Of a DNA stretch of 32,100 nucleotides, positions 1-32,100 are shown piece after piece. This DNA is from an uncultured Bacteroidales bacterium (GTDB taxonomy: Bacteria; Bacteroidota; Bacteroidia; Bacteroidales; Paludibacteraceae). Both the position numbers and the translations under genes were made by a program. The notes beneath the pieces were generated by a model. The model did no database searches. It was not told where the DNA came from and saw only the letters and a program-made list of their open reading frames with translations. Every line of letters starts with the position of its first letter. The stretch's first letter is position 1. The stretch covers positions 1-32,100 of the forward strand of contig CADAZU010000016.1 of the NCBI GenBank assembly GCA_902792535.1. Direction: 5' to 3'.

Positions 1-399
1 ACGATGGGAAACGATGTGGCGATTGCAGCAGTTGCGCTTGGAGCAACGATGGTGGAGAAACATTTTATCATTGATCGAACCATTGGAGGACCGGATGCAG
101 CATTCTCCATGCAACAAGATGAGTTTGCCTCTATGGTACAATCAATCCGCAATGTAGAGAAAGCATTAGGGACTATTGCTTACAAAACTAATCCCGCTAC
201 CATCAAAGGCCGTGAGTTCAGCCGCTCTCTCTACGTAGCAGAAGACATGAGAAACGGAGATATTATCACAGAGCAAAACGTCCGTTCTGTCCGGCCGGGA
301 TATAGCCTTGCACCGAAATTTCTGCCTGAGATATTGGGAAAAAGAATCAAATCAGACAAAAAGAAAGGAGACCGTATTACGCTCTCCGATATTGAGTAA
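1..399 (+). CDS. pseI: Pseudaminic acid synthase / NeuB-family nonulosonate synthase, C-terminal part (5' end outside window)
   Basis: The reading frame is already open at base 1, so this is the last 132 codons of a longer gene. Residues 1-55 are the end of the NeuB TIM barrel: the stretch VALGATMVEKHF followed by GGPDAAFSM. Sialic acid synthases normally read GPDHKAS here, while pseudaminate synthases (PseI) read GG.D..FS, so I favour PseI. The last ~60 residues form a SAF (antifreeze-like) domain, recognisable from FSRSLYVAEDMRNGDIIT and VRPGYSLAPKFLPEILGKR. The family condenses phosphoenolpyruvate with a 6-carbon diacetamido sugar to give a 9-carbon nonulosonic acid used on surface glycans or glycoproteins. 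The gene converges on kpsF. Family membership is firm; the PseI rather than NeuB assignment is inference from one motif because the catalytic half is missing. Confidence 0.8.
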   Translation, partial: TMGNDVAIAAVALGATMVEKHFIIDRTIGGPDAAFSMQQDEFASMVQSIRNVEKALGTIAYKTNPATIKGREFSRSLYVAEDMRNGDIITEQNVRSVRPGYSLAPKFLPEILGKRIKSDKKKGDRITLSDIE

Positions 400-445
400 T
401 CTATCCGGCGGCACCAACTGACAATACTGACATATCTTTTCTATT

Positions 446-468
446 TTTTCGAACGCCCTGTTCGAAAA
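446..468. terminator. Inverted repeat between convergent pseI and kpsF, possible bidirectional terminator
   Basis: TTTTCGAAC and GTTCGAAAA form a perfect 9-bp stem around the loop gccct. It lies in the 179-bp gap between two convergent genes, where a bidirectional terminator is expected. No separate T-run follows on either side beyond the A/T ends of the stem, so intrinsic termination is uncertain. The rest of the gap (400-578) shows nothing else I recognise. Confidence 0.4.
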
Positions 469-578
469 TTCAACGTTAGTTGTTCTTATATATTCTTAGT
501 GATTTTTAGTCATTATAGGTACTAAACCGAACCCATATAGGAATCAACGGCTATCCCTTTGCCATCCATCTACTCTCA

Positions 579-1559
579 TTAGTGATAAAAACGTGTGCCG
601 GGGAGGCAGGAGAAGGAGTCAATGACGCCGACGACACAATCTTGATCATCCAACACAATCAGAGTGTGGATGGAGTGATGGTTCATCTTCTCGCCGGCTT
701 CGACGATCTTGGCGGACTGCCGAATGACCTTGGGGTTAACAGACATTATTTCCGATACCTGCGTATCGAAGAAAGTCTGTCCCAGTCTCAATGTTGCTCT
801 GCGGATATCGCCGTCGGTAATTATTCCGAGTAGTTTGCTGTTTTCTACCACAATGCCGATTCCTAATGTGCCTTTGGTGACGATCTCGATGGCTTCGCGC
901 ATCGACATTCGGGGCGAGAGGAACGGCAGGTTTTCGGTGAACATCACATCTTCCACCTTCGCCAGCAGTTTGCGTCCGAGGTCTCCTCCGGGGTGCAACG
1001 CAGCAAAGTCGGTCGGCTGGAAATGGTTCGCTTCGACGAGTGCACATGCCAGCGCGTCGCCCATTGCGAGGGTGGCTGTAGTAGAAGCGGTCGGAATGAG
1101 ATTCAGCGGATCCGCTTCACGCGAAACGGATATGTTCAGATGTACCACGGCGTATTGGGCGAGCAGACTCTCGTCGTTGGACGACATGCCGATGATGGGT
1201 ATTCCTTTCGCCTGAATGAGCGGCAGGAAGCGCAGCAACTCTTCTGTTGCGCCGGAATAAGAGATCGCGAGGACAAGATCGTCCGCAGAAAGCATCCCCA
1301 AGTCGCCGTGATAGGCGTCCAGCGGGTTCAGAAAGAATGCCGGCGTGCCGGTAGAAGCCAGCGTAGCGGCGATCTTCGAACCGATATGTCCGGATTTACC
1401 CACACCGGTCACCACAATCTTGCCTTTGCAAGTCCGGATCAGCTCCACCGCTTGCAGGAAATGTTCGTCCAGACGTTCCTGCAATGCCGTAACAGCCGCA
1501 GCCTCACAGGTCAGGCACTCCTTGGCACGCGCCAGGATATGCGAATATTCGTTATTCAT
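579..1559 (-). CDS. kpsF: D-arabinose-5-phosphate isomerase (KpsF/GutQ/KdsD family)
   Basis: This 326-residue protein has the normal family length. It interconverts ribulose-5-phosphate and arabinose-5-phosphate in the cytosol, the entry step to Kdo. An N-terminal SIS domain (about 35-175) shows VTGVGKSGHIG at 50-60, SGATEE at 102-107, the PLNLIPTASTTATLAMGDAL block from 151, and HPGG at 189-192. Two CBS domains follow (about 204-316). The C-terminus ends GVIDSFSCL plus seven extra residues. The ATG lies inside the last codons of the upstream glycosyltransferase gene (8-bp overlap), which suggests translational coupling. The first residues MNNEYS and the last residues of the upstream protein (MNNE) both come from one 7-bp repeat. 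kdsC is in the same operon and kdsB is in the next plus-strand operon, supporting a Kdo role. Confidence 0.93.
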   Translation of the reverse strand: MNNEYSHILARAKECLTCEAAAVTALQERLDEHFLQAVELIRTCKGKIVVTGVGKSGHIGSKIAATLASTGTPAFFLNPLDAYHGDLGMLSADDLVLAISYSGATEELLRFLPLIQAKGIPIIGMSSNDESLLAQYAVVHLNISVSREADPLNLIPTASTTATLAMGDALACALVEANHFQPTDFAALHPGGDLGRKLLAKVEDVMFTENLPFLSPRMSMREAIEIVTKGTLGIGIVVENSKLLGIITDGDIRRATLRLGQTFFDTQVSEIMSVNPKVIRQSAKIVEAGEKMNHHSIHTLIVLDDQDCVVGVIDSFSCLPGTRFYH

Positions 1560-1570
1560 TATTCATTATT
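1550..1570 (-). repeat. Heptamer array (ATGAATA, ATGAATA, ACGAATA) spanning the glycosyltransferase stop and kpsF start
   Basis: On the minus strand three 7-bp units run head to tail. They supply the last codons and stop of the glycosyltransferase gene as well as the kpsF ATG. This is one of several 7-bp-period arrays at gene junctions in the window. Confidence 0.7.
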
Positions 1571-2685
1571 TTTATAAACGCTGCGGCCATGTTCGACCAT
1601 GCGTATTTGGTTTTCTCTTTCTTCAGATATTCGGTATAGTCCGCTTGGCGGTCTTGCGTGAAATAGTCCAAGATATCCGTTGCAATCGCCTCAGCGGAAG
1701 GCTCACTGGTGTAGCCCATCTTGTGGTCATGCACGATCTCCGCCAGCCCGCCGACGTTAGTCACCAGCATCGGTTTCTCAAAATGGAATGCCACTTGGGT
1801 CACTCCGGACTGGGTAGCGGACTTGTAGGGTTGCGCTATCAGATCCGCTGCGCCGAAATACTTCCGGAGATCGCCGTCCGGGATGAACTCATTGCGGAGA
1901 ATCACCCGTTCCGAAAGCCCATTCGTCTCTATCTGCGCACGGTATTTGTCTTCGTCCTCGTAGAACTCGCCGGCAACGATCAGGCGCAGGTCGGGCAACC
2001 TGTCTTTCACCATTCCGAAAGCGTCCAAGAGCAAGTCCAACCCCTTGTAGGCGCGCACGAGACCGAAGAATAACATATATTGCTTGTCCGCCGGGATTCC
2101 GAGCGCCTGACACGCATCGGTCTTGCTCATCCGCTCGCCGTAATGGTCGTATATCGGATGAGGGGAGTACCGTTTGGGTTTGCCCGAGCGGTCGATTTGC
2201 CCGATGTCCCGTACTACACTCTCCGAGAGGGCGACAAAGCCGTCTTGGGAGGCAACGAAATAGGGTGCAAAGAGTTTGTCCAATACGGAAGGCTCATGGG
2301 GAATCATATTATGAACAAGGGCGACGGTTTTGGTCTTTCCGTTTCGCCGCGCGATGCGGGAGATCAGTCCGTACGCAGGGGCAAAAAACGCCATCCAGTA
2401 GCAGCAGATGAGCAAGTCCGGAGCCTCCTTGCGGATCCGGTGTCCCACGCGCAGCCAATTGAACGGATTGCAGGAATTGAGGACACGACGGATCGTGAGT
2501 CCTGCCGGTGCTTCTTCCGTGGAATATTGCGTCTTGCCGGGGAAAAGAAACGAAGGGTATTGGAGTGTGAAAGTCCACACCTCCACCTCGTGCCCTTCCG
2601 CCATGAACTGACGCGCGAGACGCTCGTTGAATGCCGCCAACCCGCCTCGATAGGGATATGCCGTTCCTAAAATAATTACCTTCAT
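1552..2685 (-). CDS. GT4-family glycosyltransferase
   Basis: This 377-residue protein has the two-Rossmann GT-B layout. The N-terminal domain opens with MKVIILGTAYPYRGGLAAFN, containing the glycine-rich loop of GT4 enzymes. The C-terminal donor-binding domain contains LFFGLVRAYKGLDLLLDAF, then DLIAQPYKSATQSGVTQVAF and KPMLVTNVGGLAEIV. The usual EX7E acid pair is replaced by Gln-containing positions (SATQSGVTQ), so the donor-site chemistry may differ from classical GT4 enzymes. No signal peptide or long membrane helix is evident, so it probably works at the cytosolic face of the inner membrane. A strong Shine-Dalgarno-like AGGAGG stands just before the ATG, unusual in a Bacteroidota genome. 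It sits between ispD (11-bp gap) and kpsF (overlap), suggesting a role in LPS or surface polysaccharide. Donor and acceptor are unknown. Confidence 0.85.
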   Translation of the reverse strand: MKVIILGTAYPYRGGLAAFNERLARQFMAEGHEVEVWTFTLQYPSFLFPGKTQYSTEEAPAGLTIRRVLNSCNPFNWLRVGHRIRKEAPDLLICCYWMAFFAPAYGLISRIARRNGKTKTVALVHNMIPHEPSVLDKLFAPYFVASQDGFVALSESVVRDIGQIDRSGKPKRYSPHPIYDHYGERMSKTDACQALGIPADKQYMLFFGLVRAYKGLDLLLDAFGMVKDRLPDLRLIVAGEFYEDEDKYRAQIETNGLSERVILRNEFIPDGDLRKYFGAADLIAQPYKSATQSGVTQVAFHFEKPMLVTNVGGLAEIVHDHKMGYTSEPSAEAIATDILDYFTQDRQADYTEYLKKEKTKYAWSNMAAAFIKIMNNE

Positions 2686-2696
2686 CCTTCCTCCTT

Positions 2697-3401
2697 TTAT
2701 TTTTGCCCTTTCAAGTCTTCTTTGTAGGTGATTTTGCGATTCTGCTCCTCGCCCTGCACGATGAATATCGGATGGCGCGGCTCGTACTTGCGGACGATGC
2801 CGGCGTCGTCGGTCGCTATGATCCCGTCCTCCGCGATCGCTTTCATATAGGCGTCCGCGATCAAATCCAGATGGAACGCCTGCGGCGTCTGCGCGCGCAT
2901 GAACTCCTTGCGATCCGGTATCTCACGCACTTTGCCGTCTTCTATCCGGTAGAGGGTGTCCGTGACGGGAACCGCCACCGTGACGGCTTCGTGGGTCTCC
3001 AGCGCGGTTGCCACATCGGCTATGATCCGCTGTGAAACGAACGGCCTCGCCGCGTCATGAAACCAAAGGGAGACGGGTGAGGGTTTACCGGTTACGGGAG
3101 ATGAGGTTTCGTCCAGATATGCCAAGATGGCATGCCAAGAAGACTCCCATCGTTCGGAGCCGCCGGGGATGATTTTCGACAGTTTCTGCCACGTGTTCCT
3201 TTGGCATAATTTTTGTAGCGTATCCACGTGGTCAGGATGTATTACCACCGCGATCTCATCAATAGACGCAGCCTGCTCAAAGGCATCGACGGTGTGCTCC
3301 AAGATCGAGCGTCCGTCATCGAGCGGCAGGAATTGTTTGGGGGTTTCTCCTCCCACTCTCGCGCCGGTTCCTCCGGCTAATATGATTGCGATATTATACA
3401 T
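2697..3401 (-). CDS. ispD: 2-C-methyl-D-erythritol 4-phosphate cytidylyltransferase (IspD)
   Basis: IspD couples MEP to CTP, giving CDP-methylerythritol in the MEP isoprenoid pathway; dxr of the same pathway lies at 27881-29035. The 234-residue protein shows the nucleotide loop IILAGGTGARVGGETPKQF (residues 7-24), HDAARPFVS (from 115), AVTVAVPVTDTL, RAQTPQAF, and the C-terminal TDDAGIV and NRKITYKEDL. The related ribitol-5-phosphate cytidylyltransferases (TarI) are an alternative, but the motif set fits IspD better. Residues 101-110 (SPVTGKPSPV) just before the HDAARP motif look like a short insertion and are encoded by a heptamer array at 3073-3100. It is third in the thiL-kdsC-ispD-GT-kpsF operon, 71 bp after kdsC. 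Confidence 0.92.
   Translation of the reverse strand: MYNIAIILAGGTGARVGGETPKQFLPLDDGRSILEHTVDAFEQAASIDEIAVVIHPDHVDTLQKLCQRNTWQKLSKIIPGGSERWESSWHAILAYLDETSSPVTGKPSPVSLWFHDAARPFVSQRIIADVATALETHEAVTVAVPVTDTLYRIEDGKVREIPDRKEFMRAQTPQAFHLDLIADAYMKAIAEDGIIATDDAGIVRKYEPRHPIFIVQGEEQNRKITYKEDLKGQK
3073..3100. repeat. Degenerate heptamer array inside ispD (ACGGGTG, AGGGTTT, ACCGGTT, ACGGGAG)
   Basis: Four adjacent 7-bp units related to A(C/G)GGGTT lie within the ispD reading frame and encode residues 101-110, a proline-rich stretch not expected at this point of IspD. The unit resembles the GGTTACC array at the end of rlmN (23159-23186). The units diverge from one another, so the call rests on visual periodicity. 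Confidence 0.5.
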
Positions 3402-3445
3402 AGCTTGTTTTCTACCGTTATTCTCCCGACAATGTCATACTAACA

Positions 3446-3484
3446 ACCCACTAATCACCCACTAATCACCCACTAATCACCCAC
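3446..3484. repeat. 11-bp tandem repeat (ACCCACTAATC x3 plus partial fourth) at the kdsC 3' end
   Basis: Three perfect copies at 3446-3456, 3457-3467 and 3468-3478 are followed by ACCCAC. Read on the minus strand the unit is GATTAGTGGGT. The array carries the kdsC stop codon (3473-3475), and because 11 is not a multiple of 3 it puts stops in all three minus frames. Confidence 0.9.
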
Positions 3485-4027
3485 TCGTACACCGATGGCG
3501 GCACGTAAATGATTCATTTCCGTCAGGATGGAATCTGTGATTTCTCTGATGGCTCCTTGTCCACCGGGTGTGGCGAGGATCCGTATGTCTGCTTTAGCTC
3601 CGTTGGCGCGCGCGATAGCTTTCACTTCGCGCCGCGCGTTCGGCGGGCAACAAGGGAAGCCCACCGCGGAGAGGAGGTCGATGTCATTGATGTCGTCGCC
3701 AACGTAACACACCTCGTCGAGGGTGATGTCCAATTTCGCGCATATCCGTTGCGCTGCCTGAAGTTTCGTCAGACATTCGCCGTTGACGCGGCTGCCGACG
3801 CCGAGGTAGAGGAACTGCAGTTTGAGTTTGTCCGCACGCGCTTTGACGACAGGTGACTGCTCGGAAGTGAGGATGCCGCAAGGGATCCCCGCCTGCTGCA
3901 GCAGAACCATTCCCATGCCGTCATAGACACAGAATCGTTTCATCGCTTCGCCTTCGGCGGTGTAGTACATCCCGCCGTCCGTGAGACAACCGTCCACGTC
4001 TGTGAGGAATAATTTAATTGAACGCAT
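3473..4027 (-). CDS. kdsC: 3-deoxy-D-manno-octulosonate-8-phosphate phosphatase (KdsC), HAD superfamily
   Basis: This 184-residue protein has the length and plain HAD core of KdsC. Motif I is DVDGCLTDG (residues 10-18, nucleophile D10 and acid D12), motif II includes T54 in GILTSEQ, and motif III/IV is YVGDDINDIDLL (108-119). The GGQGAIRE tail motif (155-162) is typical of the KdsC C-terminal arm, which completes the neighbouring active site in the tetramer. It removes phosphate from Kdo-8-phosphate in the cytosol. Its start overlaps the thiL stop by 14 bp. kpsF (preceding Kdo steps) and kdsB (next step) are in the window; kdsA is not. A nonulosonate-9-phosphate phosphatase role is a less likely alternative. 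The last residues come from an 11-bp tandem repeat. Confidence 0.9.
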   Translation of the reverse strand: MRSIKLFLTDVDGCLTDGGMYYTAEGEAMKRFCVYDGMGMVLLQQAGIPCGILTSEQSPVVKARADKLKLQFLYLGVGSRVNGECLTKLQAAQRICAKLDITLDEVCYVGDDINDIDLLSAVGFPCCPPNARREVKAIARANGAKADIRILATPGGQGAIREITDSILTEMNHLRAAIGVRVGD

Positions 4028-5021
4028 TGAAACCTTGTGCTTTAAGGGTTATTTCTTCGCCATTACGCCCGATCAGGTTGCAACCGTATTCGGGTTTGGT
4101 AATGTGTCCGATGATATAGAGGTCGTCCACGGGGATGAGTTTCTCGTAGTCGTCGATGGAGCAGGTGAAGAGCAGCTCGTAATCCTCGCCGCCGTTGAGG
4201 GCGCAGGTGACGATATTGAGGTTCATCTCCTCCGCCAGCGCGGCTGCTTCGTAGTCGATCGGCAGCTTGTCCTCATAGACGCAGCACCCCACTCCTGACT
4301 GGGAGCAAATATGCAGCAACTCGGACGAGAGCCCGTCGGAGACATCCATCATCGCGGTCGGCTTGACGCCCGCTTTTCGCAAGGCTTCGAGGATGTCGCG
4401 CCGTGCTTCGGGTTTGAGTTGACGTTCGAGGAGGTACTCTTTGCCTGCGAAATCGGGTTGCTCCGCGTTCGCCAAGCGTTCGCGCTCCAGCAGTTGCAGA
4501 CCCATATACGCCGTTCCGAGGTTGCCGGAGACGCAGATCAGGTCGTTCAGTTTGGCTCCGTTGCGATAGACGATGTCTTTGGCTGCCGCTACGCCGAGAC
4601 AGGTGATGGAGATGGTCAGACCCGTCATGGAGGAGCAGGTGTCGCCTCCGACGAGATCGACGTTGTAGCGCTCGCACGCCAGACGGATGCCGGAATAGAG
4701 CGCCTCGATGTCCTCCACCGAGAAACGCTTGGAGATACCGAGCGAGACGGTAATCTGGGTCGGCGTGCCGTTCATGGCATAAATATCCGAAAAATTGACC
4801 ACCGCCGCCTTGTATCCAAGGTGTTTGAGAGGCACGTACTCCAAGTTGAAATGGATTCCTTCAAGCAACATGTCGGTCGTCATGAGCACCCGCTTGGAAC
4901 CAAAGTCCATGACGGCACAGTCGTCGCCCACGCCTTTTTTAGTGGAAGGCTGGACGTGTTTGAGATCCTTTGTCAGATGTTTGATGAGTCCAAACTCACC
5001 GTATTTAGAAATTTCAGTCAT
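4014..5021 (-). CDS. thiL: Thiamine-monophosphate kinase (ThiL)
   Basis: ThiL phosphorylates thiamine monophosphate to the cofactor thiamine diphosphate using ATP and Mg2+. The 335-residue protein belongs to the PurM/SelD-like fold. Visible motifs are GVGDDCAV (30-37), the metal-binding TTDMLLEGIHF (48-58), YAMNGTPTQITVSLG, GGDTCSS, MMDVSDGLSSELLHI and NGGEDYELLFT. It is the first gene of a five-gene minus-strand operon and has its own promoter (5077-5106), so the downstream Kdo and isoprenoid genes probably share its transcript. The leader of about 50 nt is built mostly of 8-bp repeats. It is divergent from ruvA. Confidence 0.95.
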   Translation of the reverse strand: MTEISKYGEFGLIKHLTKDLKHVQPSTKKGVGDDCAVMDFGSKRVLMTTDMLLEGIHFNLEYVPLKHLGYKAAVVNFSDIYAMNGTPTQITVSLGISKRFSVEDIEALYSGIRLACERYNVDLVGGDTCSSMTGLTISITCLGVAAAKDIVYRNGAKLNDLICVSGNLGTAYMGLQLLERERLANAEQPDFAGKEYLLERQLKPEARRDILEALRKAGVKPTAMMDVSDGLSSELLHICSQSGVGCCVYEDKLPIDYEAAALAEEMNLNIVTCALNGGEDYELLFTCSIDDYEKLIPVDDLYIIGHITKPEYGCNLIGRNGEEITLKAQGFNAFN

Positions 5022-5031
5022 TGTATTTTCT

Positions 5032-5071
5032 CATTTGCACATTTACTCATTTTCTCATTTGCACATAATGA
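5032..5071. repeat. Octamer-like array in the thiL leader
   Basis: Five 8-bp units run in series: CATTTGCA, CATTTACT, CATTTTCT, CATTTGCA, CATAATGA. A longer 18-bp direct repeat (5025-5042 and 5049-5066) is part of the same pattern. The array lies between the thiL promoter and its start codon. Confidence 0.7.
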
Positions 5072-5076
5072 GCATG

Positions 5077-5106
5077 CAAAGGTACAACAAAAAAATCAAA
5101 AACAAA
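5077..5106 (-). promoter_or_regulatory. Bacteroidetes-type promoter for the thiL operon
   Basis: On the minus strand TACCTTTG (5077-5084) matches the -7 consensus TAnnTTTG. A TTTG -33 element lies at 5103-5106, 18 nt away, slightly shorter than the usual 19-21. The region upstream is strongly A/T-rich. Confidence 0.65.
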
Positions 5107-5174
5107 AATTCAAAATCAAAAATTATATGTCCGGGGGCAGAAAAAGCATTTTTTTCAATAAAAATTCGTGCGCG

Positions 5175-5206
5175 TTTGCGTATTCGAAAAAAAAGTTGTA
5201 ATTTTG
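5175..5206 (+). promoter_or_regulatory. Bacteroidetes-type promoter for ruvA (and probably sprA onward)
   Basis: TTTG at 5175-5178 and TAATTTTG at 5199-5206 are separated by 20 nt, an exact match to TTTG-N19-21-TAnnTTTG. The expected start of transcription is near 5213, about 45 nt before the ruvA ATG. Confidence 0.8.
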
Positions 5207-5256
5207 TGCGCTTTTTCGCGTATGCAGGGAAAGTTTGATTAAACAGAAGAAAATAA

Positions 5257-5886
5257 ATGATTGATTATATTAAAGGCATATTAACGGAACTCAATCCGAC
5301 CGAAGCGGTGGTCGAAGCAGCGGGCGTGGGATACGCTATCGCTATTACGCTGCCCGGGTATTCGGCTATGGTGGGGAAAGAGGAGCCTTCAGCCGTCAGC
5401 CATCAGCCGTCAGAAGTGAAGTTGTTTATCACGGAAGTCATACGCGAGGACGCGCATGAGTTATACGGTTTCGTGGAGAAGAGCGAACGACGGCTGTTCG
5501 AGCTGCTGATGACCGTGAGCGGCGTGGGTGCTTCGACCGCACGCATGATCATGAGCGCATTCAGCGCAGAAGAGCTGCGGATGCTGATCGCCACCGGCAA
5601 CGCCAAAGCGATGGCGAAAGTGAAAGGACTCGGGCCCAAGACTGCACAACGGATCATCGTTGATCTGAAGGACAAGGCGATCAAGTTGGACCTCGGAGGC
5701 GACCCCACAGAGATACCGATGTTAGCGCCAGAAGCGGATACCGGCGTGCGCGCCGAAGCCATCAGCGCGCTGACGATGCTCGGGTTCGCTACCGCGCCCA
5801 GCGGCAAAGCGGTCGATAAGATCCTCAAAGGCGACCCGACACTCAAAGTGGAAGCGGTTATACGAGAGGCGCTGAAAATGCTGTGA
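5257..5886 (+). CDS. ruvA: Holliday junction branch migration protein RuvA
   Basis: RuvA binds four-way junctions and loads the RuvB motor during recombination repair. The 209-residue protein has the N-terminal OB fold (MIDYIKGILTELNPTEAVVEAAGVGYAIAI; then VIREDAHELYGF), the helix-hairpin-helix region (LMTVSGVGASTARMI and VKGLGPKTAQRIIVDL), and a C-terminal UBA-like domain III (EAISALTMLGF). Residues 45-54 (SAVSHQPSEV) interrupt the OB fold where homologues run straight from a short loop into the KL.I.E strand; they are encoded by a 4 x 7-bp array at 5389-5416. Next to sprA, a pairing I recall from other Bacteroidota. The ATG is about 45 nt downstream of a good promoter. Confidence 0.95.
   Translation: MIDYIKGILTELNPTEAVVEAAGVGYAIAITLPGYSAMVGKEEPSAVSHQPSEVKLFITEVIREDAHELYGFVEKSERRLFELLMTVSGVGASTARMIMSAFSAEELRMLIATGNAKAMAKVKGLGPKTAQRIIVDLKDKAIKLDLGGDPTEIPMLAPEADTGVRAEAISALTMLGFATAPSGKAVDKILKGDPTLKVEAVIREALKML
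5389..5416. repeat. Heptamer array inside ruvA (TCAGCCG, TCAGCCA, TCAGCCG, TCAGAAG)
   Basis: Four consecutive 7-bp units, three nearly identical, lie in frame and encode SAVSHQPSEV. The same unit family occurs in rlmN (24016-24043, opposite strand), where it again encodes SHQPS. Confidence 0.8.
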
Positions 5887-5903
5887 AAGGTGAATAGTGA
5901 AAA
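5883..5903. repeat. Heptamer array at the ruvA stop (GTGAAAG, GTGAATA, GTGAAAA)
   Basis: Three 7-bp units begin at the last base of the final ruvA sense codon; the ruvA TGA stop is part of the first unit. Confidence 0.6.
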
Positions 5904-5950
5904 AAAACATAGATAAACATAAAAAATTTATTGTGACCGGTAATTGGTCA

Positions 5951-5978
5951 TTGACATTTGACATTTGAAAGTTGAAAA
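5951..5978. repeat. Heptamer array containing the sprA start codon (TTGACAT, TTGACAT, TTGAAAG, TTGAAAA)
   Basis: Four consecutive 7-bp units each begin with TTG. The TTG of the fourth unit (5972-5974) is the only start that preserves the SprA signal peptide, and an in-frame TGA at 5966-5968 rules out anything further upstream. Confidence 0.75.
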
Positions 5979-8900
5979 ATAGATATTTTTACATAGTACT
6001 GGTTAGTCTGTTGCTGTGGTTGCCGATGGTGACTATGGCGGTTGATGCGCAGAACAACGGCGGCAAAGGCAAAAGCGGCGGCAAGAGCCTGAAAGAACTG
6101 ATAGCGGAGGAGAAAGCGCGCAAAGAAGCCGAAAAAGCCGAGAGAGAGGCGAGAGAGAAACAAGACCAACCCTCCCAAAGAGGGAGGGAGAGCGGTGACG
6201 GGGCAACGGTTACCAGAGACGGGGCGAGCCCTGAAGCCGCAGCGGATTATGTGACGGAGACGGACAGCGCGATCTGGGCTCCGACACAGGTGAAGCAACT
6301 CGGAGTGCAGAACTTCGGCGAGCTGGTGCAGCCGCATAGTTCGTTGGACCTGCAGGATCCGGGTAATATATCCACTACCGTGGAGTACCAGCCGGAGACA
6401 GGTATGTACGTGCTGCACACACGTATCGGTGAGACCGATGTGACGACGCCGTACATGCTGACGCAAGACGAGTACAACCACTACGCCGAGCGGCAGATCA
6501 TGCACCGGTACTGGCAGCAGAAGATCGGTGAGGTCGAGCATAACAACGAGAGTAAATTCGACATCACCGACATGAAGTTCAACATCGGTCCGGCGGACAA
6601 AGTATTCGGTCCGGGCGGTGTGCAACTGAAGATGCAAGGAAGCGCAGAGCTGTTATTCGGATTCAAGCACCAATACATCGCCAACCCGTCTCTTACTGTA
6701 CGCGCGCGCAATAACAACATCTTCGATTTCGACGAGAAGATACAAGCCAGCATCCAAGGCAAGGTCGGTTCGAAACTCAATTTCAACATGAGTTACAACA
6801 CCGAGGCTTCTTTCTCGTTCGACCAGCAGAACCTCAAACTGAACTACAAAGGCGAAGAGGACGACATCATCCAGTCTATCGAAGCCGGTAACGTCACGAT
6901 GGACCTGCCTTCGTCGCTCATCCGCGGAAGTCAGGCACTTTTCGGAATCAAGACCAACCTGAAGTTCGGCAAGTTCCGCATTCAGGCGTTGATCAGCCAG
7001 CAGAACAGCCAGGCGCAGACCGTGAGCAGCCAAGGCGGCGCGCAGATGACCAAGTTCGACATCAGCGGCGACAGTTACGACGAGAACCGGCATTTCTTCC
7101 TGAGTCATTATTTCCGCGACCGTTACGAGTCGGCGATGGCGAGTGTGCCGTATATAGCTTCCGGTATCACGATCAACAAGATAGAGGTTTGGATCACCAA
7201 CAAACGCGGAAACTACGACCAAGCGCGTAACATCGTCGCTTTTGCGGACCTCGGCGAGAACAGCGACCATACCTTCAACACCTCTTGGGGCGGCGCACCC
7301 GGTTTAGCACCGGACAACAATACCAACGGCTTGTATTCGGCTATCCGCGCAACCGGTTTCCGCGACCTGCAGCAGACGAGCCAAGTGCTGGAAGGGATGA
7401 ACGGCATGGAGGGCGGAAATGACTTCGAGAAGATCGAGAGTGCGCGGTTGCTGACCAGCAGCGAATATACGCTCAACAGCGCGCTGGGTTATATATCGCT
7501 CAAGAGCGCGCTGAACCAAGACGAAGTCTTGGCGGTGGCGTACGAATACACCTTCAACGGTCAGGTCTATCAGGTCGGTGAGTTCTCGACGGACGGCAAC
7601 GAAGAGCTGCACGCGCCGAATGCACTGGCGCTGAAGATGCTGAAGAACAGCGCGAACGCACCCAACAAGAAAGGACGCGGCACATGGGATCTGATGATGA
7701 AAAACATCTACTCCCTCGGCGCAACCAGCATCAACCAAGATAAGTTTGAGTTATACGTGACTTACCGCAACGACTCGGTCGGAACGGACGTGCAATACCT
7801 GAACGAAGGACCGGAGGCGATCAACGGCAAGCAGTTGCTGCGCGTCATGAACCTCGACCGCTTGGACCAGAAGCATAACGCGTCCCCCGATGGTCGGTTC
7901 GACTTCATCGAAGGACTGACCGTTTATGCCTCGTCCGGCAAGATCATCTTCCCTGTGCTGGAGCCGTTCGGCAGCCACTTGGCAGACGCGCTGGGCAACG
8001 ACCCGCGGCTGGTGAAGAAATACTGCTTCCCCGAGCTGTACGACTCGACGCTGATTGTGGCGCAGGAACTGAGCGAAAAGAACAAATTCCACCTGACGGG
8101 TAAATACAAAGGCACGAACGGCAGCGAGATCCGTCTGGGCGCGATGAACGTGCCGCGCGGTTCGGTGACCGTCACCGCCGGAGGTGCGACGCTGATCGAG
8201 AACGTCGATTACACCGTCGATTACACGATGGGAACAGTAACGATCCTCAATACCTCGATCCTGGAGAGCGGCACGAACGTCGATGTCAAGCTGGAGAACC
8301 AGAGCACGTTCTCGCTGCAACGGAAGAGCCTGTTTGGTGCACACTTGGAGTACGAGTTCAACAAAGACCTCGTCCTCGGCGGTACGATCATGCACTTGCG
8401 TGAGCGCCCGCTGACGACCAAAGTGAACACGGGTTCGGAACCGCTGGCGAACACCATCTGGGGTGTCAACGGAAGCTGGAAGACCGAGATGCAGTGGCTC
8501 ACCAACGCGATCGACAAGATCCCTTGGATCAATGCCACCGCGCCTTCGACTTTCCAGATCAATGCCGAGTTCGCCCACCTTATTCCGGGGCATACCCGCG
8601 ACGTCGGAGCCGTCGGAACGGCATACATCGACGATTTCGAGAGCACGACGACCAACATCGACATCCACTATCCGAGTTACTGGTTCCTCGCTTCCACGCC
8701 GACCGTCTTCGACGAATCGAAAGAGATCAACCAACCCGGGTATAACAAGAACAGAGCGTTGCTGTCCTGGTTCCTCGTCGATCCTATTTTCGGTTACCCG
8801 CAATCCAACACGCCGGCGCATATCAAGAACGACCTCGTGGCGCTGAGTGACCACAGGACACGTATCGTTTATCAGGACGAGATCTACCCCAACCGCCAGG

Positions 8901-11900
8901 AAGCAAGCAACGTCGATACCAAGCTGTCGATCCTGAACCTCGCGTACTATCCCGAGGAGCGCGGACAATACAACATCTCCGCCAGCGAGATCGGTGCGGA
9001 CGGTAAGATGACCAACCCCAAGAAACGTTGGGGCGGTATCATGCGACGGCTGGACAACACCGATTTCGAGAAAGCCAACATCGAGTATATCCAGTTCTGG
9101 CTGATGGATCCGGCGCTGACCAACCCAGATGGCTACGAAGGAGAGCTATACATCAACCTCGGTGACATTAGCGAAGATATTTTGCGCGACGGCAAGAAAG
9201 CGTTTGAGCACGGTCTGCCGGTGAGCGCCGCCGACCAAGGTCGCGTGGACAGCACCGTCTGGGGTTACGTTCCGAGGACGACGAGTACGGTTGTCGCCTT
9301 CAGCAACGAGACCGGAGCCCGCGCTATGCAGGATGTCGGTCTGAACGGTCTGAACAGCGAGCAGGAGAAGACTTGGCCTGCTTACCGTCAGTACCTGACG
9401 GAGCTGCAAGGACGCGTCTCCGCGGACGTGTGGAACCGTTGGGAGAGTGACCGCTTCTCGCCGAGGAACGACCCTGCGGGAGATAATTTCCACTACTACA
9501 GAGGTTCCGATTTCGACCGCGAGGAAGTGCCCATCCTGGAGCGCTACAAACACTACAACGGTACCGAAGGCAACTCGCCTGCGACCGAGCAGCAGACCGA
9601 GAGCTACGGTACGGCTTCGACCCTGACGCCGGATGTAGAGGACATCAACCTCGATAACACGCTGAACGAATACGAGAAATACTACCAGTACAAAGTGATC
9701 CTGCGTCCGGATATGATGGAGGTGGGAAGGCAGCATATTACGGAGAAGAAAGTACGTAACGTCACCCTCCGCAACGGCGAGACCCAAGAGGTGACGTGGT
9801 ACCAGTTCAAGATTCCTCTCCGCGGCGACAGCGCCAGCGTGCAGAAGATCGGTTCTATCCGCAACTGGAAATCCATCCGTTTCATGCGTATGTACCTGAC
9901 GGGCTTCGAGAAAGAGACCCACTTGCGTTTCGCGACATTAGACTTGGTGCGCGGCGACTGGCGTCAGTACACGCGTGATCTGGCACCCGTCGGAACGCCG
10001 GTCAACAGCAGCGCGTCCATCGACGTGCAGACCGTCAACATAGAGGAGAACAGCACCCGTACCCCGATCAACTACGTGCTTCCTCCGGGAGTGAGCCGCC
10101 AGACCGACCCGGGTCAGGCACAGCTGATTGCCCAGAACGAGCAGGCGATGGTGCTGCGCGTGGCGCACCTCAGTCCGCACGACGCCAGAGCGATGTACAA
10201 GAACTCCGGCTACGACATGCGGCAATACAAGAACCTGCAGATGTTCGTTCATGCCGAACAACTGAGTACCGTTGATCCGGATCTGAAAGACGGCGATCTG
10301 AGCTGCTTCATCCGTCTGGGTTCCGACCTGCGGAACAACTACTACGAATACGAGATCCCGCTGCGTCTGACTGCGCCGGGTCTGTATAACAACAACTCTG
10401 CAGCCGACCGCGAGATTGTTTGGCCGAACGAGAACATGTTCGACTTTGCGCTGAAGGTACTGACCGACGCCAAGACCGCCCGCAACAAAGCCAAACGGGC
10501 AGGCAACGAGGGTGTGAGCAACACCATCCCGTATGTGATCTACGACGACGCAAACAACAAGCCGCAGAACAAGATCACCGTGCTCGGTAACCCGACGCTG
10601 GAAGACGTCAGCACAATCATGATCGGTGTGCGCAACAACGGCCAGCACGAGGCGTCCGGTGAGATATGGGTGAACGAGTTGCGTCTGAGCCAGTTCAACG
10701 AGCAAGGCGGTGTGGCTGCGATGGCGAATGCCGCCCTCGCGATCAGCGACATTGCCCAGCTGAACGTAGCAGGACGATTAGAGACAGCAGGATACGGTTC
10801 GATCGAGTCGAACGTGCTGGACCGTAATATGGATAACTTCTATCAGATCTCGGTCAGCGCAGCCCTCGAAGGAGGACGTCTCTTCCCGGAGAAAGCGAAG
10901 ATCCAGATGCCGCTCTATGTCTCCTATAGCAACGAGACCACCAGCCCGGACTACGACCCGCTGGACACCGACGTCAAGCTCAGCGAGACGCTCAGTACCT
11001 ACGACACCAAAGAGGAACGCGACTCGATCAAACGGATGACCAACACCGTACACGAGTCCACCTCGTTCAGCGTCAGCAACCTGAAGGTCAACATCCACTC
11101 CAAGAAACGCGATATGTTCTACGACCCGGCAAACTTCTCTATCTCCGCTTCGTACAACAAGCAGAACGAGCACTCGCCGGAGATGGAGACCAACTACACC
11201 ACCGACCACAAGGGCTCGTTCAACTATGCCTATAACTTCAATCCCAAACCGTGGGAGCCGTTCAGCAAGGTGGAGAAAGTGCAGAAAGTGAAATTCCTGA
11301 AAGAGATGAATTTCTACTACCTGCCCCAGTCCTGGGCATTCAGCACCAACATGCACCGTACTTTCAGCCACTTAAAGATGCGCGACCTCACCGGCGGAGC
11401 AAGCGATGCCATGGATCTGACATACAGCAAGGACTTCACTTGGGACCGCAACGTGGACTTCAAATACGACCTGACGAAGAATATGAAATTCACCTTCCAG
11501 AGCGCGATGAACGCCATCATTGATGAAGGCAAATACACGCCGGAGATCCTGAAAGGACAGTATTTCGACCCGGAGTTCAACCACGATAAATACGAAGCTT
11601 GGCGCGATACGATCCAGCGTTCGCTGGCTCGATGGGGTTCGCCGTACACCTACCAGCAGGTCTTCACCGCCAGTTGGAATGTGCCTTTGAACCGCATTCC
11701 GGGGCTGGACGCTCTGACCGCCAACGGCTCGTATAACGCGACCTATAACTGGACCCGCACGGCGTCCTCTACGACGAACGGTGTGGACCGCGGTAACACC
11801 GTCAGCAGCTTGCAGAGCTGGCAGGTCGATGGAGGTATCAATTTCGAGACGTGGTATGGCAAGTCCAAGTATTGGAAGGACATTACCCAGCGCTACAACG

Positions 11901-13597
11901 GTCGTGGCGGTCGTCAGCGTGCCTTCAAGCCCAAGACCTACACCCAGACCGTGAGCATGAAGAAAGGCGAAGCGGTCGAGATCACCCATCGGCTCAACAG
12001 CGAGTTGCTGCAAGTGGCTGTGACCGACTCGGCAGGCAAGGTTCTGCCAGTGAGCTTCCGTCCGGCGGGTAACACCAAAGTGACCATAACGCCCAAACGC
12101 GACTGCGCGAACGCCATCGTGACTGTGACGACCAAGGATCCGAACCAGCGCACCTCCGCACAGATCGCAGGAGACATGTTCGCCTATGTAGGTACGATGT
12201 TCCGACGGCTGCAAGTGACCTACCGCGAGACGAACTCGCTGAGCGTACCGGGCTTCATGCCGGAAGCCGGATTTATGGGTCAGCGCAAAGCCAACGGCGC
12301 TTATGCTCCGGGCTTTGACTTCGCCTTCGGTTTCATCCCGAATAACTTTATGGAACGCGCGAAGACGCACGGCTGGCTCTCCGGAGACACTTCTATCGTA
12401 CAACCTGCGACACGCGCACACACCTCCGATCTGGACATCAAACTGACCTTGGAACCGCTGCCGGGATTCAAGATCCAGCTGAACGGCAAGCGATACATGG
12501 CGCAATCCACCTCGATCATTTACAGCTACGGCGACCTGCAGGAAAACATGACGGGTTCGTTCAACATCACCCAAGTAGCGATCGGAACGATCTTCAGCCG
12601 CGTCGGCAGCCAGGAAGAGAACTTCGCCAACAGTGCATTCGACCGATTCCTGGAGAACCGCGCGCTCCTGACCGACCGCGTGCAAGAGCAATACAACGGA
12701 ATGACCTTGCCGAGCACCGGATTCATGAGCAATATACCGCTCGGCACCAAATACGATCCGACGAAACACGGTACCGTCAGCCGCAACTCGGCAGACGTGC
12801 TGGTTCCTGCTTTCCTCGCGGCATACACAGGCAGAGACGCCGGAAGGATCGGTCTGAACCCCTTCTTGGGCATTCTGAAGATCCTGCCGAACTGGTCTGT
12901 GACCTACGACGGTTTAGTCAAGTTGCCGTGGATGCGCGATCATTTCAAATCCGTGACCCTGACCCACGCTTATACCTGTAAGTACGCCATCGGTTCGTAC
13001 GGCAGCTACTCGACTTGGGTTGGCGGCGACGGGAATAACAAAATGCTCGGTTTCGTTCGCGACGTAACGACCGACGCTCCGCGTCCCAGTTCTGCTTACG
13101 ACATCAGTAATGTGACGCTGACCGAAGCCTTTGCGCCACTGATCGGACTGAACTTGACGATGAAGAACTCGCTGAGCCTCAAGGCCGAATACCGCAAGCA
13201 GCGCAACCTGGCGCTGAACGTAACGAGCGTGCAGCTGACCGAAGGGCATACCTCCGAGTTCGTCATCGGAGCAGGATACACGATCAAGAATCTCAGCTTC
13301 ATCGCCAAGAAGAAAGACGGAGGACAGCGGAAAGTGAGCAACGACCTGAAACTGCAAGTGGATGTGTCCTACAAGGACGTGAAGATGCTGCTCCGCAAGG
13401 TAGAAGAAGGCATCACCCAGGCTTCGTCCGGCAATAAGGTGCTGGCGATCAAGATCTCGGCGGACTACGTCCTGAGCCAGAAGATCAACCTGCAACTCTT
13501 CTACGACCACCAAGGTACTACACCGCTGATTTCTTCCTCTTATCCGGTGAAGGCAGACAATGTAGGTCTGAATATCAAGTTGATGCTGACGAGGTAA
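5972..13597 (+). CDS. sprA: SprA/Sov-type type IX secretion system outer-membrane translocon protein
   Basis: This 2541-residue protein is in the size range of F. johnsoniae SprA and P. gingivalis Sov, the very large beta-barrel that forms the type IX secretion pore. The start is TTG: an in-frame stop lies 6 bp upstream, and a later ATG would remove the signal peptide (KNR, then a hydrophobic core to about residue 22, likely cleavage after VDA). Residues 28-60 are a Gly/Lys then Glu/Lys-rich linker. Regions resembling SprA homologues include GPADKVFGPGGVQLKMQGSA, LNFNMSYNTEASFSF, and AYIDDFESTTTNIDIHYPS in the middle. The C-terminal half alternates aromatic and polar residues as in barrel strands. 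Residues about 67-84 carry a palindrome and a degenerate heptamer array. ruvA lies upstream and the nadR-like gene begins on its last base. No other T9SS genes are in view. Confidence 0.92.
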   Translation: MKNRYFYIVLVSLLLWLPMVTMAVDAQNNGGKGKSGGKSLKELIAEEKARKEAEKAEREAREKQDQPSQRGRESGDGATVTRDGASPEAAADYVTETDSAIWAPTQVKQLGVQNFGELVQPHSSLDLQDPGNISTTVEYQPETGMYVLHTRIGETDVTTPYMLTQDEYNHYAERQIMHRYWQQKIGEVEHNNESKFDITDMKFNIGPADKVFGPGGVQLKMQGSAELLFGFKHQYIANPSLTVRARNNNIFDFDEKIQASIQGKVGSKLNFNMSYNTEASFSFDQQNLKLNYKGEEDDIIQSIEAGNVTMDLPSSLIRGSQALFGIKTNLKFGKFRIQALISQQNSQAQTVSSQGGAQMTKFDISGDSYDENRHFFLSHYFRDRYESAMASVPYIASGITINKIEVWITNKRGNYDQARNIVAFADLGENSDHTFNTSWGGAPGLAPDNNTNGLYSAIRATGFRDLQQTSQVLEGMNGMEGGNDFEKIESARLLTSSEYTLNSALGYISLKSALNQDEVLAVAYEYTFNGQVYQVGEFSTDGNEELHAPNALALKMLKNSANAPNKKGRGTWDLMMKNIYSLGATSINQDKFELYVTYRNDSVGTDVQYLNEGPEAINGKQLLRVMNLDRLDQKHNASPDGRFDFIEGLTVYASSGKIIFPVLEPFGSHLADALGNDPRLVKKYCFPELYDSTLIVAQELSEKNKFHLTGKYKGTNGSEIRLGAMNVPRGSVTVTAGGATLIENVDYTVDYTMGTVTILNTSILESGTNVDVKLENQSTFSLQRKSLFGAHLEYEFNKDLVLGGTIMHLRERPLTTKVNTGSEPLANTIWGVNGSWKTEMQWLTNAIDKIPWINATAPSTFQINAEFAHLIPGHTRDVGAVGTAYIDDFESTTTNIDIHYPSYWFLASTPTVFDESKEINQPGYNKNRALLSWFLVDPIFGYPQSNTPAHIKNDLVALSDHRTRIVYQDEIYPNRQEASNVDTKLSILNLAYYPEERGQYNISASEIGADGKMTNPKKRWGGIMRRLDNTDFEKANIEYIQFWLMDPALTNPDGYEGELYINLGDISEDILRDGKKAFEHGLPVSAADQGRVDSTVWGYVPRTTSTVVAFSNETGARAMQDVGLNGLNSEQEKTWPAYRQYLTELQGRVSADVWNRWESDRFSPRNDPAGDNFHYYRGSDFDREEVPILERYKHYNGTEGNSPATEQQTESYGTASTLTPDVEDINLDNTLNEYEKYYQYKVILRPDMMEVGRQHITEKKVRNVTLRNGETQEVTWYQFKIPLRGDSASVQKIGSIRNWKSIRFMRMYLTGFEKETHLRFATLDLVRGDWRQYTRDLAPVGTPVNSSASIDVQTVNIEENSTRTPINYVLPPGVSRQTDPGQAQLIAQNEQAMVLRVAHLSPHDARAMYKNSGYDMRQYKNLQMFVHAEQLSTVDPDLKDGDLSCFIRLGSDLRNNYYEYEIPLRLTAPGLYNNNSAADREIVWPNENMFDFALKVLTDAKTARNKAKRAGNEGVSNTIPYVIYDDANNKPQNKITVLGNPTLEDVSTIMIGVRNNGQHEASGEIWVNELRLSQFNEQGGVAAMANAALAISDIAQLNVAGRLETAGYGSIESNVLDRNMDNFYQISVSAALEGGRLFPEKAKIQMPLYVSYSNETTSPDYDPLDTDVKLSETLSTYDTKEERDSIKRMTNTVHESTSFSVSNLKVNIHSKKRDMFYDPANFSISASYNKQNEHSPEMETNYTTDHKGSFNYAYNFNPKPWEPFSKVEKVQKVKFLKEMNFYYLPQSWAFSTNMHRTFSHLKMRDLTGGASDAMDLTYSKDFTWDRNVDFKYDLTKNMKFTFQSAMNAIIDEGKYTPEILKGQYFDPEFNHDKYEAWRDTIQRSLARWGSPYTYQQVFTASWNVPLNRIPGLDALTANGSYNATYNWTRTASSTTNGVDRGNTVSSLQSWQVDGGINFETWYGKSKYWKDITQRYNGRGGRQRAFKPKTYTQTVSMKKGEAVEITHRLNSELLQVAVTDSAGKVLPVSFRPAGNTKVTITPKRDCANAIVTVTTKDPNQRTSAQIAGDMFAYVGTMFRRLQVTYRETNSLSVPGFMPEAGFMGQRKANGAYAPGFDFAFGFIPNNFMERAKTHGWLSGDTSIVQPATRAHTSDLDIKLTLEPLPGFKIQLNGKRYMAQSTSIIYSYGDLQENMTGSFNITQVAIGTIFSRVGSQEENFANSAFDRFLENRALLTDRVQEQYNGMTLPSTGFMSNIPLGTKYDPTKHGTVSRNSADVLVPAFLAAYTGRDAGRIGLNPFLGILKILPNWSVTYDGLVKLPWMRDHFKSVTLTHAYTCKYAIGSYGSYSTWVGGDGNNKMLGFVRDVTTDAPRPSSAYDISNVTLTEAFAPLIGLNLTMKNSLSLKAEYRKQRNLALNVTSVQLTEGHTSEFVIGAGYTIKNLSFIAKKKDGGQRKVSNDLKLQVDVSYKDVKMLLRKVEEGITQASSGNKVLAIKISADYVLSQKINLQLFYDHQGTTPLISSSYPVKADNVGLNIKLMLTR
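6170..6221. repeat. Palindrome plus degenerate heptamer array inside the sprA N-terminal region
   Basis: CCCTCCC and GGGAGGG (6170-6176 and 6182-6188) form a perfect 7-bp stem with a 5-nt loop. Five bases later come GGTGACG, GGGCAAC, GGTTACC, AGAGACG. The block is in frame and encodes part of the low-complexity linker after the signal peptide. The array part is weak; the palindrome is clear. Confidence 0.55.
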
Positions 13598-14103
13598 TGT
13601 ACAAGGTAGGGATCATAGGACCTGAGAGTACAGGCAAAAGCGATTTGGCGCGGTACCTGGCGAAACGATACAAGGGCGTGCTGGTGGAGGAATATGCGCG
13701 GAGGTACGTAGAGGAGAAAGGCACGACCGAGGTGAGTTATGAGGAGCTATGCGAGATAGCACGGCGGCAGATAGAGGAGATCAAGTCCTACAGCGAAGCG
13801 GTCTGTTCGTCCGAAGGACGGTCTGGACTCTGTCAAGCGAAGCCGGTCTTCTTCGACACCGAGCTGATCGTGACCAAAGTGTGGTTTGAATATGCGTTCG
13901 GGCATGTGCCGGAGTGGCTCAACGAAGCCATCAAAACCTACCCGATGGACGTCTATCTGCTGACTTATCCGGACATAGCGTGGGTACCCGACCCCGCGCG
14001 CAGCAACGGCTCGGACGAGATAAGAAAAGAATTATTTGACCGCTACGAAGCGGAGATACAAGCATTGGATACACCTTATTATATTATAACGCACGAAGAA
14101 TAG
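13597..14103 (+). CDS. NadR-type nicotinamide ribonucleoside kinase-like ATPase
   Basis: This 168-residue P-loop protein opens with MYKVGIIGPESTGKS (Walker A at residues 8-15), then VEEYARRYVEE, an RRQIEE helix, FFDTELIVTKVWFEYAFG (hydrophobic strand ending in D) and DVYLLTYPDIAWVPDP. This pattern matches the ribosylnicotinamide kinase domain of NadR and its stand-alone Bacteroidota relatives, which probably phosphorylate nicotinamide riboside for NAD salvage. The C-terminus stops at YYIITHEE and seems to lack the final helix of relatives. Residues about 68-83, between the helix and FFDTEL, look like an insertion: their DNA holds a CGTCC-gaa-GGACG palindrome between two AGCGAAGC copies. Its ATG shares one base with the sprA stop, and its TAG touches the mfd ATG, so the three genes should be co-translated. 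The exact substrate is inference. Confidence 0.75.
   Translation: MYKVGIIGPESTGKSDLARYLAKRYKGVLVEEYARRYVEEKGTTEVSYEELCEIARRQIEEIKSYSEAVCSSEGRSGLCQAKPVFFDTELIVTKVWFEYAFGHVPEWLNEAIKTYPMDVYLLTYPDIAWVPDPARSNGSDEIRKELFDRYEAEIQALDTPYYIITHEE
13792..13848. repeat. Palindromic insert flanked by direct repeats inside the nadR-like gene
   Basis: AGCGAAGC-GGTC (from 13792) and AGCGAAGC-CGGTC (from about 13837) flank a segment containing the perfect palindrome CGTCC-gaa-GGACG (13808-13820). The segment is in frame and encodes a Cys/Ser/Gly-rich stretch not expected in the NadR kinase fold. Confidence 0.45.
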
Positions 14104-17100
14104 ATGCAGATCGAGGATCTGAACATATTATTTGCCCAACACCCGGAGATGGCTTTGGCTCGCCGGGAGTTGCAGAAAGGAAAAGGAACCCACCTTCTCC
14201 TGAGCGGCTTGCACGCGAGCGCCCGCGCATTCGCGCTCTCGCAGATGCAGGCTCCGCTGTTTATCGTCATGGACAATGGCGAAGCGGCACAGTACCTCTA
14301 CGGTGACCTGCGAAGCCTCTATCCGGCAGAAAAAGGAGGAGTGTATTTCTTCCCCTCCAGCCTCCGCCGGCGCACTGCCGACGAAGCCATGGCGATCCAG
14401 CGCACTGAGACGTTAGGCGCGCTCATGCGCGCGAACAAAAATAGTATAGTGGTGACCTACCCGGAAGCCATCGCGGAGAGCGTGCCCAGCCCCAAGACGC
14501 TGGAGAAGAGTAGCATGACCCTGCGCGTGGGACAAGAGATCAGCCATTCGGAACTCAGCCGTCAATTAACGGAACTGGGCTTCGAGCATGTAGATTTCGT
14601 CTTCCAACCCGGTCAGTACGCCATCCGAGGCAGTATCATTGATATATACAGTTACAGCCATGACATACCCTACCGTTTTGACTTCTTCGGCGACGAGATA
14701 GACAGTATCAGGGAGTTTGACATCGAGGACCAGCTGAGCAAGAACAAAGTGGAGGAAGCAGAGATAGTAGGTCAGTCCTCAGAATCCGGCGATCAGCCCT
14801 CCGCCTCTATCACGGATTACCTGAACGACGAATTTATCTGGGTCAGCGACGAGTGGAGCGTCGTGAAATATAAATTAGAGGGGTTAGGGGTTACCGGTGA
14901 CGGGATACAGGAACGCAGGACGATCGAGATGGCGGAGAAGAGTTATTTCCCCACGCATAGCAAGATCGCATTTGACACCCTGCCCCAGCCTGTTTTCCAC
15001 AAGCAGTTTGACCTGCTCACCGAAGATATTCAAAAACACCTGGCGGAGGGATACAAGATCTATATCTTAGCCGAGCAGAAGAAACAGTTGGACCGCCTGC
15101 AAGCCATCTTGGGTGAGGACATCTTCATCCCGATCAATGCAACGATTCATGAAGGCTTTGTGGATCGGGGGCTGAAGGTTTGCTGCTATACCGACCATCA
15201 GATATTTGAGCGTTTCCACCGTGTAAGAGTCTCCAGCGAGAATGCCCGACGCGGCAAAGCAATCATCACCCTGCGGGAGATCAACCAGCTGCAAATAGGC
15301 GATTATGTCGTTCATTCCGACCATGGTATAGCACGGTTTGGCGGGTTGGTGACCACTCCGGTGAATGGCAAGCCACAGGAGATGATCAAGCTCAATTACC
15401 GGGACGGAGCGAATGTGTTTGTCTCCATTCATAACCTGCACCGGATCAGCAAATACAAGGGTCGCGAAGGCAGCGAGCCGACGATCGCGCGTTTAGGCAG
15501 CGGTCAATGGGAACGACTCAAAGAGCGGACCAAAGACAAAGTCAAAGACATAGCGCGAGACCTGATACGGCTCTATGCCACCCGCAAGCAGCAGCAAGGC
15601 TTTGCCTACTCGCCGGACGGGTATATGCAGCACGAGTTGGAGGCTTCGTTCCTATACGAAGACACACCGGACCAGGCAAAGGCTACGGCGGATGTCAAAC
15701 ACGATCTGGAAAGCCCGATGCCGATGGATAGGTTGGTCTGCGGAGACGTCGGTTTCGGCAAGACTGAGGTAGCCATGCGGGCAGCCTTCAAGGTCGCGAC
15801 CGATGGCAAACAAGTAGCGGTCTTGGTGCCCACTACGGTGCTGGCTCTGCAACATTATAACACCTTCCGCGAGCGAATGAAGAACATGCCGGTGCGGATC
15901 GAATATATCAGCCGGCTCAAGTCCGCCAAAGAGATCAAAGAGCTACTCGCAGACCTGGAAGCAGGCAAAATCGATATCCTGATCGGCACCCATAAGATCA
16001 TTGGCAAGAACGTCAAATGGCACGACCTGGGGCTTCTGATTATAGACGAGGAACAGAAATTCGGCGTTGCAGCCAAAGAGAAACTGAAGAGCCTCCGGGC
16101 GAACATTGATGTATTGACCTTGACAGCGACCCCGATCCCACGCACTCTGCAGTTCTCGCTACTGGGTGCCCGCGACCTGAGCGTCATGACGACCCCGCCG
16201 CCCAACAGGTACCCCGTGCAGACAGAACTGATCACCATTGACGACGAAGATATTATCAAAGAGGCGATCGATATGGAGATGGAGCGCAACGGTCAGATCT
16301 TCATCGTCAACAACAGAATCGAGATGCTACCTCGGATCGAGAACCGTATCCGCAAGTTATGTCCCGAGGCACGAATCATTGTGGCGCACGGTCAATTACC
16401 GGCAGGCGAGATGGAGGAGCGGTTGGAGGCATTTATCAATTACGATGCGGACATTCTGATCTCCACCACCATCATTGAGTCGGGCGTGGATATACCGAAC
16501 GTGAACACGATCTTGATCTTCAGCGCACACCAATACGGCTTGGCAGATCTGCACCAGCTACGCGGACGCGTGGGACGGTCGAACAGAAAGGCTTATTGCT
16601 ATCTGATTGCACCGGAGAAAGAGCTGCTGACCGAAGACGCCCGGAGGAGACTGGAGGCGCTGAGCACCTTCGCCGAATTAGGCGCAGGATTCAATCTGGC
16701 GATGCAAGATCTGGACATCCGCGGCGCAGGAAACCTGTTAGGAGCCGAGCAATCCGGATTCATTGCCGACTTGGGATACGAGACTTATCAGCGGATACTG
16801 AACGAAGCCGTAGAGGAATTGAAAGAAGAAATGGGGGCTGAACTCAGTGAAGCAAATTCGTCCGGTCTCGACGGAACAATGTTTCCTAATGACAAGCGGA
16901 CTTGGTGCAGCGACGCCCAATTGGAGACGGATATAGCCGTTTGTTTTCCGAACGATTACATCGAGAATATCTCCGAGCGCATCACCCTCTACCGCGAGCT
17001 GGACAGCCTGCATAGCGAAGAACAACTGCTGGAGTACCGCAAGCGGCTGATAGACCGTTTTGGTCCGCTGCCCGAAGCGGCAGAGGAGCTATTGGAAGTA

Positions 17101-17385
17101 GTACGGCTGCGATGGCTATGCTGCCGGCTGGGAATAGAGAAGATATTGCTGAAAGGCGAGCACATGACCCTCTATCTGGTACAGAAAAAAGATGCGTATT
17201 GGCAGTCCAAAGAATTCGGCAACATGATCCAATACGCCGTGACCAGACCCGAACGGTGTCTGATGCAAGAGGAGCGGGACAAGAAAGGGTTTAAGACCGG
17301 GCGGCGGTATGTGACGATCACCAACGTGAAGACGATCAACGGAGCAATGAACTTGCTCTCCAAAATAGAAAAAGGAGAATTATGA
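14104..17385 (+). CDS. mfd: Transcription-repair coupling factor Mfd
   Basis: Mfd displaces RNA polymerase stalled at DNA damage and recruits UvrA. The 1093-residue protein has the expected order: a UvrB-like N-terminal region (about 1-340), the RNA-polymerase-interacting CarD-like domain (QIGDYVVHSDHGIARFGGL, near 397-415), and a RecG-like superfamily 2 translocase with Walker A GDVGFGKTE (near 546-554), the DEEQ box (IIDEEQKFG, about 646-654), TATPIPRTL and the QLRGRVGRS motif VI. The C-terminal TRCF domain begins near 925. Three stretches look like short insertions: residues 223-235 and 259-268 (both over 7-bp-period DNA), and about 908-930 before the TRCF domain. The ATG abuts the upstream TAG; the end overlaps kdsB by ATGA. 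Confidence 0.96.
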   Translation: MQIEDLNILFAQHPEMALARRELQKGKGTHLLLSGLHASARAFALSQMQAPLFIVMDNGEAAQYLYGDLRSLYPAEKGGVYFFPSSLRRRTADEAMAIQRTETLGALMRANKNSIVVTYPEAIAESVPSPKTLEKSSMTLRVGQEISHSELSRQLTELGFEHVDFVFQPGQYAIRGSIIDIYSYSHDIPYRFDFFGDEIDSIREFDIEDQLSKNKVEEAEIVGQSSESGDQPSASITDYLNDEFIWVSDEWSVVKYKLEGLGVTGDGIQERRTIEMAEKSYFPTHSKIAFDTLPQPVFHKQFDLLTEDIQKHLAEGYKIYILAEQKKQLDRLQAILGEDIFIPINATIHEGFVDRGLKVCCYTDHQIFERFHRVRVSSENARRGKAIITLREINQLQIGDYVVHSDHGIARFGGLVTTPVNGKPQEMIKLNYRDGANVFVSIHNLHRISKYKGREGSEPTIARLGSGQWERLKERTKDKVKDIARDLIRLYATRKQQQGFAYSPDGYMQHELEASFLYEDTPDQAKATADVKHDLESPMPMDRLVCGDVGFGKTEVAMRAAFKVATDGKQVAVLVPTTVLALQHYNTFRERMKNMPVRIEYISRLKSAKEIKELLADLEAGKIDILIGTHKIIGKNVKWHDLGLLIIDEEQKFGVAAKEKLKSLRANIDVLTLTATPIPRTLQFSLLGARDLSVMTTPPPNRYPVQTELITIDDEDIIKEAIDMEMERNGQIFIVNNRIEMLPRIENRIRKLCPEARIIVAHGQLPAGEMEERLEAFINYDADILISTTIIESGVDIPNVNTILIFSAHQYGLADLHQLRGRVGRSNRKAYCYLIAPEKELLTEDARRRLEALSTFAELGAGFNLAMQDLDIRGAGNLLGAEQSGFIADLGYETYQRILNEAVEELKEEMGAELSEANSSGLDGTMFPNDKRTWCSDAQLETDIAVCFPNDYIENISERITLYRELDSLHSEEQLLEYRKRLIDRFGPLPEAAEELLEVVRLRWLCCRLGIEKILLKGEHMTLYLVQKKDAYWQSKEFGNMIQYAVTRPERCLMQEERDKKGFKTGRRYVTITNVKTINGAMNLLSKIEKGEL
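14772..14806. repeat. Degenerate heptamer array inside mfd (TCAGTCC, TCAGAAT, CCGGCGA, TCAGCCC, TCCGCCT)
   Basis: Five 7-bp units, three starting with TCAG, lie in frame and encode Mfd residues 223-235 (Ser/Gln-rich). They resemble the TCAGCCR units of ruvA and rlmN but are more diverged. Confidence 0.4.
14880..14907. repeat. Heptamer array inside mfd (GGGGTTA, GGGGTTA, CCGGTGA, CGGGATA)
   Basis: Two identical units are followed by two related ones, encoding residues 259-268 (EGLGVTGDGI). The unit is close to the GGTTACC family at the rlmN end and in ispD; both ispD and mfd arrays yield a VTG tripeptide. Confidence 0.6.
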
Positions 17386-18131
17386 AATTTATCGGTATTA
17401 TCCCTTCTCGCTACGGATCTACCCGCTTTCCGGGCAAGCCGCTGGCAGACATCTGCGGAAAGACCGTCATCCGCCGCGTGTATGAACAAGCCTCTAAAGC
17501 ATTGGACACCGTGGTAGTAGCTACGGACGACGAGCGGATATACGAGGCCGTAGAGCGCTTTGGCGGCAAAGTAGTGATGACCAGACCGGATCACAAATGC
17601 GGGACCGACCGCTGTCTGGAGGCGTATCAAGGGATCACACCCCCCGTATGGCGGGAGCAGAACGACGCCGACACCGTAGTGATCAACATACAGGGCGATG
17701 AGCCTTTCATCCAGCCCGAACAGATAGAGACACTCATGGCATGTTTTGACTCTGCGGAGACACAGATTGCGACGCTCGTACGACCCTTTACAGACCAAGA
17801 CAGCCGCGAAGAGTTAGAGGACGTGAACACGCCCAAAGTGGACTGGGATCCGGCGACGGGCAAGGCCAATATGTTCTCCCGCAAAGTGATTGCTGCAGCG
17901 GACGGCAAGTATTATCGGCATATTGGTATTTATGCGTACCGCGCAGATGTATTGGCGCAGATCACCCGACTGGAGCAAAGTCCGCTGGAGATAGCCGAAC
18001 GGCTGGAGCAGCTGCGATGGCTCGAAAACGGATACACAATCCGCGTAGGAGTGACCTCAGTTCCGACAATCGGGATCGACACTCCGCAAGACCTTGAGAA
18101 AGCAATAGAATGGTATAAATATAACGGATAA
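17382..18131 (+). CDS. kdsB: CMP-Kdo synthetase (3-deoxy-manno-octulosonate cytidylyltransferase, KdsB)
   Basis: KdsB activates Kdo with CTP to CMP-Kdo, the donor for lipid A-core assembly, in the cytosol. The 249-residue protein shows PSRYGSTRFPGKPL (8-21), VVATDDERIYE, HKCGTDRC (71-78), VVINIQGDEPFI (99-110), YRHIGIYAYR and TIGIDTPQDLEKAI. It is close to the normal length, with a few extra residues (about 84-93, TPPVWREQ region) between the GTDR helix and the INIQGDEP strand; their DNA is a C-run/G-run imperfect hairpin near 17638-17655. The start overlaps the mfd stop as ATGA. It completes a set with kpsF and kdsC of the opposite operon. Confidence 0.95.
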   Translation: MKFIGIIPSRYGSTRFPGKPLADICGKTVIRRVYEQASKALDTVVVATDDERIYEAVERFGGKVVMTRPDHKCGTDRCLEAYQGITPPVWREQNDADTVVINIQGDEPFIQPEQIETLMACFDSAETQIATLVRPFTDQDSREELEDVNTPKVDWDPATGKANMFSRKVIAAADGKYYRHIGIYAYRADVLAQITRLEQSPLEIAERLEQLRWLENGYTIRVGVTSVPTIGIDTPQDLEKAIEWYKYNG

Positions 18132-18161
18132 AAAATATTAACCTTTAAAAACACAACAATT

Positions 18162-18875
18162 ATGGCAAAAGAAAATTGTCCTACTCCGCACATCGGTGCG
18201 CAGTATGGTGAGATCGCAAAGACGGTAATCATGGCAGGTGACCCGCTTCGCGCTAAATTAATGGCAGAGCGCTATTTAGAGAATCCGCGAATAGTGACAA
18301 GTGTTCGCAATATGTTCGGCTTTACCGGCATGTATAAAGGCAAAGAAGTGTCCGTAATGGGACACGGTATGGGTATTCCGTCGATCGGCATCTATACCTA
18401 CGAGTTATTCAATTTCTACGACGTAGAGACCATCATCCGCGTGGGCTCGTGCGGTGCACGCCAGATGTATGTTCATCTGGGCGACCTGGTGATCGCACAG
18501 GGTTCGTGTACGGATAGTAACTGGGCGGAGCAGTACCAGCTGAACGGAACCTTTGCTCCGATCGCCGATTTCGATCTCTGCCGCCGCGCGGTGGACGCAT
18601 GCGAGAAATTCGGCTACACCTACCATGTAGGTAATGTCTTCTCTGCCGATAGTTTCTACTGCGAAGATCCTCGCAAAGCGAATTGGACCAAGATGGGGGT
18701 TCTGGCAGACGAGATGGAGGCTCCGGCGCTGTACATGAACGCTGCCCGTTTTGGAAAGAAAGCTCTAGTGATCTGCACTGTGAGCGATCATATCCTGACC
18801 GGCGAAGCGACCACAGCTGAGCAACGCCAGAACTCATTCACCAACATGATGGATGTTGCATTTGATATCATTTAA
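18162..18875 (+). CDS. deoD: Purine nucleoside phosphorylase, DeoD type
   Basis: DeoD splits purine (deoxy)nucleosides with phosphate into base and (deoxy)ribose-1-phosphate for salvage; the family works as a cytosolic hexamer. The 237 residues match the usual 235-240. Motifs: N-terminal TPHIGAQYGEIAKTVIMAGDP with phosphate-site GDPLRAK (26-32), RVGSCGA (93-99), EMEA (184-187, ribose/base contacts), and SDHILTGE (208-215) with the catalytic Asp at 209. A 30-nt A/T-rich gap separates it from kdsB; I did not find a convincing TAnnTTTG element there, so it may be read from the upstream operon. Confidence 0.96.
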   Translation: MAKENCPTPHIGAQYGEIAKTVIMAGDPLRAKLMAERYLENPRIVTSVRNMFGFTGMYKGKEVSVMGHGMGIPSIGIYTYELFNFYDVETIIRVGSCGARQMYVHLGDLVIAQGSCTDSNWAEQYQLNGTFAPIADFDLCRRAVDACEKFGYTYHVGNVFSADSFYCEDPRKANWTKMGVLADEMEAPALYMNAARFGKKALVICTVSDHILTGEATTAEQRQNSFTNMMDVAFDII

Positions 18876-18884
18876 TTCCTATCG

Positions 18885-19634
18885 ATGAGAAAACAAATTC
18901 TATTATTCGCCCTGCTTCTTCTGCCCCTGAGACTGATAGCCCGGGAGCAGGAGGGAGCCGGTGCTTCGGAAAAAGAGAATCGCAAGACGACCAAGATTTA
19001 CACCGGCTTCTCCGGCGGTATGTTGCTGCACGGCGGGTATATGTTCACAGACTCGCCTGACAAACTATTCAGCAACACAGGCTTAGGTAGCGAAGATTAC
19101 AGAAAGAATCTCCCAAGAGACGGTTTCGCGGTCGGCTTGGGCGGCTTGCTGCGCGTACATTTCATTAACCATATTCACCTTGGCGCAGAGGGACATGTCA
19201 GCACAATGCCACTGATGCGGACCGGATCGAATGTCCGGACCGGATGGGGAGGTGCATTCACCGATTTTTATGCCAACTGGGGCAAGACTCGCCCGATGAT
19301 CGGTCTCTCGGTGGGTGGAGGTACAATGAAACGACTCTATGTACCGGATCAAGCCCCTGTGGAGAAATCCGGAAACACGCCGGAGGATAATACTACTTAC
19401 AACTCTTCGTACGTCAAGACCCCGTTCTTTTATATGGATCCATACGTAGGATTAGAAATCAGCTTAACCAACCATATTGCTCTCATGATCCGAATCGACT
19501 ATATGTTACCTTTCGGACGTACCAGCAGCGGTCTTACCAACCTTGGCAATGACGTCAAATGGAGCAATTTTATGACCCCGAGCGGTCCGCGTCTGTACGT
19601 AGGCGTAATGTTCGGTCAACTCAATCGCAAATAA
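18885..19634 (+). CDS. Outer-membrane beta-barrel protein of unknown function
   Basis: The 249-residue protein starts with a signal peptide (MRKQ, a Leu-rich core and a likely cut near LIA-R). After a short polar linker it shows alternating aromatic and glycine strands (GFSGGMLLHGGYMF, GFAVGLGGLLRVHFINHIHLGAEGHVS, PMIGLSVGGGTMKRLYV, FYMDPYVGLEISLTNHIALMIRIDYMLPF) and ends with an aromatic strand, YVGVMFGQLNRK. This is the pattern of a small 8-10 strand barrel. I do not recognise a more specific family. It starts 9 nt after deoD and lies 40 nt before yidC; the neighbourhood gives no clear role. Confidence 0.7.
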   Translation: MRKQILLFALLLLPLRLIAREQEGAGASEKENRKTTKIYTGFSGGMLLHGGYMFTDSPDKLFSNTGLGSEDYRKNLPRDGFAVGLGGLLRVHFINHIHLGAEGHVSTMPLMRTGSNVRTGWGGAFTDFYANWGKTRPMIGLSVGGGTMKRLYVPDQAPVEKSGNTPEDNTTYNSSYVKTPFFYMDPYVGLEISLTNHIALMIRIDYMLPFGRTSSGLTNLGNDVKWSNFMTPSGPRLYVGVMFGQLNRK

Positions 19635-19674
19635 AGAAAATTGAAATTAATAACATATATATTACATCAACAGA

Positions 19675-21582
19675 ATGGATAAAAACACATGGATCGGCTT
19701 TCTTTTAATAGCCGCTATCGTAATTGGATTTACATGGATTCAACGCCCGTCGAAAGCAGAACTGGCGGAGCGTCAGCGCGTACAAGACTCTATTAACATT
19801 GCCCGCATAACCGCCGAAGAGGCGCAGCGGCTCTCCGACTCTTTGCAACTCGTAGCGAGTCAGACAACACAAACAGAGGCCGTTTCGCCGGAGCAAGTAC
19901 AGGAGCGCATTCAAGCTGCATACGGCACTTTCGCCAATGCAGCTCAAGGAGAAGAGCGTTTCGTCACTCTCCAGAACGAGAAAGTGCGTCTCACCCTCTC
20001 TACTTTAGGCGGAAGGATTAAGCATGCCGAGTTATTGGAATACAAAGCCTCGGGCGACACCATCAACCCGCTGAGTCTCTTCCGCGGAGACGAGTCGGCA
20101 TTCGGGCTCACACTCATCACCTCCAACAACCGCATCCTGCAGACCGACAATCTCTTCTTTACCCCCGTCGCTTCGAACGCGTCCGACAAAGCTATCATGC
20201 GTCTGCAAACGACCTCCGAGGACGCATGGCTCGATTTCGTATATGAACTATCGGACAACTACATGGTGCATCTCTCCATTGAGCCGCATAATATGCAGAC
20301 CGAATTGGCGCAAAACATCAATTCGCTGGAGTTGCAGTGGCGCCAGTTGATCCCACAGCAAGAGCAAGGACGCAAATTCGAGGAGCGCTATGCACAGTTG
20401 CAATACATGCTGGTCGGAGGCGATATAGAGAAACTAAGCGAGAGCAAGGACGACAATGCCAAGGAGAATGCCCGCGTCAAATGGATCGGGTACAAGGACC
20501 AGTTCTTCTCTACCGTCCTTATCGCCGACGAAGCGTTCGCCTCCTCACAATTCACCTCTACGGTGCAGAGCAAAGCATCCGGCTATATCAAGGAATACAC
20601 CACCCATACCTCCATTCCGTTTGATCTGTCGGGCAAGACGCCGACCGGGCTCCGTTTCTATTGCGGTCCGAATCATTACCATACCCTCAAAGCTTATGAC
20701 GAGGGCGTAGAGCGCAGCGAACGTCTCCACCTGAATACACTCGTACCGCTGGGATGGAAGATCGTCAGTTGGATCAACGAATGGCTCGTCATTCCGATGT
20801 TTGACCTCTTTACCAGTTGGGGACTACATATCGGTATTGTGATCCTGCTGATGACCATTGTGATCAAGCTCATCATCCTGCCTTTTGTCTTCGTCTCCTA
20901 TAAATCCAGCGCCAAGATGAAAGCGCTGAAGCCGCAGATAGACGCAATCAATGAGAAATATCCGGCAGAGAAGATGCAGGAGCGCCAGCAAGCAACCATG
21001 CAGCTTTACCAGCAAGCAGGTGTCAGCCCGATGTCCGGATGTCTGCCTATGCTTTTCCAATTCCCGGTATTGATGGCTATGTTCTGGTTCCTGCCTACAG
21101 CGATCGAGTTGCGCGGCAAATCGCTCCTTTGGGCGGACGACCTCTCTACCTACGACGCCGTCTTCCATTGGGGATTCAATATCCCGCTGCTGGGAGATCA
21201 CCTCTCTCTCTTCTGTTTGCTCATGACCGTTTGTAACATCGGCTATACCTATATCACCATGCAGTCGCAGGCAACGGATCCGAACATGAAATTCATGAAA
21301 TATATGATGTACGCTATGCCGCTCATGTTCCTCTTTATCTTCAATGACTACGCCGCCGGTCTGAGTTACTACTACCTCGTTTCGCTCTTCTTCACCATCC
21401 TCCAGACCATGATTTTCCGCTGGACGCTGAACGACGAAAAGATGCTGGCAGAGATCGAAGCGAATAAAAAGAAAAAAGCCGGCAAACCCAAGTCCGGCTT
21501 TATGGCTCGATTAGAGCAAATGCAACGCGAGCAGCAGCGTTTAGCTCGCGAGAACGCTAAGGCGGCTGGCAAGCGACGCTAA
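19675..21582 (+). CDS. yidC: Membrane protein insertase YidC
   Basis: YidC inserts and folds inner-membrane proteins, alone or with Sec. The 635-residue protein has the Gram-negative layout: an N-terminal membrane anchor (IGFLLIAAIVIGFTWI), a Gln/Glu-rich linker, a large periplasmic beta-sandwich domain (about 75-345), then the conserved C-terminal five-helix core. Within that core are GLHIGIVILLMTIVIKLIILPF, the cytosolic hairpin with KMKALKPQIDAINEKYP, SPMSGCLPMLFQFPVLMAMFWF, and a final helix pair near FLFIFNDYAAGLSYYYLVSLFFTILQ (split here across two helices). The tail is Lys/Arg-rich, as expected for ribosome binding. Its last 42 bp overlap the 3' end of the opposite-strand SGNH-like gene. 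Confidence 0.96.
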   Translation: MDKNTWIGFLLIAAIVIGFTWIQRPSKAELAERQRVQDSINIARITAEEAQRLSDSLQLVASQTTQTEAVSPEQVQERIQAAYGTFANAAQGEERFVTLQNEKVRLTLSTLGGRIKHAELLEYKASGDTINPLSLFRGDESAFGLTLITSNNRILQTDNLFFTPVASNASDKAIMRLQTTSEDAWLDFVYELSDNYMVHLSIEPHNMQTELAQNINSLELQWRQLIPQQEQGRKFEERYAQLQYMLVGGDIEKLSESKDDNAKENARVKWIGYKDQFFSTVLIADEAFASSQFTSTVQSKASGYIKEYTTHTSIPFDLSGKTPTGLRFYCGPNHYHTLKAYDEGVERSERLHLNTLVPLGWKIVSWINEWLVIPMFDLFTSWGLHIGIVILLMTIVIKLIILPFVFVSYKSSAKMKALKPQIDAINEKYPAEKMQERQQATMQLYQQAGVSPMSGCLPMLFQFPVLMAMFWFLPTAIELRGKSLLWADDLSTYDAVFHWGFNIPLLGDHLSLFCLLMTVCNIGYTYITMQSQATDPNMKFMKYMMYAMPLMFLFIFNDYAAGLSYYYLVSLFFTILQTMIFRWTLNDEKMLAEIEANKKKKAGKPKSGFMARLEQMQREQQRLARENAKAAGKRR

Positions 21583-22038
21583 CTCGCTGTTCACCAATGC
21601 CTCTCCGGCGGGAGAGAGCGACACTCCATCTTGGTCCAGCAACTCATCAAAATGGGTGCTGGCAAGCATGGGGGAGGTGATGTCCACCAGATGCACGCAC
21701 TGCTGTGCTGCCAGGCGGAACAACGCCAGGTTATACAACGCATGGATATTGCGCAGACGCTCGATATTGCCTCCTAACCAGAAGAGGATATTCTTGCGTT
21801 CACGGATGCTCATTCCGCGCGTGATATAGGCGAAATAGCGATTCTCGTCGATGATAGGCAGACTGACCAGAACCGGCTCTTCTCCGTTTGCACGCACCTG
21901 CGCAATCCTATTAGTATATAGCGCCTTATAAGCTACTAAATCGATTTGCGGCTCATGATGAGCACTCGGGTCTGCGGCAATGGCGTTCCAATTATACTGC
22001 AGACCACTCTCGGGGCGAATAATAATTGTCTTGTCCAT
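21541..22038 (-). CDS. Small SGNH-hydrolase-like protein (weak assignment)
   Basis: This 165-residue protein has no signal peptide. The core PVLVSLPIIDENRYFAYITRGMS, NILFWLGG and the tail VDITSPMLAST with DELLDQDGVSLSPAGEALV resemble the second half of bacterial SGNH/GDSL hydrolases, where the tail usually reads DGIHPNEAGH with the catalytic Asp and His. Here the His position reads Ser, and the N-terminal GDSL block with the nucleophile is absent, so catalysis is doubtful. I infer either a truncated, non-catalytic relative or a distinct family. It shares a probable promoter (22205-22236) with the 31-residue ORF upstream, is preceded by two 9-bp repeats (TTTGAATTA, from 22043), and overlaps yidC tail to tail by 42 bp. 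Confidence 0.55.
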   Translation of the reverse strand: MDKTIIIRPESGLQYNWNAIAADPSAHHEPQIDLVAYKALYTNRIAQVRANGEEPVLVSLPIIDENRYFAYITRGMSIRERKNILFWLGGNIERLRNIHALYNLALFRLAAQQCVHLVDITSPMLASTHFDELLDQDGVSLSPAGEALVNSELASLASRLSVLAS

Positions 22039-22059
22039 AATAAATTTGAATTATTTGAA

Positions 22060-22155
22060 TTATAAGTGAATAACTAAATAGGCTACAATAGCCGGTAATT
22101 GAAGGCAATAGAGTGCGACCAACAGGTCGAAACCAATACGTTTAATCGTTTTCAT
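22060..22155 (-). CDS. Possible 31-residue single-pass membrane peptide
   Basis: An ATG-initiated frame encodes MKTIKRIGFDLLVALYCLQL followed by PAIVAYLVIHL and a TAA stop. Four charged or polar residues at the start and a continuous hydrophobic stretch of about 22 residues make a credible N-in membrane helix. It begins about 43 nt after the predicted start of transcription from the promoter at 22205-22236 and ends 21 bp before the SGNH-like gene. It could be a true small protein, a leader peptide, or chance. Confidence 0.4.
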   Translation of the reverse strand: MKTIKRIGFDLLVALYCLQLPAIVAYLVIHL

Positions 22156-22204
22156 ATATGTTACAAATGTTTTAGGTTATACAATGTTGTTTTCAAATTC
22201 GACG

Positions 22205-22236
22205 CAAAATTACTGCTTTTGGAGCAACCGGGCAAC
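22205..22236 (-). promoter_or_regulatory. Bacteroidetes-type promoter for the 31-residue ORF and the SGNH-like gene
   Basis: On the minus strand TAATTTTG (22205-22212) matches TAnnTTTG. GTTG, one mismatch from TTTG, lies 20 nt upstream (22233-22236). Confidence 0.55.
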
Positions 22237-22241
22237 TAAAA

Positions 22242-22366
22242 GTGATTAGTGACGAAGAAATGTGACGGATACACCAATAAAGGTGACTAAAACGCAAATA
22301 TAGTGACGAAAAACAAAAGATATGTACTTCGTCACACTACCAAATGAGACTAAATTATGACTAAAA
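22242..22366. repeat. Phased GTGAC-type repeats upstream of the LytTR gene, possible operator
   Basis: GTGATTAG (22242), GTGACGGA (22262), GTGACTAA (22283) and GTGACGAA (22303) start 20-21 bp apart, about two helical turns. An extra GTGACGAA lies at 22249 and an inverted copy TTCGTCAC at 22328. GACTAAA also flanks the start codon (22348 and 22360). LytTR regulators bind spaced direct repeats, so autoregulation is a reasonable inference. The whole 318-bp stretch 22039-22356 otherwise holds only the small ORF and its promoter. Confidence 0.55.
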
Positions 22367-23148
22367 TTCCTGCTTCAATCCTATCGGTATGGGTCATGCT
22401 GGTGCATGTGATCACGATACCGGTGTTCTATCTGGGGTTTATCCTGCTATACGAGAGTCAATGGATGATATCCTTCCTTTCGGTGGGGCACGGAGTGGTG
22501 TTTAATACATTGATGCTGACCTGCATCCTAATAGGTGTACTATGCGCAGTGCGCATCCCTATTACCGCCGTACGGAACAGACCCCGGTTTACATGGTGGC
22601 AATATAGTCTGATCGCCTTTGCGGAAGTGGTGGGTTTCTCTTGCTTCGCAGCCCTATATATGGCACTGGTGTATGGCGATATAGGTTATTTCCCGGCTTT
22701 AGGTCACTGTCTGCGCATGGCGTTCAGTATCCTGCCCTACCCGTACATAATATACGCTATCCTATTTGCCTTGATCCGTCCGGATGAGCCTATGGCAGCC
22801 GAAGAGGATCTGGTGCGGTTTACCGACAGCACCGGCAGACTCAAACTCGTTATTGCGCATGATGTGATACTATATATCGAAGCGCAAGAGAACTATGTCT
22901 CCATCCATTATATGGAGAATTCGCAAATGAAAGAATACTCCCTTCGCCAGTCCATGCGGGGGATAGAGGAACTCATGGACAAGCACGGTATTATCCGCTG
23001 TCAGCGGTCGTATTTCGTCAACCCGCGTCATGTATCCGTCCTGCGCAGGGATAAAGAAGGAATGATTCAGGCAGAACTGGATATAACCAATGCGAAACCG
23101 GTTCCGGTCTCGCCTAAATACTACGAGCAGTTAAGTAAAATGCTGTAG
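22357..23148 (+). CDS. Membrane-anchored LytTR-family transcriptional regulator
   Basis: The 263-residue protein has an N-terminal half with about four membrane helices (roughly 8-32, 44-66, 80-106, 114-140) and a C-terminal LytTR DNA-binding domain (about 160-262). Diagnostic LytTR stretches are VILYIEAQENYVSIHY, EYSLRQSMRGIEE, IIRCQRSYFVNPRHV and KPVPVSPKYYEQL. There is no receiver domain, so the membrane half rather than a phosphorylated Asp is the likely input. The signal and targets are unknown. It faces a set of GTGAC repeats at its own start and is convergent with rlmN, 19 bp apart. This architecture is common in Bacteroidota; function is inferred from domains only. Confidence 0.88.
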   Translation: MTKIPASILSVWVMLVHVITIPVFYLGFILLYESQWMISFLSVGHGVVFNTLMLTCILIGVLCAVRIPITAVRNRPRFTWWQYSLIAFAEVVGFSCFAALYMALVYGDIGYFPALGHCLRMAFSILPYPYIIYAILFALIRPDEPMAAEEDLVRFTDSTGRLKLVIAHDVILYIEAQENYVSIHYMENSQMKEYSLRQSMRGIEELMDKHGIIRCQRSYFVNPRHVSVLRRDKEGMIQAELDITNAKPVPVSPKYYEQLSKML

Positions 23149-23158
23149 AGGGGTGAGC

Positions 23159-23186
23159 GGTTACGGGTTACCGGTTACCGGTTAAG
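23159..23186. repeat. Heptamer array at the rlmN 3' end (GGTTACG, GGTTACC, GGTTACC, GGTTAAG)
   Basis: Four consecutive 7-bp units cover the convergent lytTR/rlmN junction. On the minus strand they encode the last residues of RlmN and contain its TAA stop (23168-23170). Confidence 0.8.
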
Positions 23187-24289
23187 GAATTGACCAGCAT
23201 ACCGCAGGCGGCAAGAATGTCTTCTCCCCGTGAACGGCGGATAGTAGAGGTAACCTCATTAGCGGTCAAATAATCCCGCAGCCACTCCATCTGTTTCTCA
23301 TCAGAACCGGGGAAATGGCGACTCTCTTTATTCGTACGGGCAACCTCCTCCACTCCTTCGTGAAAACGAATCAGATTGATCCGGCAGTTAAGACCTCTTA
23401 ATAGCCGGATTATTTCTTTGGCATGCTTGGGGCTGTCGTTCTGCCCTGCCCAGCAGATATACTCAAAGCTGACTCTCCGCTGGTGGGACCAGTCGTATTG
23501 CTTGATCAACGCTACAACCTCCGTAATAGGCATGATCTTCTCTGCCGGCATGATTCGGGCACGCTCAGCGCTGAATGGGTTATGCATCGACACAGCCAGA
23601 TGGCATTCGCTCCCGTCCAGAAAACGCTTCATTGCGGGAATACCTACCGTTGAGACGGTGATACGCTTAGGCGACCAGGCGCAGGCGTAGGAAGCAGTCA
23701 TGATATCCAAAGTCCGCAGTACCTCATCTATGTTGTCCATCGGTTCTCCTTCGCCCATAAAGACAAGATTGGAAAGCGGTTCACGACCGTCCGCGGAAGC
23801 CATGGCGTCTATCTCGAATATCTGATTGAGAATATCCGCTGCCGGGAGGTTTCCGTGAAAACCGAGTGTCCCGGTCATGCAGAACCGGCAACCCATCTTG
23901 CACCCAGCTTGCGTTGAGACGCATAGCGTAGCGCGGTCGTCCTCCGGGATATAGACGCTCTCTATGAATGTTTTCCCCCGCCCCTCCTCTGAAAGGAGAG
24001 AGTGCTCCTGATGAGGGCTGATGGTTGACGGCTGATGGCTAACTTCAAAGAGATATTTGCGGGTTCCGTCTGCGCTGACAGCTTCTCGCACTGGAGCATG
24101 GCGTCCTATCGTATAACGGGCTTTGAGCGCCTCCCTGCCTTTGAGCGAGATATTGGTCATCTCGTCGAAAGAGCGCACTCTGCGGACATAAAGCCACTCC
24201 GCCAACTGCTTGCCGGCGAACTTAGGCAGACCCGTACCGATAGCCACGGACTGCAATTCCTCTAATGTCTTGCCTAATAAAGCTTCCAA
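23168..24289 (-). CDS. rlmN: 23S rRNA (adenine-C2)/tRNA methyltransferase RlmN
   Basis: RlmN is a radical-SAM enzyme that methylates A2503 of 23S rRNA and A37 of some tRNAs. The 373-residue protein carries the 4Fe-4S motif CKMGCRFC (C130, C134, C137), FMGEGEPMDNIDEV, TVSTVGI, LAVSMHNP, and the C-terminal RRSRGEDILAACGML whose Cys is the methyl-carrying or resolving residue. The start is TTG, inside the last unit of a heptamer array; an in-frame TGA lies two codons upstream and the N-terminus MEALLGKTLEELQ aligns with homologues, so TTG is the most likely start. Residues about 84-105, between KYLFEV and FIESVYIPEDDR, look like an insertion made of a heptamer array plus a hairpin. The last residues come from another array. 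It is the final gene of a long minus-strand run. Confidence 0.94.
   Translation of the reverse strand: MEALLGKTLEELQSVAIGTGLPKFAGKQLAEWLYVRRVRSFDEMTNISLKGREALKARYTIGRHAPVREAVSADGTRKYLFEVSHQPSTISPHQEHSLLSEEGRGKTFIESVYIPEDDRATLCVSTQAGCKMGCRFCMTGTLGFHGNLPAADILNQIFEIDAMASADGREPLSNLVFMGEGEPMDNIDEVLRTLDIMTASYACAWSPKRITVSTVGIPAMKRFLDGSECHLAVSMHNPFSAERARIMPAEKIMPITEVVALIKQYDWSHQRRVSFEYICWAGQNDSPKHAKEIIRLLRGLNCRINLIRFHEGVEEVARTNKESRHFPGSDEKQMEWLRDYLTANEVTSTIRRSRGEDILAACGMLVNSLTGNR
23981..24043. repeat. Hairpin plus heptamer array inside rlmN (GGCTGAT, GGTTGAC, GGCTGAT, GGCTAAC)
   Basis: The four 7-bp units occupy 24016-24043. CTCCT and AGGAG (23984-23988, 23994-23998) form a short hairpin next to them. 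On the coding strand the unit is ATCAGCC, the same as the ruvA array, and it encodes VSHQPSTISP in RlmN. Confidence 0.75.
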
Positions 24290-24307
24290 TTCTCAATTCT
24301 CAATTCT
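24287..24307. repeat. Heptamer array at the rlmN start (CAATTCT x3)
   Basis: Three identical 7-bp units; on the minus strand each reads AGAATTG and the last TTG is the rlmN start codon. Confidence 0.8.
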
Positions 24308-24344
24308 TAAAATTAGACTTGTCAAGGAATCATACCCTTTGGAG

Positions 24345-25343
24345 TTAAGAATTAATCATAGTAACATCCACATGCGGATATGCAAAGGTGAATCCTTGCG
24401 GCGGGAGTTCGGTATAGAACCGTTCCTGGAGAGCAAAGAACACATCCCAGTAATCGGATGCCTTTACCCAGGCGCGGACAACAAAAGTGATGTCATTGGA
24501 ATTAAGTGAACTGAGTGCCACAAAAGGTGCCGGAATAGCATTCATCTTGAAATTGAGTGATGACAACTGAAATGCCGACACATTCATCTCTTTATATAAT
24601 GCATCCATGTCCGTATCCGCCTGTAAAACCCGTTTGTCGCTATCCACAATAGCGAGGATAGCCTTCTTGCAGGCATCGGCGTCCACGCCGTAAGACACAC
24701 TCACAGTCCAATCCACGCGTCTCAGGGGACGGCCGGAATAATTGTCTATCGTGCCGTTAGAAAGCGCTCCGTTAGGCAGAATCACCACTCTGTTGTCTGT
24801 AGTTAGAATCTTTGTTGCCGTGATATTCACCTCTACCACTGTGCCTTTATAGCCTTGAGCCTCAATGAAATCACCGGCTTTGAAAGGTTTGAAAGCAAGA
24901 ATCATGAGGCCTCCGGCGAAGTTCTGCACTGTGCCGGAAAGAGCCATACCGATAGCCATACCTCCGGCGGCTAACAGAGCGGCGAGCGCCGTTGTGTCCA
25001 CGCCCAATGTACCCACAGTCAGAATGATGAGCATCACTGTCATGGAGATTGAGACAAAGGAGGAGATAAAAGATGCCAGTGTCGGCTCGGTCTTACGTCT
25101 TGCGAACATACGCTGCAGGGCTTTCTTCACCACGCCGATGAGCCAGTAGCCTATGATATATATCAACAGGGCTGCCAGAACCTTCAAACCGAATTGGGTC
25201 ATGGAGTCCAACACGGTTTTCCAGAATCCTTCAGGATCTGTCTTGGCATACTCTATCATCTGTTGTGCGCCGGCACGGATCGAATCCGGCGGAACCATCT
25301 TTTGCTGTATCTCTTCTGCTGTAACTGTTTGTAATAATAACAT
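24345..25343 (-). CDS. mscS: Small-conductance mechanosensitive channel (MscS family)
   Basis: The 332-residue inner-membrane protein opens under membrane tension to release solutes during osmotic downshock. After a polar N-terminal segment it has TM1 (about 52-72), TM2 (92-114) and the pore-lining TM3 (119-151, GGMAIGMALSGTVQNFAGGL, rich in Ala/Gly as in MscS). The beta domain follows with KPFKAGDFIEAQGYKGTVVEVN, TDNRVVILPNGALSNGTI and NYS, then a C-terminal alpha/beta domain ending in VRAWVKASDYWDV. It belongs to the smaller MscS class with three helices. It lies 46 bp after the DUF4293 gene and 55 bp before rlmN. Confidence 0.93.
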   Translation of the reverse strand: MLLLQTVTAEEIQQKMVPPDSIRAGAQQMIEYAKTDPEGFWKTVLDSMTQFGLKVLAALLIYIIGYWLIGVVKKALQRMFARRKTEPTLASFISSFVSISMTVMLIILTVGTLGVDTTALAALLAAGGMAIGMALSGTVQNFAGGLMILAFKPFKAGDFIEAQGYKGTVVEVNITATKILTTDNRVVILPNGALSNGTIDNYSGRPLRRVDWTVSVSYGVDADACKKAILAIVDSDKRVLQADTDMDALYKEMNVSAFQLSSLNFKMNAIPAPFVALSSLNSNDITFVVRAWVKASDYWDVFFALQERFYTELPPQGFTFAYPHVDVTMINS

Positions 25344-25389
25344 GGCAGGATTCTGTAATTTAGTCGTTGGTTATTTGTCTCAGGGCTGC

Positions 25390-25842
25390 TTACCGTATTC
25401 TGTCTGCGGCGCGCACGAGCGCTTCATCTTTCAGGATCGCACGCGTTGCCATGAGGGTTAATATCATACATACCAACGGGATTGACGCCCATGGAATCAA
25501 GTGCCACTCAAGTCCCATACTCATCTTCGCCAGCCAAATATAAATAGCCAGCACGCCATAATAACCGAGGCAAAGCATGACCGTAAAGATATTGAGTCGC
25601 GCCTGCAGGATGCGTTTCCGATAGAGGAAGATGTCCACGAGTGCCAGCAGCGGAATGAGCGCCGTGGTAAGCGTTAATCCCCAAATCCCCTGAAGAGGCG
25701 CGCCTCCCAAGGCAGAAAGTTCAAATACTTGCAGTTCGGCGGCCTCCTCCGGCGAGACGAACTGCACTACCGGCATAAAAAGCAAAGTTATACCCAAGGC
25801 CACTACGACCAATAGATATATCGTTTGTATTCGCTGTATCAT
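25390..25842 (-). CDS. DUF4293 family membrane protein
   Basis: This 150-residue protein begins MIQRIQTIYLLVVV and ends with RAADRIR, both hallmarks of the Bacteroidota DUF4293 family. Four hydrophobic segments are visible (about 6-28, 52-72, 84-106, 115-133). Function is unknown. It sits 29 bp after the acetyltransferase gene within the long minus-strand run. Confidence 0.85.
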   Translation of the reverse strand: MIQRIQTIYLLVVVALGITLLFMPVVQFVSPEEAAELQVFELSALGGAPLQGIWGLTLTTALIPLLALVDIFLYRKRILQARLNIFTVMLCLGYYGVLAIYIWLAKMSMGLEWHLIPWASIPLVCMILTLMATRAILKDEALVRAADRIR

Positions 25843-25846
25843 AAGC

Positions 25847-25881
25847 TCATTTACAATTTGTCATTTACTAATTACGAATTC
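25847..25881. repeat. Heptamer array between the DUF4293 start and the acetyltransferase stop
   Basis: Units TCATTTA, CAATTTG, TCATTTA, CTAATTA, CGAATTC follow one another. They fill the gap and include the acetyltransferase stop and last codons. Confidence 0.55.
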
Positions 25882-26405
25882 ATGGCTTCATCGAGGGAAG
25901 CACATTTGTCTCCATGCGCATTCACCCATCCTATCTGCCGCGCAGGGTTTCCAACCATCAAGGCATAAGGCGGCACATCTTTGGTCACCACCGATCCGGC
26001 GCCAATGAGGCAATACTCGCCTAATGTATGTCCGCAAACGATGGTTGCATTGGCTCCGACGGACACACCGCGACGCAGGATCGTCTCACGGTACTCGTCC
26101 TTGCGGCTGACCGCCGCACGGGGGTTAATGACATTGGTGAAGACCATAGATGGTCCCAGGAACACATCGTCCTCGCACCGAACACCGGTATAAACGGAGA
26201 CATTATTCTGGATCTTGCAGTTGCGTCCCAGCACCACATCGGGCGAGATCACTACATTCTGACCTATATTACAGTCCTCGCCGATCGTACACCCGCTCAT
26301 GATATGGCTGAAATGCCATATTTTAGTGCCCTTTCCGATCGTGCAGCCTTCGTCCACATAAGACGACTCATGCACAAAATAATTTACCATTGGGTCATTT
26401 ACCAT
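25872..26405 (-). CDS. WlbB/WbpD-type sugar N-acetyltransferase (left-handed beta-helix)
   Basis: This 177-residue hexapeptide-repeat protein closely resembles UDP-2-acetamido-3-amino-2,3-dideoxy-glucuronate N-acetyltransferases (WbpD/WlbB). Evidence is VHESSYVDEGCTIGKGTKIW followed by HFSHIM, repeated [LIV]G/N hexapeptides (30-90), the loop AVSRKDEYRETILRRGVSVG, ANATIVCGHTLGEYCLIGAG, and KDVPPYALMVGNPARQIGWV. These enzymes make diacetylated glucuronic acid units of surface polysaccharides from acetyl-CoA. The N-terminal MVNDP and the second MVNYF both derive from a 7-bp-period array, so the start could be either ATG (26405 or 26390). The C-terminus is slightly short (ends DEAMNS) and also runs into an array. 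None of the other Wbp/Wlb genes is in the window. Confidence 0.88.
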   Translation of the reverse strand: MVNDPMVNYFVHESSYVDEGCTIGKGTKIWHFSHIMSGCTIGEDCNIGQNVVISPDVVLGRNCKIQNNVSVYTGVRCEDDVFLGPSMVFTNVINPRAAVSRKDEYRETILRRGVSVGANATIVCGHTLGEYCLIGAGSVVTKDVPPYALMVGNPARQIGWVNAHGDKCASLDEAMNS

Positions 26406-26417
26406 GTACCATTTATT
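26382..26417. repeat. Heptamer array filling the rseP/acetyltransferase gap
   Basis: Units ATTTACC, ATTGGGTC (8 bp), ATTTACC, ATGTACC, ATTTATT run from the rseP stop into the first codons of the acetyltransferase and carry both of its candidate ATG codons. Confidence 0.55.
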
Positions 26418-27845
26418 TTAGAAGAAATATTTTATGATATCATTTCCGTTAGCGAATATCAGCAGCGCCAGCAGGAGCCAGAATCCGACTTCGTTGGCTT
26501 TCTCCAGGAATTTATCGCTCGGTTTGCGGCGAGTAATAATCTCCACCAGCAGGAACAGTATATATCCGCCGTCCAGAGCCGGGATAGGCAGGAAATTCAT
26601 GAAGGCGAGGATGATACTGAGGAATCCGGTCATATGCCAGAACGCGTACCAGCTCCAGTAAGAGGGGAACATGGATCCGATAGCGCCGAAACCGCCAAGC
26701 GACTGCGCACCCTCTTTGGTGAACACCAGACGAAATTGTTTCACGTACATCGCCAATATATCCCAACCGTACTGAATGCCCGCCGGTATGGATCCCAAGA
26801 ACGAATAGTCTTTGTGCTCAAACTCAAAGATATTCCATTTGATAGAAACCCCTATTGTGCCTTGGTCTCCGATGAACAGCCTCGTCGATTGCTTCTCGCC
26901 TGCACGGTAGAAATCAATCGTCACGGAGTCGCACGGATGGCGTTGTAATTCCTCGGTCATGAGCACATTGCAGGGTGTCGGCACCCCATTCACAGCGACT
27001 ATACTGTCTCCCTTCAATATGCCGGCGTAATAAGCGGCATTGTCCGGGATTACCGAGTCCACGACAGCAGGAATCCATTCCGAGAGCAGAACAAACCGCC
27101 GTTTGGGGTAATTCTTATCCGCGCGGTGTTTCTCTCGCTCGGATTTATCGAACGCATTCTGCTGCGCCAGATAGCGCGTGCCCAGATCTTCGCTCATGGT
27201 CAAAGCAACCGTGTCCGCGCCGCGCAGCACAACGACCTCGCGTTTACCCTCAATGATAATCGATTGCACCACATCGCTCAAGGTCTCCGGCTCTTCCCCG
27301 TCGATGGTCAAGATCCGATCCTGCTGATGAAATCCTTCGTTTACCATGATCTCCGAGTAGTACAGACCGGTGGTCACATTCCGCAGCGGCAATGTGTCTT
27401 GTCCCCACTGCCACAGCAGCATGGAGAAGATTACCATTGCTCCGATGAAATTCACCAGTATTCCGCCGAGAATGATCAACAGACGTTGCCATGCCGGTTT
27501 GGAGCGGAACTCCCACTCCTGGGGTTCAGCCGCCAGATCGTCGGTCGAATGAGTCTCATCTACCATACCCGCGATAGCGCAATAACCGCCGAAAGGCAGC
27601 CATCCTATACCCCACTCGGTGTTCTCGGGGTGAGCATCCCATTCCGGGTCTTCGTTCCTGGCAAAAAACTTCACATGCCATTTGCCCTCGTATTTCTTCA
27701 ACCGTAGGAGACTGAAACGGGGGTTAAAGAACATATAGAATTTCTCCACGCGCACATGGAATATCCGCGCGAATGTAAAATGCCCCAATTCGTGTATCAA
27801 CACGAGAAACGACAGGGCTAATATCAATTGAATTGCTTGTATCAC
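26418..27845 (-). CDS. rseP: Site-2 intramembrane metalloprotease RseP
   Basis: RseP cleaves membrane-anchored anti-sigma factors and signal-peptide remnants inside the inner membrane. The 475-residue protein has the zinc motif HELGH at 18-22 in the first helix, GWLPFGGYCAIAGMVDE, a hydrophobic helix (about 120-140), two PDZ-like regions (about 155-210 and 265-320, the latter with AGILKGDSIVAVNGV), and the second zinc-site region FMNFLPIPALDGG (zinc Asp in LDG) followed by C-terminal helices. The start is GTG (27843-27845), which gives the usual N-terminus MIQAIQLILALSFLVLIHEL. The gap to dxr is filled by four heptamers. The adjacency dxr-rseP is common in bacteria. Confidence 0.95.
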   Translation of the reverse strand: MIQAIQLILALSFLVLIHELGHFTFARIFHVRVEKFYMFFNPRFSLLRLKKYEGKWHVKFFARNEDPEWDAHPENTEWGIGWLPFGGYCAIAGMVDETHSTDDLAAEPQEWEFRSKPAWQRLLIILGGILVNFIGAMVIFSMLLWQWGQDTLPLRNVTTGLYYSEIMVNEGFHQQDRILTIDGEEPETLSDVVQSIIIEGKREVVVLRGADTVALTMSEDLGTRYLAQQNAFDKSEREKHRADKNYPKRRFVLLSEWIPAVVDSVIPDNAAYYAGILKGDSIVAVNGVPTPCNVLMTEELQRHPCDSVTIDFYRAGEKQSTRLFIGDQGTIGVSIKWNIFEFEHKDYSFLGSIPAGIQYGWDILAMYVKQFRLVFTKEGAQSLGGFGAIGSMFPSYWSWYAFWHMTGFLSIILAFMNFLPIPALDGGYILFLLVEIITRRKPSDKFLEKANEVGFWLLLALLIFANGNDIIKYFF

Positions 27846-27850
27846 TATAT

Positions 27851-27878
27851 TAATGAATAATGATTAATGAATAATGAA
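27851..27878. repeat. Heptamer array between rseP and dxr (TAATGAA, TAATGAT, TAATGAA, TAATGAA)
   Basis: Four near-identical 7-bp units lie between the dxr stop (27881-27883) and the rseP GTG start, with almost nothing else in the gap. Confidence 0.85.
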
Positions 27879-27880
27879 TA

Positions 27881-29035
27881 TTATATAAATTCTGCAGCAA
27901 TGCGTCGTGCTTCCGCGTCGGTAGCCACATAGTCCTCGTAAGTCGGTTTGGCGACAAACGTCGTCTTCGCCATAGTGGAGGCGATGATTTCGCTCATTTG
28001 GAGGAATCCGCACCGTCCCTCGCGAAAAGCCAGGTTCGCCACTTCGTTCGCTGCATTCAGTATGCAGGGCATGTTTCCTCCCCGATGGGTTGCTTCGTAT
28101 GCCAAGCCCAGGTTCGGGAAACGGTTCAAGTCCGGCTCCTCAAAACTCAGGTCCTTGAGCGCCAACAGGTCTGCGCGGGGGAAATCGCTGGCGAGCCGCT
28201 CCGGGAAAGAGAGGGCATATTGGATCGGCAGCCGCATGTCCGGCGCACCTAACTGCGCCTTGATCGCTCCGTCGGCAAACTGTACAGCAGAGTGAATGAT
28301 CGACTGCGGGTGAACCAGCACTTGGATCTTCTCTACCACCACGCCGAAGAGCCATTTGGCTTCGATTACCTCGAATCCTTTGTTCATCATGCTGGCGGAG
28401 TCAATAGTGATCTTCGCCCCCATCTCCCAATTGGGGTGCTTCAGCGCATCTGCTGCTGTCACACTGCGCATTTGCTCCAGCGAGAATGTGCGGAAAGGTC
28501 CGCCGCTGGCGGTCAGGAGGATTTTCTCGATCTCGTTCCGATCCTCGCCTACCAGACTCTGGAATATCGCACTGTGTTCGCTATCGACCGGTAATATCGG
28601 GGCGTGGTAGCGGGCGGCTAATTCGCAAATGATCTCGCCGGCTACGACGAGTGTCTCTTTGTTCGCCAGAGCGATGGTTTTACCGGCTTTGATCGCCTCT
28701 ATCGTCGGCCGCAGTCCTGCGTAACCGACCATGGCAGCTACCACCACGTCCACCGACGGCATGGTCACCACCTCCGCGATAGCCTCTGCGCCGGTCCAGA
28801 CCTTGATATCCGGACTGATAGCAGCGATACGTCTGTTGAGTTCGTCGTATAGGTTCTCGTCACCTATACATACCACCTCGGGGTGAAACTCCTCCGCCTG
28901 CGCTACCAGTCTGTCGATACTCCGGTTGGCACAAAGGGCATAGACGCTGTATCGCTCCGGATGGGCACGCACCACATCCAGCGTCTGCGTCCCGATGGAG
29001 CCCGTTGAGCCTAATATACATAGTTGTTTTACCAT
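27881..29035 (-). CDS. dxr: 1-deoxy-D-xylulose 5-phosphate reductoisomerase (Dxr/IspC)
   Basis: Dxr converts DXP to MEP with NADPH, the committed step of the pathway that IspD continues. I chose the start that begins MVKQLCILGSTGSIGTQTL, giving 384 residues; a longer frame exists, but its extra 14 residues precede the canonical N-terminus. The NADPH loop is GSTGSIG (9-15). Substrate and metal motifs follow: ALANKETLVVAGE, PVDSEHSAIFQ, TASGGPFR, KITIDSASMMNKG, VHPQSIIHS and NAANEVA. The ATG overlaps the M23 gene stop by 7 bp (ATGGTAA), so the two are coupled. Confidence 0.95.
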   Translation of the reverse strand: MVKQLCILGSTGSIGTQTLDVVRAHPERYSVYALCANRSIDRLVAQAEEFHPEVVCIGDENLYDELNRRIAAISPDIKVWTGAEAIAEVVTMPSVDVVVAAMVGYAGLRPTIEAIKAGKTIALANKETLVVAGEIICELAARYHAPILPVDSEHSAIFQSLVGEDRNEIEKILLTASGGPFRTFSLEQMRSVTAADALKHPNWEMGAKITIDSASMMNKGFEVIEAKWLFGVVVEKIQVLVHPQSIIHSAVQFADGAIKAQLGAPDMRLPIQYALSFPERLASDFPRADLLALKDLSFEEPDLNRFPNLGLAYEATHRGGNMPCILNAANEVANLAFREGRCGFLQMSEIIASTMAKTTFVAKPTYEDYVATDAEARRIAAEFI

Positions 29036-29838
29036 ACGATTACCTCCTCGGGGTTGACGTGTTTGCCGCCGTCCCATAGTTCTAACTCGATGTCATGTTC
29101 TCCGTCGGCTATGCCGATGGACTCGCCGCTCTCTACTTTGACGCCTTGCGACTTGAGCGCACGACCGATATGGCGATAGATCGTGACGTAAGAGCCATCC
29201 TGGATCGTCAGCGAGAAGGTATTATCCGCCATTCGCTCTACGGATACCACTACGCCTCTTGTCGTCGCTAATATATTCTCGTTCTTCGCCGTGTGTATCA
29301 TCGCGCCGTATATCTTCGCGTCAGGTCGGGAGCTCTGAACGATTGTTCCTTTCACCGGGCGGTATAATTTCCGTACTCCGGTCGGCATGGCGTTCTCGAA
29401 TAGCAACAGCCGGTCGCGCTCTTTCTGCTCGTACTGGGTCATAAACGCCTCCGTCGCCTCGTTCCTCCGGGCAGCAATCTGCTCGCGCTCGATCCGCTGC
29501 AGGCTATCCAAACTCCGGATGCTGTCCGACTCAATATCTCCGGCTGCCACTTGTCTGATCACATCCAGGTATTGCCGCTGTAACACCAGATCGGCTTGGA
29601 GACTGTCAACCCGGGCGGATTCCTGCACCAACTGCTGCCGCAGACTGGCGCTGTATCCGGGAAGGATATTGCGCAGCGGCGTATAGACGATCAACACGGA
29701 AAGCAGCACGATCAGCGATATGATCGTGATCGTGATTACGCTGATGGCACCTAACAGCGTGACGCGGAAGTGAAATACCTCCCGCAGCGTCAGGTCATCC
29801 AGCATTGCCAACCTATATTTCCGTCTCTTGCTACTCAA
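29029..29838 (-). CDS. Membrane-anchored degenerate M23 (LytM) domain protein
   Basis: The 269-residue protein has a basic N-terminus, one membrane helix (about 27-52), a coiled-coil-like periplasmic stalk (about 62-145) and a C-terminal LytM fold. Recognisable LytM features are ILATTRGVVVSV, LTIQDGSYVTIYRHIG, VKVESGESIGIADGE and ELELWDGGKHVNPEEVI. The zinc ligands are missing: the usual HxxxD reads YGAMI, and the HLHFE motif is reduced to EHDIELE. I infer a non-catalytic protein, perhaps an activator of amidases like EnvC or NlpD, or a scaffold. The start is TTG within a heptamer array; the following residues SSKRRKYRL fit an N-in anchor. It follows the fumarase gene by 24 bp and overlaps dxr. 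Confidence 0.8.
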   Translation of the reverse strand: MSSKRRKYRLAMLDDLTLREVFHFRVTLLGAISVITITIISLIVLLSVLIVYTPLRNILPGYSASLRQQLVQESARVDSLQADLVLQRQYLDVIRQVAAGDIESDSIRSLDSLQRIEREQIAARRNEATEAFMTQYEQKERDRLLLFENAMPTGVRKLYRPVKGTIVQSSRPDAKIYGAMIHTAKNENILATTRGVVVSVERMADNTFSLTIQDGSYVTIYRHIGRALKSQGVKVESGESIGIADGEHDIELELWDGGKHVNPEEVIVW

Positions 29839-29867
29839 TTTTCAACTCTCAATTCTCAATTCTCACA
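29836..29867. repeat. Heptamer array at the fumarase stop and M23 start
   Basis: On the plus strand CAATTTT, CAACTCT, CAATTCT, CAATTCT run in series. On the minus strand the array starts at the fumarase TGA and ends with the TTG start of the M23 gene. Confidence 0.8.
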
Positions 29868-31500
29868 AGATCGTGCATCCCTTGCAGGGTTTGAGCATCT
29901 TGAAGAAGTCATTTCCTTTATCGTCCACGAGGATGAATGCGGGGAAGTCCTCTACCTCAATCTTCCAGATCGCTTCCATACCCAGCTCCGGATATTCCAC
30001 ACATTCGATACTCTTGATATTATTCTGCGCGAGTATCGCCGCCGGACCTCCGATTGAGCCTAAATAGAAGCCACCATGTTTTTGGCAGGCATTCGTTACG
30101 TCAATCGACCGGTTACCCTTAGCGAGCATAATGAGCGAGCCGCCTTTCTCCTGGAACTCATCTACGTATGGATCCATTCGTCCAGCCGTCGTCGGTCCCA
30201 TCGAACCGCACGCCATGCCAGCCGGAGTCTTCGCCGGACCGGCATAGTAAATCGGGTGGTTCTGCAGGTACTCCGGCATCGGTTCGCCGGCATCCAGACG
30301 CGCTTTGATCTTCGCATGCGCTATATCACGACCTACAATAATCGTACCATTCAGGCTCAACCGCGTGCCGATCGGATATTTTGTCAAGATCGCACAGACA
30401 TCTTTCATCGGTTGGTTCAGATCAATCCGTACGGCGTCGCCTTCTCCGGCTTGGCGCAACTCGGCGGGGATCAACTCACCGGGGTTGGTGTCCAGTTTCT
30501 CAATCCAGATACCATCCTTGTTGATCTTGCATTTGATATTGCGGTCGGCGGAGCAGCTGACTCCCAGACCGATCGGGCAGCTGGCTCCATGGCGGGGCAG
30601 ACGAACCACCCGCACGTCATGCGCCATGTATTTGCCGCCGAACTGCGCACCGAGTCCGATCTTATATGCCTCTTTGAGCAACTCTTTCTCCAGCTCTACA
30701 TCGCGGAAAGCGCGTCCGGTCTCGTCGCCGGTGGTCGGCAGCGAGTCGTAGTAATGGGTGCTCGCCAGTTTGACGGTCAGCAGGTTCTTCTCCGCACTGG
30801 TACCGCCAATCACGATCGCGATATGGTAAGGAGGACAAGCCGCCGTTCCCAGAGATTTCATCTTCTCCACGAGGAAAGGCACGAGCGTGCCCGGGTTCTG
30901 GATACGCGCCTTGGTCTCTTGATACAGATAGGTCTTGTTGGCGCTTCCGCCGCCTTTGGTCACGCAAAGGAACCTATACTCTGCTCCCTCAGCCGCCTCG
31001 ATATCGATCTGCGCAGGCAGGTTGCATTTGGTATTCACCTCGTCGTACATGGTGAGCGGAGCATTCTGCGAATAGCGCAGGTTGCACTCCGTATAGGTAT
31101 TGAATACACCGCGGCTCAACGCCTCTTCGTCGCTGAAACCGGTCCATACCTGCTGTCCCTTCTCTCCGTGAATAATTGCCGTTCCGGTATCTTGGCATAG
31201 CGGCAACTGTCCTTTGCAAGCCACCTCTGCATTACGCAGAAACGTCAGCGCTACATATTTGTCGTTCGCCGAAGCCTCCGGGTCACGCAGGATCTTCGCT
31301 ACTTGCTCGTTGTGAGCCCTCCGTAGCATGAAACTAACATCGTGAAAGGCTTGTTGCGCCATGAGCGTCAGTGCTTCCGGCGCTACTTTCAAGATTTCAT
31401 GACCCTCAAACTCGCTGACAGATACATAATCTTTGGTCAGCAGATAATACTCAGTCTCGTCTTTTCCGAGCTGAAACATCGGTGCGTATTTGAATTCCAT
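29863..31500 (-). CDS. fumB: Class I (iron-sulfur) fumarate hydratase
   Basis: This enzyme interconverts fumarate and malate, in anaerobic Bacteroidota serving the reductive branch to succinate. The 545 residues match class I fumarases. Cluster cysteines are C102 (in LCQDTGTA), C222 (TAACPPYH) and C316 (VSCSADRN). Other hallmarks are [33 protein letters not shown] and the terminal [13 protein letters not shown] chose the ATG at 31498-31500 because the promoter -7 element lies just upstream at 31539-31546; a longer frame reaching 31569 starts upstream of the predicted transcription start. It is the first gene of the minus-strand run to rlmN. The FumA/FumB distinction cannot be made from sequence. 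Confidence 0.95.
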
Positions 31501-31538
31501 ATCAAGTGTTTTTTTTAATTCCACACAATTTGCGGCTG

Positions 31539-31570
31539 CAAAGTTACTGCTTTTTTTCGATATATGCAAA
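31539..31570 (-). promoter_or_regulatory. Bacteroidetes-type promoter for the fumarase run
   Basis: On the minus strand TTTG (31567-31570) and TAACTTTG (31539-31546) are separated by 20 nt, an exact consensus match. The -33 element is part of the T-tract of the upstream terminator. Confidence 0.8.
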
Positions 31571-31597
31571 AAAAAGCGCCCCGAGGGACGCTTTTTT
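31568..31597 (-). terminator. Intrinsic terminator of the barrel-protein gene
   Basis: On the minus strand an A-run, GCGTCCC, a short loop and GGGCGC are followed by eight T residues. The G-U pair in the stem forms only in the minus-strand RNA, so this is oriented to stop the gene ending at 31638. A second small hairpin, GCGACT-aaa-AGTCGC, precedes it at 31607-31621. Confidence 0.8.
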
Positions 31598-31637
31598 CTG
31601 TTTAGAGCGACTAAAAGTCGCGTTTAGTACTGCGTGT

Positions 31638-32100
31638 TTAGAGCTGAGAAGCTTTGAATTTCATCTTCCGGGGAAAGTTGAAGTGGTAAGCCACTTTCAC
31701 TCCCGCGTCGAAGAAACCGAGCTTGTCTGTGTAGGCACGCGTAGCGGACAGTACATCCAGGTGCGCCTTATCCGTGTCCGAAGGAGCGGTCAGATTGAAC
31801 AGACCTTCGGCATTCGGGGTGTTCTTGAATGTATTGAAGACGCTATAGTTCGCATACGCACCCAAGCCAAGCGAGTTACCACTCTTCAGGGTCCATTCAT
31901 AACCAAGCTCTGCCGTCAGCATCACATTGATATTGAACTGAATACCGTTCTTGCTCTCCGGCTGCTGGCCTTTATAGACACCCGTAACCTCTTTGTCTTG
32001 GACCGTGACACCCGTCTCCTGGAAATAAGCGGAGATATGGGTCTCGTCCTGGTTGACTGACTGGTTATAAGGCGTATAGACCGGGATCATGAATTTCGGA
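31638..32100 (-). CDS. Outer-membrane beta-barrel protein, C-terminal part (5' end outside window)
   Basis: The frame is open to the window edge, so only the last 153 residues are seen. Alternating strands typical of a barrel are visible: NGIQFNINVMLTAELGYEWTL, SLGLGAYANYSVFNTF, and the final LGFFDAGVKVAYHFNF followed by a basic tail RKMKFKASQL. An internal ATG at 32088-32090 could mimic a start, but coding continues upstream as P-K-F. The tail after the last strand is longer than usual for a barrel. Family not recognised. A strong terminator follows the stop. Confidence 0.65.
   Translation of the reverse strand, partial: PKFMIPVYTPYNQSVNQDETHISAYFQETGVTVQDKEVTGVYKGQQPESKNGIQFNINVMLTAELGYEWTLKSGNSLGLGAYANYSVFNTFKNTPNAEGLFNLTAPSDTDKAHLDVLSATRAYTDKLGFFDAGVKVAYHFNFPRKMKFKASQL

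Follow-up and report, generated by a model that had tools for sequence, protein, structure and literature searches.

Heptamer arrays of one TCAGCCR family in ruvA and rlmN of an uncultured Paludibacteraceae bacterium, and related arrays across its genome

Introduction

How do two unrelated genes, ruvA and rlmN, come to carry the same run of seven-base units encoding the same short peptide, and does the run spread as a DNA element in its own right? The question is raised by a stretch of 32,100 nucleotides from an uncultured bacterium of the Paludibacteraceae (Bacteroidales), comprising positions 1 to 32,100 of contig CADAZU010000016.1 in assembly GCA_902792535.1 and referred to below as the window. 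An earlier note, made from the sequence alone, had remarked on the shared peptide SHQPS and proposed that its source was a DNA repeat and not protein homology.

Dispersed heptamer repeats have several precedents. The cyanobacterial STRR sequences are dispersed heptamer arrays, mostly intergenic. The sections of MacGregor (2015, PMC4679880) on the TAACTGA heptamer direct repeats of Beggiatoaceae, Cyanobacteria and some Bacteroidetes describe many repeats per genome, one strand of which has stops in every frame while the other encodes an open peptide, and add that some Bacteroidetes intergenic regions contain several heptamer types. Dispersed heptamer arrays at many loci are described for Xanthomonas (GGGAATC) and Nostoc (GGGGAYT) in the relevant part of PMC4692102. 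The Rickettsia palindromic elements are treated in a portion of PMC10969869 (citing Ogata 2000, 2002) as in-frame inserts in many unrelated protein genes.

One heptamer family in ruvA and rlmN

The gene at positions 5257-5886 (plus strand) encodes the Holliday junction branch migration protein RuvA (TIGR00084, 184 bits against a cut-off of 85, with matches to RuvA structures in the PDB). Its array lies at 5389-5416 on the same strand and encodes SAVSHQPSE; the units on the coding strand are TCAGCCG (5389-5395), TCAGCCA (5396-5402), TCAGCCG (5403-5409) and TCAGAAG (5410-5416), the period itself beginning at 5384. The dual-specificity RNA methyltransferase RlmN is encoded on the minus strand at 23168-24289, with a TIGR00048 score of 286.5 bits, slightly below the cut-off of 290, and matches to RlmN structures in the PDB. 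Within its linker region, at 24016-24043, the minus strand carries a degenerate array that encodes SHQPSTISPHQ and reads TTAGCCA.TCAGCCG.TCAACCA.TCAGCCC; degenerate as it is, it still belongs to the TCAGCNR family. Direct reading of the sequence therefore bears out that the two genes carry one heptamer family in one orientation. With up to two mismatches allowed, TCAGCCRTCAGCC has eight matches in the window, six of them within these two arrays, and eight was never reached in 100 dinucleotide shuffles of the window (mean 1.88, maximum 6). Adjoining the rlmN array, at 23975-24007 on the minus strand, is a palindromic sequence of the CTCTCCTTTCAGAGGAG type, identified by eye, that encodes HSLLSEEGRG; an element resembling it, also by eye, is present in the rlmN gene of G021.

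That the two arrays share a reading frame is true but uninformative. A TCAGCCR array translates to one seven-residue cycle (S-A-I/V-S-H/R-Q-P, for example SAISHQP) in every frame because 7 is coprime with 3, so a common frame is automatic, and we dropped it as evidence. Inside genes only the orientation of the array is constrained: one strand is stop-free and the other reads TGA in every frame, so that arrays in the reverse orientation would be confined to intergenic sites or gene ends.

The array sites are variable loops

Both arrays had been thought to interrupt conserved folds. The inserts are there, but the description was overstated, as both arrays fall in loops that are variable in related genomes. 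RuvA and RlmN were searched for in 41 genomes (our own, G000, with 24 of its genus and 16 of its order), and each protein was matched in 39 of the 41. The RuvA alignment comprised 30 loci, namely our own, 23 from congeners and six from the same order, with nine further same-order matches outside it; a later RuvA alignment used 28 of the 29 relatives (L049, which is partial, was omitted). The later RlmN alignment used 25 of 29 relatives, omitting L071, L082, L084 and L089; the rows for L071 and L084 had been misframed in the earlier alignment and are disregarded.

If the residues were ancestral protein sequence, distant homologues should carry them, a possibility partly checked in RuvA. The sequence PSAVSHQPS (RuvA residues 44-52) occurs in none of the 29 aligned relatives (23 congeners, six of the same order), and its only other carrier is the sister genome G041 (RUG11067, through locus L252), which stands outside the alignment. 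The ruvA array of G041 is identical, and is therefore older than the split between G000 and G041. The RuvA of G006 has another heptamer insert, VTGDGLPVTGDGLPVTG, in the same loop.

In RlmN, residues from about 84 to 106 form a linker of variable length before FIESVYIPE. The G000 linker combines the SHQPS (TCAGCC) array with the palindromic stretch encoding SLLSEEGRG, and that of G041 is a different sequence of 10 residues with no TCAGCCR array. Among congeners, a CTCCAAT-type array is found at this place in G022 and a CTCAACR-type array in G007; palindromic repeats are found in G021 and G002, and only a few residues in G006 and G015.

AlphaFold2 models the RuvA insert as a coil (residues 39-52) with a block mean pLDDT of 70, compared with 94 and 93 for its neighbours, and gives the RlmN insert region a pLDDT below 50 at residues 88-103. 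When RuvA is aligned with PDB structures, 7x7q shows a gap of 9 opposite the insert, and in 1bdx the insert is flanked by gaps of 5 and 4. The ruvA and rlmN array sites are thus modelled as loops, not fold cores.

Seven-base arrays across the genome

The assembly G000 (2.37 Mb in 84 contigs, 82.65% complete) contains the TCAGCCR doublet TCAGCCRTCAGCCR at 93 places with at most one mismatch, 27 of them exact, against two for the backwards pattern; the search of the genome for further TCAGCCR arrays was therefore positive. The 93 places make up 60 loci, and at least 41 of the 56 examined lie in genes; most of the 56 have the stop-free strand as the coding strand of a gene. This figure comprises 38 placed in genes by a lenient two-sided codon score, rlmN, and two assigned by gene calls; the same score put one of the 56 near a C-end and one near an N-end, and left 16 unclassified, among them rlmN and the two assigned by gene calls. 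Units of the family are mostly TCAGCNR, with TCAGTTA a rare variant. The same heptamers at some 60 loci in unrelated genes, and relatives that lack heptamers or have other sequence at the same spot, support the view that the shared peptide probably stems from a DNA repeat and not from protein homology.

The longest runs of TCAG units among the examined loci of G000, at C14:33637 (10 units) and C47:13903 (nine units), alternate between AAG and CCR or CCT units. Both are possible source arrays.

The notion of a single spreading element fared less well: the repeats are dispersed, but many heptamer families, together with palindromic repeats, take the place of one element. In 807 kb of G000, 82.5% of it coding by our own codon-usage gene calls and not by a standard gene finder, 85 period-7 arrays were found, 33 in genes, 19 at 3' edges, 3 at 5' edges and 30 intergenic. 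The 47 period-11 arrays of the same sample were distributed differently (39 intergenic, five at edges, three in genes). Samples of 391-807 kb per genome gave in-gene period-7 counts of 33 in G000, 17 in G002, 17 in G022, 19 in G018 and 29 in G041, a total of 115 from genomes that are not independent, as G000 and G041 share some arrays by descent. Shuffling each gene's own codons, a null without natural low-complexity bias, gave 0.2, 0, 0, 0.2 and 0.2 for these genomes in the same order, or about 0.6 in total. Other periods were scarcer inside genes in the five samples, with one to six arrays of period 8, none of period 10 and at most 15 of periods 9, 12 and 15; period 14 counts overlap those of period 7. 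The arrays are thus tandem 7-base units far over expectation and dispersed at many loci, as in the heptanucleotide simple repeats described elsewhere, but unlike those they are not mainly intergenic (33 inside genes, 22 at edges and 30 between genes in G000). Multi-unit orders shared among arrays showed no clear excess by eye and are not claimed.

Of the 31 array-bearing genes in the G000 sample, 20 were compared with NCBIfam; a family matched at 1e-10 in 14 cases and none did in the other six. Carriers over the family cut-off are CoaE, IlvE, a YegS-family lipid kinase, a nucleotide sugar dehydrogenase, WecB, MurE (with two arrays), MurD, MurG, an efflux adaptor subunit and LeuRS. Matches below the cut-offs, to be read as relatives only, were to an aminopeptidase, ApbE, a MurC/Mpl-like ligase and oxaloacetate decarboxylase/pyruvate carboxylase B. 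MurD, MurE, MurG and LeuRS are generally needed for growth.

Species-specific units and differing loops

The favoured units differ between genomes. TCAGCCR doublets with at most one mismatch number 93 in G000, 50 in G018 (18 exact) and 42 in G001 (two exact), and range from 0 to 15 in the other 38 genomes, for which the backwards controls range from 0 to 11. We had considered G001 as an independent bloom of TCAGCCR, and dropped it since only two of its 42 matches are exact. Doublets of GAATTGA number 108 in G000, 94 in G018, 76 in G019 and 43 in G021, with at most 13 elsewhere. Across 231 arrays from G000, G002, G022 and G018, unit sharing between pairs of arrays was 0.0372 within species and 0.0111 between species, a clustering reached in none of 500 label shuffles; for in-gene arrays alone (n = 86) the values were 0.0453 and 0.0201, reached in one of 500.

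In MurE the units of one loop are swapped between species. The loop has SDKGTKDQGPRK in G000, SDKVTKDQGPRK in G022 and SCQPSAVSHQPK in G018, while the array in the MurD loop is common to all three. G000 and G041 are 84-94% identical in DNA over the longer stretches compared, and 14 in-gene arrays of G000 could be placed in G041 by both flanks. By eye, eight of these are retained and six replaced. In G041 a different heptamer array stands in LeuRS and MurE, and perhaps at C4:57272, palindromic sequence stands in MurD, and MurG and the efflux adaptor have sequence in which no heptamer units are evident. Length differences at the 14 sites are zero in nine cases, 6 or 9 in four and 2 in one. The loop of nadR (13597-14103) shows the reverse exchange, the REP-like palindromic repeat that lies in frame at 13786-13850 (plus strand) in G000 being replaced in G041 by a TCAGCTA-type heptamer array.

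Alignment of RuvA and RlmN with relatives had been expected to reveal insertions. The residues do vary, but most array comparisons show loops of similar length and not clean insertions. An orthologue has a gap of at least five residues opposite only 14 of the 59 distinct arrays, and we accordingly rejected the idea that every array is an insertion; the remaining 45 stand opposite a similar number of residues, an arrangement that local mutation or older inserts could also yield. Counted as pairs, 15 of 89 are gapped against a control expectation of 3.8, and in two of the 15 the partner protein has no counterpart.

A difference was also seen between genes: one intergenic slot, at 816-850 in L283 and near 94250 of C7 in G000, is occupied by a TTGTACA-type array in one of these two genomes and by an AATTGAT array in the other.

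Origin of the arrays

We consider it probable that the ruvA and rlmN arrays are copies of a dispersed TCAGCNR heptamer minisatellite, which has expanded in this species and in a few of its relatives through slippage and template switching. Arrays would grow by slippage of whole 7-base units, and the differences of 7, 14, 21 and 42 bases found within arrays between G000 and G041 fit slippage. New sites would be seeded when the nascent strand, its end matching an array elsewhere over a few bases such as TCAG, jumps to that array, copies some of its units and comes back. Within a gene the array would persist only if it were stop-free, had a net length divisible by 3 and lay in a tolerant loop, and the most abundant units, as the commonest templates, would give rise to species-specific 'dialects'.

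We infer template switching from one clear site, the sole clean insertion with a visible TCAG seed. Here L252 of G041 has a 70-base intergenic stretch of ten units where G000 has a single TCAGATA, and TCAGATA recurs inside the stretch, between runs of TCAGCCR; a single round of copying between TCAG matches, with a later duplication, would leave such an arrangement. L283 (Paludibacteraceae RGIG5934, from sheep omasum) has a 50-base TCAGCCR-type stretch at the gene junction that precedes nadR, where G000 has none. The in-gene length difference of 2 bases, not being a multiple of 3, is evidence against the proposed mechanism.

The alternative that survives best, though we judge it unlikely, is that each array arose independently by local polymerase slippage, selection keeping the stop-free in-frame cases, with no copying between loci. 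The differences of 7, 14, 21 and 42 bases suit this explanation as well. The passages of PMC4679880 and PMC4692102 that cite Mrazek (2007) also report that heptamers outnumber the other long simple repeats of many repeat-rich bacteria, and show that slippage by a polymerase-sized segment has already been proposed. Independent origins should, however, produce unrelated units, whereas about 60 loci of G000 share TCAGCNR, units cluster by species and orthologous loops alternate between unrelated units. Local slippage by itself would hardly place one unit family at some 60 unrelated sites.

It appears improbable that a true mobile element, MITE or REP-like and moved by a transposase, carries the arrays as passengers or cargo. 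Palindromic repeats do occupy the same loops (nadR in G000, rlmN in G002 and G021), and Rickettsia palindromic elements enter many genes in frame (as related in part of PMC10969869), but the heptamer arrays have, by eye, neither inverted repeats at their ends nor a fixed length or a constant boundary. Inspection of ruvA and of the 70-base insert by eye showed neither a target-site duplication nor terminal inverted repeats, clean sites being few.

Homologous recombination with other congeners, in place of new arrays, is a still less probable cause of the loop differences between sister species. Some arrays are common to several members, as in the MurD loop of G000, G022 and G018, and many alternative loops exist among congeners; recombination nevertheless only moves existing loops, and leaves both their origin and the species-specific families unexplained. 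The idea that the repeats are contingency switches toggling genes by frameshift, to which every single 7-base gain or loss would lend itself, is very improbable, since the carriers include MurD, MurE, MurG and LeuRS, on which growth generally depends, the arrays are short, and all but one of the 14 in-gene arrays compared differ in length from G041 by a multiple of 3 (zero in nine cases).

Returning to copying between loci, we put forward tentatively, as a possibility short of an even chance, that an active process writes heptamer arrays in trans at short matches, overwriting protein loops so quickly that sister genomes of 84-94% DNA identity come to differ at many of these loops, with every lineage amplifying units of its own. 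A dedicated enzyme, for example a template-jumping polymerase, could lie behind such writing, and the same loop in LeuRS, MurE or RlmN would then be a readout of the current dialect. Were the explanation correct, it would provide a large natural supply of in-frame, frame-independent insertions in conserved enzymes, and heptamer arrays would be a source of protein loop variation beyond point mutation and transposons. The old question of why bacterial simple repeats favour 7 bases, and whether arrays spread between loci, would become testable, and species-specific heptamer families could act as lineage markers.

Relation to known repeats

The repeat described by MacGregor is similar in sequence: TAACTGA has the reverse complement TCAGTTA, which differs little from TCAGCCR, and its peptide LSVISYQ is similar to SAISHQP. 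TAACTGA is nevertheless not the unit here, which is mostly TCAGCNR. As portrayed in the sections of PMC4679880 concerned with it, TAACTGA is the one favoured unit; in the main genome it is found mostly between genes and close to starts, and where it enters ORFs it does so mainly at the ends of proteins, whereas here there are many species-specific families, often in conserved enzymes, and sister genomes differ at the same loop. The heptamers described in part of PMC4692102 are mostly intergenic (89%, 93% and 68%) and are G-rich quadruplex formers. With the Rickettsia elements, as they appear in the portion of PMC10969869 cited above, the present repeats share in-frame insertion in unrelated genes but not the palindrome of about 150 bases, and consist instead of tandem 7-base units with smaller palindromic repeats alongside. 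The long simple repeats of Mrazek (2007), as summarised within PMC4679880, show a 7-base excess as here, where an 11-base excess is also present; units divisible by 3 were the likeliest in genes in that summary, whereas 7 dominates inside genes here. We found no account of heptamer families inside Bacteroidales housekeeping proteins in the open PMC literature. Heptamer repeats and protein-invading palindromes such as those of Rickettsia are known, and the combination seen here was not found in our literature search.

Similar sequences extend further. Exact TCAGCCR triplets occur in many phyla, in at least 117 stretches (80 loci listed). A Prevotella MAG (L289) has two in-frame heptamer stretches in SufS and one in RNase HII, and a Bacteroidales MAG (L249) has two different heptamer stretches in a relative of CCA tRNA nucleotidyltransferase that scores below the cut-off.

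Other repeats in the window

Several further heptamer arrays lie in the window. On the minus strand, a GGTAACC-type array (23159-23184) overlaps the rlmN stop codon and an AATTGAG array (24287-24307) lies at the rlmN start; an AATTGAG-type array (29835-29865) is found at the stop codon of the ORF at 29863-31569, and an AATAATG-type array (1546-1570) runs across the stop codon of the gene at 1552-2685. Two intergenic arrays consist of TTGACAT (5951-5977) and TAATGAA (27851-27880), the latter being 7 bases shorter in G041. Inside mfd, two copies of AGGGGTT (14879-14893, plus strand) form part of LEGLGVTGDG, a peptide common to G041.

Repeats of other kinds were also noted. An 11-base tandem repeat (ACCCACTAATC) at 3439-3485 extends over the stop of the gene at 3473-4027; the stretch is matched in G041, G002 and G018, and period 11 is the second genome-wide peak. 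Before ruvA, at 5141-5219, is a promoter-like stretch matched at many places in four related genomes, which resembles the Bacteroidetes promoter motif. The repeat at 31530-31727, with a core at about 31530-31575, has numerous matches scattered through G041 and G042, and a dispersed repeat at 443-516, containing a TTCGAACGCC..GTTCGAA palindrome, has matches in G021, G022, G018 and G041.
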